This document shows, in pieces, positions 1 to 64,000 of a stretch of 64,000 nucleotides of DNA. Under the pieces are notes generated by a model. It had not been told where the DNA came from. It made no database searches and worked only from the letters and a program-made list of their open reading frames with translations. This stretch comes from Sneathiella sp. Its GTDB lineage: Bacteria > Pseudomonadota > Alphaproteobacteria > Sneathiellales > Sneathiellaceae. Every line of letters begins with the position of its first letter. Within the stretch, counting starts at the first letter, position 1. Made by a program: the position numbers and the translations under genes. The DNA is taken from contig JAEPMY010000001.1 of the NCBI GenBank assembly GCA_017643685.1, positions 1 through 64,000 on the forward strand, given 5' to 3'.

Positions 1-471
1 ATACATGGTGGCGTCCCCACTTGTCTCAAAGCTGAGAAGGAATTTCCATGCAAGCGGCATCACCAATTCGTAGGCAAGCGCCCCACCCAGAAAGAAAAGA
101 ACCGGCGTCATGACCAGAAACGGTAAAAACGCTTTCTTTTCGTGCTTATAGAGACCCGGCGCCACAAACGCCCAGATTTGCGTCGCAATAATGGGGAAAG
201 AAACAAAAAGCGCCACGAAGAACGCTATTTTGATGTTGGTGAAGAAGGCTTCATGCAGACCCGTAAAGATCATACGCCGCCCTTCGACATCATCACCAAG
301 CGCCTGAACCAGTGGCCTGACCAAAAATGAAAAAAGTTCCTGCGAGACGATGTAGCAAAGAATAAAAGTTACAAGCAGAGTTATAACCGAATAAACAAGC
401 CGGTTTCTAAACTCGATAATATGCTCCATTAAAGGAGCTTTGCTGTCATCAATATCGCTATCTGCATGCAT
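1..471 (-). CDS. tatC: Twin-arginine translocase subunit TatC (partial, runs off window start)
   Basis: Reverse-strand translation from ATG at 471-469 gives MHADSDIDDSKAPLMEHIIEFRNRLVYSVITLLVTF...; start overlaps the tatB stop; tatAB follow upstream. Confidence 0.9.
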   Translation of the reverse strand, partial: MHADSDIDDSKAPLMEHIIEFRNRLVYSVITLLVTFILCYIVSQELFSFLVRPLVQALGDDVEGRRMIFTGLHEAFFTNIKIAFFVALFVSFPIIATQIWAFVAPGLYKHEKKAFLPFLVMTPVLFFLGGALAYELVMPLAWKFLLSFETSGDATMY

Positions 472-869
472 CAGGAAGGAACTTTTGTATCTGTTGAGCC
501 TGTATCGGTGGCGGGCTTACTGCTTTCGGATGCGTCTGCTGTGGTATCGGATGAAACCGGCTTGTCATCAGCAGGTTTTTTCGTCTCATCATCCTTAAAC
601 ATAGAGCCGAAATCACCGGTTGGATCAACCGCATCTTCAACTTGTTTCTTGATGTTGAAATCATCCCCCTGGACGGTCTTTTTCAGGTCGTCCAGCTCAG
701 CGTCTCGCGCGATGTCATCAATACCAGACTGAAACTCACGAGCCATACCGCGGATTTTACGGACATATTTACCCACGGTCGCAATAGCCCGAGGCAAGTC
801 TTTTGGCCCAATCACCAGAACGGCAATAATGGCCACAAAAACCATTTCAGACCAGCCAATATCAAACAT
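471..869 (-). CDS. tatB: Sec-independent translocase TatB
   Basis: MFDIGWSEMVFVAIIAVLVIGPKDLPRAI N-terminus typical of TatB. Confidence 0.95.
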   Translation of the reverse strand: MFDIGWSEMVFVAIIAVLVIGPKDLPRAIATVGKYVRKIRGMAREFQSGIDDIARDAELDDLKKTVQGDDFNIKKQVEDAVDPTGDFGSMFKDDETKKPADDKPVSSDTTADASESSKPATDTGSTDTKVPS

Positions 870-913
870 GGCTCACCACTAATTTATCAAGAAGACGGGA
901 ATAACAGCTCAAA

Positions 914-1138
914 TTAGCTTTGAGCTGCTTTATCCTTATCCTCTGCCTTTTCTTTTGCAGAGGCATCAGAGCTGATTTCCTTTTTGGCATCGGACTCTGT
1001 GTCTTCGTCATTCATGCCCTTTTTGAAGTTTTTGATACCTTTTGCAAGGTCGCCTGCAACACGAGGCAATTTACCGGCACCAAAAATGATGAGCACGATG
1101 ACGAGGATCAGGATGATCTGCCAAGGACCAATACTCAT
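914..1138 (-). CDS. tatA: Twin-arginine translocase TatA
   Basis: MSIGPWQIILILVIVLIIFGAGKLPRVAGDLAKGIKNFKKG; start trimmed from the 1159 ORF start. Confidence 0.95.
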   Translation of the reverse strand: MSIGPWQIILILVIVLIIFGAGKLPRVAGDLAKGIKNFKKGMNDEDTESDAKKEISSDASAKEKAEDKDKAAQS

Positions 1139-1312
1139 GATAAAAACTCCTGGTCTCAAAATAGAGACATCGAAAAATCTAAATTTTAAGTCCCTGCACG
1201 GCTCCCTAACCGTTTGTCGCAGCGGACAACTCCCATACCCTTTATATAACCATGATTTTCAAAAGATACGATAGAAAATTTTAGAAATCTCGCGATCTCA
1301 CTCACCAGATGA

Positions 1313-2356
1313 TCACGCGAAACAGAAAACCTGCCGACGATCGAGGGAGATGGCACATTCACTGCCCACAATTGGGGTTAGAATGCTTGCGGCACGCGCG
1401 GTAATAACCTGCCCGCTTGGCAATTCCAACTCAATCAGGGAATAAGGTCCCAAATTGCGGGTCAGCCTCACCTTCGCCTTTGGCTCGCTTTCATCTTGTG
1501 GCGGGCTCAACCGAATGGCTTCAGGCCGCACCAGAACATCAACGGACTTTGGCAAATTCTCAGTTTCAGGCCAAGGCACCTGCCCCAGCTCTGATTTCAA
1601 AATCCCCTCTTCCACCTCAGCGGTCACCCGATTGAGGGAGCCAAGGAAAGATGCCACGAACTCATCAACAGGCTCACTGTAAAGTTCTGCCGGAGTGCCT
1701 TGCTGAACCACACGTCCATCCCGCATCAGGATGATATGATCCGCCATCCGCATGGCTTCCTCTGGGTCATGGGTCACCAGAAGAGTTGTTGTATGTCGCT
1801 CTTTCAGAATACGCAGGGTTTCATCCCGTACATGATCCCGAAGCACCGTGTCCAGGCCAGAGAAAGGCTCATCCATCAGGATCACCTTCGGGTTAGGCGC
1901 AAGCGCCCTTGCCAGAGCAACGCGCTGCTGCTCCCCGCCTGAAAGCTCATGCGGGTAGTTCTCGCCATAACGGCCAAGGCCCAGTTGTGTCAGGATCGTA
2001 TTGGCAATCTCGGCCTTTTCAGCCTTTGACTTATCCCGAAGGCCAAAGCAGACATTATCTGCAACGCTCATATGAGGAAAAAGGGCATAATCCTGAAAAA
2101 CAAGACCAACGTTTCGCTCTTCCGCCGGGATAAATCGCCCCTCACCTGCGACCAACTCGTCACCAATGGTAATCTGGCCCGCATCTGGGGCTTCAAGCCC
2201 TGCCGCCAGACGAAGGGTGGTTGATTTACCGCAGCCGGATGGTCCCAAAAGACAGACGACCTCTCCCGCGGCAATGGACATCTGGTCAATTTCCACCACG
2301 AAATTATCGCTATTGCGATGAGAGATATTCTGAAGTTGAAGTGTATTTTTTTCCAT
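1313..2356 (-). CDS. ABC transporter ATP-binding protein, Fe3+ (FbpC)-type
   Basis: Walker A GPSGCGKST, LSGGEQQR signature, Walker B VILMDEP, C-terminal TOBE-like region; next to a double permease. Confidence 0.85.
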   Translation of the reverse strand: MEKNTLQLQNISHRNSDNFVVEIDQMSIAAGEVVCLLGPSGCGKSTTLRLAAGLEAPDAGQITIGDELVAGEGRFIPAEERNVGLVFQDYALFPHMSVADNVCFGLRDKSKAEKAEIANTILTQLGLGRYGENYPHELSGGEQQRVALARALAPNPKVILMDEPFSGLDTVLRDHVRDETLRILKERHTTTLLVTHDPEEAMRMADHIILMRDGRVVQQGTPAELYSEPVDEFVASFLGSLNRVTAEVEEGILKSELGQVPWPETENLPKSVDVLVRPEAIRLSPPQDESEPKAKVRLTRNLGPYSLIELELPSGQVITARAASILTPIVGSECAISLDRRQVFCFA

Positions 2357-2365
2357 CTGGCAATC

Positions 2366-4066
2366 CTATCGCGAACCCGGCCGGGATCGACTGATGGCAC
2401 GGCTTAATATAATCACAGGCAGAATACCAGCCAAAACAATGGCAATAGAAGGGCCCGCCGCCTCAGCAAGGCGTTCATCTGATGCAAGTTCATAGGCGCG
2501 TACCGCCAAAGTCTCAAACCCAAATGGTCGCATGATCAAGGTTGCCGGCAGCTCTTTCATCACATCTACAAACACCACCAAAAGGGCGGTCATAGCGCTG
2601 CCGCTCATAATCGGGATATGCACCCGGCGAAGCATACTGAACCCCGTAACCCCAAGGGTGCGAGAGGCCCGCTCCATATTGGGGGTGATTTTCTCGGCGC
2701 TTGCCTCAACCGTGTTCAGGGAAATTGCCAGAAAACGGACGATATAGGCGAAAATCAGCGCCACCATGGTCCCGCTTAATATCAAACCGGTAGAGATCCC
2801 AAAACTGTCCCGCATAAACTGATCAATGCTGTTATCCAAAAATCCGAATGGGATCAGAACGCCAACGGCCAAAACCGGCCCCGGAATGGCGTAGCCCATT
2901 GACGCCAAGCGCACTGAATAAAAGCCAATCTTTGAGGCACCCGCTCGTTGTTCCTGCCGCTGGGCATAGACCAGATAAATGGCGACTAACAAAGCCAGAA
3001 AACTGGCAAAGGCGGCAACGCTTACGCTACTCCAAACCAAACTAGCGAAATCCGCATTCAAAACCGTTTCCGGATACAGGAAAAACTTGGTCAGAAGCCA
3101 ACCGACCGGAAGTAAGAAACCAAAAAAGATCGGTAAAAAACACAAAAATGACGCTAAAAACGCCTTTGGTACACTAAAAGTGCTTCGGCGAATTTCCTGA
3201 TAACGGCTACCCGCATGATAGAATTTTCGTTTCCCCCGGCTTGTTCGCTCCAACAAAACCAGCAGGAAAACAAACCCCATCAACACGCCCGCAAGCTGCG
3301 CGGCGGCGGCGGGCTCATTTAACCCAAGCCATGTGCGGTAAATACCAGTGGTAAAAGTATCCACGGCGAAATACTGAACCGTTCCGTAATCCGCCAGTGT
3401 TTCCATCAGCGCCAGTGCAAGACCGGTTACGATTGCAGGACGGGCGAGTGGCAGGGCAATCCCCCAAAACACTTGATGGGGTTTCCGGCCAAGGGTTCGG
3501 CCCACCTCTAACGCGCAAATGGACTGTTCCAGAAAGGCGGCCCGCGAAACCATATAAACATAAGGATACAGCACCAAACCAAACATGAGCGCGGCACCGC
3601 CAACAGACCTAATTTCAGGGAACCAGTAATCCTGACGGGTCCAGCCGAACATATCCCGAAGGAAGGTTTGCACAGGCCCGGCAAAATCAAACATCCCCGT
3701 ATAGGTATAAGCAATGATATAGGCAGGCATCGCAAGGGGAAGAAACAGGGCCCATGTGAAGATTTTCCGCCCCGGAAATTCATACATGGTGACAAGCCAC
3801 GCCGTACTCACCCCGATCAAAAGCACAAGCCCCGAGACCGCAAACATCATAATGATCGTGTTGGAGAAATACTGCCAGAGAACCGTACTGATCAGATGTT
3901 CCCAAACATCAATGGCAGGCACAAACATAAACCCGACCACCACAAGGATCGGCACCGCCACGCAAAGGGCAACAAACAATGCACCCAACGCGTTAAGTCG
4001 CCCATTGAGCCCAAGAGAAGACCGCTTTTTATGACGATGAATGGATATGTTATCCGCTGCTGCCAA
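2366..4066 (-). CDS. ABC transporter permease, Fe3+ (FbpB)-type, duplicated permease domain
   Basis: 566 aa polytopic protein with two binding-protein-dependent permease halves (EALADYG/ETLADYGTVQYF, DVMKELPATLIMRPFGFETLAVRAYE). Confidence 0.85.
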   Translation of the reverse strand: MAAADNISIHRHKKRSSLGLNGRLNALGALFVALCVAVPILVVVGFMFVPAIDVWEHLISTVLWQYFSNTIIMMFAVSGLVLLIGVSTAWLVTMYEFPGRKIFTWALFLPLAMPAYIIAYTYTGMFDFAGPVQTFLRDMFGWTRQDYWFPEIRSVGGAALMFGLVLYPYVYMVSRAAFLEQSICALEVGRTLGRKPHQVFWGIALPLARPAIVTGLALALMETLADYGTVQYFAVDTFTTGIYRTWLGLNEPAAAAQLAGVLMGFVFLLVLLERTSRGKRKFYHAGSRYQEIRRSTFSVPKAFLASFLCFLPIFFGFLLPVGWLLTKFFLYPETVLNADFASLVWSSVSVAAFASFLALLVAIYLVYAQRQEQRAGASKIGFYSVRLASMGYAIPGPVLAVGVLIPFGFLDNSIDQFMRDSFGISTGLILSGTMVALIFAYIVRFLAISLNTVEASAEKITPNMERASRTLGVTGFSMLRRVHIPIMSGSAMTALLVVFVDVMKELPATLIMRPFGFETLAVRAYELASDERLAEAAGPSIAIVLAGILPVIILSRAISRSRPGSR

Positions 4067-4193
4067 AATCAGACCTGAAATATTAAAGACTTAAGCAATT
4101 GAATAAGCCTCTCATTTGCAGATGTAAATAGTAATCACTCGCATGGGCGAAATTGACGCACGGATATCCCTATTTAAGCGAACAAGTGCGGGA

Positions 4194-4793
4194 TCAGTCC
4201 TCGTTTTCCTCCCGATCCAGAGGAGTGGCGGCCTCTTCGCCAAACTGATCAAACAATCCCGCTGGCTCTGTATTGAGCAAACCGCTGGCCTTCATTTCAT
4301 CAAAGCCCGGTAGGTCCCGCACATCATCAAGCCCGAAATGCAGCAGAAAATCTTCGGTCGTACCGTAGGTGACAGGCTTGCCCGGTGTGCGGCGGCGGCC
4401 TCGCGGCCGGATCCAGCCTGCCTCAAATAAAACATCCATAATCCCGCGGCTCAGCCCTACCCCGCGAATTTCCTCAATCTCTGAGCGGGTGATCGGCTGA
4501 TGATAGGCGATGATGGCGAGGGTCTCCAACGCAGCGCGGCTGAGCTTGCGGCTTGTCTCCCGCTCCTCCTGCAATAACCATGAGAGGTCGGACGCCGTCA
4601 TAAACAGCCATTTCCCCGACACCTTCACCAGATTGAAGCCCTTATGTTCATAGATCTTTTGTAGCTGCTCCAAAATATCGTAAACATCCGCCTCCTCCGG
4701 CAGGCGGGCCGCAATTGACACTTCATCCAAGGGCTCTTTAGCCGCAAATAATAAGGCTTCAGCCATGCGTAAATGATCAGGATTGATACTCAT
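4194..4793 (-). CDS. scpB: SMC-ScpB complex subunit ScpB
   Basis: AEALLFAAKEPL..., LETLAIIAYHQPITRSEIEEIRGV signature; start overlaps scpA stop. Confidence 0.93.
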   Translation of the reverse strand: MSINPDHLRMAEALLFAAKEPLDEVSIAARLPEEADVYDILEQLQKIYEHKGFNLVKVSGKWLFMTASDLSWLLQEERETSRKLSRAALETLAIIAYHQPITRSEIEEIRGVGLSRGIMDVLFEAGWIRPRGRRRTPGKPVTYGTTEDFLLHFGLDDVRDLPGFDEMKASGLLNTEPAGLFDQFGEEAATPLDREENED

Positions 4794-5602
4794 GACGGAT
4801 CCTCTCTTTTCGCGGCACGAATTTGAATAGGGCCAAAAGTCTCTGACTGGCGAACTTCCAGCTCCCCCTCTTTCACAAGCTGGAGGCTGGCAAGCAAGGT
4901 GGAGGCTTGAGCTGAGCGAATGGAGAACGGATCTTTGATATCCGTTGGCATATAATCGCGTAAATCCACCCATTCGGGCAATTTACCCAGCATTTTTTCC
5001 AGCCGCTCAAGTGCTGCCTCAACCGAATAGACAGCGGCGCGCATCAGGCGTAGCGGGTTCTGAATACCTTTTCGCTCTTCCTGCTGAACATAAGCCTGCA
5101 GCAACTCCCGCAATGTGCAGTCATATTTGGAGTGACGGATGATTTTCACACCTTCCGGCATTCCCCGACGCATGCGATCCCGTCCTGTCACCACACCGTT
5201 AATCAGCTTTTCCGCCGCGCCGCGCATCGCTTCCAACTTTCGAAGCTGAAATGCAAGGCGATCTGCCAGTTCTTGCCCTGATGGGCCTGCATCTTCCTCC
5301 TCAGGTGGCAGAAGAAGCCGCGATTTCAAAAATGCCAGCCATGCCGCCATCACCAGATAGTCAGCCGCAATTTCAAGCCGCAGCTTTCGAAGCTCCTCGA
5401 TAAAGGCGAGATACTGTTCGGCAAGTTCAAGAATGGAAATTTTGAGAAGATCAACTTTTTGATCACGGGCCAGCACCAGCAAAATATCCAGCGGGCCTTC
5501 ATACCCGTCCAGATCGACCACCAACGCATTATCAGGCGGAACAGGTTTCTCATCCGCCTGAAAATGGTCATTCTTATCAAAAAGTCCCTTATCCTTTGTC
5601 AC
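4790..5602 (-). CDS. scpA: Segregation and condensation protein ScpA
   Basis: DGYEGPLDILLVLARDQKVDLLKISILELAEQYL signature. Confidence 0.93.
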   Translation of the reverse strand: MTKDKGLFDKNDHFQADEKPVPPDNALVVDLDGYEGPLDILLVLARDQKVDLLKISILELAEQYLAFIEELRKLRLEIAADYLVMAAWLAFLKSRLLLPPEEEDAGPSGQELADRLAFQLRKLEAMRGAAEKLINGVVTGRDRMRRGMPEGVKIIRHSKYDCTLRELLQAYVQQEERKGIQNPLRLMRAAVYSVEAALERLEKMLGKLPEWVDLRDYMPTDIKDPFSIRSAQASTLLASLQLVKEGELEVRQSETFGPIQIRAAKREDPS

Positions 5603-5638
5603 CGATTGCCCCTTATACCGGCTTACATCAGGAAAAGG

Positions 5639-6316
5639 TTAGCTTAAGCCCGCAAGTTTCGCAATGACGGAGAAAGTTGGCGTAATCAGGACATCATAAG
5701 CCCACGACATCACATTGATTTCATTACCAAGTTCTCGCGTCACCATCGGCATGATGATGATCACGCCAATCAAAATGATAAAGCCGTATTTTTCAAGCCG
5801 TGCGAGCGGTAAAGCCAGTGAATTTGGTAAAATACCAACTGCGATCCGACCGCCGTCCAACGGTGGGATCGGGATTAGATTGAATAACCCCAAAACAATA
5901 TTCAGCAGAATACCATTACCCATATTGTGGATCAGCCACATGCCAACCCCTTCCCCAAAGAGGGGCGCAATATGCAGACCAAGTGCAAATAGATACGCCA
6001 GCAGGAAATTCATTGCCGGACCGGCAAGCGCCACCCAAACCATATCCCGGCGCGGATTTCCCAACCGTCCAAAATGCACCGGAACCGGCTTCGCATAGCC
6101 AAACAGGAACGACGCCTTGAGTAACAAAAGCGCCCCCGGAATAATGATCGTACCCATAGGGTCGATATGCTTCAGCGGATTTAAGGTAACCCGCCCCTGC
6201 ATTTTTGCAGTTGGGTCCCCAAGTTTCCACGCCGCGAAGGCGTGCCCTGCCTCATGCAGCGTAATGCCCAGCAATGCAGGAATAATCCAGGTGGAAGCCG
6301 TATACAAAATATCCAT
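5639..6316 (-). CDS. Site-2 protease family (M50) membrane metalloprotease
   Basis: HEAGHA zinc motif and NLIPIPPLDGG motif. Confidence 0.9.
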   Translation of the reverse strand: MDILYTASTWIIPALLGITLHEAGHAFAAWKLGDPTAKMQGRVTLNPLKHIDPMGTIIIPGALLLLKASFLFGYAKPVPVHFGRLGNPRRDMVWVALAGPAMNFLLAYLFALGLHIAPLFGEGVGMWLIHNMGNGILLNIVLGLFNLIPIPPLDGGRIAVGILPNSLALPLARLEKYGFIILIGVIIIMPMVTRELGNEINVMSWAYDVLITPTFSVIAKLAGLS

Positions 6317-6328
6317 AGGGTAATCCGT

Positions 6329-7375
6329 TTAACTGATCAGAGAGAGAAGCTCTTCCAACTCTTGAATGGCGCTTTCGCGGTCAAATGGCGCTACAACTTC
6401 ACCTTCTGTTGGCATGACGGCACCACTTGCCATCACCCGATCTTTCACCGCTTCTGACATATGGGAAATACGCGGGGCAATGTCACACATCTCTTCCATA
6501 TGACCTGAACAATGCAACAGAATATCAATGCCTGCGGTATACGCCGCCTCTGCCCGCTCGCCCAATGTGCCTTTAAGCGCGTTCATATTCAGATCATCTG
6601 AAAGCAGCAGACCCTTAAAGCCAATATCTTCGCGGATGATGTCCTGAATAACGGTTTTGGATTGGGTGGCAGGGGCGTTGAGATCGATCTGATCAAACAC
6701 AATATGCGCCGTCATCGCCCACGGCAGTGCATTGAGCGCCTTGAACGGGGCAAAATCACTTTCTTGTAACTCTGCCCGCGTCGCGGAAACTGTTGGCAGT
6801 TCATGATGGCTATCAACGGTGCCACGTCCATGCCCCGGAAGATGTTTCATGACAGGGATGATGCCGCGTTCGATATACCGATCCGCGATCACAGCCCCTA
6901 AACGGCTCAAAATCTTGATGTCTTTATGAAGCGCCCGATCGCCAATCACATTTGATGTTTCGGGCCGCGGCAGGTCAAGGCAGGGGCTGCAATTGACGTT
7001 AAATCCAACACGGGTCAAATCATCAGAAATGATATCCGTCGCCAAAATGGCGGCCCGCTCCCCTATTTTGGGATCAATATCAAAAAGCTGCCCAAATTTC
7101 GCAAGGGCTGGTGCCTGAAACCAATGGGGCGGCCGAAGACGCTGCACGCGTCCGCCTTCCTGATCCACAAGCACAGGGGCATCCCTGCGCCCAACAGCAT
7201 GGCGAAAATCGGCAATTAGGGTTTTCAGCTGATCTGGATCACTGACATTTCGGGCAAACAGGATCAGACCAAACGGCTTTTCTGATGCGAAAAAAGCCTT
7301 CTCCTCCGCCGAAAGGGCAAGCCCCTCGACAGAGAAGATGATCGGCTTTACGCCCTCAAGATCAGTTCTTTGCAA
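6329..7375 (-). CDS. nagZ: Beta-N-acetylhexosaminidase NagZ
   Basis: VDQEGGRVQRL, KHLPGHGRGTVDSH, LLLSDDLNM motifs of GH3 NagZ. Confidence 0.93.
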   Translation of the reverse strand: MQRTDLEGVKPIIFSVEGLALSAEEKAFFASEKPFGLILFARNVSDPDQLKTLIADFRHAVGRRDAPVLVDQEGGRVQRLRPPHWFQAPALAKFGQLFDIDPKIGERAAILATDIISDDLTRVGFNVNCSPCLDLPRPETSNVIGDRALHKDIKILSRLGAVIADRYIERGIIPVMKHLPGHGRGTVDSHHELPTVSATRAELQESDFAPFKALNALPWAMTAHIVFDQIDLNAPATQSKTVIQDIIREDIGFKGLLLSDDLNMNALKGTLGERAEAAYTAGIDILLHCSGHMEEMCDIAPRISHMSEAVKDRVMASGAVMPTEGEVVAPFDRESAIQELEELLSLIS

Positions 7376-8303
7376 CGAGACAGTCCTGCTTTGCCTTTTT
7401 CAGGTCAGAACAGAGGCTATTTGCACCGTCACGGGCGGCATAAGCGCCAGCCTGAAGACGGAAGAAGGTTCCTTTACCTTTAATCTCTACAGATTGGACC
7501 TTGTGCGGCAAACCTTGCAAAAGATCATTATGTTTCTTCTGCAAGTCAGACCAGGCTTTTTCCGCTGCATCGGTGGATCGGAACGCCCCCAACTGAACGC
7601 GGTATGCAGGGCCTTTGACTTCGGCAGCTGACGGAACCGCTACTGCCACTTTCTTCGGCTCCTCTTTCGGGGCCTCGGCGACGGTTTCTTTTGGGGCCTC
7701 CGCAACTGTTTCTTTAACCGCCTCTACGGCTTTATCTGTTGTCTCTTCAACCTTTTCAGCGACCGCTTCTGCTTCTTTCTTCACGGTGTCAGCGGCCTCG
7801 GTTGCCGCCTCTTTGACGTCTTCTTTAACCTCTTCAACTTTTTCAGCAGCTTCGGCGGCAACGGTTTTTGTCTCTTCTTCGGTATCCGCCATTAGTTTTT
7901 CAGCAGTTCCTTCGGAGGTGCCCTCTGCTTCGGCTTCCTGCTCAATTTCTACCGGGGCTGGATCTTTCACCACTTCTTCCGGTGCTTCCATCAGTTTTTC
8001 AACTTTCTCTTCCTCTTTGTCACCGCTGAGGACGTTGAAAACTTTTTTATCCTGATGAGGGATTTCCATTCCGCCGGGGTCTTCCGGTTTTTCTTTAACC
8101 GGATTGTTATCCGCTTTGATAATTGGTGGGGCTAGCTGCACCCCTTTTTTGACGCCCTGATCATAGGCGTACCAAATGCCGATACCGAAACCGACCACGA
8201 TAACAACAGCAAGACCAGCGCCTAGCAATTTCCAGCGGTTAAAGGTGGGGACGTAGTCGTCTTCGAAAAAGTCACCATCATCAAATTCGTTTTTATCGCT
8301 CAC
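7362..8303 (-). CDS. SPOR domain-containing membrane protein
   Basis: N-terminal TM, Ala/Glu/Val/Lys-rich linker, C-terminal YRVQLGAFRSTDAAEKAWSDL SPOR domain. Confidence 0.85.
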   Translation of the reverse strand: MSDKNEFDDGDFFEDDYVPTFNRWKLLGAGLAVVIVVGFGIGIWYAYDQGVKKGVQLAPPIIKADNNPVKEKPEDPGGMEIPHQDKKVFNVLSGDKEEEKVEKLMEAPEEVVKDPAPVEIEQEAEAEGTSEGTAEKLMADTEEETKTVAAEAAEKVEEVKEDVKEAATEAADTVKKEAEAVAEKVEETTDKAVEAVKETVAEAPKETVAEAPKEEPKKVAVAVPSAAEVKGPAYRVQLGAFRSTDAAEKAWSDLQKKHNDLLQGLPHKVQSVEIKGKGTFFRLQAGAYAARDGANSLCSDLKKAKQDCLVAKN

Positions 8304-9319
8304 TAAATGAACTCCTTAACCCTGTCATGCCCCAGCGCCTCAAGTGCATCCTCCAAGAGATGCGCCAGCGCGTTCAATAATTCCCGCCTGAGCGGTGCGC
8401 ATTCGCCTGCTGTCAAATAATCAGACGATTGCAACCGTTGCGTCTTGTATAATTCAAAAAATAACAGGGATGCCCCTGTCAGAAAACCCGTCAAATTAAC
8501 CAAACTCTGTTCTGACAGGGATTTGTGCAAAATTTGAGGCCATCCTATCAGATGACGAACGAGTGCCATCTCTTCTTCCCCCGAAAATCCAACCTCGTCA
8601 GAGATTAAAGCGACATCCTCACCCGCTGCTGCGTTTTGATCCAGAAGACGATGGATCGTCGCATAAGTGTAGGGAAGCAAAAAGGCAGGCGCGTCATAGG
8701 ATCGATCCAGCGCCTTCGCCGGACTGAAATGAATGGCAAAGTCATCATCATGGGTGAGAATGGCAAGCCGTAAAGTCTGCTCTCCGCATTTTGCGAGGGC
8801 AGCAGAGGCATTAAATCCGCTGCGTTCCATTTCCTCTGTCTCTAAGATTTGCGCAGAACCACCCAACATCTTGGCAAATTTGGATAAGGCCTCCGCTGTC
8901 CAGCGCCTTTTCAACGCCATTAGATCGGCATCCCCCGCCGGAACAGAGATATTGAGACTAGGCTCATATCCCCCTGCCCCGTATCTGACACCCATTTCAG
9001 ACAGCATGATAATTTCTTCTGTCCAGTAAGACGGATCAAAGAAGATATTCAAATCCCGCCCAGAGGAGATTTTGACGGACGCAACAGCCGATATATTCTC
9101 CAGTGCCGGAATAATCTTGTCCTCCGGTGACGGGTCCCCATTTGTAAGTTGCAGGATATTACTGGACAGGTCCCCCCATTTAGGGTCTCTTGGCGGGCGA
9201 AGCTTCAAGGAGCTATGATCCTGCCCCTTATCCGCTAGATAGTCTTGTAGAATAGACAGGATTTGGTCGTAGAGTGTCGCAGTCATCTTTTCTGTATTGA
9301 TACCCATGGCAATTGACAA
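8303..9319 (-). CDS. ArgRS-like protein without catalytic core: ArgRS N-terminal-like domain plus DALR-type anticodon-binding C-terminus
   Basis: LKLRPPRDPKWGDLSSNI resembles the ArgRS N-domain; LRLAILTHDDDFAIHFSPAKALDRSYDAPAFLLPYTYATIHRLL resembles the start of the ArgRS C-terminal region; HIGH and KMSKS absent; conserved neighbourhood (SPOR/nagZ/scpAB on one side, erpA/xthA on the other). Confidence 0.75.
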   Translation of the reverse strand: MSIAMGINTEKMTATLYDQILSILQDYLADKGQDHSSLKLRPPRDPKWGDLSSNILQLTNGDPSPEDKIIPALENISAVASVKISSGRDLNIFFDPSYWTEEIIMLSEMGVRYGAGGYEPSLNISVPAGDADLMALKRRWTAEALSKFAKMLGGSAQILETEEMERSGFNASAALAKCGEQTLRLAILTHDDDFAIHFSPAKALDRSYDAPAFLLPYTYATIHRLLDQNAAAGEDVALISDEVGFSGEEEMALVRHLIGWPQILHKSLSEQSLVNLTGFLTGASLLFFELYKTQRLQSSDYLTAGECAPLRRELLNALAHLLEDALEALGHDRVKEFI

Positions 9320-9394
9320 AAGGCCCGGTGATTAATACATCAATACAACATATGGTGATTGGAAACAGTTTTATTTTGATGGGTGGAATTGCAG

Positions 9395-9745
9395 ATGGCA
9401 TCCCCGATGATTGACGAACCTCCTGTAAAATTGACGGATGCGGCGGCTAAGCAGATTAACGCCATCATCCAGCAAACCAACAGTGAGAAGAAAATGCTGC
9501 GTGTTGCGGTAAACGGTGGCGGTTGCTCCGGTTTCCAATACAGCTTCGATCTGGATGATACGCAAAACCCGGATGATCTGGTCGTGGAAAATGGCGGTGC
9601 TACCCTCCTGGTGGATAACATCTCTTTAATGTATCTGGCTGGCGCTGAGGTGGACTTTGTCAGCGACCTGATCGGCAGTGCTTTTCAGATTAAAAACCCA
9701 AACGCAACAGCGTCATGTTCTTGCGGATCATCCTTCTCTATCTAA
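9395..9745 (+). CDS. erpA: Iron-sulfur cluster insertion protein ErpA
   Basis: A-type carrier: VNGGGCSGFQYSF and C-terminal CSCGSSF cysteines. Confidence 0.9.
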   Translation: MASPMIDEPPVKLTDAAAKQINAIIQQTNSEKKMLRVAVNGGGCSGFQYSFDLDDTQNPDDLVVENGGATLLVDNISLMYLAGAEVDFVSDLIGSAFQIKNPNATASCSCGSSFSI

Positions 9746-9760
9746 ATCACCGGTATATTC

Positions 9761-10531
9761 ATGAAAATCGCTAGCTGGAACGTTAATTCCGTCAAGGCAC
9801 GCCTGCCTATTCTCCTAAACTATCTGGAGAAAACGAAAATTGACGTTCTCTGCCTGCAGGAACTGAAATGTATCGACGAGAACTTCCCCCGCGAGGAGGT
9901 TGAAGCTCTCGGCTATCATGTGGAGACACATGGGCAGAAAACTTATAATGGCGTTGCGATCCTGTCCCGGCATGAGATGACGGATGTCATGCGCCGCCTT
10001 CCCGGTGATGACGCCGATGAGCAGGCCCGCTATATAGAGGCGACAATCAAAGGTGTGCGGATCGCGTCTATCTATCTTCCAAACGGCAATCCGGTGGGCA
10101 CAGAGAAGTTCCCGTACAAACTTGGATGGATGGAACGGCTATACAACCGCTCGCAAGAGCTTCTGGAAAGCGAAATGCCGGTTGTCCTTGCCGGCGACTA
10201 TAATATTATCCCTCAGGATGAAGACTGCTACGACCCCAGAGCATGGGAAGGTGATGCCCTAACCCAGCCAGAGAGCCGGGCCGCTTTTCGCAAAATCCTG
10301 AACGACGGTTATGCGGACGCTTACCGGACATTTACACCTGATGTGAATTATACCTATTGGGATTACCAACGCGGTGCCTGGCAAAAAGATAACGGCATCC
10401 GTATTGATCACCTGCTCCTCTCTCCTCAGGCAATGGATCAGTTGATCGACGTTGGGATTGATAAAGAACCGCGCGGTATGGAAAAACCATCCGACCACAC
10501 ACCTATTTGGGTAAAATTCCCCTCTAAATGA
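9761..10531 (+). CDS. xthA: Exodeoxyribonuclease III
   Basis: MKIASWNVNSVKARLP, LCLQELKC, AGDYNI, RIDHLLLSP, SDHTPIW motifs. Confidence 0.95.
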   Translation: MKIASWNVNSVKARLPILLNYLEKTKIDVLCLQELKCIDENFPREEVEALGYHVETHGQKTYNGVAILSRHEMTDVMRRLPGDDADEQARYIEATIKGVRIASIYLPNGNPVGTEKFPYKLGWMERLYNRSQELLESEMPVVLAGDYNIIPQDEDCYDPRAWEGDALTQPESRAAFRKILNDGYADAYRTFTPDVNYTYWDYQRGAWQKDNGIRIDHLLLSPQAMDQLIDVGIDKEPRGMEKPSDHTPIWVKFPSK

Positions 10532-10581
10532 TCGCATTTAGAAACAATTAGGTATTTGCCTGTATTTTCTCCTCAAAATAA

Positions 10582-12282
10582 ATGAGCGGGCCACGCTTAT
10601 TTGTTAGTATTTCCAAAATGGATGGGGGGGAAGTGCTTAAAGAAGTCATAGACCATACGAAGCTGCCGGCAAACTGCTTCGATTACCTGGATCAGGGGAT
10701 CAGCATCATGGATGCGGACCTGACATTGGTATTCTGCAATGATAAATTTGCCGAGCTATTGGAGCTGCCCAGAGACTTGATGGTTTTTCAGAAAACTACA
10801 CTGGAGGACATCTTCCGGTATAACGCAGCGCGTGGTGAATATGGCGAAGGGGATCAAGAAGAGCAAATTCAGGAGCGAATGGAACTCGCCCAGCAAGGCG
10901 TCCCTCATTCTTTTGAACGGATCCGCCCGGACGGGCGTGTACTGAATGTTTGTGGCAATCCTCTGCCCGATGGCGGCTTTGTAACCACCTATACAGATAT
11001 CACTGATCATTATAAGGATCGTCACGCGCTTGAAATCGCAAATCGTCTTTTGGATGATCGGGTTCAACAGCGTACAGCTGAGCTAAATACCAATCGCCAA
11101 GAACTTGCAGAAAAAGCGAAAACCCTCGAAACCATCATGGACAAGGTCACATCTGGCCTTGCCCTCTTTGATGGCGGATTGAAGTTATCTATCTGGAATG
11201 ACATCTTTTTTGAGATTGCAGGTTATCCAGACTACTTGCGGATTGTCGGCACACCACTGATCGAGTTTATTCGGTACGACATTGACCAAAAAGAATATGG
11301 GGAAAATCCAGAGCCGGGCCTCGCAGATGTGCTGCTTGAAAAAATGATGGAAGATGGTCATCCGCCTTTCGTTTCAAAAAGAAAAAATGGTCGGATCATC
11401 TCTCTTGAACATCGCTCCACGTCTGTTGGGATCTTATGTACCCTAACAGATATTACGGATCAGAAAAAAGCAGAAGATTTCCTAAGACGCAATAACGAGA
11501 TACTTGAAGAGCATGTGCAGGAGCGTACTGCGGCATTAAGGCAAGCGAAAGAGACAGCAGAGACGGCCAGTGCCTCCAAGTCCGCGTTTCTCGCCAATAT
11601 GAGCCATGAGCTCAGAACACCGCTCAACGCAATTATCGGGTTTTCTGAACTGTTGATGATGCCGGACTACAACCTGATCGATCAGGAAAAACGGGGGGAG
11701 TATGCAGAGGGTATCAATTCTGCGGGTATACACCTGCTACAGGTGATCAACGATATTCTGGACGTCGCCAAGATTGAAGCGAACCAGATCAACTTGACCA
11801 CCGAACGCATTGAGATGAACAACCTCATTTCTGCAAGTCAACAGCTCGTACATGTGGAGGCGAATAAGAAACATATTGCGCTGACCGCCTCCGTGGATGA
11901 TAACGCGGCGATCATTCTTGGCGATCCGACACGTATGAAGCAGATATTGGTGAACTTGCTGTCAAATGCTGTGAAATTCACTGAACCAGACGGATCTATT
12001 CATGTGGAAGTTTGCCGTACAAATGAAGGCGGCGTCCGCTTGAGTGTGATTGATACCGGTATCGGAATTGCCAATGACGATATCGATCATGTGCTCTCGC
12101 AGTTTGGACAAATTGAATCTGCCTATAATCGGGATCATCAGGGGACAGGCCTTGGCCTTAGCCTTGTCCGATTACTGACACACGCACATGATGGCAGTTT
12201 CCAACTAGAAAGCGAACTGGATGTTGGAACGAAAGCCCATGTATATCTCCCGGCCTCTCGACTATGCCAAATGGGTACTTGA
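10582..12282 (+). CDS. PAS-domain sensor histidine kinase (two PAS regions, HisKA, HATPase)
   Basis: FLANMSHELRTPLNAIIGFSELL H-box; NLLSNAVKFT, DTGIGI, GTGLGLSL boxes. Start may be ATG 10618. Confidence 0.9.
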   Translation: MSGPRLFVSISKMDGGEVLKEVIDHTKLPANCFDYLDQGISIMDADLTLVFCNDKFAELLELPRDLMVFQKTTLEDIFRYNAARGEYGEGDQEEQIQERMELAQQGVPHSFERIRPDGRVLNVCGNPLPDGGFVTTYTDITDHYKDRHALEIANRLLDDRVQQRTAELNTNRQELAEKAKTLETIMDKVTSGLALFDGGLKLSIWNDIFFEIAGYPDYLRIVGTPLIEFIRYDIDQKEYGENPEPGLADVLLEKMMEDGHPPFVSKRKNGRIISLEHRSTSVGILCTLTDITDQKKAEDFLRRNNEILEEHVQERTAALRQAKETAETASASKSAFLANMSHELRTPLNAIIGFSELLMMPDYNLIDQEKRGEYAEGINSAGIHLLQVINDILDVAKIEANQINLTTERIEMNNLISASQQLVHVEANKKHIALTASVDDNAAIILGDPTRMKQILVNLLSNAVKFTEPDGSIHVEVCRTNEGGVRLSVIDTGIGIANDDIDHVLSQFGQIESAYNRDHQGTGLGLSLVRLLTHAHDGSFQLESELDVGTKAHVYLPASRLCQMGT

Positions 12283-12325
12283 ACAAGACATTTGATTAAA
12301 ATTATTCTAGTAGCTTAAGCAAAGT

Positions 12326-12853
12326 ATGAGATTAGTACAGATGTTACATTTTAAGGGTATCGAAAATTCATCCTCGCTTGTCCAGAAGGGGTTCGCCTAC
12401 TGGCAGTCCAAATGCACGGACGGGGAAATTCCTCGGTGGTCTGAAATTAACCCAATGGAAATCAAATCTCTGCTACCCAACCTCGTCGCCCTCCACGTTC
12501 ACTACGATCCGCTTGATTTTGTTGAAAGAATTACAGGCGATGCCATTCTCTCGCGAAGTCATGCCAATAGCATGGGGCAGAATTGGCGCGATTATGAAGG
12601 TCGCGGCCCGGGGAGTGCCATCTGGAATGTAATGGAAGAGGTCGTCACGCACAAACAACCCAGTTTTCACAGCATTCCCTATGTTGGCCCTCATCAAGAG
12701 TTTATGAAAGTTGACACTGTTGCCTGCCCTCTTCTCAATGAAGACGGGAAAATAACACGTATTTTAACATTCGTGGATTATCTACCGACTGACGAATCAG
12801 ATAGCATTGATCATTTGATTACAAACGATACCTCACGACGTTTTGTGCTCTGA
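12326..12853 (+). CDS. PAS_5-like domain protein
   Basis: PRWSEINPMEIKSLLPNLVALHV...DFVERITGDAI pattern of small alphaproteobacterial PAS proteins. Confidence 0.7.
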   Translation: MRLVQMLHFKGIENSSSLVQKGFAYWQSKCTDGEIPRWSEINPMEIKSLLPNLVALHVHYDPLDFVERITGDAILSRSHANSMGQNWRDYEGRGPGSAIWNVMEEVVTHKQPSFHSIPYVGPHQEFMKVDTVACPLLNEDGKITRILTFVDYLPTDESDSIDHLITNDTSRRFVL

Positions 12854-12972
12854 ATTCCTTTTTCCCCAACGGAAACAAATTTATCCTCGCACCAAATTCA
12901 GCTTATAAGTTGAATTAGATTACCCTTGACTGTTAGTCTCACATGAACTGTTTACCCTGATATGAGCCTGTC

Positions 12973-13329
12973 ATGAACCGAGCGTCCTTTGATAAATTTT
13001 GCGAGCAGCTACCGGCCACAACGCATGTCATTCAGTGGGGTAATGCCAGCGTTTGGAAAGTGGGCGGTAAAATCTTCGCTATCAGCTCCAACTGGGGAGA
13101 GGACGACACGGAATGCGTCTCTTTCAAATGTAGTGACCTTTCCTACCAAATTCTGACAGAACAGGACGGCATTTATCCAGCCCCATACCTAGCCCGTGCT
13201 AAATGGGTTCAGGTGAGAGGTGATAAAGCGTTGTCAGATCAGGATGTGAAAAATTATATCACAGAGGCTCACAAAATCATCGCCTCAAAACTGACCAAAA
13301 AAGTTCGGACTGAACTCGGGCTATCCTGA
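12973..13329 (+). CDS. MmcQ/YjbR family protein
   Basis: KVGGKIFAI...FKCSD, PYLARAKWVQV pattern. Confidence 0.8.
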   Translation: MNRASFDKFCEQLPATTHVIQWGNASVWKVGGKIFAISSNWGEDDTECVSFKCSDLSYQILTEQDGIYPAPYLARAKWVQVRGDKALSDQDVKNYITEAHKIIASKLTKKVRTELGLS

Positions 13330-13722
13330 TTTCTGAGCCAAATACTCGATGTAATCACCACCCTGAATATGGATATGCCCGGCGGTCGGCCGATTGTAGA
13401 TGTAAACCCACGCCATGTGCGCACGCCCATCCGCCTTTATTACTTGCACCTTTTCCCGAACATAAAGATGCGGTTCTGGAAAATCGTCGGAACATTCTTC
13501 GTAATAATCAAATTCGCGCAAGACCTTCTGAACGTCCTTGAGACGAAATAACTGGCCAGACACCGGGCCTGCCCCCTCCTCGTTTATGACAAGGCCGGGA
13601 TACCGACCCAAATCATAGAGCTTGCCCCGCATGCTGGCGGTGCCCAATAGCTCACAATATTGATCCAAGACGGGTTTCATGGGGGACGCTGTGTCCTTTC
13701 GCAGCGTCCCATACACAAACAT
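13321..13722 (-). CDS. Gamma-glutamylcyclotransferase (GGCT/AIG2-like) family protein
   Basis: MFVYGTLRKDTASP...GKLYDLGRYPGLV; start trimmed to avoid overlap with upstream CDS. Confidence 0.85.
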   Translation of the reverse strand: MFVYGTLRKDTASPMKPVLDQYCELLGTASMRGKLYDLGRYPGLVINEEGAGPVSGQLFRLKDVQKVLREFDYYEECSDDFPEPHLYVREKVQVIKADGRAHMAWVYIYNRPTAGHIHIQGGDYIEYLAQKSG

Positions 13723-13750
13723 CAATTCATCTGACACGAAATATTGCCTT

Positions 13751-14629
13751 TTATTTTTTACCGTAGCTAAAGCCGAGACCCGCACGCGCGTCATTTTGCA
13801 CCCCATAAGGCGGGATTGGATAACGAAGGCCGTTTTTATCCAGATTTGCGAGCCCTTCAATAGTTTTCGGCAAATATGCAGGTGGGATCGCCATCAGCAA
13901 TTCATCTTCCATGACGCCGCCATAGCGCCGCTCGGCAAAACAGGGAAGAGATAGGCTCGGCTCTCCGGTGGAAAGGGCACGTCCCCAACTATCCGCGCAA
14001 GAGCTTTCCCCCACAACTGAGAAGTCAAATTTCTTAAAACCCGCCCATTGCAATCCATTGATAAACAGGATCATTTGCGCCGGTGTCATATAAATCAGAC
14101 AAATATCCGGTGGATCCAAGCGGCCGGTTGAAAGAGGGGATACGGCCATAGCCTTATACTGACCATAGGGCACCACGGTCATTTCTTGCTGGTGTTTTTT
14201 GGTATCTTCAGGTGTTTCCCACCAGACGCCCACATATCTCTCCCCCTTTTGCCATTCGGCATCCTGGGGATGCAAACCCAAGACCGCCCCGCATTGAGAA
14301 CCAACAAAATCTTCTGCGGTGGCCCCAACTGTCCAGCCAAGACGGCAAGCCTGTCCGACGATCTGGTCCGCGGTGTGAATGTCGTGTGGTCGGCGGATCC
14401 GCGGGATCGCCTCCATTTCCGCGACGGTTTCGAACAGTTTCATTCCAATCGGGGTGGCGCGCACCCGTAAATACCTGTTCAACCCATCCAGAATTTCCTG
14501 CCAGTTATAATGGCCCTCCAGCACAGACATGATTTTCTCCCGATCATTCTTTGTTATTGTTTTTAGCACATCAACCAAGTCAGAAGTGTAGGCGTAAATA
14601 AATGGCAGGTATAGGCCATTTTCTGACAT
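13751..14629 (-). CDS. DUF169 domain-containing protein
   Basis: RATPIGMKLFET...CRLGWTVGATAEDFVGSQCGAVLGL pattern; true start could be internal. Confidence 0.6.
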   Translation of the reverse strand: MSENGLYLPFIYAYTSDLVDVLKTITKNDREKIMSVLEGHYNWQEILDGLNRYLRVRATPIGMKLFETVAEMEAIPRIRRPHDIHTADQIVGQACRLGWTVGATAEDFVGSQCGAVLGLHPQDAEWQKGERYVGVWWETPEDTKKHQQEMTVVPYGQYKAMAVSPLSTGRLDPPDICLIYMTPAQMILFINGLQWAGFKKFDFSVVGESSCADSWGRALSTGEPSLSLPCFAERRYGGVMEDELLMAIPPAYLPKTIEGLANLDKNGLRYPIPPYGVQNDARAGLGFSYGKK

Positions 14630-14666
14630 CTTCGCTTGCGGCAGTTTAGAGTTCTTTATATATACA

Positions 14667-14681
14667 AGACCAAATTTGTCT
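14667..14681. promoter_or_regulatory. Candidate IscR/Rrf2 operator copy 1 (AGACCAAATTTGTCT)
   Basis: GAC-N7-GTC core resembling E. coli IscR type-1 GACTRWWWYAGTC; upstream of the Rrf2 gene. Confidence 0.45.
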
Positions 14682-14700
14682 GTTATACATTCTTGAAATC

Positions 14701-14715
14701 AGACTAAATTGGTAC
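14701..14715. promoter_or_regulatory. Candidate IscR/Rrf2 operator copy 2 (AGACTAAATTGGTAC)
   Basis: Same frame of conserved positions as copy 1, offset 34 bp; directly upstream of ATG 14732. Confidence 0.45.
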
Positions 14716-14731
14716 GATATAAAGTGTCATC

Positions 14732-15202
14732 ATGATAAAGATTAGTAAAATGACCGATTATGGGGTTGTCATCATGTGCGAAATGGCGCGCATGGGTGAC
14801 GGTGTGCTTACCGCCCCTGATCTCTCATTGCGGACAGGTCTCACTGTTCCAACGGCAGCAAAAATCCTGCGCCTACTGGCAAAGGGTGAAATCCTTACCT
14901 CTATCCGCGGCGCACATGGAGGGTACCGGCTGGACCGAAAGCCAAGTGAGATCGCCATTGCTGAAATCATCCGCATCATGGAAGGGCCCGTTGCGGTTAC
15001 CTCCTGCGTTGATGATAGTGATGATGACTGCGTCGCCCTTACCTGCTGCCCAATGCGCGGCGGGTGGGAGAAAATTAACCGCGCCATTAATTCGGCGCTT
15101 GAAGGGGTTACCCTTGCCGACATGTTGCAGGATGCACCCGGAAACATAACGCCAGAGGCGGCCCCCGCCCCCGGCGCTTTTGAAAATGTAGTAGCGGAGT
15201 AG
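14732..15202 (+). CDS. SUF-system Fe-S regulator, Rrf2 family
   Basis: MIKISKMTDYGVVIMCEMAR Rrf2 wHTH and Cys-rich loop CVDDSDDDCVALTCCP; first gene of suf operon. Confidence 0.92.
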   Translation: MIKISKMTDYGVVIMCEMARMGDGVLTAPDLSLRTGLTVPTAAKILRLLAKGEILTSIRGAHGGYRLDRKPSEIAIAEIIRIMEGPVAVTSCVDDSDDDCVALTCCPMRGGWEKINRAINSALEGVTLADMLQDAPGNITPEAAPAPGAFENVVAE

Positions 15203-15205
15203 AAA

Positions 15206-16675
15206 ATGGCCGTCAGTCAGGAAACCATTGAACAGGTCAATTCCGTATCTGAAAAATACAAATACGGATTTGTCAGTGATATTGAGTCTGAAACCGCTCC
15301 GATCGGTCTCAGCGAAGATATCGTTCGTTTTATTTCCGCCAAAAAGGAAGAGCCTGAATGGCTTCTGGAATGGCGCCTGAAGGCCTATCGCTATTGGCTT
15401 ACTATGGAAGAGCCAGATTGGGCGAAGGTCAATTATCCGAAAATTGACTATCAGGATATCTATTACTACTCCGCGCCGAAGGTGAAAGATAAACCAAAAA
15501 GCCTGGATGAAGTCGATCCTGAGCTTCTAGAAGTCTACAGCAAGCTTGGTATCCCACTAAAAGAGCAGGAAGTCCTCGCAGGTGTTGAAGGCGCAGCCAA
15601 TGTGGCTGTCGATGCGGTTTTTGACAGTGTATCTGTTGCCACTACCTTCCGCGAGCGTCTTGAAAAAGAAGGCGTGATTTTCTGCCCAATTTCAGAGGCG
15701 GTTCAAACTCATCCTGAGCTGGTGCAGAAATATCTGGGATCTGTTGTTCCTTACACAGATAACTTCTTTGGTGCGCTCAATAGCGCGGTCTTTACCGACG
15801 GTTCCTTCGTTTATATTCCAAAAGGCGTTCGCTGCCCAATGGAGCTGAGCACCTATTTCCGCATCAACGCTGCCCAAACAGGCCAGTTTGAGCGCACATT
15901 GATCATTGCGGATGATGAAAGCTATGTCAGTTATCTGGAAGGGTGCACCGCGCCGATGCGGGATGAGAACCAGCTTCATGCCGCTGTTGTGGAACTGGTG
16001 GTTCTGGATAACGCAGAGATTAAATACTCCACCGTTCAGAACTGGTATCCCGGTGATGAAAACGGGGTTGGCGGTATCTATAACTTCGTGACCAAGCGCG
16101 CAGCGTGCCGTGGTGTAAACTCCAAAGTTTCCTGGACGCAGGTTGAAACGGGGTCTGCCGTTACGTGGAAATATCCATCCTGTATCCTGCAGGGCGATAA
16201 CTCAGTCGGTGAGTTTTACTCCATTGCCATTACAAACAACCTGCAACAGGCTGATACCGGAACCAAAATGATCCATCTGGGGAAAAACACCTCCAGCACG
16301 ATCATCTCCAAGGGTATTAGCGCCGGTAAAGCACAAAGCACATATCGCGGCCTTGTCCGTATGGGGCGTAAAGCAGATGGAGCGCGGAACCACACGGTCT
16401 GCGACAGCTTGCTGATCGGCGATAAATGCGGTGCGCATACGGTTCCTTATATCGAAAATCAGAACCGCAGCGCCAAGATCGAGCATGAGGCAACCACCTC
16501 CAAGGTGAGCGAAGAGCAGCTGTTCTACTGTCAGCAGCGCGGCCTTTCCGAAGAAGAGAGCATGGCCCTGATTGTGAACGGCTTCTGTAAAGAGGTTTTG
16601 CAGAAATTGCCGATGGAATTTGCTGTTGAGGCTCAAAAGCTGGTTGGGATCAGCCTCGAAGGCAGCGTGGGATAA
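15206..16675 (+). CDS. sufB: Fe-S cluster assembly protein SufB
   Basis: [53 protein letters not shown]. Confidence 0.97.
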
Positions 16676-16718
16676 CGCCGGGAACGGCAAAAGTAATTTT
16701 AAAGTCAAGAGCTAGAAT

Positions 16719-17462
16719 ATGTTGGAAATCAAAGACCTACACGCAGAAGTTGGCGGCAAGGAAATCCTTAAAGGGATCAACCTGACCATCAATCCTGGCG
16801 AAATCCATGCGATCATGGGACCAAATGGCGCGGGTAAATCCACCCTCTCCTACGTCCTTTCTGGTCGCGATGGATATGAAGTGACCGGCGGTTCCGTCAC
16901 CTATAAAGGGCAAGACCTTCTGGATATGGATCCAGATGAGCGCGCCTGTAGCGGTATCTTTCTGGCGTTTCAGTATCCGGTAGAAATTCCGGGCGTTGCC
17001 TCTGCCACTTTCCTGAAAACAGCTTTGAATGCGCAGCGGAAATTCCGCGGCGAAGAAGAGTTGGATGCCATGGAGTTTTTAAAACTGGTTCGTGAGAAAT
17101 CAAAAGAGCTGGATATTAAGGACGACATGCTGAAACGCGCCGTAAATGTTGGCTTCTCAGGCGGGGAGAAAAAGCGGAACGAGGTTCTGCAGATGTCCTT
17201 ACTGGAGCCTGATCTGATGCTGCTGGACGAGACGGATTCCGGTCTGGACATTGATGCCCTGAAAGTGGCCGCCGACGGCGTTAATCGCCTCAGAAGTCCA
17301 GAGCGTTCCGCTTTGGTCATTACCCACTATCAGCGCCTTCTGGACTATATCGTGCCTGATTTTGTGCATGTTCTGGCTGATGGTAAGATCGTGAAATCCG
17401 GTGATAAATCACTGGCCCTTGAGCTTGAGGAAAAAGGTTATACGGATATCAGCGCGGCTTAA
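16719..17462 (+). CDS. sufC: Fe-S cluster assembly ATPase SufC
   Basis: [54 protein letters not shown]. Confidence 0.97.
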
Positions 17463-17501
17463 TGCCAATTCGCCTGATGTCCCCCTTTTGAAGGAATAAA
17501 G

Positions 17502-18776
17502 ATGAAAACGCTTTCTCCCCTCGCCCAAAAATATATCGACCGGTTCGATAGCGCCCTGGAAACACTTCCGGGTGCTGGCGATCGGAATATCTCGACCCTT
17601 CGCAAATCCGGCCTTGAGAAATTCTCTAAGCTCGATTTCCCGAACAAGCGGATCGAAGAGTGGCGCTTTACCAATCTGGCAAGCCTGACAAAAGGCCCAG
17701 CCAATGAAGATCAGCCAAGCACACCGGCGCTGAAACATGACGCCTTCAAGGCCGATTATGAAGTTGTGTTTGAAAATGGCGTTTTTTCAAAAGAAAAAAG
17801 CCGTCTTGAGAAGCTGCCAGAAGGCGTCCGGTTGACGTCCCTTGCCGAAGAGCTGGGCGGTGGTGCTGTCTTCTCTCTTGATGAAGATGATAACCGCGCC
17901 CTTATCGCGCTCAACACCGCTTATATGCAAGATGGGCTTTGCCTGCATGTCAGTGAAAATGTTGAAGTACCTGGTGTTCTGGCCATCCGGTTTGTCACAA
18001 ACTCATCGGAGCCACAAAATATCCATATCCGAAACCGGATTACATTGGACGGCGGCGCGAAACTGACCTTGCTGGAAGAGCATGAAGGCAATGGGCATTA
18101 TTTTGTAAATCCTGTTACTATGATCCATCTGAGCGATGGAGCAGAGCTGAAGCATTATAAGCACCAAAATGAGAGCCTCGCGGCTTATCATATCGCGCTT
18201 ACGGATTGTGAAGTGGCGGCAAATGCGTCTTATAAAAACTTTACTCTGACGCATGGCGCCCGCCTGAGCCGCAATGAAATGAAAACCAGTATTTTGGGTG
18301 CCGACGCACTCAGCAAACTGGACGGTGCTTATCTTCTGGATGGCAATCAGCATTGCGACACAACCTCTCTGACAGAGCATAAAGTCTCTCAGAATGTCAG
18401 TGAGCAGGTTTATAAAGGCGTACTTGCCGGAAAATCCCACGGTGTTTTCCAAGGGAAAATCCATATTTTCCCAGATGCGCAGCAAGTGTCCGGCGATCAG
18501 CTCAGCAAAGCATTGCTTCTGTCAGATGAAGCACAAGTGGATTGCAAGCCAGAGCTGGAAATTTACGCGGATGATGTGAAATGTAGCCACGGCGCGACAT
18601 CCGGTGAACTGGATGAAGATGCCCTGTTTTACTTACAAGCCCGCGGCATTCCAACAGATCAAGCCAAAAAGATGCTCGTTGCAGCCTTCCTTGGTGATGT
18701 TCTTGAGGAAATTGAAAATGACAGTGTCCGCCAGTATTTTGAAGTGCTCAGCGCGAGCTGGCTGGAACGCGTATAA
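17502..18776 (+). CDS. sufD: Fe-S cluster assembly protein SufD
   Basis: Position, and C-terminal KCSHGATSGELDEDALFYLQARGIP. Confidence 0.95.
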   Translation: MKTLSPLAQKYIDRFDSALETLPGAGDRNISTLRKSGLEKFSKLDFPNKRIEEWRFTNLASLTKGPANEDQPSTPALKHDAFKADYEVVFENGVFSKEKSRLEKLPEGVRLTSLAEELGGGAVFSLDEDDNRALIALNTAYMQDGLCLHVSENVEVPGVLAIRFVTNSSEPQNIHIRNRITLDGGAKLTLLEEHEGNGHYFVNPVTMIHLSDGAELKHYKHQNESLAAYHIALTDCEVAANASYKNFTLTHGARLSRNEMKTSILGADALSKLDGAYLLDGNQHCDTTSLTEHKVSQNVSEQVYKGVLAGKSHGVFQGKIHIFPDAQQVSGDQLSKALLLSDEAQVDCKPELEIYADDVKCSHGATSGELDEDALFYLQARGIPTDQAKKMLVAAFLGDVLEEIENDSVRQYFEVLSASWLERV

Positions 18777-18785
18777 GGTGGCAAG

Positions 18786-20018
18786 ATGAATGATATGACC
18801 ACATTTGACGTTGAAAAAATTCGCCGGGATTTTCCGATTTTTGAGGAAAAAATCCACGGCAAGCGCCTGACATTTCTGGATAGCGGTGCGTCCGCGCAAA
18901 AGCCGCAGGTGGTTCTGGACGCCGTGAAAAGCGCCTACGCGGAAACATATGCCAATGTTCACCGCGGTGTTCATTACCTTAGCCAAAAATCAACCGAGCT
19001 GTATGAAGGCGCACGGGAAACTGTACGTGCCCACCTGAATGCGGAAAGCCTTGATGAGGTTATCTTCACCAAAAATACCACTGAGGCCATTAATCTTGTG
19101 GCTCAGTCTTATGGTTTGATGGCGCTTAAGCCAGGGGATGAAATCATTCTCTCCTATCTGGAGCATCACTCAAACATCGTCCCGTGGCAGTTAATCGCAG
19201 AGCGCATGGGCGCGACCGTCAAAGCCGTTCCGATTAATCAGGATGGTGAGTTTTTGATGGAGGAGTTTGAAAAGCTTCTCTCAGAGAAAACAAAGATCGT
19301 TGCAGTTACGCACGTCTCCAACGCCATTGGCACCATTGTCCCTGTTAAAGAGATTATTGCCAAAGCCCATGATAAGGGTGTTCCGGTCCTGATCGACGGC
19401 TCACAAGCTGTTCCCCACATGCAAGTGGATGTTCAGGATCTGGATGCTGATTTCTACGTCTTTACAGGCCACAAGCTGTTTGCCCCAACGGGGATCGGCG
19501 TTCTTTACGGCAAGAATAAATGGCTGGAACAGATGCCCCCTTATCAGGGCGGCGGAGACATGATCAACCGGGTAACGTTTGAGAAAACAACTTACGCCAC
19601 AGGTCACAGCAAATTTGAGGCCGGCACTCCCCCAATTGTACAAGCAATTGGCCTTGGAACTGCGATTAATTATGTAAATGAGATCGGTTTTGACAAAATT
19701 GGGGCTCATGAGCAGTCCCTGCTAGCTTACGCAACAGAAGAAATTCGAAAACTGAACAACGTCCGTATCATTGGTGACGCCCCACACAAAGCGGCGATTG
19801 TTTCCTTTACGATGGACGGTATTCACCCACATGATATTGGCACCATCATTGATCAGGCTGGTGTGGCGGTGCGTGTTGGCCACCACTGCGCCCAGCCGTT
19901 GATGGATTTCTATGATGTACCATCAACCGTTCGCGCCTCCTTCGCCATGTATAACAACCGCGACGATGTAGATGCCTTGGTTGATGCCATGCAAATGGTT
20001 CAAAGGTTTTTCGCCTGA
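18786..20018 (+). CDS. sufS: Cysteine desulfurase SufS
   Basis: YLDSGAS-type N-terminus, TGHKLFAPTGIGVLYG PLP-Lys motif, RVGHHCAQPLM. Confidence 0.97.
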   Translation: MNDMTTFDVEKIRRDFPIFEEKIHGKRLTFLDSGASAQKPQVVLDAVKSAYAETYANVHRGVHYLSQKSTELYEGARETVRAHLNAESLDEVIFTKNTTEAINLVAQSYGLMALKPGDEIILSYLEHHSNIVPWQLIAERMGATVKAVPINQDGEFLMEEFEKLLSEKTKIVAVTHVSNAIGTIVPVKEIIAKAHDKGVPVLIDGSQAVPHMQVDVQDLDADFYVFTGHKLFAPTGIGVLYGKNKWLEQMPPYQGGGDMINRVTFEKTTYATGHSKFEAGTPPIVQAIGLGTAINYVNEIGFDKIGAHEQSLLAYATEEIRKLNNVRIIGDAPHKAAIVSFTMDGIHPHDIGTIIDQAGVAVRVGHHCAQPLMDFYDVPSTVRASFAMYNNRDDVDALVDAMQMVQRFFA

Positions 20019-20476
20019 TGATGGATGACCTGAAATCGCTGTATCAGGAGGTGATCCTCGATCATTCAAAATCCCCTCGGAATTTTGGAAAGATTGAGCC
20101 ACACACCACCGAAGGTCATGGCGATAACCCACTTTGTGGGGATCAGGTCACTTTATATGTCAATGTGGATGATGCTGGTATCATCACCGATATTTCATTC
20201 GAAGGAAAAGGGTGTGCAATATCAACGGCTTCCACCTCTCTCCTCACGCAATTAGTGAAGGGGAAAAGCAAGGGCGAGGCCACTGAATTATTCGGGCAGT
20301 TTCAGGATATGGTGACCTCCTCCCCAGAGGACACTAACCGTTCAGAAGCTCCCGATGAATTGAAAGTACTGGCTGGTGTGAAGCAGTTTCCGATGCGGGT
20401 TAAATGCGCCACCCTATCATGGCATGCGCTAAAAGCTGCGTTGGAAAATAAAGCCGCACTGGCGACCAGTGAATAG
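20018..20476 (+). CDS. sufU: SUF-type scaffold/sulfur acceptor SufU (IscU-like)
   Basis: LYQEVILDHSKSPRNFG, NPLCGDQV, GKGCAISTAS. Confidence 0.93.
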   Translation: MMDDLKSLYQEVILDHSKSPRNFGKIEPHTTEGHGDNPLCGDQVTLYVNVDDAGIITDISFEGKGCAISTASTSLLTQLVKGKSKGEATELFGQFQDMVTSSPEDTNRSEAPDELKVLAGVKQFPMRVKCATLSWHALKAALENKAALATSE

Positions 20477-20491
20477 TTAAGGTTTGAGACG

Positions 20492-20857
20492 ATGACGACA
20501 TCAGAACTGCAACGCCCAACTGCGACGGGCCCATATGTTGAAGGCACTAGCACGTCCCCCTTGGAAGGAGACGTGATTGATGCCCTCCGGACGGTGTTTG
20601 ACCCGGAAATCCCGGTCAGCATTTATGATCTTGGCCTGATCTATGTCATTGATATTAAAGAAGACGGTCATACATATGTAGGTATGACCTTGACCGCACC
20701 GGGCTGCCCGGTAGCGGGCGAAATTCCAGGATGGGTCCGGGACGCGGTGATCAAAGTGGACGGCATCAATGAAGTTGATGTGGAAATTCTTTGGGATCCA
20801 CCATGGACACCGGATAATATGTCCGAAGCGGCAAAATTAGATCTTGGTATGTTTTAA
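20492..20857 (+). CDS. sufT: SUF-associated MIP18/DUF59 protein SufT
   Basis: ALRTVFDPEIPVSIYDLGLIY, LTAPGCPVAGEIP, WDPPWTPDNMSE. Confidence 0.9.
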   Translation: MTTSELQRPTATGPYVEGTSTSPLEGDVIDALRTVFDPEIPVSIYDLGLIYVIDIKEDGHTYVGMTLTAPGCPVAGEIPGWVRDAVIKVDGINEVDVEILWDPPWTPDNMSEAAKLDLGMF

Positions 20858-20874
20858 GCCCTGTTTTTAGGAAC

Positions 20875-21219
20875 GTGACGATGACTGATACACCAATCAT
20901 GACCCTGACCGACAAAGCGGCAGACCGCCTCAAGTCCCTCCTCTCGCAAAGCGCAGAAGGGGCCATCGGCCTTCGCATTGGCATCACCAATACGGGCTGC
21001 AACGGTCTTAGCTATACAATGGATTACACAACAGAATCCCGCGATGACGATGCCATCGTTGAAAACGGAGATGTGAAGCTGCTGATCAATTCAGACGCGA
21101 TTGAGTATGTAGCTGGCACTGAAATGGATTGGGAAGAAAAAGGGCTGGAGTCCCGCTTCACCTTTGAAAATCCAAACGAAAAAGGACGTTGTGGCTGCGG
21201 CTCCTCCTTCCACGTTTAA
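20875..21219 (+). CDS. sufA: A-type Fe-S carrier SufA
   Basis: HesB/IscA family: TNTGCNGLSYTMDY and RCGCGSSFHV. Confidence 0.9.
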   Translation: MTMTDTPIMTLTDKAADRLKSLLSQSAEGAIGLRIGITNTGCNGLSYTMDYTTESRDDDAIVENGDVKLLINSDAIEYVAGTEMDWEEKGLESRFTFENPNEKGRCGCGSSFHV

Positions 21220-21233
21220 TCCGTAAATCGATC

Positions 21234-21267
21234 AGGGCGATGGCCAGTCTTTCGCCCTCTTCTTTTA
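21234..21267 (+). terminator. Rho-independent-type terminator after suf operon
   Basis: agggcga...tcgccct hairpin followed by cttctttta. Confidence 0.65.
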
Positions 21268-21357
21268 TCATATTAATAAGCTTGCGTATTATCTGCATTC
21301 GTATTAATTTTGAAGTCAGGAAAACATCCCTCAAAACAACAAAAAACGGATGAGATC

Positions 21358-22500
21358 ATGAAACGGACACTCTTTCAGGAAGATCACGAGATTTTCCGCG
21401 CCTCCGCCCGGAAATTTGCCGAAACACGCATCGCCCCTTTCCACGACCAGTGGGAAAAAGATGGTCAGGTTCCGCGCGAGATTTGGCGCGAAGCTGGTGA
21501 AAACGGGTTCCTTTGCTGTACAGTTCCGGAAGAATATGGCGGGCCCGGTGTCGATTTTATGTTCAGCGCCATTTTCTGTGAGGAAATTGCCCGCGTTGGT
21601 GCAACGGGCCCGGCCTTCCACCTTCATTCCGAAATCGTAGCCCCTTACCTGATCCACTACGGAACGGAAGAACAAAAAAAGAAATGGTTGCCAAAACTTG
21701 TCTCTGGTGAGGTCATTTCCGCGGTTGCCATGACAGAGCCGGGCGCGGGCTCAGATCTTCAAAACATGAAAACAACCGCCATTGGAGATGGCGATGATTA
21801 TGTGATCAATGGCCAGAAAGTCTTTATCAGCAATGGTCAGCTTGCCGATTTGGTAGTGCTGGCCTGTAAAACCGATCCATCTGCCGCCGGTAAAGGGGTT
21901 AGCCTTATTCTGGTTGAGGGGGATAGACATGGCTTTGAGCGGGGCCGTAACTTAGAGAAAATCGGATACAAAGCACAGGATACATCGGAGCTGTTTTTCA
22001 ATGACGTTCGGGTTCCCAAAAGCAATTTGCTAGGCGTTGAGGGGCGCGGTTTTAAACAGCTTATGGAACAATTGGCACAGGAACGCCTCGTTATCGCGCT
22101 TCGCTCTGTCGCGGTGATCGAAGCAGCCCTTGAATGGACCGTTGAATACACAACTGGTCGCGGTGCCTTCGGCAAAAAAGTGTCAGATTTCCAGAACACA
22201 CGCTTCAAACTTGCTGAGATTAAGTCTCAGGCCGTTATGCTCCGTGCTTTTGTGGATCGCTGCCTTGAGGATCACATGAAAGGCGAGCTCACCGCCAATA
22301 CCGCCGCCATCGCCAAGCTGCAAAGTACGGAAATCCTTTGTCAGGTACTGGATGAATGCGTCCAGCTTCACGGTGGTTTTGGGTATATGTGGGAATATCC
22401 CATTGCCCGCGCATGGGCCGACAACCGGATGACCAGAATTGCTGGCGGCACGTCTGAGATTATGAAGCAAATTATCGCAAACGATCTTCTCGGACGTTAA
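21358..22500 (+). CDS. Acyl-CoA dehydrogenase family protein
   Basis: AMTEPGAGSDLQNMKTTA, LHGGFGYMWEYPIARAWADNRMTRIAGGTSEIMKQII. Confidence 0.95.
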   Translation: MKRTLFQEDHEIFRASARKFAETRIAPFHDQWEKDGQVPREIWREAGENGFLCCTVPEEYGGPGVDFMFSAIFCEEIARVGATGPAFHLHSEIVAPYLIHYGTEEQKKKWLPKLVSGEVISAVAMTEPGAGSDLQNMKTTAIGDGDDYVINGQKVFISNGQLADLVVLACKTDPSAAGKGVSLILVEGDRHGFERGRNLEKIGYKAQDTSELFFNDVRVPKSNLLGVEGRGFKQLMEQLAQERLVIALRSVAVIEAALEWTVEYTTGRGAFGKKVSDFQNTRFKLAEIKSQAVMLRAFVDRCLEDHMKGELTANTAAIAKLQSTEILCQVLDECVQLHGGFGYMWEYPIARAWADNRMTRIAGGTSEIMKQIIANDLLGR

Positions 22501-22518
22501 ATCCCGAAATTTCAGTCT

Positions 22519-22566
22519 GGAAACCTGAATTCATCCCCTCTATAAAAGGTGAAAATTCAGGTTTCC
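22519..22566. repeat. 13-bp inverted repeat (hairpin) immediately upstream of the pseudouridine synthase gene
   Basis: ggaaacctgaatt / aattcaggtttcc, perfectly complementary arms. Confidence 0.7.
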
Positions 22567-22574
22567 GGCTAAAT

Positions 22575-23279
22575 ATGAACCCTTACAATCCACCCAAACA
22601 TCCACATCTTGAAGTTTTCTACGAGGATGAGGCAATTCTTATTGCCATCAAACCCTCCGGCCTGCTCACCGTTCCGGGGCGTGAGGCGCACAAAAAAGAC
22701 TGCTTAATTAACCGGTTAACCAAACACTACCCCACAGCCACCATTGTTCATCGGCTGGATATGGAAACCTCTGGCCTTGTGGTACTTGCCCTTGATAAAG
22801 TGAGCCAAAGCGCACTGGGTCGCGCCTTTCAACAGCGAAAGGTGGAAAAAAGGTATCTGGCATGGATAGACGGAAACCCCGCCAGTGATTTTGGCAGCAT
22901 TGATCTGCCGCTTTTTCCCGACTGGCCTAATCGCCCTTTGCAAAAGGTGGATTATGAAAATGGGAAGCCGTCCCTCACCCATTGGAGAGTGATGGAGAGA
23001 CGAGATGACCGTGCCCTTGTCATGCTAACACCGCATACCGGCCGGTCACATCAATTACGGGTCCATATGAAAGCCATGGGCCACACGATCCTTGGCGATC
23101 CCCTATATGCGGATGAGCGGGTTCTGGGGATGGCCCCTCGCTTGATGCTTCACGCTGGACATCTCTCATTCCCGCATCCTCATACGGGCGACATCATCAG
23201 CTTCAACCTTCCCCCATTTCAGGGAGAGCCTGCCAAAGAGATGACATCAAATGGCGGGAATTTTTCTATTGGATGGTGA
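22575..23279 (+). CDS. rluA: RluA-family pseudouridine synthase
   Basis: IVHRLDMETSGLVVLAL catalytic motif, TGRSHQLRVHM. Confidence 0.85.
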   Translation: MNPYNPPKHPHLEVFYEDEAILIAIKPSGLLTVPGREAHKKDCLINRLTKHYPTATIVHRLDMETSGLVVLALDKVSQSALGRAFQQRKVEKRYLAWIDGNPASDFGSIDLPLFPDWPNRPLQKVDYENGKPSLTHWRVMERRDDRALVMLTPHTGRSHQLRVHMKAMGHTILGDPLYADERVLGMAPRLMLHAGHLSFPHPHTGDIISFNLPPFQGEPAKEMTSNGGNFSIGW

Positions 23280-24165
23280 CCACGTTATCGCCGCTACTTC
23301 GAGACTTCTCTAGCGCCTGTTCTGCGATGGAGAGCATGTTATCAATATCCTCCCCCAGCTCCTGTGTGGCCCCAATAGCGGCTTTTACTTCTAGTGTAAC
23401 AAGACCAGCCTGATATCCTTTGGATAAGAAAAATAGCATCAAATCATCCAGATAGGTTTCAATATGGGTTGGCCGCATATTCACAGTCATCAACGCCAAG
23501 CACCGACCGCTATACCGACATAAATAGTCTGTATCCCGAAGTCGGCCCGATAGTATCTCGGCAAAGCTTTTCATCACACGGTCGCCGACCCGCTGTCCAA
23601 AACGACGGTTAATATCATCAAGCCCTTCAACAGAAATGATGGCAACGGCGATTTCAACTTGCCCTCTCTGCGCGCTTGAATAAATGGGGTTGATGCGGCT
23701 GATAAATGCCTGTCGCGTCAATAACTCGGTCAGCGGATCTTTATCTGAGACTTCGATTTTCTGCTCCGCCAGCAAGTTTCTCGCATTCATTACCTCAATA
23801 CGGGCCTGCAAGTCATCTTTATGAACAGGGGCCTGGCAGAAATCCACTTGTCCAGTGGATACAAGAAAATCAAATTGCTCGGGGAAGCTCTCTCCGACGA
23901 TCAGAAGAATTTGCAGATTGTTATTTTCTGCCAATAACGGAATAAGCGCTTTGAGAGCCGTCTCCTCATTTTCAAGGACTTCAACAATCATCAGATGCGC
24001 CCCTGTCGCCCCATCCAATTCTTCCGGAATCGCATTGAGCGACGCGACATCAACGCCATCCATCCCGAACTGCACCGCTATTTCCTGCACGCAGGACAGC
24101 GTGCTTTTCTCCTTGGTGACTACCGTAACCTGCTCAAACGACAATCTGGCTTTGTGAGGGGGCAT
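23266..24165 (-). CDS. GGDEF-domain protein with degenerate active site (SGRCL instead of GGDEF)
   Basis: DPLTELLTRQAFISRI ... DINRRFGQRVGDRVMKSFAEILSGRLRDTDYLCRYSGRCLALM. Confidence 0.8.
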   Translation of the reverse strand: MPPHKARLSFEQVTVVTKEKSTLSCVQEIAVQFGMDGVDVASLNAIPEELDGATGAHLMIVEVLENEETALKALIPLLAENNNLQILLIVGESFPEQFDFLVSTGQVDFCQAPVHKDDLQARIEVMNARNLLAEQKIEVSDKDPLTELLTRQAFISRINPIYSSAQRGQVEIAVAIISVEGLDDINRRFGQRVGDRVMKSFAEILSGRLRDTDYLCRYSGRCLALMTVNMRPTHIETYLDDLMLFFLSKGYQAGLVTLEVKAAIGATQELGEDIDNMLSIAEQALEKSRSSGDNVVTIQ

Positions 24166-24599
24166 TGCGGCTACTCCTTAAGCGGGGCGTGTCAAACATT
24201 CGTATACCAATGGTATTAACCATAACATTACTATTAATTGTATTTTTATATAGATATTTTTGCATGTAATAAATGTTTTTGTTACATTTATCGACATTAT
24301 TGGAACTGAGCTAACAAATCACAAAATCAAGATTTTATTATAATCTCATTTCAGAAAACGTCATTTTATTATATTTTACATCGTATTAGTAAAAATTTAC
24401 AGAACTCTAGAGATCTTTTTTCTTTTAGAAGTCAGCCGTCACCCAAGAAATACGCCCTGCGAACAAACAATTTTCACTAATGTAACTTAACAGAGTGTTT
24501 TTTTATTACATTAACCCTAAATTAGTAACTCAACCTATAACCTTCTCCGTATCTGGAAATTTGAGCTGAATTCTTCACTTATCTTCAGACAACGGAAAG

Positions 24600-24911
24600 A
24601 TGTTACGGGAAATGGGTAGTAAATCAGGGCAAACCGGCAAACCAATCACACTCCCAAGTGTTTTGAACCTTGGCGTTGCTGAGACTTTAAGAGAGCAATT
24701 CGTTGAGCTGTCCATGCAGGAAACCAGCCTCACAATCGACGCCTCTGAAGTAGAGACAATTACCACCCCCTGCATTCAAGTTCTTCTTGCTGCTTACCGC
24801 GCGATGGAAGAAGCAGGCGGCACCGTAGTTGTGACATCCCCATCCCCATCTTTCGAAGCAGCATTTCAGGATCTCGGGTTGAACGTCATTTATAAGAAAT
24901 GGAGTAACTAG
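24600..24911 (+). CDS. STAS-domain protein, first gene of chemotaxis cluster
   Basis: LTIDASEVETITTPCIQVLLAAYRAMEEAGG, STAS/anti-anti-sigma-like. Confidence 0.8.
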   Translation: MLREMGSKSGQTGKPITLPSVLNLGVAETLREQFVELSMQETSLTIDASEVETITTPCIQVLLAAYRAMEEAGGTVVVTSPSPSFEAAFQDLGLNVIYKKWSN

Positions 24912-24913
24912 GT

Positions 24914-25279
24914 ATGGCTAAGAAAGTTCTGGCTGTTGATGATTCAAAAACCATGAGGGACATGGTGAGTTTCACCTTGAAGGGGGCCGGCTATGACGTT
25001 GTAGAGGCTGAGGATGGTCTTGTAGCCCTTGAACGTATTGGCGGAAATGCCGTCGATCTTGTCATTACAGATATCAACATGCCCAATATGGATGGCATCA
25101 GCCTTGTAAAAGCGCTCCGCCAAAATCCGGCACATAGCTCCACCCCTATTCTCGTTCTGACAACTGAGAGCGACGACAACAAGAAGAACGAAGGCCGCGC
25201 GGCAGGTGCAACCGGCTGGATTGTCAAACCGTTCGAACCTGAGAAGCTACTAAAAGTGGTTCAGAAGGTGTGCGGATAA
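24914..25279 (+). CDS. cheY: Chemotaxis response regulator CheY
   Basis: KVLAVDDSKTMRDMV, DLVITDINMPNMDG, KPFEPEKLL. Confidence 0.92.
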   Translation: MAKKVLAVDDSKTMRDMVSFTLKGAGYDVVEAEDGLVALERIGGNAVDLVITDINMPNMDGISLVKALRQNPAHSSTPILVLTTESDDNKKNEGRAAGATGWIVKPFEPEKLLKVVQKVCG

Positions 25280-25306
25280 ACAAAAACGGTCTGAAGCGAG
25301 AAAAAA

Positions 25307-27484
25307 ATGGACGAATACGCACAATTCAAGGCGACCTATTTTGCAGAATGTTCTGAGCTACTCTCCGATGTGGAGAGCCAGCTTTCAGAATTGAGCACAG
25401 GTGCGGATGACCCTGAAGTCCTGCACGCCATTTTTCGCGCAGTCCATTCTATTAAGGCCGGCGCAGGAGCCTTTAAATACAACAAACTGGCGGAATTCTC
25501 CCACGAATTTGAAGCACTTCTAGATCGGATGCGGGATGGTCGTATTGCGGTAACAGAAGATGGGGTGAATTTACTCTTCCGCGCATCAGATATTCTGGCT
25601 GCAATGGTTGAAGCCGCTGAAAGCGGTGATGACCTTGCGAATGATTTTGGCAGCCAAATTCTTGATGAAATTACCATAATCGTTAAGGGAGAGGCAAAAT
25701 CCACTTCCTCTGAAGCAAATGGAACTACGCCCGCCGCCGCGACCAACGCTGACACCAGCACCCCACAAGGTCCTGTTGTCTATCATATTTCCTTTGCGCC
25801 TAAAGCGGAACTATTCAAGCATGCGAATGAGCCGCTTCTTATCATCAGAGAACTTAAAACTCTGGGAGAGGTAGAGGCGCTTCCGTCCTTACAAAACCTC
25901 CCCTCCTTGCAGGCAATGGACGGCGAAGAGGCCTATCTTGCTTGGGATTTTGTTATTCGAACCGAAGCTTCCCTGGAGGATGTGGAAGAAGTCTTTGAGT
26001 TTGTGACGGAAGATTGCGACCTGCTTATTGAGCTGCAAGGCGATATGACACCCGATGAGGTGATACCTGAAGAGGGAACACCCACAGAGGCTACCGTCTT
26101 AGAATACGCCCAACACGCGATTGCAAAAGGAAGTGACACCGCAGCCCCGCAAGCGGCGGCTGGTGGCGCCAAGGCGACCGCAAAAGTATCCTCAATCCGG
26201 GTGGATCTGGATCGCATTGATCGCCTTGTAAATATGGTTGGGGAGCTTGTCATCACTCAGTCCATGCTCTCCCAGCAAACAAGTGAGCTGCCATCGGACA
26301 ATATGCCAAATATGGTCCGCGGCCTTGAAGAGTTAGCCCTACACACCCGTGAATTGCAGGAAAGCGTTATGGCAATCCGCATGCAGCCGGTTAAATCTGT
26401 CTTTTCACGCATGCCCCGCCTTGTCAGAGAGCTATCCAATAAGCTCAGCAAAAAGGTGAACCTCAACACCATTGGTGAAAATACCGAAGTCGATAAGACC
26501 GTTATTGAAGAGATTAGCGACCCAATCACTCATATGATCCGCAACTCTCTTGATCATGGGCTTGAGCCCCCTGCGGATCGCATTGAAGCCGGAAAACCCG
26601 AAGTTGGCACGATCACCCTTTCCGCAGAACATCGCGGCGGACGCATTGTGATCACCATCGCGGATGATGGCCGCGGAATTAACCGCGAAGCTGTCCTCAA
26701 ACGTGCGTTGGAACGTGGATTGATCACCGAAAATTCCCAGCTGACCGATGATGAAATCGATAACATGATTTTTGCACCGGGCTTTTCCACCGCTGAACAG
26801 GTAACAGACATTTCCGGGCGGGGTGTCGGAATGGATGTGGTACGCAGGAACATTCAATCACTGGGCGGCCGCGTTTCTATTCAGTCCACCCCAGGCAAAG
26901 GATCCCGCTTCACAATGACCCTGCCGCTCACCCTAGCGGTTATGGATGGCATGATCGTGGAAGCCGGCACAGAAAAATACGTTATTCCGATCACCAATAT
27001 CGTTGAAAGCCTTCGCCCTTCACGGGAGGCCCTAAAGCGCTTACCGAATGGGCAGCGTCTCGTTCGTATCCGCGGCCAATATGTACCGCTATGTGCCCTT
27101 CATCATGTGTTTAACATTCCAGGCGCCCGCAAAGATCCGGCTAAAGCTTTAGTCGTTTTGGTGGAGAGTGAAGAATTTGGAACCACAGGCATTGTTGTCG
27201 ATCGCCTTTTGGGTCAGCAACAAGTGGTTATCAAAAGCCTGGAGAGCAACTACCGTCCAGTACCCGGCGTTTCCGCGGCTACCATTCTTGGAAACGGTAA
27301 AGTTGCCCCAATTTTGGATATCGAAGCCATTTACCGGATTTCACAATCGAAGAAGAAAATTGAGGACGACGAAGAGGAGCTTGTTTTTGGCACCCTTAAT
27401 GACGTCCCAGAGGAGCTAGAGCATCTAACCGATATGCCTCCCTCCTCGTCCAGCACAATGCCGCAACCAACTGCAGGATCATAA
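25307..27484 (+). CDS. cheA: Chemotaxis histidine kinase CheA
   Basis: HSIKAGAG Hpt motif, MVGELVITQSML, MIRNSLDHG, GRGVGMDVV, P5 CheW-like end. Confidence 0.97.
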   Translation: MDEYAQFKATYFAECSELLSDVESQLSELSTGADDPEVLHAIFRAVHSIKAGAGAFKYNKLAEFSHEFEALLDRMRDGRIAVTEDGVNLLFRASDILAAMVEAAESGDDLANDFGSQILDEITIIVKGEAKSTSSEANGTTPAAATNADTSTPQGPVVYHISFAPKAELFKHANEPLLIIRELKTLGEVEALPSLQNLPSLQAMDGEEAYLAWDFVIRTEASLEDVEEVFEFVTEDCDLLIELQGDMTPDEVIPEEGTPTEATVLEYAQHAIAKGSDTAAPQAAAGGAKATAKVSSIRVDLDRIDRLVNMVGELVITQSMLSQQTSELPSDNMPNMVRGLEELALHTRELQESVMAIRMQPVKSVFSRMPRLVRELSNKLSKKVNLNTIGENTEVDKTVIEEISDPITHMIRNSLDHGLEPPADRIEAGKPEVGTITLSAEHRGGRIVITIADDGRGINREAVLKRALERGLITENSQLTDDEIDNMIFAPGFSTAEQVTDISGRGVGMDVVRRNIQSLGGRVSIQSTPGKGSRFTMTLPLTLAVMDGMIVEAGTEKYVIPITNIVESLRPSREALKRLPNGQRLVRIRGQYVPLCALHHVFNIPGARKDPAKALVVLVESEEFGTTGIVVDRLLGQQQVVIKSLESNYRPVPGVSAATILGNGKVAPILDIEAIYRISQSKKKIEDDEEELVFGTLNDVPEELEHLTDMPPSSSSTMPQPTAGS

Positions 27485-27486
27485 TT

Positions 27487-28050
27487 ATGGAAGTTGCTAC
27501 AGATACGCAGGCAAAAAATGTCATCCCTGACCCAAATGGCGCTGGTAATTCGATAGATGCGTTGGATCACGACCCCAAAGAAATCCAACAATTCGTCACC
27601 TTTGCCATTGGGAAAGAAGAATACGCCGTCGACATCATGCAGGTTCGGGAAATTCAAGCGTGGTCAGAAGTAACCATCCTCCCGAACCAGCCAAAATATA
27701 TGCGCGGTGTGCTTAACCTTCGGGGCATTATTGTTCCGATATTTGATCTTCGATGTCGATTTGGCCAAGGAGAGACCGAAGCGACCCCGATCCATGTGGT
27801 TGTCATCGTCGCTGTTAAAGATCGGATTATTGGAATATTGGTCGACCGCGTATCCGACATTCTAAAAGTTGAATATAGCGAAATCCGAAAAGTCCCTGAT
27901 TTAGATGATCAAGAAGATCAGGATCATATCGTCGGCTTGGTAACCGCCGGAGACCGCATGGTTGCCCTATTGGATGCAGCCTGCCTGTTCCATGCCGAAA
28001 TTATCGAAAAAACTATTGATGTGGCGGACGCCAGCAAAGCGCCCCAATAA
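27487..28050 (+). CDS. cheW: Chemotaxis adaptor CheW
   Basis: [40 protein letters not shown]. Confidence 0.96.
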
Positions 28051-28070
28051 TTGTCTGTGAGGAAATTGAA

Positions 28071-31000
28071 ATGACAGATGTAACCGCTCAATCAAACCCT
28101 CAAGATAAGATGAGGGACGTTCATTCCAAGTTTTCGTTGTCGGGAATTTCCGTCCGAAACTTACTAACAGGGGGCTTTGCAATCGCCTGCCTGGTACTAG
28201 TTGTCGCCATGGGCGCTGGAATATTGGGAGCAAACAAAGAAGCTGCCCATGTAATCGAAGCCCGTGACCGAACTATACCAACAACAATTGCTATTTCCGA
28301 ACTTCAACAAAAGTTAGTGGAGACAGAAGTCTACACAGGTAAATGGGTTGCAACCGGCGAAAGCCGTTTCACAGATGCACTCAATCAAAACTGGTCAGAT
28401 ATTAGCGCCTTACAGGCACAAATCGACGAGAGCCTTCCCTACATGAGCGGAACATATTCCGGAATTTGGCAAGACGTCAAAGGCCAGCTCCGTGACTACC
28501 AGTCTGCCCAAAACCAAGTAGTAAGAGCTGCTGGCTCTTCAGGTCAGCTGTCTTCAAACTCTGAGCTGATCGAGAGCCTGATACCCCTTGAAAGACGTCT
28601 CCGCACTGCCTTAGTCGGAGAAACCGGGTTGTTGATACAAGCCCGCGAAGAACTCAATGACACAATGACAGCACTGGCGGATGAAGCAAATACATTGTCT
28701 TCAACCCTCTGGATCTTGCTCGTTGCTGGTGTTGTTTTGACAGCGGCCGCAGGGGTTCTTGCTTCTCGCGCAGTTCTGACCCCCCTCTCCCGACTTGCGG
28801 ATATGGTTGTTGAAATTGCGGATGGTAAAGTTGTCGACATTCCTGGACTAGACCGGAAAGATCCATTGGGTCAACTCGCCCGCAGCCTTCAACTTATTGT
28901 TAACAGCGCGCGTGAGAGCCTGCGTACGAAAGCTGCTCTGGATAGCTGCCGCACCAACGTGATGGTGGCAGATGAGAATTATGACATCGTTTATGTAAAC
29001 GAGACCATGAGAGAAATGCTGACATCAAACGAAGGCAACATGCGTAAAGACCTGCCTAACTTTGATGCTAAAACAATCGTTGGTACCAATATCGACGACT
29101 TCCACAAAAATCCAGCGCATCAACGTGGCATGCTGGCTCATTTAAGAGCGACAACCGAGACCAGCCTTGATATCGGCGGTCGTAACTTTGACTTGGTTGT
29201 ATCTCCTGTTTTAGACAATGATCAAAACCGTATCGGCACCGTTGTGGAATGGGCTGATGTGACGGAACAGAAGCAACGTGAAGCCGAAGAAACTCGGATT
29301 GCAAATGAAAACTCCCGAATTAAATCCGCATTGGATAGCTGCCGCACCAACGTGATGGTCGCGGACGCGGACTACAACATTGTTTATGTAAACAATACGA
29401 TGCTGGAGATGCTTCAGGATAACGAAGGCGATATGCGCAAAGACCTGCCAAACTTCAAGGCAGATGATATCGTCGGCACAAATATTGATACATTCCACAA
29501 AAACCCAGCTCATCAGCGTGGTATGCTGGATGCTCTAACGGGTGAATATGAAGCCAACCTGACAATTGGTGGCCGAGAATATGATCTTGTGGTGTCTCCT
29601 ATTCTGGATGATCAGAAGGCGCGCATCGGGACGGTTGTTGAGTGGGAAGATGTAACGGAGCGGAATGCACAGCGCAGCGAAGAGCGCCGCATTGCGAACG
29701 AAAATTCCCGCATTAAATCTGCACTAGATAACTGTACCACCAATATGATGGTTGCGGATGCGGATTATAACATCGTTTATGTAAACGAAACCATGAAAGC
29801 CATGTTGCACAAAAACGAGTCCAACATGCGCGAGGAACTGACAAGCTTTGATGCCGCGACAATTGTCGGCACCAATATCGATACATTCCATAAAAACCCA
29901 AGCCACCAACGCGGCATGCTGGACCGTTTGACGCAATCTTATGAAACCAGCATCGAAGTTGGCGGCAAATTCTATGATCTGATCGCCAGCCCGGTTCTTA
30001 CCGATGAAGGCGAGCGTATTGGCACCGTTGTAGAATGGGCCGATGTAACAGCCGAAAAATTAATTGAACAGGAAATTGACGGTGTCGTCAGCGCCGCCGT
30101 TGCCGGTGATTTCAGTAGCAAACTACAGCTAGACGGCAAGGAGGGCTTTATGCTCCGCTTGTCAGAAGCCATCAACAGCCTGTCAGACACCGTCTCAAAT
30201 GCGATGGAGGATGTCGGCACGGCTCTATCCGCCCTGTCCAACGGGGATTTGACCAAACGGATCACGGCTGATTATCAAGGGTTGTTTGATGTTCTGAAAT
30301 CCAACACAAACGGAACGTCAGAGCAATTAGCGTCTATCGTGGCCGATATCATGACGGCAGGCAGTGAAGTTGCTAACGCGGCTCAGGAAATCAATATGGG
30401 CACCATGGATCTGTCTCAACGGACGGAACAACAAGCCTCTAACCTGGAAGAAACTGCGGCCGCTATGGAGGAAATGGCCTCTACGGTTAAACAGAATGCG
30501 GAAAATGCGCAGCAGGCGAACCAGCTATCCATCTCTGCCCGTGATGTCGCCGAGCGCGGCGGCGGAGTTGTGGGTGAAGTGGTTGAAGCCATGTCCCGCA
30601 TTGAAGGCTCCTCACAGAAAATCTCTGACATTATCAGTGTCATTGACGAGATCGCCTTCCAAACTAACCTTCTCGCCCTAAACGCCGCGGTGGAAGCCGC
30701 CCGCGCAGGCGATGCAGGTAAAGGCTTCGCGGTTGTTGCTGCCGAAGTCGGCACACTTGCTCAACGCTCCTCACAAGCGGCCAAAGACATTAAAGGCCTT
30801 ATCAATGATAGCGGCAGCCAGGTTAAAGATGGTGTCCGCCTCGTTGGAAATGCCGGCGAGTCCCTAACGGAGATCGTCGACTCCATTAAACGACTGAGCG
30901 ATATCGTCTCTGAGATTGCGGCTGCAAGTAATGAGCAATCTACAAGTATCAATGAGATCAACCGTTCTGTCTCGCAGATGGATGAGATGACCCAGCAGAA

Positions 31001-31244
31001 CTCCGCCCTTGTGGAAGAAAACGCAGCAGCGTCCAGAACACTGCAGGAGCAGTCAGAAAGCATGCGGGATCGGATTTCCTTCTTCAAGGTCGACGACAGT
31101 GTCGCCCCTAGCCAAGCGAAACCCGCCGCAAGTCCAAAAAACACTGCGATGGGATCCGGCTCTGGCGCTTCAAAATCCGTTGCGATGCCAGTTATGGCCA
31201 TGAGCAACGGCCAAGCAGCGGCAGAGGATTGGAGTGAGTTCTAA
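28071..31244 (+). CDS. Methyl-accepting chemotaxis protein with three tandem PAS domains and C-terminal DWSEF tail
   Basis: Two TM helices, three homologous PAS units, MCP signalling hairpin [36 protein letters not shown]. Confidence 0.96.
28938..30116 (+). repeat. Three in-frame tandem repeats of 393 bp (131 aa PAS units)
   Basis: Equivalent codons of [13 protein letters not shown] / [13 protein letters not shown] / [13 protein letters not shown] at 28938, 29331 and 29724, spacing 393 bp each. Confidence 0.9.
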
Positions 31245-31267
31245 GAAACGCGTCAACGCCTAACAAC

Positions 31268-31291
31268 GCTCTAGCCCGTCCGGGCTAGAGC
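31268..31291. repeat. Perfect 11-bp-stem hairpin between MCP and cheR without T-tract
   Basis: gctctagcccg-tc-cgggctagagc. Confidence 0.85.
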
Positions 31292-31307
31292 AACTTAGAG
31301 GGAGCAC

Positions 31308-32180
31308 ATGACACAACAGGCCTCCATCAGCGCTAAAGCTCGGGAATTCAGCTTATCTGAAGCAGAATTTAAAAAACTGACAGGCCTTGTCTATTCTCTG
31401 ACAGGGATTGTGCTGGGTGATCATAAACGGGACATGGTCTACGGACGGTTGGCACGTCGCTTGAGGGAGCTTGGGATGCAGTCCTTCTCTCAATATTGCG
31501 ATCTGCTGGACTCAAATAAATCCGGCCAAGAAACAGGGTTTCTGGTCAACGCCATCACGACAAATCTGACCAAATTTTACCGCGAGAGCCATCATTTCGA
31601 GGCGCTCATTATGCAGACGCAAAAGATTGCACAAGACCCAGTCCGCAAACAAAGCAAAGAGTTATTAATCTGGTCTGCAGGCTGCTCCTCTGGGGAGGAG
31701 CCTTATTCCATGGCAACGACACTGATGAGCGCGGTCCCTGCCCTTCATTCTTGGAAGGTAAAAATTCTGGCGACCGATCTGGACACCAACATGCTGAATA
31801 AGGGAAAGCAAGGCATCTACAACGCTGATGTTTTTAAAGACATGCAGCAGCCATTTGCAAAATATCTTAAAGACAGCTGCAAACAGGTAGGTGACAAAAT
31901 CCAGATGAATGAAAGAGCCAAAAGCCTCATTCATTTCAAGCATTTAAATCTACTTCATCAATGGCCGATGAAAAAGCAGTTCGATGTAATATTTTGCCGA
32001 AATGTGCTGATCTATTTTGATCAACAGACCAAAGAAGGCCTTGTGGATCGCTACACGAACCAACTCCGCGAGGGAGGACTTCTGTGCCTCGGTCATTCTG
32101 AAAGCCTACAGAACAAACCCGCTGATTTGCAGCTAATGGGCAAGACTACATACGTCAAAACTGGCGGAGGGCACGCATGA
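31308..32180 (+). CDS. cheR: Chemotaxis methyltransferase CheR
   Basis: WSAGCSSGEEPYSMA, ILATDLDTNML, FDVIFCRNVLIYFD. Confidence 0.96.
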   Translation: MTQQASISAKAREFSLSEAEFKKLTGLVYSLTGIVLGDHKRDMVYGRLARRLRELGMQSFSQYCDLLDSNKSGQETGFLVNAITTNLTKFYRESHHFEALIMQTQKIAQDPVRKQSKELLIWSAGCSSGEEPYSMATTLMSAVPALHSWKVKILATDLDTNMLNKGKQGIYNADVFKDMQQPFAKYLKDSCKQVGDKIQMNERAKSLIHFKHLNLLHQWPMKKQFDVIFCRNVLIYFDQQTKEGLVDRYTNQLREGGLLCLGHSESLQNKPADLQLMGKTTYVKTGGGHA

Positions 32181-32824
32181 AACGGCAGAATGAAAAACCT
32201 GCTGATCGCCGGAGCCGGGCCGCGGACCCGTTATTTGATGAGCATCGCAGCAAGTATTTCGACCCCAAATGGAACAAAACTCTGGTTCGCGTCCAGCCGG
32301 GCGATCACTACATCACGTCTCATGAAGATGAGATGATTGTGACGATCCTCGGGTCTTGCGTTGCGGCCTGTATTCGGGACCCGCTTGCCGGTGTTGGCGG
32401 GATGAACCATTTCATGTTGCCCGAGAGCGAGACCGGACAATGGGGATCAACCAGTGCCAACATGCGTTATGGCAACTACGCGATGGAAACCCTGATCAAT
32501 GAGATTTTAAAAGCAGGCGGGAAACGGGACCGGCTTGAATTCAAACTCTTTGGCGGTGGCAATGTTATTCCAGGCTCGTCTCGTGTCGGGGATAAAAACG
32601 GTCATTTCGCGCTGAACTATCTAAAATATGAAGGGTTTTCGCCCCTCGCCTATGACTTGGGTGGACCGCACCCAAGACGCATTCATTTTAATCCGCAGAC
32701 AGGGAAAGTGGATCGCCTGCTCCTGAAACGAACTGATGATATGAGACTGCTCAAGGATGAAGAAAACTATAGATCCAAAATTCCCCAGCAAGTGGACAAA
32801 GCTGGCGAAGTGGACCTTTTCTAA
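32177..32824 (+). CDS. cheD: Chemoreceptor glutamine deamidase CheD
   Basis: VTILGSCVAACIRDPLAGVGGMNHFMLPE, FGGGNVI. Confidence 0.96.
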   Translation: MKRQNEKPADRRSRAADPLFDEHRSKYFDPKWNKTLVRVQPGDHYITSHEDEMIVTILGSCVAACIRDPLAGVGGMNHFMLPESETGQWGSTSANMRYGNYAMETLINEILKAGGKRDRLEFKLFGGGNVIPGSSRVGDKNGHFALNYLKYEGFSPLAYDLGGPHPRRIHFNPQTGKVDRLLLKRTDDMRLLKDEENYRSKIPQQVDKAGEVDLF

Positions 32825-32836
32825 GAGGAGAGCTGC

Positions 32837-33898
32837 ATGACAAAAAGAATTACAGTTCTAATCGTTGATGACTCAGCTCTGATCCGCCAGATGCTGACCT
32901 CCATGCTGAGCGCAGATCCAAATATCGAAGTTGTCGGAACGGCCCCTGATCCGCTGACAGCCCGCACAATGATCAAACAGCTAAACCCGGATGTTTTGAC
33001 ATTGGATATCGAAATGCCCCGAATGGACGGTATTGCCTTTTTGGAGAAAATTATCACCCTGCGCCCCATGCCTGTTGTGATGATTTCATCGCTAACGCAG
33101 GAAGGCGCCGATATTGCCTTGCAAGCGCTGGAAATGGGCGCGGTGGATTATATTGCAAAGCCGACAAGTGATCTACGGGTTGGGCTGGAAGCAAAAGGGG
33201 CTGAGATTATCGCCAAGGTTAAAAATGCAGCGAACGCCCGCGTAATGGCCAGAAAACCAATCCCTAAGCCAGCGGAGAGCTCTCTCCTCCAACGCTTTAA
33301 AACAACCGAACAGGTCGTGTGCATTGGTGCCTCCACAGGCGGCGTTGAAGCAATTCGGGAGGTTATCTGCCAGCTTCCTCCAAACTTTCCCGGGGTGCTT
33401 ATCACGCAGCATATGCCCGGTAAATTTACGACCTCTTTTGCCAATCGCATGGATACGATTACGCGTGTCACAGTCTGTGAGGCAGAGCATGGTCAACGTG
33501 TCTTGCCGGGACATGTCTATATTGCCCCGGGTGAGAACCATCTGGAGCTTGGTCGCTCAGGCGCTAATTATATCTGCCGCCTGACCGACGAGGCGCCTGT
33601 AAGCGGTCACAGACCATCAGTTGATGTTCTGTTCGGATCCGCCGCCAAAGTTGCCAGTGCAAATGCGATCGGTGTGATCCTGACCGGCATGGGCCGGGAT
33701 GGCGCGGAGGGCATGCTGAAACTGAGGCAAGCTGGCGCCATGACATTTGGTCAGGATGAAGCGAGCTCGGTTGTTTATGGCATGCCTCGAGTCGCCTTTG
33801 AGACAGGCGGTGTTCAACAGCAAGCCCCTCTCAGCAAGATCGCGGGCCTGATGATGCAGTATCTTGAGACAAAAGACATGAAAGCGATCCGGATATGA
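32837..33898 (+). CDS. cheB: Chemotaxis methylesterase CheB
   Basis: REC domain ([12 protein letters not shown]), [33 protein letters not shown]. Confidence 0.97.
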
Positions 33899-35202
33899 GT
33901 ACGCAAGAACGCACCCAGGAAGAAGTTAGTGAAAGCGAGGGCCTGATGAGTGACACCGCGCCATCATCTGATGATTTCATCGAGTTATTTGATGAAGAGG
34001 ACGCTCCTGTCATTGAGAGCGACATAGAAACTGTAGAGGCGGAGTTCGCTGATGAAAACGAAGTGCTGACTGAAATCCCAACAATCGAGGATCTCCCTCA
34101 GGATGCACATGAATTCCTCGCGCGTTGGATCAGCCTTTCCGAAACCCAACGCAAAGCCCTTGGGATCGTGATGGATGAAATTGGTCTCGTCTCCGATCTG
34201 GTGGAGACAAATATCACCGACATCTCTGCCCGCTTTCAGGAACTGGCACTGAATACGCAAAAGCAAAGTGGCTCTATTGGTGAAATGATAGCCGGGGCGC
34301 AAAACATTGAATATAACGGCAATGTTTTTGATATGGCCGGTGTTATTCAAACGGTCGACCAGCATCTCACAACCATGATCTCAAAAATTGTCGACACCTC
34401 AAAACATGGGGTTGAGGTTGTTTATGCCCTTGATGACGTCACAACTGATGTCGGCAAGGTTGAAAGACTGATTGGGGATATTGAAGGTATCAACAAGCAA
34501 ACGAACTTGCTTGCCCTGAATGCCCGAATTGAAGCGGCCCGTGCGGGCGAAGCCGGCAAGGGATTTGCCGTCGTTGCACACGAAGTGCAGGATCTGGCAA
34601 AAACAGTGAACTCACTGGCTGAGACTATGCGGGAAGAAATATCCAATGTCGCTGACGGCGTCCGGCATGGGCATTCTCAGATCAAGCAGATTGCGAATAT
34701 CGACCTCAGCGAAAACATTCTGGTGAAAGATACCATTAGCGAGTTGATGGACTGCGTGGTTCGGCAAAATGCACAATTTACCGACGCACTTAAATCGTCT
34801 GAAAACATATCCAAGGAAATCTCACGGGATATTTTCAGTGTTATTACCAAGCTTCAATTCCAGGATCGCGCTAAACAACGTCTTGAAAACCTAACTGGTA
34901 CACTCTCGGTGATGGAGAAAAGCCTGGAAGCGTATGAAGAAAACACGACCCGCACTTTCCTTGGAAACCTTCCGCCTAGCGTTGAGCAGGAGACTTGGTT
35001 CAGGTCTGTTATCCAGGACCTGACGCTTGGCGAGATGAGAGACCGTTTCTTAAGCGCAGTTTTCGGTGAAGAAGCACCACAAGAGGCCTCCGAAAACCAC
35101 TCAGATAGTTCCAATGAGAACAAAGAAAATATCCTTAAGGACAAGGACTTACTTGACGCACCATCAGAAGAATTCGATGATGATGACATTGAATTGTTCT
35201 AG
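33895..35202 (+). CDS. Soluble MCP-like signalling protein with CheZ-like FQDxxxQ motif and acidic -IELF C-terminus
   Basis: [41 protein letters not shown]; no TM segment; [15 protein letters not shown]; ends FDDDDIELF. Confidence 0.85.
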
Positions 35203-35215
35203 GAGATAATGATCC

Positions 35216-35521
35216 ATGCAAACCAACATTAGGACCGACAATAATGAACTTCAGATCGTCCTCTCTGATCGCCTGACATTTGAGGACCATGAAGCATTTC
35301 GCGATGTCATTATGGCCATTAAGAAAAACGAACAAGCGACTTGTTCTATTGACCTGGCTAGCCTGACAGCGATTGACTCTGCCGGTCTCGGCATGCTGAT
35401 GATCGCTTTTGAAACATCTGAAAAAGTGAATAAGCCTTTTAAAATCAAAAGAGCGAACGGTCAGGTAAAACGCCTGCTGGAAATCTCCGAGTTTGAAAAA
35501 GTAATGACGATCGAAAACTAA
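35216..35521 (+). CDS. STAS-domain anti-anti-sigma/partner-switch protein
   Basis: SIDLASLTAIDSAGLGMLMIA with DSAG phospho-site motif. Confidence 0.88.
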   Translation: MQTNIRTDNNELQIVLSDRLTFEDHEAFRDVIMAIKKNEQATCSIDLASLTAIDSAGLGMLMIAFETSEKVNKPFKIKRANGQVKRLLEISEFEKVMTIEN

Positions 35522-35537
35522 GGACGAGAGCCTTAAC

Positions 35538-36788
35538 ATGTCTTTGGCGAATGATACTTTTGGACCATCAGCAGTTTCGGGATTTGCTTCCGATCATGTT
35601 GATCTAACAGAAGCCAAAATTCTGGTGGTAGATGACTCCCCCCTCATTCGGGAGTTAATCGGCGCTTGTCTCGCCGCTGATGATTACAAAAACATCAGTT
35701 ATGCAGGGGACGGCATCGAAGCGTTAGAACATATCGAAAAAGACATGCCGGATCTGATCATTCTTGATCTGGAAATGCCCAGAATGGATGGTTTTGAGGT
35801 GTGTCGCAGACTGCGCGAAGACCCCAAGACCATCAACATTCCAATTCTGATCCAAAGCGGTCGGGATACAGCGGCCGATATCACACGCGCATTTGATTAT
35901 GGTGCCAGCGACATGGTCGTAAAACCGGTCAAGAAGTTTGAAATTCTTGCCCGAACAAAAGTCCATTTGCAAAAACGGATATTGCTGCAAAAACTGATTT
36001 CATATCATAACCGTGTCGCTAACGAGCTTGAACAAGCGAAACGATTGCAGCTTGATATCTGCCCTTCTCCAGACGATCTGGAAAGATACCGTGAGGATTA
36101 TGGGGTAGATATTTGCTGGCACTATGAACCTTCCTCTGAACTTGGCGGTGATATGGGGGGCGTCTTCCCCATATCGAAAACAAAATTTGCCTTTTTTATC
36201 GCGGATTTTTCAGGCCACGGTGTCGCAGCCGCGTTGAACACATTCAGGCTGCAGACGTGGCTAAAAGCTGCCTCAGACCTGTATGAAGCACCTGGAACGC
36301 TGCTTGCCGAACTCAATAACTTCTTAAATCAGAACCTGCCGCGCGGCTCGTACGCGACGATGTTATTTGCTGTGCTGGATTTAAAAACCGAAATGCTGAC
36401 CTACGCTGCCGCAGGTTGTCAGCCCCCTTTGGTTCAGCATCCAGAAAAAGGGACGGATTTCAATCCCGTCACATCCAGAGGAATGCCTCTGGGGTTGCGG
36501 GCGAACTGGACCTATGACAGCCGCCATGTTCCTTTTGCAAAAGGGGCAAAATTCCTGCTTTACAGCGACGCACTTGTAGAAGTCCCCACAGGCCCTGATC
36601 AGATGCTCGGCGATGATGGCTTGCAACAAGAAGCGTCTCAAGTCTGGAGTGAAGGGCCATCACTACGCGGTGGCATGAATTCACTGATTGAAAACTATAA
36701 CAAACGTCTGGATGGGCTGACTGAGTCTCCAGATGACCTAACCGTTATTCTACTGGAAAACACCAATGAAAGACCCAAAGCAAAATAG
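35538..36788 (+). CDS. Response regulator-PP2C (SpoIIE/RsbU-type) phosphatase
   Basis: REC (LIILDLEMPRMDG...KP) followed by SELGGDMGG, IADFSGHGVAAAL, YSDALVEV, SPDDLTVILLE. Confidence 0.92.
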   Translation: MSLANDTFGPSAVSGFASDHVDLTEAKILVVDDSPLIRELIGACLAADDYKNISYAGDGIEALEHIEKDMPDLIILDLEMPRMDGFEVCRRLREDPKTINIPILIQSGRDTAADITRAFDYGASDMVVKPVKKFEILARTKVHLQKRILLQKLISYHNRVANELEQAKRLQLDICPSPDDLERYREDYGVDICWHYEPSSELGGDMGGVFPISKTKFAFFIADFSGHGVAAALNTFRLQTWLKAASDLYEAPGTLLAELNNFLNQNLPRGSYATMLFAVLDLKTEMLTYAAAGCQPPLVQHPEKGTDFNPVTSRGMPLGLRANWTYDSRHVPFAKGAKFLLYSDALVEVPTGPDQMLGDDGLQQEASQVWSEGPSLRGGMNSLIENYNKRLDGLTESPDDLTVILLENTNERPKAK

Positions 36789-37347
36789 TGAACAACCATC
36801 GGGTTGCCACACTGCTGCGGCGGGATCTGCAGCTTTGGACTATCCGTATTTAAGCGAGGATGAGTTAGCACACGCAACTAAAGCCCTTTTTCGCTTCAGA
36901 ACGCTGAAAGAAGCTCGTTTTTTATGTGATCTTGTTTCCTCTCAGACTTTCGACCCTATTATTGTAGGGATAGGATTGATTGAATTGATGGTCAATGCAA
37001 TCGAACATGGCAACCTAGAGATAACTTATGAGGAAAAAGGTCTTCTGCTGAAAAAAGGGGAATGGCAAAAGGAAGTCGAGCGGAGATTGGAATTACCAGA
37101 GTATAAATCCCGTTATGCGACATTAGAATTTAACCGAAGTGAAAAGCATCTGGACCTGCTGATCACTGACGAGGGGGATGGGTTTGACGCAGATAAATTT
37201 CTGCACAATCAAACCCACGATCGGGAAGAGAGCACTGGAAGCCAGTATCATGGACGCGGCATAGCCGTTGCAAGCCAACTGGATTTCGAAAAGATTGAAT
37301 ACCTTGGCAAAGGCAATCAGGTAAGGGTGAGCATCCTTACCAAATAA
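36766..37347 (+). CDS. RsbW-like HATPase (anti-sigma/serine kinase-type)
   Basis: LIELMVNAIEHGNLEI N-box, DEGDGFD, GRGIAVA; overlaps REC-PP2C gene by 23 nt. Confidence 0.85.
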   Translation: MKDPKQNSEQPSGCHTAAAGSAALDYPYLSEDELAHATKALFRFRTLKEARFLCDLVSSQTFDPIIVGIGLIELMVNAIEHGNLEITYEEKGLLLKKGEWQKEVERRLELPEYKSRYATLEFNRSEKHLDLLITDEGDGFDADKFLHNQTHDREESTGSQYHGRGIAVASQLDFEKIEYLGKGNQVRVSILTK

Positions 37348-37364
37348 TGATTTGGTAAGCCAAG

Positions 37365-40300
37365 ATGGAAAGAACAGAAGCAACCGATCCGAAGAAAAAT
37401 ACTGAAAATGCGACGTCACTTCTAACCTGGCAAAAACCAGTACCGTACCTTTTTGTTGGTTTGATCCTGCTGTTTCTGTATTTAAAACCGGAACATTTTT
37501 CGCCGGATGGCGACTATTTTGTGCCGCGTTACCTGTCATTTCTGACATTGATGTGCGGGATTATTCTTGCTGGCGCCCTCATCGGCTTTTGCCGCCAGAA
37601 GCCCAATATCTTTTTGTTATGCTTGGCCCATATTTTTGCGGGTCACGCCCTACTTCAGCTTCAACTGACCATTTGGGAATTTTTTGAATCCCCAAATGAA
37701 CACCAAAGCAATACAGAGCAACTTCATTTCCTGATCCTACCTCTTTTTATGTCGAGCAGTTTATTCCTTCTTGCCCTTATGGATCGGTTAGAGAGAGGGC
37801 TTTCAATTCGATCTTATGAGCAGATGGTATACGGAGCCTTTGGAACCTCCATTCTCATCTTTTCCCTGTTCCTGCATCTGACATTTGGCACCCCCAATGT
37901 GAATATCAGCTCAGATTTGGTATTTACCGGATCGCTGATAAGCATCACCCTCTCCTTTTTGGCGCTCGTCCTGTTCCCCATAAAACGGAAAGCAGATATT
38001 TTCAGTCTGCGCTATTGGACCATCTTTCTTATTCTCGGCAATTTAACCATTTATCTGACACCGACCGAGCTTATGAGCGGGCTTACAAAGCTAAACAGCA
38101 TTGAAGTCGAATTTGTCCGAAGCGGTGTTTTTCTCACTCTTATTGGAGGCCTGATTTTCCATTCTGTCGCGATCATTTTAACCGAACAAAAGCAGAGTGA
38201 GCGGATCAAGCGAAGTCGCGCTGCCGCTGAGCTTTCGCATCTCGGATCTCTGATGATCAACAAATCCGACAGTTTTGAAGGGGCGGCAAAATCACTGATC
38301 AATTTAATTTCTGAGCGAGAGGGATATGCCGCCGCGCATTTGATGCTTTTAACTCAGAACAAGATGCGGCATTACTGGCACTTGGAAGACCCCAAGCAAT
38401 ACCAGCAGTTTCGGATATCCTCGGAAAATAATGAAATGGCTTACGGGGAGGGTTTCCTTGGCTCTCTCTGGGAAGATCAGCGCCACGGCAACATTTCGGA
38501 TCTTTCTATGGCCGAAGATATGGAATATCGCCGAAAGAAAGCCGCTGAAGAGGCGGGCCTATCATCTGTTTTTGCAATCCCGGTCCTCAGCTCCGGTAGA
38601 TTAATTGCGATGATGGAGTTTTTCCATAAGGAGATATCCCAACCGGAGCATAATCAGGTTTCAGCGATCACCGCGCTATGTCATCAGCTGGGTAGCCTTT
38701 ATCAGCGCCAAATTCGTGAAAAACGCCTGACAGAAAGAGAGTATCTCCATCAAGAAGTTGCCGATCGCTTTCCATTAGCAATGGCCATTTTTGATAGTAA
38801 GGAGCAGCTCGTTTTCCATAACGGACCGTTCAAAACTCTGATGATCGAATGCTGCGGAGACATCCAGCTTGATTTCGATTTCACAGATATGGTGACGGCC
38901 ACCGCGTTCAGCGGACAAGTAGCCTCGGCGACTGACGATCCCCAATCTTGGATTGAAAATGCAACAAACTGCTTGAACACGCCAGGTAGCTACATGATTT
39001 GGCGTATGGCGTCAGGCAACCAATTGGAATTTTCTGTTAAGAATATGTCGGGGGGCCGAACTCTCTGTCTTTGGACAGATGTGACAACCGAGCAAGATGC
39101 CCTCATACAAAATGATCAAACGAACAACACGTTAAATGCCATCTTTGATACCCTGCCCTCCGGGATTTGTATCTTTGATAAGAATCTGCAGGTAACTGAC
39201 TTTAATTCCAAATTTGTGAGTATGCTGGAACTGGGCGATGGGGAAATCAAACGTGGGATCAACTTTGGGGCGTTTTTGAAACTGTTTCGCGACAAACAAT
39301 ATCAATATGCCGAGTTCCTCTCTGAAATGGCAGAGCTTCGGATTAAAATGGCCGAGGGGAGAAAGCCTTACCACAACGAGCAAATGCTCTTCTGTCAGCG
39401 AACCTTTAACGCTTATGCCGCACCAACTCAGGAAGATGGCTTCACCCTAACGCTTATGGATATGTCAGAGATTGAGAGCTATCAACTAGAACTCAGGGAA
39501 GCCAAAAGTCAGGCGGAAAGTAGTGCAGAAAAAGCAATGGAGCTCGCCCAAACGGCGCAAAGCTCCAACAAAATTAAATCTGATTTCCTAACCTTGATAG
39601 ATCGGGAACTTCGAATTCCACTTAATAGCATTTCAACCGCCAATGACTTGCTTAAATCCACGCAGATTTCACCTGAACAATCCCGTCATCTGAAAATCAT
39701 TAAAAGCGCGACGGAAGATTTATCCAACTTGATGGAAGATATTCAGGATTTAGCCAATCTGGAATCTCAAAAGCTGACGCTGATCCCTCAACCTGTTCAT
39801 ATGGGCGATTTAATTGATAAACTGAACAGTCAATGGTCTTTTCTTGCAAAAAGTAAATCATTGGATTTTCGGATTAAGGCTGATCCCAACATCCCCGCGC
39901 TCATCTGTCTTGATGGGCGGCGCCTTGAACAAATTATCGGGAATCTGGTTGATAACGCCCTGAAATACACCCGAAGTGGTGAGATTGTTGTGTCCATTAA
40001 ATTAGGACGAAAATCACAGAAGTTGAACATATCTGTAAAAGATACCGGCATCGGGATCGCCAAAGAACAACAACGGAACCTTTTCCAATCCCTCGAAAAG
40101 GCCGTTGCCTCGGGTGACCGAAATCAAGACTGGAGTGGGCTTGGCCTGACGCTTTGCTATGATCTTGTAAAATTGATGGGCGGCAAAATTCGGGTATCTT
40201 CCGAACCAGGAGAAGGTTCCAAATTCACTTTTGATGTCCAATACACGCTCCCCACATCGGATCAGGAATTTGACCGAAACTTTGAAACGCAAATTCCGGA

Positions 40301-41132
40301 TGATGAAGCGTGGCCGAACACGTCCCCAACGCTGACTATTTTAGTCGCGGAGGATCATCCTGTTAATCAGGTGGTCACGCAGGAATTGCTGACCAAATGG
40401 GGGCATCAAGTCGAAATTGTCGAAAATGGTGAGCTGGCGGTGGCAGCCGTTGCCACCTGTAAATTTGACCTGGTCATAATGGACATCCATATGCCGGTGA
40501 TGGATGGTCTGCAGGCCTGTAAAGAAATTCGCGCGTTTCCCGGACGGATTAAAGATATTCCAATTATTGCACTGACCGCCAATTCCATGTCTGGCGAACG
40601 GCAACGCTGTTTGAAAGCTGGAATGAATGATTATCTGACCAAACCCGTTCATAAATGGGAGCTGAAAGACACTCTCCTCACCTATAGCAATATGAAGCGG
40701 GTTGGCGAGGATACATGGAAGCAAAAGATTGCCCCCCGGCAACGCGGTCCTGATCGAAACAACATTCCGGCAATGGGCGCAAAAGTTCTGGACCATCAAA
40801 TCTTTCAGGAATTTATTGAGAATTTTGGCTTAACCGTTGTCAGAAACCTCGCGGAAAAGTTGGTCGATCAGTATGAGATCAATCACACAAATGTCATGAA
40901 TATGCTGCACGAGAATGACTGGAAAGGTATCGGAAAAGAAGCCCATATGATCAAAAGTGGCTTTGGACAGTTTGGCCTTATGCAGGCCGCCGCCTTTGCC
41001 ACCCAGATGGATATGGATGCGAAACGAGGGAACAAGCTAAATGTCCTCGATAACGCAGCATCGATGCTTAACCTCTGTGACGAGGCTTTGATCCAATTAA
41101 AACAACAATTGGAGGCGTTGCAGCCACTGTAA
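37365..41132 (+). CDS. Membrane hybrid sensor kinase (multi-TM, GAF, PAS, HisKA-like lacking His, HATPase, REC, Hpt)
   Basis: FLTLIDRELRIPLNSI in H-box position; NLVDNALKYT, DTGIGI, GLGLTL; LVIMDIHMPVMDG; Hpt AHMIKSGFGQFG. Confidence 0.93.
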   Translation: MERTEATDPKKNTENATSLLTWQKPVPYLFVGLILLFLYLKPEHFSPDGDYFVPRYLSFLTLMCGIILAGALIGFCRQKPNIFLLCLAHIFAGHALLQLQLTIWEFFESPNEHQSNTEQLHFLILPLFMSSSLFLLALMDRLERGLSIRSYEQMVYGAFGTSILIFSLFLHLTFGTPNVNISSDLVFTGSLISITLSFLALVLFPIKRKADIFSLRYWTIFLILGNLTIYLTPTELMSGLTKLNSIEVEFVRSGVFLTLIGGLIFHSVAIILTEQKQSERIKRSRAAAELSHLGSLMINKSDSFEGAAKSLINLISEREGYAAAHLMLLTQNKMRHYWHLEDPKQYQQFRISSENNEMAYGEGFLGSLWEDQRHGNISDLSMAEDMEYRRKKAAEEAGLSSVFAIPVLSSGRLIAMMEFFHKEISQPEHNQVSAITALCHQLGSLYQRQIREKRLTEREYLHQEVADRFPLAMAIFDSKEQLVFHNGPFKTLMIECCGDIQLDFDFTDMVTATAFSGQVASATDDPQSWIENATNCLNTPGSYMIWRMASGNQLEFSVKNMSGGRTLCLWTDVTTEQDALIQNDQTNNTLNAIFDTLPSGICIFDKNLQVTDFNSKFVSMLELGDGEIKRGINFGAFLKLFRDKQYQYAEFLSEMAELRIKMAEGRKPYHNEQMLFCQRTFNAYAAPTQEDGFTLTLMDMSEIESYQLELREAKSQAESSAEKAMELAQTAQSSNKIKSDFLTLIDRELRIPLNSISTANDLLKSTQISPEQSRHLKIIKSATEDLSNLMEDIQDLANLESQKLTLIPQPVHMGDLIDKLNSQWSFLAKSKSLDFRIKADPNIPALICLDGRRLEQIIGNLVDNALKYTRSGEIVVSIKLGRKSQKLNISVKDTGIGIAKEQQRNLFQSLEKAVASGDRNQDWSGLGLTLCYDLVKLMGGKIRVSSEPGEGSKFTFDVQYTLPTSDQEFDRNFETQIPDDEAWPNTSPTLTILVAEDHPVNQVVTQELLTKWGHQVEIVENGELAVAAVATCKFDLVIMDIHMPVMDGLQACKEIRAFPGRIKDIPIIALTANSMSGERQRCLKAGMNDYLTKPVHKWELKDTLLTYSNMKRVGEDTWKQKIAPRQRGPDRNNIPAMGAKVLDHQIFQEFIENFGLTVVRNLAEKLVDQYEINHTNVMNMLHENDWKGIGKEAHMIKSGFGQFGLMQAAAFATQMDMDAKRGNKLNVLDNAASMLNLCDEALIQLKQQLEALQPL

Positions 41133-41146
41133 TCTTCTCATTTAAT

Positions 41147-41188
41147 CCTGTTATGTGTAGTAATAGAAAAACTTTGACACATAACAGG
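41147..41188. repeat. 12-bp perfect inverted repeat CCTGTTATGTGT-N18-ACACATAACAGG
   Basis: Arms 41147-41158 and 41177-41188 are exact reverse complements. Confidence 0.85.
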
Positions 41189-41197
41189 GGTGGGTAC

Positions 41198-42028
41198 GTG
41201 AGTTCCGAAGCGCAAACAGGCTTTGCTGATTTAGGCAGCCATAAGATTTTTTACAAAATTGCCGGACAAGGGCCCCGCCTGATGATTATCACAGGCACTA
41301 ACTCTGACACGCGCCACACGCCCACCATTTATGACGCACCCGGCGCCGAAAAGTTTGAGCTTCTGAACTTTGATCACCGCGGAATGGGTCAATCAGGGAC
41401 AATCGATACCGCCCCTGAAATGGCAGATTACGCTGATGATATCGCAAAATTACTCGACCATTTAGGCTGGGATAACACTGCTGTCGTGGGCGTTAGCTTT
41501 GGTGGTATGGTCGCACAACATTTTGCGCTGCGTCATCCTGATCGTGTGACCAAGCTTGCTCTTTGCTGCACCAGTCCCGGCGGGGATGGTGGCTCTTCTT
41601 ACCCGCTGCATACTCTGTTAGACAAAACAGCAGAAGAATACGCGCGCTTCATCATGAAAAAAATGAACGTCAAACATGATGATACCTGGCAGGAAAAGTA
41701 TCCTGTCAAAGCCAAGGCCACTTATGAGTTTTATCTTCGCGGGGCTGATCAGAATTTGGGCGATCCTGAACGGTTTCAAGCCTTAAAAAACCAGTTTATG
41801 GCCCGGTCACGTCATAACACATATGATCAGCTTCACTTGTTACCGATGCCCGTCCTTGTGGCCGCTGGCATTGATGATGGCGTTGCCCCTCCGGAAAATG
41901 CAGAGGCAATGGCCGATGTTATTCCAAAGTCAGAATTAAAAATTTTCCGCGGCGGTCATCTCTTTATGAAAGAAGATGCCAAGGCCTGGCCGTATCTGTT
42001 TAATTTCCTGAAAGGTGAGGAGACTTAA
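41198..42028 (+). CDS. Alpha/beta hydrolase
   Basis: FDHRGMGQSG, VVGVSFGGMVAQHFA nucleophile elbow; GTG 41198 preferred because the 41153 ATG lies inside the inverted repeat. Confidence 0.88.
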   Translation: MSSEAQTGFADLGSHKIFYKIAGQGPRLMIITGTNSDTRHTPTIYDAPGAEKFELLNFDHRGMGQSGTIDTAPEMADYADDIAKLLDHLGWDNTAVVGVSFGGMVAQHFALRHPDRVTKLALCCTSPGGDGGSSYPLHTLLDKTAEEYARFIMKKMNVKHDDTWQEKYPVKAKATYEFYLRGADQNLGDPERFQALKNQFMARSRHNTYDQLHLLPMPVLVAAGIDDGVAPPENAEAMADVIPKSELKIFRGGHLFMKEDAKAWPYLFNFLKGEET

Positions 42029-42029
42029 A

Positions 42030-43604
42030 ATGGGTGACGTTAAAAACATTCTCTTCATCATGTGTGATCAGCTACGGGCCGATTATCTAGGCTGTAACGG
42101 TCACCCGACTATCAAAACGCCAAACATTGATCGTCTTGCCCAGATGGGTGTGAATTTCAAGAAAACATATGTTCAGGCGCCGGTTTGTGGCTCGTCCCGA
42201 ATGTCTTTTTATACCGGTCGCTATATGTTCACCCATGGCGCAACATATAACGGTGTGCCTCTCAATGTCGGACAGCCTACTCTAGGCGACTATATGCGGG
42301 AACTGGGTGTTGCAACGGGTCTCATTGGCAAAACGCATATGACCGCTGATCGGGCCAATATGGACCGGCTCGGCATTGATCCGATCACTAAAAACGGCAT
42401 CCTTGCCAGCCAGTGCGGTTTTGAACCGTGGGAGCGAGATGACGGCCTGCATCCGGATCAATTAACTGGCGGCGATCTACCCTATAACCAGTATCTGAAA
42501 TCCCACGGATATGATGGGGACAACCCATGGCACACGGCCGCCAATTCAGGGGTTGATGAGAACGGTGATCTGCAAAGCGGATGGTTCCTTAGGAATGCGC
42601 ACCTGCCCGCAGTCGTGCATAAAGATCATTCAGAAACGGCATATATGACAGATCGGGCCATGGATACGATTACCAAGCTTGGTGATATGCCTTGGTGCCT
42701 GCATCTCAGTTATATCAAACCGCATTGGCCTTACATCGCGCCCGCTCCGTACCATAACATGTATAGCGCGGATGACGTGATCCCCGCCAACCGGAACGCG
42801 GCAGAGAAAGACAACCCTCATCCGGTTGTCAGAGCGTTTATGAACCACGAAGAGAGCCAGAATTTCTCTGACGAGGAAAAACGCCGCCATGTTATCCCCG
42901 CTTATATGGGGCTCATCACTGAAATTGATGACCATATCGGCCGAATTGTCGAGTTCCTGTCTGAAAGCGGGCGGCTTGAAAACACGATGATTGTGCTCAC
43001 CAGTGATCATGGTGACTATCTGGGGGATCATTGGCTCGGTGAAAAAGAACTGTTTCATGAAGAAAGCGTGCAAATACCGCTCATCATTTATGATCCATCG
43101 CTGAAGGCTGAAAAAGCAAGAGGACATGAAGTTGACGATCTGGTGGAATCCATCGACCTGATCCCAACCTTTATCGATGCGCTTGGTGGTGCCGCTAAAA
43201 ACCACGTGTTGGAGGGGCGAAACCTCCGGCCTTTCCTGACAGGCGAAAAACCTAGCAACTGGCGTGATATGGCCATCAGCGAGGTAGATTATGCATGGCG
43301 CGGTGCCCGGCTTGAGCTTGGTCTTGCGCCGGATCGAACCCGTGGATACATGATCCGAACGGAAGACTGGAAATACATCTCATATGATGGGTTCGAACCG
43401 CAGCTCTATAATCTTAAATCCGACCCCAAAGAGCTTGTCGATCTGGTGCCTGAAGGGCGACATACCAATATTGTCGAAGAATTCGAAAATAAACTGTATC
43501 ATTGGATACGGGCGCGTAAAACGCGGTTCACGATGGACCATGATACCATTGAGGCGAAGACGGACAACGCCAAGGACCGCGGCATCTATTTTGGGGTTTG
43601 GTAG
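42030..43604 (+). CDS. Sulfatase (type I, Cys/FGly-type)
   Basis: FIMCDQLRADYLGCNGHP, VCGSSRMSFYTGRY formylglycine motif, TSDHGDYLGDH. Confidence 0.92.
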   Translation: MGDVKNILFIMCDQLRADYLGCNGHPTIKTPNIDRLAQMGVNFKKTYVQAPVCGSSRMSFYTGRYMFTHGATYNGVPLNVGQPTLGDYMRELGVATGLIGKTHMTADRANMDRLGIDPITKNGILASQCGFEPWERDDGLHPDQLTGGDLPYNQYLKSHGYDGDNPWHTAANSGVDENGDLQSGWFLRNAHLPAVVHKDHSETAYMTDRAMDTITKLGDMPWCLHLSYIKPHWPYIAPAPYHNMYSADDVIPANRNAAEKDNPHPVVRAFMNHEESQNFSDEEKRRHVIPAYMGLITEIDDHIGRIVEFLSESGRLENTMIVLTSDHGDYLGDHWLGEKELFHEESVQIPLIIYDPSLKAEKARGHEVDDLVESIDLIPTFIDALGGAAKNHVLEGRNLRPFLTGEKPSNWRDMAISEVDYAWRGARLELGLAPDRTRGYMIRTEDWKYISYDGFEPQLYNLKSDPKELVDLVPEGRHTNIVEEFENKLYHWIRARKTRFTMDHDTIEAKTDNAKDRGIYFGVW

Positions 43605-43606
43605 AT

Positions 43607-44515
43607 ATGGAATGGCAAGCGGAACCGACCTTTCTGATCGCGGCTGATTGCGGCGGTACAAAATGCCGTGTGCGCATTTACGGCTATATGGGAAATATCA
43701 TTGGTGAGGGCGTGGCAGGCCCCGCCAATATGTCATTAGGGCCAGAAAGAACGCTTGAAGAAATCCTCAAGGCGTCAAAACTTGCCATCTCTCAATGCGG
43801 GCTGCCTATTGCATTTGAAAACACAACTTTAAGTGCAGGGATTGCTGGGCTTGTTGATGAAGAAGCCGCCGCCAGACTAAAGTCCCTACCCCATCCGTTT
43901 AAAGAATTTCACGCCGCATCTGATGCTTACACGGCTTATCTTGGCGCTTTTGGTGGTGACCGGACCAATGCAGCCATTGCGATCTTTGGAACAGGCTCCA
44001 GCATTTTCGGCAAAGACGAAAATGGATATTTTACGCTTGGCGGGTGGGGGCTCCCCCTTTCAGATCAAGCATCTGGGGCACGCCTTGGGCAGCTGGCGGT
44101 TCGCGAAAGCCTGAAAGCCGCAGAAGGTATTCAACCCGCAAGCCCCCTCACGGATCAGATAATCAAACGCCTTGGCGGCGATGCAAAATCAATTTATCGG
44201 TGGAGCCTTGAGGCAAAACCCGCTGACTATGCCATTTTCTGTCCAGATATCTTAAATGCTGCAGATCTTGGAGATGATATCGCAAGCTTCCTCGTGAAGA
44301 CCACTCGCCGGGAGGCCCAAAACCTTCTGGCAGCGACAGCCGCTCGCGGCGTTAAAAATATTGTTCTGATGGGTGGGCTCTCTGAATTTTATAAAAATAA
44401 TCTGCATGAAAAATATCAACCGCTGATCACAACGGGTAAAGGCGATGCGATGGAGGGCGCGCGCCTGATGGCCAATGAAAAGCTGGCAACCGTTACATTG
44501 AATGCGGCATCCTGA
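43607..44515 (+). CDS. BadF/BadG/BcrA/BcrD-type ATPase family, N-acetylglucosamine kinase-like
   Basis: AADCGGTKCRVRIYG, IFGTGSSIFG, GGWGLPLSDQASGARLGQ; adjacent to nagA. Confidence 0.85.
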   Translation: MEWQAEPTFLIAADCGGTKCRVRIYGYMGNIIGEGVAGPANMSLGPERTLEEILKASKLAISQCGLPIAFENTTLSAGIAGLVDEEAAARLKSLPHPFKEFHAASDAYTAYLGAFGGDRTNAAIAIFGTGSSIFGKDENGYFTLGGWGLPLSDQASGARLGQLAVRESLKAAEGIQPASPLTDQIIKRLGGDAKSIYRWSLEAKPADYAIFCPDILNAADLGDDIASFLVKTTRREAQNLLAATAARGVKNIVLMGGLSEFYKNNLHEKYQPLITTGKGDAMEGARLMANEKLATVTLNAAS

Positions 44516-45648
44516 TGATCGCTGTTACCGCCAAACATATCTTGATCGGGGGGCAATGGGTAAGTGATCAAGCTCTGCTGATCGAAAACGGTAAAATCTC
44601 TGCTATTCGTGACAGAACACAAATCGCTTCCGGCATAGAATTAAAAGATTTTGGCGATACCTATCTGGCGCCAGGCCTGTTTGATATTCAGGTCAACGGC
44701 GGTGGCGATGTGCTCCTGAATGATGAGCCAACGGTGGGCGGCCTCCTCGCCATTGCAAAGGCTCATCAGAAGTTTGGGACCACCTCCCTGCTCCCTACTT
44801 TAATCACTGATACTTTTGAAACCATGCGACAAGCCGCAGCGGCAGTTGCAGAAGCCCGAGCGCAAGGCCGCCATCAGATCAAAGGCATTCATTTTGAAGG
44901 CCCTTTTCTAAATACCGCGCGCAAAGGGGTGCATCACGCCCCCTATATCCGGGAATTTGAAAACCGTTTTCTCGATCTCTTGGATGAATTTGACCTTGGG
45001 GCGGTACTGGTCACGCTCGCCCCAGAGAATGTTCCGCCTGAATTTATAAAAGGGCTCCGCGCGCGTGATGTGGTTCTGTCCATGGGGCATACCACTGCGA
45101 ATTTTGAAACGGCTAAAGCGGCTATCACCCAAGGGGTTACAGGATTAACTCACCTCTTTAATGCGATGCCGCCCTTCCTTTCGCGGGAGCCAGGCCCAAT
45201 TGGCGCGGCCTTCGAAGATACAAGATCATTCGCCAGTGTCATTGCCGATGGACATCATATCCACCCTTCGACCTTAAAAACGGCTCTTCAGCTTTTAGGA
45301 CCTGACCGGAGCATTCTAATTACAGATGCGATGCCCCCTGTTGGCGGCATGGGCTCAGGTTTTAAATTGATGGATTTGGATATCCTTGTCGAGGACGGCC
45401 GTTGCCAAACGGCAGATGGGACCCTTGCCGGTGCTTGCATCAGTATGTGGGATGCCGTCCAATACTGCAGGCAAACTCTTAATTTCTCCATTGAAGACTG
45501 TCTTCAAATGGCATCTGCGACCCCGGCCCGTTTCATGGGGCTTGGATCGCAAATTGGCACCTTGCAACAAGGGTATGATGCGGATTTTATCTGCTTTTCA
45601 CCAGATGGAAGGATCTTAAACACCCATCTGGCTACAGAATTTAAGTAA
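44515..45648 (+). CDS. nagA: N-acetylglucosamine-6-phosphate deacetylase
   Basis: PGLFDIQVNGGGDVLLND, GIHFEGPFLN, GHTTANFETA, HLFNAMPPFLSREPG. Confidence 0.95.
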   Translation: MIAVTAKHILIGGQWVSDQALLIENGKISAIRDRTQIASGIELKDFGDTYLAPGLFDIQVNGGGDVLLNDEPTVGGLLAIAKAHQKFGTTSLLPTLITDTFETMRQAAAAVAEARAQGRHQIKGIHFEGPFLNTARKGVHHAPYIREFENRFLDLLDEFDLGAVLVTLAPENVPPEFIKGLRARDVVLSMGHTTANFETAKAAITQGVTGLTHLFNAMPPFLSREPGPIGAAFEDTRSFASVIADGHHIHPSTLKTALQLLGPDRSILITDAMPPVGGMGSGFKLMDLDILVEDGRCQTADGTLAGACISMWDAVQYCRQTLNFSIEDCLQMASATPARFMGLGSQIGTLQQGYDADFICFSPDGRILNTHLATEFK

Positions 45649-45649
45649 T

Positions 45650-46195
45650 TTAGCGGATATCAGGCTTAACCGTGCCATCATGCATCCAACGGGCATGATC
45701 CGGGGCGCGTTTAGTTTTCGACCACTCCTCCAGCATGTCCCATTTCACATCATCCAATTTGCTATGCATCGCAGGGGTGTCCGTATTGGCCGCCAGTTCA
45801 ATGCGATGACCATTGGGATCAAAGAAATAGATAGACTGAAACAAGGTGTGATTGGTCAAGCCGACAACATCAATGCCATCTGCTTCCAGTTTAGCCTTTG
45901 TCTCTTCCAAGTCCGCTACGCTATCCACTTGAAAGGCAATATGCTGAACCCATTCCGGCGTATTTTGATCCCGTCCCATTTCAGGTGAATTTGGCAGCTC
46001 AAAGAAGGCGAGGATGTTTCCCGCACCCGCATCCAGAAACACATGCATGTAAGGATCCGGCGCCTTAGTGGACGGCACTTCATTTTCAGCAATCGCCAAC
46101 ACGAAATCCATATTCAGATATTTCACATACCATTCCACAGTTTCCTTAGCATCTTTGCAACGATAGGCCACATGGTGAATTTTCTGAATTTTCAT
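45650..46195 (-). CDS. VOC-family (glyoxalase/extradiol dioxygenase-like) protein
   Basis: KIHHVAYRCKDAKETVEWYVKYL, QHIAFQV, YFFDPNGHRIELAA. Confidence 0.9.
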   Translation of the reverse strand: MKIQKIHHVAYRCKDAKETVEWYVKYLNMDFVLAIAENEVPSTKAPDPYMHVFLDAGAGNILAFFELPNSPEMGRDQNTPEWVQHIAFQVDSVADLEETKAKLEADGIDVVGLTNHTLFQSIYFFDPNGHRIELAANTDTPAMHSKLDDVKWDMLEEWSKTKRAPDHARWMHDGTVKPDIR

Positions 46196-46281
46196 AGGGC
46201 ACCTGCTTGGTTTGAATGATCTTTCTAAAATAAGTTACAAATGAAACTATTTCAACAGAATTCCCTCCACTTCAGGTGCAG

Positions 46282-46312
46282 AAAAAGAAAGGCCTGCGTA
46301 AAGCAGGCCTTT
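46282..46312 (-). terminator. Terminator of the LuxR-type gene
   Basis: aaaggcctgc-gtaaa-gcaggccttt with T-rich run on the minus strand. Confidence 0.75.
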
Positions 46313-46349
46313 GAGAGAGAGAAATTCAAATGCAAATGAGAACTTCAGA

Positions 46350-47126
46350 TTATGAAATGTACCGCAGGACCAATGACACCAGTTCAGACTGACGTGTCAC
46401 CCCCATTTTGCCCTGGGCAGATTTCAACTGGTTGCGGATTGTCACAACACTGACACCGCGTTCCGCTGCGATATCAGAAGGACTTAATCCCTCTGCTAAC
46501 TTCCTGACAACAGTGGTTTCCGCGCCACTAAGTCCGAAATGCCTCATCAGCTTTTCAGATTGTTCAGGATGCTTACCATTAGGATCACGGATCATCAACG
46601 TGACGTGCCGATCAGCACATAGCCGATCCCCAACAAGGGATAACGCGTCCAATTGATCACAGCCGACCATAGCAACCATTGGCCAACCGTCTGATTTCGG
46701 AATTAAAAAGGATTGCTCCTGACCTTCAAATAAAGAGGTCCGGCTCCCCTCGCCGGCGCCTAAATATTTAAGCAGGAAATTCTGCGCCACATGGTCGGTA
46801 CAAAAAATTTTTCCTTTTCGATCCAAGGATATAACATCCCCGACCTCCAGCAACTCTTCGGCTTGCCGATTTGCAAACACAATCCGGCGATCACCGTCCA
46901 ATATAAGAATTGCTGGTGTCAGAGTGTATAATACCCTGAGAGCTGTAGCGAAGAAGCTTTCTGAGCGAACCACGTCTTTATAAGCCGGATTTGCTCCTGG
47001 TACGGGATCAGATGATGCGGATACCCCTATCTTTGCATCATCCGATGATACAGAGGTCACCCTCTGCACGTCATTTGCCCCCTCCGCAGGGGACCTAAAC
47101 CCATTACCGAAAACTGCTTCATCCAC
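46350..47126 (-). CDS. PAS-LuxR-type HTH transcriptional regulator
   Basis: ILILDGDRRIVFANRQAEELL PAS-like; LSGAETTVVRKLAEGLSPSDIAAERGVSVVTIRNQLKSAQGKMGV. Confidence 0.85.
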   Translation of the reverse strand: MDEAVFGNGFRSPAEGANDVQRVTSVSSDDAKIGVSASSDPVPGANPAYKDVVRSESFFATALRVLYTLTPAILILDGDRRIVFANRQAEELLEVGDVISLDRKGKIFCTDHVAQNFLLKYLGAGEGSRTSLFEGQEQSFLIPKSDGWPMVAMVGCDQLDALSLVGDRLCADRHVTLMIRDPNGKHPEQSEKLMRHFGLSGAETTVVRKLAEGLSPSDIAAERGVSVVTIRNQLKSAQGKMGVTRQSELVSLVLRYIS

Positions 47127-47273
47127 AGTTAGTACCTCAACCCCAAAGTGATATAAGATCCGAGGAAATTTATCTCATATCGAGGCGAAACAAACCGTGA
47201 ATGAAATCTAATTCATTGATTTATAATGATTATTTTTTGCGCGTTTTTGGTCCATTTTGGCCAAATTGATTCG

Positions 47274-49232
47274 TCAGCTCTCGCTGACACCCGCAAGCCT
47301 GAGGCCTTGAACATACTGTTCTTCAAGGTTTTTATCCAACGGAGGATACGTCGCAAGGTGCCAATCAACGGAGAAATCAGGTTGAACCTTGGAAAATTCT
47401 TCCATAACCGGCGCCGCTTCGTCGTGAAGCCCCAAATGCCCCATACTTGAAATAAGCGGCCGATAATTAGCATGGAAATTCGGATTATTCCGGAGAACCT
47501 GCCGACCGATGCGAACCGCATCTTCATATTTCCCTGCTAACATGCTGGCAATGCAACGCGCCGTATCAAAATAATATGGATGCGGATCAAACGGCATGAT
47601 CTGCCGACACTTTGCGAGCAAATTAAGGGCCGTATTCGCCTTACCGATATAACAATGGGTAATGGCGCTAAAACCCCAAGCGTAAGCACAGTTGGGGTTA
47701 GAGGCTTGTGATTTTTCAAAATACTCAAGCGCAGTACCAAAGTCGTGATGAACAAAAGCTTCTAGATGCCCCGCGATGGCGAGCCCGACATCGCTATGTG
47801 GTCTGATCTCCAGTGATTGACGGACAAGTTCGCCGATCTGTTCCCGCGTCCCTGCCACGTCTCGGGTATATCCTTGCCCAATTTCAATGGAACGCAAAAA
47901 TGCCAGCCATGCATAGGCTTCGGCAAGATTAGGATCCATATCAATTGCCCGAAGGATGTACCGCTCTGCTAAATAAACGGCATCCTCTGAGAATTTGAAC
48001 ATCACAGAGATTGCCCGAAGTAAGCACTGGTTCGCCGTCAGAAGGCTTTCTTCGGTATCCTTTGCCTTATCTGTTTCTCTCAGCTCCAACATCCGGGAGA
48101 TTTCAATAGCTGGCATGGTTGCAAAATCTTCCATGCCATGGATCATCTCACTCAATTGCGGCGTTAGGCGCTTCATCCAGAGTATCTCACCACTCTTAGC
48201 ATCCAATAACTGCAGCAAAATTGTGAACATGTTTGAACTACCGATCAGGTTTCCACGCACCCGATAGCAATCAGTTCCCACCCCGCCAGATTTGAGAAGC
48301 GCTGAAATATCGTCATCTTCGCGCATTGCAAAACGATCATTCCGCGCCAGCTGGCCACCAATATCTGACCTAAAAGATTGCGCAAGAAACTCCAAAACCG
48401 GATCGCTTGTCGCGTTTTTAAAGTCTTCTATGACAATTAACGGGCGGGTATCGACAGTAATTTTCTTTACACCGGGATCAAGGACCAGTGCGTGGGCTTT
48501 CTTATGCTGCCCTTCAGCAGATAAATCAGAGAGTAGCTGCTCAGTCTCTTGAGAGGGCGTTACGCCCAGTTCTTTATCCAATAGATTGCGACAAATCTCA
48601 TACTGCCTTTTTGCAGAGGCTTTATCACCGTTATCAATAAAAGATCGAATGAGCGCCTGATGAGCACTTTCATTGGTTGGATCCACCCCAAAGATGGCAG
48701 AGGTTACATTCTGCACCATCTTTAAATTATCAGGCTTCAGACTAACCTCTTGCAGAAGTTGCCCCAAACACCGGCCAAGCTCTTCTTCTCTTCTGGCTCT
48801 CTCTGTGTTCAGCCAATCACTAAATGCTTCTTCATCTATATCGCAATCCAGCATAAGCGAGCGAGGTTCTGACTGGACCAATTGCTCTGCCAGTGCAGGG
48901 CTATATTTTTTGGAACACTGAGTTGCCACGCGGGCATCGACCCATACTCGACTAAAATCGATGGAAACCTGCGTGCCTTCCATACGAATGATTTTAATAC
49001 CCGCTTCGTCTTCTTTGGCTTTTATTTCTTTGATTGCTTGACGAAAGTTCGCCATAGGGTCTTTGGCACTCCCCCACAGCAAAGACGCGATATGATTTTT
49101 GCGCACGGCACCGTTTGCAGACAACGCCACATAGCTGATCAAAGCTTGGGATTTCATTCTTAGTTGAGGAAGAAATTCACCTGTTGGCAATTCCCATCTA
49201 AAGGGGCCAAACAAATACAACCGTGAACTCAT
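47274..49232 (-). CDS. SARP/BTAD-type regulator with C-terminal TPR region
   Basis: wHTH N-terminus RLYLFGPFRWEL...SQALISYVALSANGAVRKNHIASLLWG, BTAD-like helices, then TPRs (DPNLAEAYAWLAF, NPNCAYAWGFSAI). Confidence 0.8.
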   Translation of the reverse strand: MSSRLYLFGPFRWELPTGEFLPQLRMKSQALISYVALSANGAVRKNHIASLLWGSAKDPMANFRQAIKEIKAKEDEAGIKIIRMEGTQVSIDFSRVWVDARVATQCSKKYSPALAEQLVQSEPRSLMLDCDIDEEAFSDWLNTERARREEELGRCLGQLLQEVSLKPDNLKMVQNVTSAIFGVDPTNESAHQALIRSFIDNGDKASAKRQYEICRNLLDKELGVTPSQETEQLLSDLSAEGQHKKAHALVLDPGVKKITVDTRPLIVIEDFKNATSDPVLEFLAQSFRSDIGGQLARNDRFAMREDDDISALLKSGGVGTDCYRVRGNLIGSSNMFTILLQLLDAKSGEILWMKRLTPQLSEMIHGMEDFATMPAIEISRMLELRETDKAKDTEESLLTANQCLLRAISVMFKFSEDAVYLAERYILRAIDMDPNLAEAYAWLAFLRSIEIGQGYTRDVAGTREQIGELVRQSLEIRPHSDVGLAIAGHLEAFVHHDFGTALEYFEKSQASNPNCAYAWGFSAITHCYIGKANTALNLLAKCRQIMPFDPHPYYFDTARCIASMLAGKYEDAVRIGRQVLRNNPNFHANYRPLISSMGHLGLHDEAAPVMEEFSKVQPDFSVDWHLATYPPLDKNLEEQYVQGLRLAGVSES

Positions 49233-49554
49233 AGCGATACCTGACTTATACTTAAGTTACTTTCTACAGTGGTTTTGCAACCGACAAAAATTCTACGTTT
49301 CACTAATTAAGAAGTATATAACCAGCTGAAGGATATGGAAATAATTTTCAAAAAAATTGCCTAATTTTCAGGCAAATACGCGAAATAATAGAACAAAAGG
49401 GCGAGTTGTAGAAATTAATAAGATATTTCGTTAGCCATGGTCCATATTGACCATGACAAAGACCACAACCTCTACAATAATATTGGGCTAACTTTACGTC
49501 CGAATGCGACCCATAGTTCACGCGGCGATTCACTTGGTTATTGGCAGGAATATA

Positions 49555-50001
49555 ATGATGCCATCGACACATCTAACGGAAATTTCCTTCGATTCAAAAG
49601 GCGAGCCTCTCAAATTAGAGCTCTCCCTGATCTCTCAGCTGCCAAGCACCTTTGAAATCACCTCTCATGATCGACATGGCGTCTATCAAGGGACGATCAT
49701 GAAAGGAAATAATCTGAATGGTCCAAATGACAGTTTTCACATCCCAACATCGGTGGACGAGTTGGATCAAAGGATCATTGGATGGAATATTATCTTTTCC
49801 TCACCAGACGAATTAGACGAAGCCGAATACGAAGCAATTCTCAACTTCATTCAGGGAACGGATGAACCGTTGTCTCCTCCCCTCGTTAAATCAGGGGCTC
49901 ACCAGAATGAAAAAATTGTAATGGGGTTCGCCCGATTTGTCGCCCGCCCTGACACCTTCTTGAACAAGACCTCCACACACCCGAACCTGCATACTGAATA
50001 G
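49555..50001 (+). CDS. Hypothetical protein (no family recognised)
   Basis: Open frame with plausible start ATG 49555/49558; compact intergenic position between divergent regulators. Confidence 0.5.
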   Translation: MMPSTHLTEISFDSKGEPLKLELSLISQLPSTFEITSHDRHGVYQGTIMKGNNLNGPNDSFHIPTSVDELDQRIIGWNIIFSSPDELDEAEYEAILNFIQGTDEPLSPPLVKSGAHQNEKIVMGFARFVARPDTFLNKTSTHPNLHTE

Positions 50002-50020
50002 CTCAACTATTCATTGTCGC

Positions 50021-50677
50021 TTACATCGCCTGGCGCAAGATATTAAGGTTATTGGCAATCGAAACTGCTTGCGTTCGGTTATTTGCGTTCAGATCTTTCA
50101 TCCAGTTTGAAATATGGACCTTAACCGTTCCCGGAGAAATACCAAGCTCCGCTGCAATCGCTTTATTTGACTTCCCTTCAGCGACAGCAGAAAGGACTTC
50201 TAGCTGGCGCCTTGTCAGCTTTGTACTGTTGTCAGCGATATCGACTGACAACTTCTGATTAGAGTCAGTTCGGATTGACCGAACGCCTTCATGTAACTCG
50301 GGTGGGAAATATTGTCCTCCGGCCAAAATCAACTGTACGGCTGCGATCATGACATCTTTATTTGATGAACGGTCTAAGAAACCACGAACGTTATAGCTGG
50401 TTAACTCCTTGATTGAAGGCCAGTCTTCCGGGTCTCCGACAACAATCACAGGTAAGTTCTGCGCATAAGGACGCAATTTGCCAATTCCTTCATGATCCGG
50501 AGATAAATAACTATTTACCGAGAAAATAACGAGATCTGCACCGTGATCATCCAAACAATCTAAAGCCTCATCGGCATTCTTAGCCTCGCAAATGGTGCTG
50601 TCTGGGAAATTTTCCTCCAGAACAAATCGCAATCCACTCCTACATATTTCAAACTTGTCTACAATCAATACGCGCAT
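50021..50677 (-). CDS. NarL/FixJ-type regulator with degenerate receiver
   Basis: LTRRQLEVLSAVAEGKSNKAIAAELGISPGTVKVHISNWMKDLNANNRTQAV HTH; receiver lacks phospho-Asp (VIFSVN). Confidence 0.88.
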   Translation of the reverse strand: MRVLIVDKFEICRSGLRFVLEENFPDSTICEAKNADEALDCLDDHGADLVIFSVNSYLSPDHEGIGKLRPYAQNLPVIVVGDPEDWPSIKELTSYNVRGFLDRSSNKDVMIAAVQLILAGGQYFPPELHEGVRSIRTDSNQKLSVDIADNSTKLTRRQLEVLSAVAEGKSNKAIAAELGISPGTVKVHISNWMKDLNANNRTQAVSIANNLNILRQAM

Positions 50678-51209
50678 GACATTAATCCATATCCGAGAGT
50701 TTACGCTACGTCACTTCATACTATGATTACTTAATATGAAATTTTCTAACACTGAAATTTCACAAATTATAACAACAAGTTGCTATTAATTTCACAAAAA
50801 CCTGATCAATCCACTAAAGGGTTATCCTGAAAGTTATATGTTTTATATCCAACTATACACCTTTGGACGTGCATCTTGATGATTTGAATCAAATTCGCTT
50901 ATATATTTAATTAATTATTAATAATTCGAAGCATCAAAATTCGAATCATTTCCCCCATAGATTTGTCTGATCCCCCTCGCAACGATTAGATCGGTTGCTT
51001 ATTTTCCGACACAATAGGGTGCTTTAGGCGTCACTACAAACAACTTTTTCGGGAAAGTGAATTTTATTCCGATATCGACACATTCTATTTGTCTTAACCG
51101 GCCTGCGAAATGAATGTTGTTTTATGCCCAACTTATAGGCAAAATAAATTCATTCTTGAACGCGTCTCTATGCAGCCGCCTCCCCTCCTCAGTCTCTAAA
51201 GGCGTCCCC

Positions 51210-52481
51210 ATGTCCATATCTGCAGGAAAAACAATAACATCAGAGCTGCCAGATTATCTGGATAGTAGATACTCCTGGTTGCGCCTCGGCATGTCGATGG
51301 TGATCGCAACTGTTGGCAGCGTTGGGATGTGGTCTATCATTGTGGTCCTCCCCAAAATTGAACAAGAGTTTGGGGCCGACCGTTCAGAGGCTTCCTTGCC
51401 GTTCACCACCATCATGATTGGCTTTGGGGTTGGCAATATCCTGATTGGTCGCTTTGTCGATCGGTTTGGAATTGCCCTTCCCATGGCTCTCTCTTCTGTT
51501 CTACTGGCAGCGGGTTTCTATTTCTCCACCTTGGTAAGCAGTGTTTGGATGTTTGCCATCTTGCAAGGGTTGATGGTCGGCCTTGGAACGGCAATCTGTT
51601 TTGGTCCATTAATGAGTGACATCTCTCATTGGTTCTACAGACGCCTTGGCATCGCCATCGCAGCTGCCGCGAGCGGTAATTATTTTGCGGGAACACTATG
51701 GCCTCTCTTTATTAAGGGGATCGTGGACACAGAAGGATGGCGTGAAGCATACGTCACAGTGGCCGTCATTATCTTTGTAACCATGCTTCCCCTCTCCTTC
51801 TTCTTCAGACGGCGCATCCCGAAAGTGACCTTCCCGATTTCAGGGGAAGTCAGTGAGAGTAAACCCTTACCCGATACGCGTAAGCAGGTTGACTTAAAAG
51901 GGAACACTCTGGTCTTCCTTCTCACCGTTGCCGGTGTTGCCTGTTGCGTGGCAATGTCTATGCCCCAAGTGCATATCGTGGCTTACTGCGCCGATTTGGG
52001 ATATGGCATCGTTCGGGGCGCGGAAATGCTCTCTCTTATGCTTGCAGGCGGTATCGTCAGCAGATTGATCTCTGGTGTTGTCGCAGATTATATCGGTGGC
52101 GTCAGAACATTGCTGATTGGGTCGATATTACAATGTATCGCGCTTTTCCTGTATATGCCGTTCAATGGATTGGTCTCCCTTTATATTGTCTCCCTGATTT
52201 TCGGCCTCTCCCAAGGGGGGATTGTACCAAGTTATGCGATTATTATTCGTGAATACCTGCCTGCCGCTGGGTCTGGTCAACGCGTTGGCCTCGTTGTCTT
52301 TGCCACCGTGATGGGCATGGCGTTTGGTGGCTGGTTATCCGGTCTTATTTACGATCTAACCCAGTCTTATCAGGCGGCATTTATTAATGGGATTGGCTGG
52401 AATTTCCTCAATATGTTCGTCATGCTGTTTATCCTGTTCAAAACCAAGAACACCGACCAGACAGAGCCTGCTTACGGATAA
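51210..52481 (+). CDS. MFS transporter
   Basis: 12-TM-type protein, IGFGVGNILIGRFVDRFG, GVVADYIGGVRTLLIG. Confidence 0.9.
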   Translation: MSISAGKTITSELPDYLDSRYSWLRLGMSMVIATVGSVGMWSIIVVLPKIEQEFGADRSEASLPFTTIMIGFGVGNILIGRFVDRFGIALPMALSSVLLAAGFYFSTLVSSVWMFAILQGLMVGLGTAICFGPLMSDISHWFYRRLGIAIAAAASGNYFAGTLWPLFIKGIVDTEGWREAYVTVAVIIFVTMLPLSFFFRRRIPKVTFPISGEVSESKPLPDTRKQVDLKGNTLVFLLTVAGVACCVAMSMPQVHIVAYCADLGYGIVRGAEMLSLMLAGGIVSRLISGVVADYIGGVRTLLIGSILQCIALFLYMPFNGLVSLYIVSLIFGLSQGGIVPSYAIIIREYLPAAGSGQRVGLVVFATVMGMAFGGWLSGLIYDLTQSYQAAFINGIGWNFLNMFVMLFILFKTKNTDQTEPAYG

Positions 52482-52512
52482 ACTTGCACCCGAGCTGCAA
52501 ATTCAACTAAGA

Positions 52513-52524
52513 TGTATCTACACT
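52513..52524. promoter_or_regulatory. Candidate MarR operator copy A (TGTATCTACACT)
   Basis: 11/12 match to element at 53038-53049; 16 bp upstream of MarR ATG. Confidence 0.4.
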
Positions 52525-52540
52525 TATTGAGGAGCAACTG

Positions 52541-52972
52541 ATGCAAGAAGATCTTCACGCCATTGGACGAAGCTGCATGGCGCTCAAGGCTCGCATGGCA
52601 GCACGAACTGTTACCCGCGTGTATGATGCGGCTTTAAAACCAGTAGGATTGCGGATTACCCAGTTTACGGTTCTTGCCTGTATCGGTTCCGGAGATGTGA
52701 ATTCAATCAGCGGCTTAGCTGATTATCTTGCTATTGAAAGAACAACACTCACCCGCAATCTCCAGCTTCTTGAGAAAAAGGGAATTATCTCATTTGAACA
52801 GGGAGAGGATTCGCGAGCACGCCCTGTAAAACTGACAGAAAAAGGCGAAGAACTTCTACAAAACGCCATTCCTCTCTGGCAAGACGCACAAAAGACACTA
52901 CAAGAAAAACTTGGCTCAGATGAATGGCACATGATCTCTAGCGGATTGAATATACTCACTAAATCCGCATAA
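52541..52972 (+). CDS. MarR-family transcriptional regulator
   Basis: LADYLAIERTTLTRNLQLLEKKGIISFEQGEDSRARPVKLTEKGEELL. Confidence 0.92.
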   Translation: MQEDLHAIGRSCMALKARMAARTVTRVYDAALKPVGLRITQFTVLACIGSGDVNSISGLADYLAIERTTLTRNLQLLEKKGIISFEQGEDSRARPVKLTEKGEELLQNAIPLWQDAQKTLQEKLGSDEWHMISSGLNILTKSA

Positions 52973-53037
52973 ACACCCCTCTTCCCGCTGATTGAAAGAT
53001 GTAACCGGCGTCACGGGAGTAAATTTTTAAAAATATG

Positions 53038-53049
53038 TGTATATACACT
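53038..53049. promoter_or_regulatory. Candidate MarR operator copy B (TGTATATACACT; contains palindrome GTGTATATACAC at 53037-53048)
   Basis: Perfect 12-bp palindrome overlapping an element shared with the marR upstream region; 46 bp upstream of the 2Fe-2S subunit gene. Confidence 0.45.
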
Positions 53050-53095
53050 ACATTTCTTTTCTGACATGCTCCGTTTCAGAACACAGGAGAGAAAT

Positions 53096-53581
53096 ATGGA
53101 AACACATTTTGTCCGACTGACCGTTAACGGAAAAGAATACCAAGCAGAGGTTGAGGCCAGAAAATTACTCGTTCATTTCCTGCGAGATGATCTGAACATT
53201 ACCTCGACAAATATCGGGTGTGACACCAGCCAATGCGGTGCCTGCACCATCGAGTTGGATGGGAAATCGTCCAAAGCCTGCACCATGCTGGCCGTTCAGG
53301 CGCATGGCCGCGATATCCGGACCACCGCCACAACGGACGACCCGATCCTCAACAGTCTTAAGCAGAGCTTTCAAGCGGACCACGCCCTGCAATGCGGCTA
53401 TTGCACCCCCGGTATGGTCATGCGCAGCCGAGAATTATTGGCGCAAAACCCAACCCCAACAGAAGATGAAATTCGAGACGCGCTTCATGGTAATATCTGT
53501 AGATGCACAGGCTATCATAACATCGTAAAAGCCGTGTCAAACGCCGCAGCCTCTCTCCAGAAAAAGGAGGATGCAGCATGA
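53096..53581 (+). CDS. (2Fe-2S)-binding subunit of xanthine dehydrogenase/CO dehydrogenase-family hydroxylase (CoxS-like)
   Basis: GCDTSQCGACTIELDG, QCGYCTPGMVM, NICRCTGYHNIVKAV. Confidence 0.95.
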   Translation: METHFVRLTVNGKEYQAEVEARKLLVHFLRDDLNITSTNIGCDTSQCGACTIELDGKSSKACTMLAVQAHGRDIRTTATTDDPILNSLKQSFQADHALQCGYCTPGMVMRSRELLAQNPTPTEDEIRDALHGNICRCTGYHNIVKAVSNAAASLQKKEDAA

Positions 53582-55950
53582 ACCAGCAATCACCTATAAA
53601 ATCGGACGCAGCGGCCCATTCATATATCGGTCAGTCTGTTCCAAGACGCGAAGACCCTCGGCTTCTGGACGGGCAAGGTCGTTTTATTGACAATTTAAAA
53701 TTACCCGACATGGCGCATGCCGCGCTTCTCAGATCCCCTTACGCCCATGCACGTATTATCAGCGTCGCCACTAAAGAGGCGTCTGCTGTTCCGGGGGTTA
53801 TTGGCATCCTCACCGGAGAGGACATCAAAGATAAATTGGGGCATATCAAGCCAAACTGGATAGCGGGACAAGATATCAAAATCCCACCCCACCCTGTTCT
53901 GGCAACAGAAAAGGTCCATTATGTGGGGGACGCGGTCGCCTTTGTCGTCGCAGAAACCCGCGAAGCCGCAGAAGACGCCCTGCAACTGATTGAAGTGGAT
54001 TACGAAATCCTGGATGCGGTTATCGATGAAGAGGCGGCCCTGTCTTCCCCCACGCAAATTCACGATACCGTCGAAAATAACCTTGCCGGAAAGCCATTGA
54101 TGGCTTGGGGGGACTATCGCAAAGCCGCAGAGGAAGCCAATCAGATCATTTCGCTGAAATTGATCAATAACCGCCTGATCCCCAGCCCGATGGAGCCACG
54201 CGCCATTTTAGCAGATTTCGATCCCTATGACGAAAAGCTGGAACTTTATCTACCGACCCAGGTGCCGCATCTGCATCGTCGTTGGCTTTCAGATACTTTA
54301 GGATGGCCAGAACATAAAATCCGCATTCTGGTGCCTGATGTTGGTGGCGGATTTGGGGCCAAGATGCATCTTTATGTAGAAGATATCCTGACAGCTTATG
54401 CAGCGAAGCATTTTGGACGGCCGGTCAAATGGACTGAAAAGAGAAGTGAAAGCCACCTCGCAACCCATCATGGGCGCGCACATACCCAATATGTTGATCT
54501 AGCCGTCAAAAAGAACGGTCAAGTCCTTGGAATGAAGGTAAAGCTATTTGCCAATATGGGGGCGTATCTGTCCAACATGGCGACCGGGGTTCCATCGGTT
54601 AATTGCACCTATTTTGCGACAGGCAGCTATGCGATTGCCAATTATTTTGCAGAAACCAACCTGGTTCTAACCAATACGGTTCCGGTCGATGCATATCGGG
54701 GCGCAGGGCGTCCGGAAGCGACCTATCTCATTGAACGTGCCATGGATAAAGTTGCGGAAGTCCTTAAACTTGATCCGATGGAGGTGCGGCGCAAAAACAT
54801 CGTCACCCAGTTCCCACACAGCTTTTTTGATAGCGGCAGTTTCTTGCAAAGCATGGAGAAAGCAGCGGAACTTATTGATTATAAAGGGTTCCGTGACCTT
54901 CAGCATAATTATCGAAAACAAGGCCGGTATATTGGTCTTGGCTTGATTAACTACACTGAATCCTGCGGCATGGCCCCATCTGAAATGCTTGGGCGGCTCG
55001 GCTTTGATCGCGGGGGATATGAAAGTGCCGAAATTCGGGTCTCCCCAGATGGGAAGATAACACTCTTCACCGGCTCCACACCGCAAGGGCATGGGCATGC
55101 AACTTCCTTTGCTCAAATTCTCGCCACTGAATTTGAACTTCCCCTATCAGATATCGAAGTGAAAAGTGGTGACACAGACGCCATTCCCATCGGTGTCGGT
55201 ACCTACAATTCCCGATCCATGCCCGTTGGGGGCACCGCCGCCAAAATCTGCGCAGAAAAAGTGCTTAAAAAAGCAAAAAAATACGCGGCGCTGCTTTTGA
55301 AATGCGATGTGGATCAGGTGCAATATGAACAAGGGAAATTTAGCACTCTTCAAGACGATACAAAAACCATCCCCTTTGGCACCGTTGCCCGCCTCGCTGC
55401 GGTTCCCCACCAAAAACCAGAGGGGGAAACACCTGGCCTTGATCATATTTATATCCATGATCCATATGGCATGTCGTCCCCTAATGGCAGTCACGCCGTT
55501 ATTGTTGAGGTTGATATCGAAACGGGCCTGACAACCATTCTGCGGTATGTGGCTGTTGATGATGCTGGCGTCTTGATCAATCCCCAATTGGCCGAAGGAC
55601 AAATTCATGGCGGTGTGGTTCAGGGCATCGGGCAAGCTTTGTTCGAAGAAACGCTGTATGATGCCGACGGGCAGCTTATCTCTGGCTCTCTTCTGGATTA
55701 CGCGCTTCCGAAATCAGATCGCCTCCCTTCATTTGAAACAGCCTTCCTTTCCACGCCGACGAAAACCAATCCGCTTGGTGTAAAAGGGATCGGAGAGGCC
55801 GGGACGATTGCAGCACCCCCCGCAATAGTGAGCGCCGTTTGCGATGCACTGAAACCCTTTGGCATTCAGCATTTGGATATGCCCCTCACCCCGCCGCGCA
55901 TTTGGGCTGCCATTCAACATGCCCGCCAAACAGAAGGAGCGACGACATGA
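53578..55950 (+). CDS. Molybdopterin-binding large subunit (CoxL-like, AYRGAGR form)
   Basis: QSVPRREDPRLLDGQGRFIDN, VDAYRGAGRPEATYL, VKGIGEAGTIAAPPA. Confidence 0.95.
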   Translation: MNQQSPIKSDAAAHSYIGQSVPRREDPRLLDGQGRFIDNLKLPDMAHAALLRSPYAHARIISVATKEASAVPGVIGILTGEDIKDKLGHIKPNWIAGQDIKIPPHPVLATEKVHYVGDAVAFVVAETREAAEDALQLIEVDYEILDAVIDEEAALSSPTQIHDTVENNLAGKPLMAWGDYRKAAEEANQIISLKLINNRLIPSPMEPRAILADFDPYDEKLELYLPTQVPHLHRRWLSDTLGWPEHKIRILVPDVGGGFGAKMHLYVEDILTAYAAKHFGRPVKWTEKRSESHLATHHGRAHTQYVDLAVKKNGQVLGMKVKLFANMGAYLSNMATGVPSVNCTYFATGSYAIANYFAETNLVLTNTVPVDAYRGAGRPEATYLIERAMDKVAEVLKLDPMEVRRKNIVTQFPHSFFDSGSFLQSMEKAAELIDYKGFRDLQHNYRKQGRYIGLGLINYTESCGMAPSEMLGRLGFDRGGYESAEIRVSPDGKITLFTGSTPQGHGHATSFAQILATEFELPLSDIEVKSGDTDAIPIGVGTYNSRSMPVGGTAAKICAEKVLKKAKKYAALLLKCDVDQVQYEQGKFSTLQDDTKTIPFGTVARLAAVPHQKPEGETPGLDHIYIHDPYGMSSPNGSHAVIVEVDIETGLTTILRYVAVDDAGVLINPQLAEGQIHGGVVQGIGQALFEETLYDADGQLISGSLLDYALPKSDRLPSFETAFLSTPTKTNPLGVKGIGEAGTIAAPPAIVSAVCDALKPFGIQHLDMPLTPPRIWAAIQHARQTEGATT

Positions 55951-56756
55951 TCCCGGAGAGTTTTAAATATATGCGCGCAGATGATATGGAGCATGTCCTT
56001 TCTCTACTGTCCAACTCATCAGAGGATATTCAAATCCTCGCAGGTTGTCATAGCCTTCTACCACTACTGAAAATGCGGATGGGTATGGCAGACACGGTTC
56101 TGGATGTTCAAAACATCCCTGACCTTAAAGGCATCCAGATAGAGACCAGCCATATTCGAATTGGCGCCATGACCACTCACGCGGAACTGACCGAGCACGC
56201 TGAATTAAATCGGGAGTGGCCAATTTTTGCGCAAACCGGCATCCAGATCGCCGACGCGCAGGTTAGAAATCACGGTACGATTGGTGGATCCGTTTGCCTT
56301 GCGGATCCCTCGTCTGATTGGCCGGTTATTCTCTGCCTTTTGAATGCCGAACTCCTCCTTAAAAGCCAGACGGGAGAAAGAATAGTTCCTTTTGATGAAT
56401 TTGTTCTGGGGGCGATGGATTGCGATTTGCAGGAATTTGAAATTCTGACCGAAATTCGGATCCCCAGAAATTCTCTCACCTGCCGAAGCAGTTACCAAAA
56501 ATTCCGCCACCCCGCATCCGGGTACGCTGTTGCCTCTGCCGCAGGGTACGCGCTTTATGACGGCAATAATCTGGTGGAAAAACGCCTTGCAATCGGCGGT
56601 ACTGCTGAAAAGCCTTATCAGGCCGGTTTTGATGCCGCGGATGTCTGCAGCGACGCAGAAGTTCTAAGCGATCACTTCGCCCCGAGCGCCTATCGCGCCA
56701 GCTTGGCAAACACAATGGCAAAACGGGCTCGGCGGGCGTGCCTTAACCCCATTTAA
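55947..56756 (+). CDS. FAD-binding medium subunit (CoxM-like)
   Basis: LAGCHSLLPLLKMRM, RIGAMTTHAEL, IADAQVRNHGTIGGSVCLADPSSDWP; start trimmed. Confidence 0.93.
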   Translation: MIPESFKYMRADDMEHVLSLLSNSSEDIQILAGCHSLLPLLKMRMGMADTVLDVQNIPDLKGIQIETSHIRIGAMTTHAELTEHAELNREWPIFAQTGIQIADAQVRNHGTIGGSVCLADPSSDWPVILCLLNAELLLKSQTGERIVPFDEFVLGAMDCDLQEFEILTEIRIPRNSLTCRSSYQKFRHPASGYAVASAAGYALYDGNNLVEKRLAIGGTAEKPYQAGFDAADVCSDAEVLSDHFAPSAYRASLANTMAKRARRACLNPI

Positions 56757-56829
56757 CAGAATGGAGCGGAGCAAACTTCCCGATCATATTCGATCTGGTT
56801 AACACGCGCCAACCCCGCTCCCTCCATGG

Positions 56830-56857
56830 CCCCGCTGCTTGCAGCGGGGTCTTTTTA
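56830..56857 (+). terminator. Rho-independent terminator after coxSLM-type operon
   Basis: ccccgctgc-tt-gcagcgggg followed by tcttttta. Confidence 0.85.
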
Positions 56858-56998
56858 TTCACAACATCGGAAATCTGACCGTTTTATTTTTGCAAAGACA
56901 CATCCCCAAGTCTTTGCTGTGGCGGCCGCATCGTTGTTTGGAGGGGGATTGCCGGCATGCGAGCCGATGGCAATCACGCGTTTGCGCCGCCACCTCCC

Positions 56999-58102
56999 CT
57001 ACTTTGCAAAACGGGCTGGGCTCAGCGCCTCTATGACCTCATCAGATAAAATGGAAGCCTTCCCCAAACAGAGAGCCGCCGACGCTTTTGACAGCGCAGG
57101 CGCCGTCTGAATGCCATACCCTCCCTGCCCGGCAAGCCAGAAGAAACCCTCTGCCTCTGGCGTAAATCCGGCAACAGGCGTGCGATCAGGCGCAAAAGTG
57201 CGAAGCCCGGCCCAGCTATGCTCCAGCCTCTCAACACTCACTGTCGTGGCCTCTTCAAAACGATGAAGTCCTTCTGCCAACACCATATCATCAGGCCAGG
57301 CATCATGTGGCTCAACAGGATCCTCATCCGCCGGGGATACCATTAATTTCCCAGCCTCTGGTTTAGCGTAGAAACTCTCCGACGCACTCACCATGAGGGG
57401 CCAGCTTTCAAAGTCGTCATAATCAGGGCGCGGAATAATCGCAGCAGACCGACGAAGTGGTGTTAAGCCAACTTTTTGAACACCCGCCAGATTTGCAACC
57501 ACATCGCCCCACGCACCGGCAGCGTTCACAACGACTTTTGCTTCAACATCACCCTGTTTGGTTTTGAGGCGCCATACCCCATCCACATATGCCATGCTTT
57601 CTACGGCGGCATCAGTCAGAACCTGCCCGCCATTTTGACGAAGCAGGCGGCTATAGCCTTGCAGCATTCGGTCCACATCGATATCGCGGGCAGTCTTTTC
57701 ATATGCTGCTTTGACAATCTCATCTGTTTTCAGGATCGGGATCATTTTCCCCGCTTCTTTGGGCGAAATATCCTCAAGCCCGTCTGAGCCATCCAAATAC
57801 TCATTGATCGCGTCCAGCTCGAACTCTCTGGCAAACATCAACTCCCCCCGTGGGGTCAGCAGGCTACTATCAGAGACACCTTCCGGCTCCAGAAAAAAGG
57901 GTTCTGCCGCGGCGTTCAATGCCCGTAAAGTCTTGTTGCCATAGTTTTTGATATAAATCGCAGCGGATCGCCCGGTTGAGTGATAGCCAATATTAGCTTC
58001 CATCTCCAGCACCAAAACAGAAGCCTCGCGGGAAAGCTCTGCGGCGAGGCTAACCCCTGCCATGCCACCACCAATAATCACAAAGTCCGCTGTCGTCGCC
58101 AT
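56999..58102 (-). CDS. FAD-dependent oxidoreductase (DAO family)
   Basis: DFVIIGGGMAGVSLAAEL dinucleotide motif, VVNAAGAWGD; start trimmed to ATG 58102. Confidence 0.92.
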   Translation of the reverse strand: MATTADFVIIGGGMAGVSLAAELSREASVLVLEMEANIGYHSTGRSAAIYIKNYGNKTLRALNAAAEPFFLEPEGVSDSSLLTPRGELMFAREFELDAINEYLDGSDGLEDISPKEAGKMIPILKTDEIVKAAYEKTARDIDVDRMLQGYSRLLRQNGGQVLTDAAVESMAYVDGVWRLKTKQGDVEAKVVVNAAGAWGDVVANLAGVQKVGLTPLRRSAAIIPRPDYDDFESWPLMVSASESFYAKPEAGKLMVSPADEDPVEPHDAWPDDMVLAEGLHRFEEATTVSVERLEHSWAGLRTFAPDRTPVAGFTPEAEGFFWLAGQGGYGIQTAPALSKASAALCLGKASILSDEVIEALSPARFAK

Positions 58103-58127
58103 CGCGATATCCTCTAAAACAAGACAC

Positions 58128-58160
58128 AAAAAAGCGCGCCCAATATCCATGGGCGCGCTT
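58128..58160 (-). terminator. Terminator of the BCCT transporter gene
   Basis: gcgcgccca...tgggcgcgc hairpin followed by T6 on the minus strand. Confidence 0.8.
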
Positions 58161-58204
58161 CTATTCCTGCATCAGTTAGAGATGCTTGTCCAGATCAGAT
58201 CTGA

Positions 58205-59770
58205 CTATTTTTTAAGGCCTTGCAGCTCATGACGCATGCCCATATGCAGGCTTACGCACATCACCATTAGAACGACCGTAAATGGCAGCCCAACGGTAAT
58301 CGCTGCGGCCTGAAGCGCACCAAGCGCATCTGCACCGCCACCAAACAACAAAGCACCTGCAACGGCCCCTTCGATCACGGCCCAGAAGACACGCTGCGGA
58401 ACGGGTGCATCCACCTTACCGCCTGCGGTAATGCTGTCGATGACCAAAGATCCGGAGTCAGAAGATGTTACGAAGAACACCAGAACCAACACGATACCCA
58501 CGAATGAAATGATGCCGGTGAGCGGCAGATTTTCAAACATGTGGAACATGGCCAGAGACACGTCACCAACGCCATTGGCAAGCTCACCAATATTGTTCTG
58601 CACCTGCTCCAGAGCTGAACCGCCGAAGACACTCATCCAAATCACTGTGATAACTGTCGGAACGATCAAAACAGCGGTCAGGAATTCACGAACGGTACGG
58701 CCTTTGGAAATGCGGGCAATGAACATGCCGACAAATGGCGACCAGGAAATCCACCAAGCCCAATAGAATACCGTCCAACCATGATAGAAGGTTTCATCTT
58801 CGCGCCCCCAGAAGGAACTCAGCGGCAAGATATTTGTCAGATATGAGCTGCCGGTGTTGTACATCGCCACCAAAATGGCAAGTGTCGGACCGAAGATCAG
58901 GACGAATAGCAACAGAACAACAGCAAGTCCCATATTCAGGTTGCTGAGGATTTTCACCCCACCATCAAGACCACGCACAACGGACAAGACTGCAACTGCC
59001 GTCACGCCGATGATAATAGCGATCTGCGTATTAATGGTGTTTGGAATATCAAACAGGAAGTTAAGACCACTGGCCGCCTGTTGCGCGCCAAATCCCAAAG
59101 AGGTCGCCAAACCAAACAATGTTGCCAGAACGGCGACAACGTCAATAAAGTTACCCCAAAAACCCCAAGTCCGATCTCCAATCAGTGGATAAAAAGCAGA
59201 GCGGATGGAAAGCGGCAAATCCTTGTTGTAGGTGAAAAAGGCAAGTGACAAAGCCACCACCGCATAAATCGCCCATGGATGCAGGCCCCAATGGAACATG
59301 GTGGCGCCAAGCGCCAAATCTGCAGCGGCCTGAGTGTTTGGCTCAACGTTTAGCGGGGTGCCGTACCAATCCGTGTAATAGGCAGTTGGCTCAGCGACAC
59401 TCCAGAACATCAAGCCAATACCCATACCTGCCGCAAACAACATGGCGAACCAGGAAAGCCGGGAGAATTCCGGTTTTGCCGCCTCACCACCAATGCGAAT
59501 TTTACTCATAGGTGAGAAAATCAGGTAAATGCAGAACAGCACAAATACATTACCGCCGAAGACGAACAGCCAGTCAAAATTCTGAAGCGACCAAGACTTG
59601 GATGCATCGAACACCTCTTTCGCCCCTTCAGGCGCAATAAGGGTGATGACTACGAATACAAGAACCAGAACAGCGGAAATCCAGAAAACAGGGTTATGGA
59701 TATCCATCCCCATCGCCTGAACATTGTCCTGCCCGACCTCATACTCCGTATCATAAGTGTCGTCAGACAT
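58205..59770 (-). CDS. BCCT-family (betaine/carnitine/choline) transporter
   Basis: GMGIGLMFWSVAEPTAYY, FYWAWWISWSPFVGMFIARISKGRTVREF. Confidence 0.95.
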   Translation of the reverse strand: MSDDTYDTEYEVGQDNVQAMGMDIHNPVFWISAVLVLVFVVITLIAPEGAKEVFDASKSWSLQNFDWLFVFGGNVFVLFCIYLIFSPMSKIRIGGEAAKPEFSRLSWFAMLFAAGMGIGLMFWSVAEPTAYYTDWYGTPLNVEPNTQAAADLALGATMFHWGLHPWAIYAVVALSLAFFTYNKDLPLSIRSAFYPLIGDRTWGFWGNFIDVVAVLATLFGLATSLGFGAQQAASGLNFLFDIPNTINTQIAIIIGVTAVAVLSVVRGLDGGVKILSNLNMGLAVVLLLFVLIFGPTLAILVAMYNTGSSYLTNILPLSSFWGREDETFYHGWTVFYWAWWISWSPFVGMFIARISKGRTVREFLTAVLIVPTVITVIWMSVFGGSALEQVQNNIGELANGVGDVSLAMFHMFENLPLTGIISFVGIVLVLVFFVTSSDSGSLVIDSITAGGKVDAPVPQRVFWAVIEGAVAGALLFGGGADALGALQAAAITVGLPFTVVLMVMCVSLHMGMRHELQGLKK

Positions 59771-60033
59771 AAAACCTCGCATTTTGTTAATAATGCGACG
59801 AAACTACGAAGACGTTTGATGAATTACAACCACATCAAAGTAAAAAAAATAAATATAAGTTCCTATAAAATTAAAAAGTATCACAATTAATTTTATTCTT
59901 ATAATTACTTAATAACACTAAATTATCTATATTTATTCTATTTTTTTATTTATACATACTAAAAACTCAATCATTAATATTAATCGAATAAATAGAAACA
60001 ACCAACAACTTGAGTCGCTAACTCTCTGTCGAT

Positions 60034-60080
60034 TTTGTCGCTATTTATATGACAATGTGTCTTCATATATAGAAATTGTC
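60034..60080. promoter_or_regulatory. Candidate LysR tripartite site upstream of pirin: tTTGTC-N11-GACAAT-N18-ATTGTC
   Basis: Half-site spacing identical to 61813-61859. Confidence 0.65.
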
Positions 60081-60134
60081 CCATACACATCTCCCCCCCA
60101 TATGGATCATGTAACAAAACGAAAGGAGAGCAGT

Positions 60135-60827
60135 ATGGAATATTTCCGCCCCGCAGAGGAGAGAGGAAGAGCCAATTTTGGTTGGCTGGATAGCAAGCAT
60201 AGCTTTTCTTTCGGAAGCTATTACGATCCAAATCACATGGGGTTTTCTGCTCTGCGTGTCATTAACGACGATATCGTAAATGGCGGGGCCGGTTTTGAGG
60301 CCCATCCCCATCGGGATATGGAAATCATCTCCTATATTCTAGAGGGAGAAATCGAACATAAAGACAGCATGGGCAATAGTTATGTCATCCCGGCGGGAGA
60401 TATTCAGCGAATGAGCGCAGGCACTGGCGTTATGCATTCGGAGTTTAATCCGTCAGAAACCAACGACCTGAGGTTCCTGCAAATCTGGATCCTTCCGAAC
60501 GCCAAAGGTGTCGCCCCCAGTTATGAGCAGAAAACTGTTGTTCAAAATGGTCAGGTCACGCCACTTATCACCGAATATGGTGAGGGGGATACGCTTTCCA
60601 TTCATCAGGATATGACCCTCTCACGCCTGGAAGTTTCTGCAAATGACAGTATCACACTCCCCATCGGGAAACGGGCGGGTTATCTGCAGGTTCTCAAAGG
60701 TGATCTCAACTTTGAGAACCGGTCTCTACGGGAGGCTGATGGCCTTGGGCTTTATGGGATTAATGACGCGACCTTTGTCGCTGGAGAGAACGGTTTTCAA
60801 GCCCTATGGTTTGATCTGCCATTATAA
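60135..60827 (+). CDS. Pirin family protein
   Basis: GFEAHPHRDMEIISYILEGEIEHKDSMGN, QRMSAGTGVMHSEFNPS, QIWILP; AAAGGAGAG RBS before ATG 60135. Confidence 0.95.
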   Translation: MEYFRPAEERGRANFGWLDSKHSFSFGSYYDPNHMGFSALRVINDDIVNGGAGFEAHPHRDMEIISYILEGEIEHKDSMGNSYVIPAGDIQRMSAGTGVMHSEFNPSETNDLRFLQIWILPNAKGVAPSYEQKTVVQNGQVTPLITEYGEGDTLSIHQDMTLSRLEVSANDSITLPIGKRAGYLQVLKGDLNFENRSLREADGLGLYGINDATFVAGENGFQALWFDLPL

Positions 60828-60836
60828 AACACATTT

Positions 60837-60868
60837 AAAGCATCCCGCGCACCGTCGGGGCGCTTTTT
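60837..60868 (+). terminator. Terminator after pirin gene
   Basis: aaagc(a)tcccg...cgggg(c)gctttttac imperfect hairpin plus T5. Confidence 0.55.
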
Positions 60869-60873
60869 ACTCT

Positions 60874-61782
60874 CTAAGCATCGTTCCATTCTGGATCATT
60901 GCCGAAGCGGTCAAACATAAAGTCAATAAACGCTCTTAACGGGCCTGAATGATGCCGAAATGGGGGGTAAAGAATAGTAAGATAGGTCGGCTGCATTTTA
61001 TGATCTGGCAGCACCCGAACCAGTTTTCCAGAACGAAGCTCTTCGTTAATGCAGAAAATAGGCAGACTTGTGATCCCAAGACCCTTAACTGCAGATTCCA
61101 GCAAAACGGTACTGTTATTTGAATAAATCGGTCCATCCACGCGGACTGATTTTTCGCCGTCCGGACCGTTCAATCGCCAGCTATTCCCTTGATTAAAAGA
61201 TCCATAGAAAAGGCAGTCATGATCTTTTAAATCACTGACCTGCTGGGGCACGCCCCGCCTTTTCAGATATTCAGGAGAGGCACAAATCGTTCTGTTGATT
61301 TCAATAATTTCGTGATCAACCAACGCCGATTGCTCTTGTCTGGGGCTAATGCGAACGGTGACATCAAATCCTTCTTCAAGGGGATCGATATATCTGTCAT
61401 TTAAAGTGACAATCAGCTTCACATCCGGATATTCCATCGCAAAATCTGTCACGGGAGAACTAAGGTGGAACATACCAAAGGAAAGCGGCGCATTGATCCG
61501 GAGCACGCCTTTCGGACTGCCCCGATGGGCTTTTGCTTCATCCTCCGCCTGCTCCAGATCATTCATAATCTGTTGGCTACGTTGATAAAAACTCTCCCCC
61601 GTCGGGGTCAGGGTAACTTTTCGTGTCGTCCTATGGAAAAGCTGCGATCCAAGCTCGTCTTCCAGATTGATCACAGATCGATTGACTTGGGATCGAGACT
61701 GGTTCAGCGACCGGGCGGCCGCGGCGAAGCTCCCCTCTTCCACGACTTTGATGAAGGCACGCATGGCGCTGAATTTATCCAT
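60874..61782 (-). CDS. LysR-family transcriptional regulator
   Basis: MDKFSAMRAFIKVVEEGSFAAAARSLNQSRSQVNRSVINLEDELGSQLFHRTTRKVTLTPTGE. Confidence 0.95.
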   Translation of the reverse strand: MDKFSAMRAFIKVVEEGSFAAAARSLNQSRSQVNRSVINLEDELGSQLFHRTTRKVTLTPTGESFYQRSQQIMNDLEQAEDEAKAHRGSPKGVLRINAPLSFGMFHLSSPVTDFAMEYPDVKLIVTLNDRYIDPLEEGFDVTVRISPRQEQSALVDHEIIEINRTICASPEYLKRRGVPQQVSDLKDHDCLFYGSFNQGNSWRLNGPDGEKSVRVDGPIYSNNSTVLLESAVKGLGITSLPIFCINEELRSGKLVRVLPDHKMQPTYLTILYPPFRHHSGPLRAFIDFMFDRFGNDPEWNDA

Positions 61783-61812
61783 TGGAGACCTCGTTAGCTG
61801 CCACTCAGTTTA

Positions 61813-61859
61813 ATTGTCACTTATTTAGAGACAATATGTACCATTTTGCACTCATTGTT
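61813..61859. promoter_or_regulatory. Candidate LysR tripartite site in lysR-wrbA intergenic region: ATTGTC-N11-GACAAT-N18-ATTGTT
   Basis: Half-site spacing identical to 60034-60080. Confidence 0.7.
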
Positions 61860-61947
61860 TCAACGATACCTTGTTCATACATTCCATCAGTGAAACAGCG
61901 CGGCTCAGGAGAGTGACCGCAATAGACTTAAACTGAAAGGCAAGGAC

Positions 61948-62547
61948 ATGGCGAAGGTATTGGTTCTTTATTATTCTTCTTACGGCCATATTGAAACACT
62001 GGCAAATGCAGTGGCAAAAGGTGCGGCGTCCGTGGATGGCGTTGACGTAGACATCAAACGAGTACCTGAATTGATGCCTGAAGAGGTTGCCAAAAACGCT
62101 GGCGTTAAACTGGATCAGGCAGCCGATATTGCCTCGCCTGAAGATCTGGCAAATTATGACGCCATTATCTTTGGAACGCCAACCCGCTTTGGCAATATGG
62201 CGGCCCAGATGCGGAACTTCCTGGATCAGACAGGTGGTCTTTGGTTCAATGGCAAATTGGTTGGTAAAGTTGGCTCTGTGTTTGTCTCCACCGGGACAGG
62301 CGGTGGCAACGAAACAACCGCGCAGTCTTTCCAGACAACATTGTTCCACCACGGTATGGTTGTTGTCGGTGTGCCTTATACGATCCCTGAAATGACCGAT
62401 ATTTCCGAAGCACGGGGCGGCTCCCCTCTTGGTGCGGGAACGCTGGCAGGTGGTGACGGCTCCCGCCAGCCATCAACAAAGGAACTCACAATTGCGGAAT
62501 TCCAAGGCCAGCATGTGGCAAATATTGCCAAGAAGCTGACTGCATAA
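61948..62547 (+). CDS. wrbA: NAD(P)H:quinone oxidoreductase WrbA
   Basis: [52 protein letters not shown]. Confidence 0.95.
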
Positions 62548-62563
62548 AACACAAAAAATACAC

Positions 62564-62602
62564 AAAAAAACGCGTCAGAATCCAATTTTGACGCGTTTTT
62601 TT
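62564..62602 (+). terminator. Rho-independent terminator after wrbA (may act bidirectionally)
   Basis: aaaaaacgcgtca ... tgacgcgtttttt, 13-bp stem. Confidence 0.85.
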
Positions 62603-62613
62603 ATGTTTGGAAC

Positions 62614-62838
62614 TTAAGCTATTGAACTACACAAACCGTGATTATGCGATTTTGTGGATGGTTCTCGTTTTCCCTCCCACAGCATTTCATGGAGAGTGAA
62701 CACCCCGGTCTGCACCAATGGCTCCAGTAAGCCAATTCCAATCGCAGCCATCAAATTCCCGGTCAGGAAATAGGCCACCATGGTTGCAACCACAATATGC
62801 GTTGCACCGTAACTCAACGTTTTCAAAGCAAGTCGCAT
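62614..62838 (-). CDS. DUF2061 family small membrane protein
   Basis: KTLSYGATHIVVATMVAYFLTGNLMAAIGIGLLEPLVQTGVFTLHEMLWE. Confidence 0.85.
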   Translation of the reverse strand: MRLALKTLSYGATHIVVATMVAYFLTGNLMAAIGIGLLEPLVQTGVFTLHEMLWEGKREPSTKSHNHGLCSSIA

Positions 62839-62914
62839 TTTCTATCTCCATATCTGTCAGGAAAAGATTGGGGAGACTGGATTACTTCGAGACGGGCCCA
62901 GCCTCCCCGGCAGG

Positions 62915-64000
62915 TTAAAGCGTTAGACCAAGCCGGTCCGCAATCCCCCGCCCGTAAGCCGGATCGGCCTGCAGGAAGTAGCCGATCTGACGGCGAACGA
63001 TATCTTCAGGCACACCGGTCATGGCATCCGCGATAGTATCCATCAGGCGGCTTTGCTCATCCGCTGGCATAATGCGGAACAGTTTACCGGCCTGCGTGAA
63101 ATCGTCATTACCGTCGCGGTGATCATACCGATCCGCATAGTCCCCGATTTTCAGAGCTGGTTCTTTATATTCCGGCTGCTCGACCGGACCACCAAAGCTG
63201 TTGGGTTCATAATTGACCGACCCGCCGCCATTACTATCAAAGCGCATGGCGCCATTTCGTTGGTAGTTATGAACAGGGCATTTAGGGGCATTCACCGGCA
63301 GTAATTGGTGGTTTGCACCAACCCGATACCGCTGTGCATCACCGTATGACAAAATCCGCATCTGCAACATTTTGTCAGGGCTGTGACCGATACCCGGCAC
63401 CACATTCGCAGGCGTAAAAGCGGCTTGCTCTACTTCCGCGAAATAGTTTTGCGGATTACGGTTCAGCTCCAACACCCCGACATCAATCAATGGGAATTCT
63501 GCATGAGGCCAGACTTTAGTCAGGTCAAACGGATTAAAATCAACTTCTTCCGCCTGCTGTTCGGTCATTACCTGAATTTTGAAATTCCAGCGCGGGAAAT
63601 CGCCATCCTCAATCGCATTGAACAAATCCCGCTGATGACTTTCGCGATCCTCTCCGATCAGTTTTGCCACCTGCTCATTAGAGTTGGTTTTCTGCCCTTG
63701 CGCCGTTTTGAAATGGAACTTCACCCAAACGCGCTCATTTTCATCATTAATGAGGCTGTACGTGTGAGAGCCGTATCCGTTCATGTGACGATAGGAAGCT
63801 GGCTGCCCCCGGTCAGACATCAGGATTGTAATCTGGTGCAGCGCCTCTGGTGAGTGAGACCAGAAGTCCCACTGCATGGTGCCATCCCGCAGATTTGTGC
63901 GCGGATCGCGCTTCTGGCTGTGAATGAAGTCCATGAATTTATAGGGGTCGCGCACAAAGAAAACAGGCGTGTTATTTCCGACAATGTCCCAGTTCCCTTC
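62915..64000 (-). CDS. Catalase (N-terminal part beyond window end)
   Basis: [72 protein letters not shown]. Confidence 0.97.

Follow-up and report, generated by a model that had tools for sequence, protein, structure and literature searches.

The slot held by argS in the dgt-argS-SPOR-nagZ operon of alphaproteobacteria is filled in Sneathiella by a protein that derives from the native alphaproteobacterial arginyl-tRNA synthetase (ArgRS) of this operon and lacks its catalytic core, and a full ArgRS of another subtype, encoded elsewhere in the genome, carries out the charging. The evolutionary pattern of the gene indicates a changed function and not decay, and we give about an even chance to the reading that its product is a non-catalytic tRNA-Arg-binding adaptor or regulator, cut down from the native enzyme after replacement. 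The gene lies in the window, the whole 64,000-nucleotide stretch of DNA that was analysed, which comes from a MAG belonging to Sneathiella. The gene and its neighbours are:

8303..9286, minus strand: core-less ArgRS-derived protein of 327 aa, ATG start (the ORF runs on to a TTG at 9319); intact orthologues occupy this locus in other Sneathiella genomes and in a sister genus
7362..8303, minus strand: SPOR-domain gene, overlapping the core-less ArgRS gene by 1 nt (TAGTG)
8312-8317: likely SPOR Shine-Dalgarno sequence (AAGGAG), inside the last codons of the core-less ArgRS gene
6329..7375, minus strand: nagZ-like glycoside hydrolase family 3 gene, same operon
5639..6316, minus strand: M50-like membrane protease gene, same operon, assigned by eye and synteny
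4790..5602, minus strand: scpA, same operon, assigned by eye and synteny
9383..9745, plus strand: erpA, divergent neighbour marking the locus
9761..10531, plus strand: xthA, divergent neighbour marking the locus

The original prediction described an open reading frame at complement(8303..9319) encoding a 338-aa product with an ArgRS-like N-domain and a C-terminal anticodon-binding region. The frame is present and open in the sequence, but the start at 9319 did not hold, as the alignment of orthologues begins at the ATG at 9286 (MTATLYDQ) and not at the TTG. Both domains were recovered by Pfam, with DALR_1 found in 22/22 orthologues and Arg_tRNA_synt_N in 17/22. For the protein of the window itself, DALR_1 was over the gathering score (E 7.9e-6) and Arg_tRNA_synt_N, searched with this protein alone, was below threshold (E 0.22). 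The protein keeps the ArgRS domain order, with the N-domain followed by a short middle part and then DALR, and matched the NCBIfam argS equivalog with an E of 2e-10 and 39.7 bits, against a cutoff of 261.65. Its parts are:

8972..9286, minus strand: residues 1-105, ArgRS N-terminal (Add1 / D-loop-binding) domain, supported by Arg_tRNA_synt_N in the orthologues and by a profile match to PDB ArgRS N-domains
9047..9049, minus strand: invariant Asn80, the equivalent of the tRNA-Arg A20 reader E. coli N84 / T. thermophilus N79 (20/20 orthologues; PMC8975779)
8837..8971, minus strand: residues 106-150, first beta-alpha unit of the class I Rossmann domain, without HIGH (the HVGH region reads D-L-x-S in the family)
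8687..8824, minus strand: residues 155-200, post-KMSKS segment of native ArgRS, with KMSKS absent and a family-specific invariant Cys167
8324..8671, minus strand: DALR anticodon-binding domain (Pfam DALR_1)

Missing from the protein are about 240-280 core residues, the HIGH and KMSKS elements and the insertion domain that native ArgRS possesses. Alignment with native alphaproteobacterial ArgRS revealed that 82 conserved native columns, lying between native residues 121 and 409 and including the KMSKS region, are absent, and that the HIGH position reads D-L-x-S or similar across the family, native H138 being replaced by D and H141 mostly by S. The predicted loss of both motifs was thus confirmed, with the KMSKS region falling within the deletion. 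The accompanying claim that the Rossmann domain is largely lost is correct, except that its first beta-alpha unit, at residues about 110-150, is retained in a form lacking HIGH. A profile search of the genome gave no tRNA-synt_1d match at the erpA-SPOR locus. Modelling by AlphaFold2 with 22 orthologues gave a mean pLDDT of 90.7 and a pTM of 0.87, and a compact ArgRS-like fold is confidently predicted. The best 20 matches in a PDB fold search were all ArgRS (TMq up to 0.73), most of these alignments spanning roughly 550-620 columns, a length that points to an extensive gap where the core would lie; the only confident matches in a viral fold library were viral ArgRS. A complete class I fold, which the original prediction had named as contrary evidence, was not found. 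Judged from its sequence, the core-less protein cannot act as an aminoacyl-tRNA synthetase.

In other alphaproteobacteria the same slot is filled by full-length native ArgRS, in line with the proposal that a remnant has replaced argS in a dgt-argS-SPOR-nagZ locus. Divergent erpA and xthA accompany argS-SPOR-nagZ(-scpA) with full native ArgRS at L096, L097, L098, L100 and L103, and L099 and L104 carry argS-SPOR-nagZ without erpA/xthA in the stretch. The core-less proteins scored 67-117 bits with an HMM of native ArgRS and -3 to 28 bits with an HMM of the replacement subtype. In the tree, the core-less proteins grouped with native ArgRS, and replacement-type ArgRS formed a separate branch (100%). 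Plain duplication of the genome's own argS was ruled out by the HMM scores and the tree.

The suggestion that a true argS lies elsewhere was also correct, and the absence of any other argS, which would have counted against the original prediction, was not observed: the one tRNA-synt_1d match in the genome is a complete ArgRS of 589 aa on contig C34. Every other checked Sneathiella genome with the core-less protein encodes one full ArgRS, except G002 (91% complete, 220 contigs), where none was found, and G010, where it is split by a frameshift. An N-domain and a DALR domain are both present in the replacement ArgRS, which in most comparisons is 22-27% identical to native alphaproteobacterial ArgRS, compared with 45-85% for the same subtype elsewhere.

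The core-less gene was found at the same locus in 22/25 Sneathiella genomes, including that of the window, and in the sister genus (G025); the three Sneathiella genomes without a match are 56-66% complete. Named carriers include S. chinensis, S. litorea, S. chungangensis, S. sedimenti and S. glossodoripedis. An assembly artefact of the MAG was ruled out because numerous isolates and MAGs show the same architecture. Across a very long tree, all genomes but one (G010) have intact reading frames. The assembly of Sneathiella glossodoripedis JCM 23214 contains frameshifts in both the core-less gene and full argS (L068 around 7030; L198/L199), and since the essential full argS is frameshifted in the same assembly, the break in the core-less gene is likely a sequencing error.

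With respect to tRNA-Arg recognition, E. coli N84 and T. thermophilus N79 recognise A20 of tRNA-Arg (PMC8975779), and alignment places Asn80 of the core-less protein at the equivalent position, the residue roles being those of that study. Asn80 is invariant in 20/20 orthologues and the adjacent aromatic residue is kept in 17/20, the motif G-[FY]-[ILV]-N is conserved in most core-less members and in another lineage (G046/G168), and A20 is present in all four tRNA-Arg genes found in the genome (UCU, CCG, CCU, ACG). Set against this, the window's own clade (G000, G016, G006) has Asp at the position that stacks on A20, the protein of the window is acidic (pI 4.8, net -19), and substitutions have altered the block that native ArgRS conserves most strongly in its DALR domain (FHALWNKGK...RF), with H changed to F, W to V/Y/N/F and R to Y. 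Weighing the A20-reading Asn and the A20 of the tRNAs against the DALR changes, the Asp and the acidity, we consider binding of tRNA-Arg somewhat more probable than its absence, and the 'tRNA-binding or regulatory' role named at the outset is plausible.

We propose that the lineage became dependent on a second ArgRS of the E. coli subtype, which would have made the native alphaproteobacterial argS redundant. The native gene would have lost its catalytic core by internal deletion and stayed in place, leaving a folded, selected protein made of tRNA-recognising modules, the N-domain for D-loop base A20 and the DALR domain for the anticodon arm. Such a protein would bind tRNA-Arg in its charged or uncharged form but would not aminoacylate it, and its re-tooled surface could recruit a partner, for example a tRNA-modifying enzyme, or could tune expression of the coupled SPOR-nagZ operon. 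The binding of tRNA-Arg, the partner and the downstream effect are the parts of this reading that we infer; no tRNA methyltransferase, a candidate partner, was seen in the operon. If the native ArgRS fold was instead exapted as a protein-binding or structural scaffold without tRNA binding, it may act with the co-transcribed SPOR and NagZ cell-envelope proteins. The replacement of native-conserved residues by Cys167, Ser188, Tyr197, Phe277 and Tyr290, the acidity of the protein and its strict linkage to SPOR-nagZ-M50-scpA across the Sneathiella loci compared are all consistent with a scaffold. We nevertheless regard it as unlikely, because the A20-reading Asn is invariant and G-[FY]-[ILV]-N recurs in a separate lineage, and because the linkage to SPOR-nagZ was inherited from native argS and so is not evidence for a new functional tie.

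Selection on the gene was assessed in relatives, as had been suggested, by applying NG86 to pairs from five close species. This analysis revealed purifying selection, with a dN/dS of 0.21-0.36 at unsaturated dS (0.45-1.24), well below 1 and above the values of about 0.03-0.14 obtained for SPOR, nagZ, M50 and xthA in the same comparison. The three segments of the gene gave dN/dS values of 0.28, 0.21 and 0.27. Protein tree length was 13.4 for the core-less protein, compared with 6.5 for SPOR and NagZ; ErpA and XthA gave 1.7-1.9. Residues Cys167, Ser188, Tyr197, Phe277 and Tyr290 are invariant in the family and stand in place of conserved native ArgRS residues. Taken together, the dN/dS values, the fast change, the new invariants and the fact that the sole broken frame is likely an error indicate a changed function and not decay; a decaying pseudogene was ruled out by the dN/dS values, the intact frames and the confident fold.

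The original prediction also held that the open frame is coupled to the SPOR gene. The TAGTG overlap, together with the likely Shine-Dalgarno sequence in the last codons, makes translational coupling plausible, although SPOR-nagZ persists in families without the gene, so coupling alone does not account for its retention. The same features bear on the idea of a slowly decaying relic whose frame is kept for translational coupling to, or as a promoter of, the downstream SPOR-nagZ-scpA genes. Such a relic would fit a rate of change twice that of SPOR and nagZ and several times that of erpA and xthA, a dN/dS above that of the neighbours and a lower dS in the 3' half. It is nonetheless improbable given a dN/dS well below 1 throughout the gene (0.21-0.28 in each of the segments), the new invariant residues, the pLDDT 90.7 fold, frames that are intact but for the one assembly that also frameshifts essential argS, and eleven families that lack the gene and still keep SPOR-nagZ. 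Across 8303-8800 of the window, dS among the five close species over the final 160 codons of this gene was about half that over the first 160, perhaps reflecting a promoter or RNA element for SPOR.

To place these observations in a wider context, the profile was matched in 264/289 alphaproteobacterial genomes, almost always by a full-length native ArgRS. In lineages with a replacement ArgRS, clean loss of argS was observed in 11 families in total, with dgt adjoining SPOR in 15 genomes and erpA adjoining SPOR in one; SPOR-nagZ was kept in these families and no substitute for argS was visible at the locus. The adaptor or regulator role is therefore not universal. These losses also make it very unlikely that the core-less protein is a trans-acting subunit or chaperone that presents tRNA-Arg to the replacement ArgRS or regulates it: a replacement-type ArgRS does occur in the lineages with a core-less protein, but many lineages with that enzyme have no core-less partner, and it already contains both an N-domain and a DALR domain.

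Core-less proteins also occupy the slot outside Sneathiella. G191 carries dgt, a 322-aa DALR_1 protein (L167:4726-5694, plus strand), SPOR and nagZ in this order, and also encodes a full replacement-type ArgRS. The 322-aa protein has no recognisable A20 motif and scored 14.7 and 14.5 bits with the native and replacement HMMs, respectively; it is by its position that an origin from native argS is suggested. Its AlphaFold model, built from a single sequence, had a pLDDT of 37 and is meaningless. In two species of one family (G046 and G168), a 220-aa protein lies between dgt and SPOR (L230:2739-3401 and L231:568-1230, both minus strand). This form, whose N-domain contains G-F-[IV]-N and runs almost directly into the DALR domain with nearly no core between them, is a minimal parallel case. 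The two proteins are 51% identical, with a dN/dS of about 0.29 at a dS near saturation, and scored 74 and 56 bits with the native HMM versus 14 and 12 bits with the replacement HMM. The three core-less lineages are probably independent events, as they belong to different families and differ in the ends of the deletion. A broader reading, which we hold tentatively and on balance doubt, is that in at least three lineages a displaced native ArgRS gene independently became a core-less tRNA-Arg-recognition protein in its ancestral operon, exposing a second, non-catalytic ArgRS function. If this is true, native ArgRS already had a task beyond the reach of the replacement ArgRS; it may, for instance, have controlled the dgt-SPOR-nagZ operon in response to tRNA-Arg or recruited an enzyme that modifies tRNA-Arg.

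Compared with native ArgRS, a class Ia enzyme encoded in dgt-argS-SPOR-nagZ, the Sneathiella protein shares the N-domain, the first Rossmann beta-alpha unit, the post-KMSKS segment, the DALR domain and the genome position, but lacks HIGH, KMSKS, the insertion domain and the rest of the core. Synthetase-derived proteins usually retain the catalytic domain or come from duplication. HisZ, PoxA/GenX and YadB are synthetase-derived proteins in which the aminoacylation role is altered or lost; they keep a catalytic-type domain, with the anticodon domain reduced or lost. The Sneathiella protein is the opposite, having lost the catalytic domain and kept the tRNA-recognition domains. In vertebrates, DALRD3 binds tRNA-Arg and recruits METTL2 (PMC7237682), and like the Sneathiella protein it has a DALR domain and no synthetase catalytic core. 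DALRD3 is vertebrate-specific, has an N-terminal part without a recognisable domain and works with METTL2 (PMC7237682), whereas an ArgRS N-domain can be recognised in the Sneathiella protein, which was formed in place from native argS. DALRD3 is the closest working counterpart and offers a precedent for tRNA-Arg binding without charging.

In the literature searched, which comprised papers available without subscription, we found nothing relevant on bacterial core-less ArgRS, on Sneathiella argS or on actinobacterial NrtL, the ArgS-related protein named in the original prediction. Synthetase-derived proteins as such are known; what we did not find there is a core-deleted ArgRS made in place after enzyme replacement and recurring in one operon slot. 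The case is one in which an enzyme was replaced and the original gene trimmed in place to its RNA-recognition modules, selected across a genus and paralleled elsewhere. Any non-charging function of ArgRS would be separated from charging in these bacteria, making a moonlighting role directly testable, and cultured Sneathiella species carry the core-less gene. Annotators should label such genes neither 'arginine--tRNA ligase' nor a discardable pseudogene.

Two further observations concern the surroundings of the locus. The original prediction noted that dgt is missing here; the operon copy is gone from the Sneathiella locus, and the genome search placed dgt on contig C56 (G000:C56 = L089:7228-8562, minus strand), away from the erpA/SPOR locus. 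Its identity to the operon copies of other alphaproteobacteria is only about 24-36%, and by its sequence it may likewise be a replacement. Beside xthA, positions 10582-12853 of the window encode a PAS-type histidine kinase and a small PAS protein, which are kept in part of the genus and absent at this spot in others.
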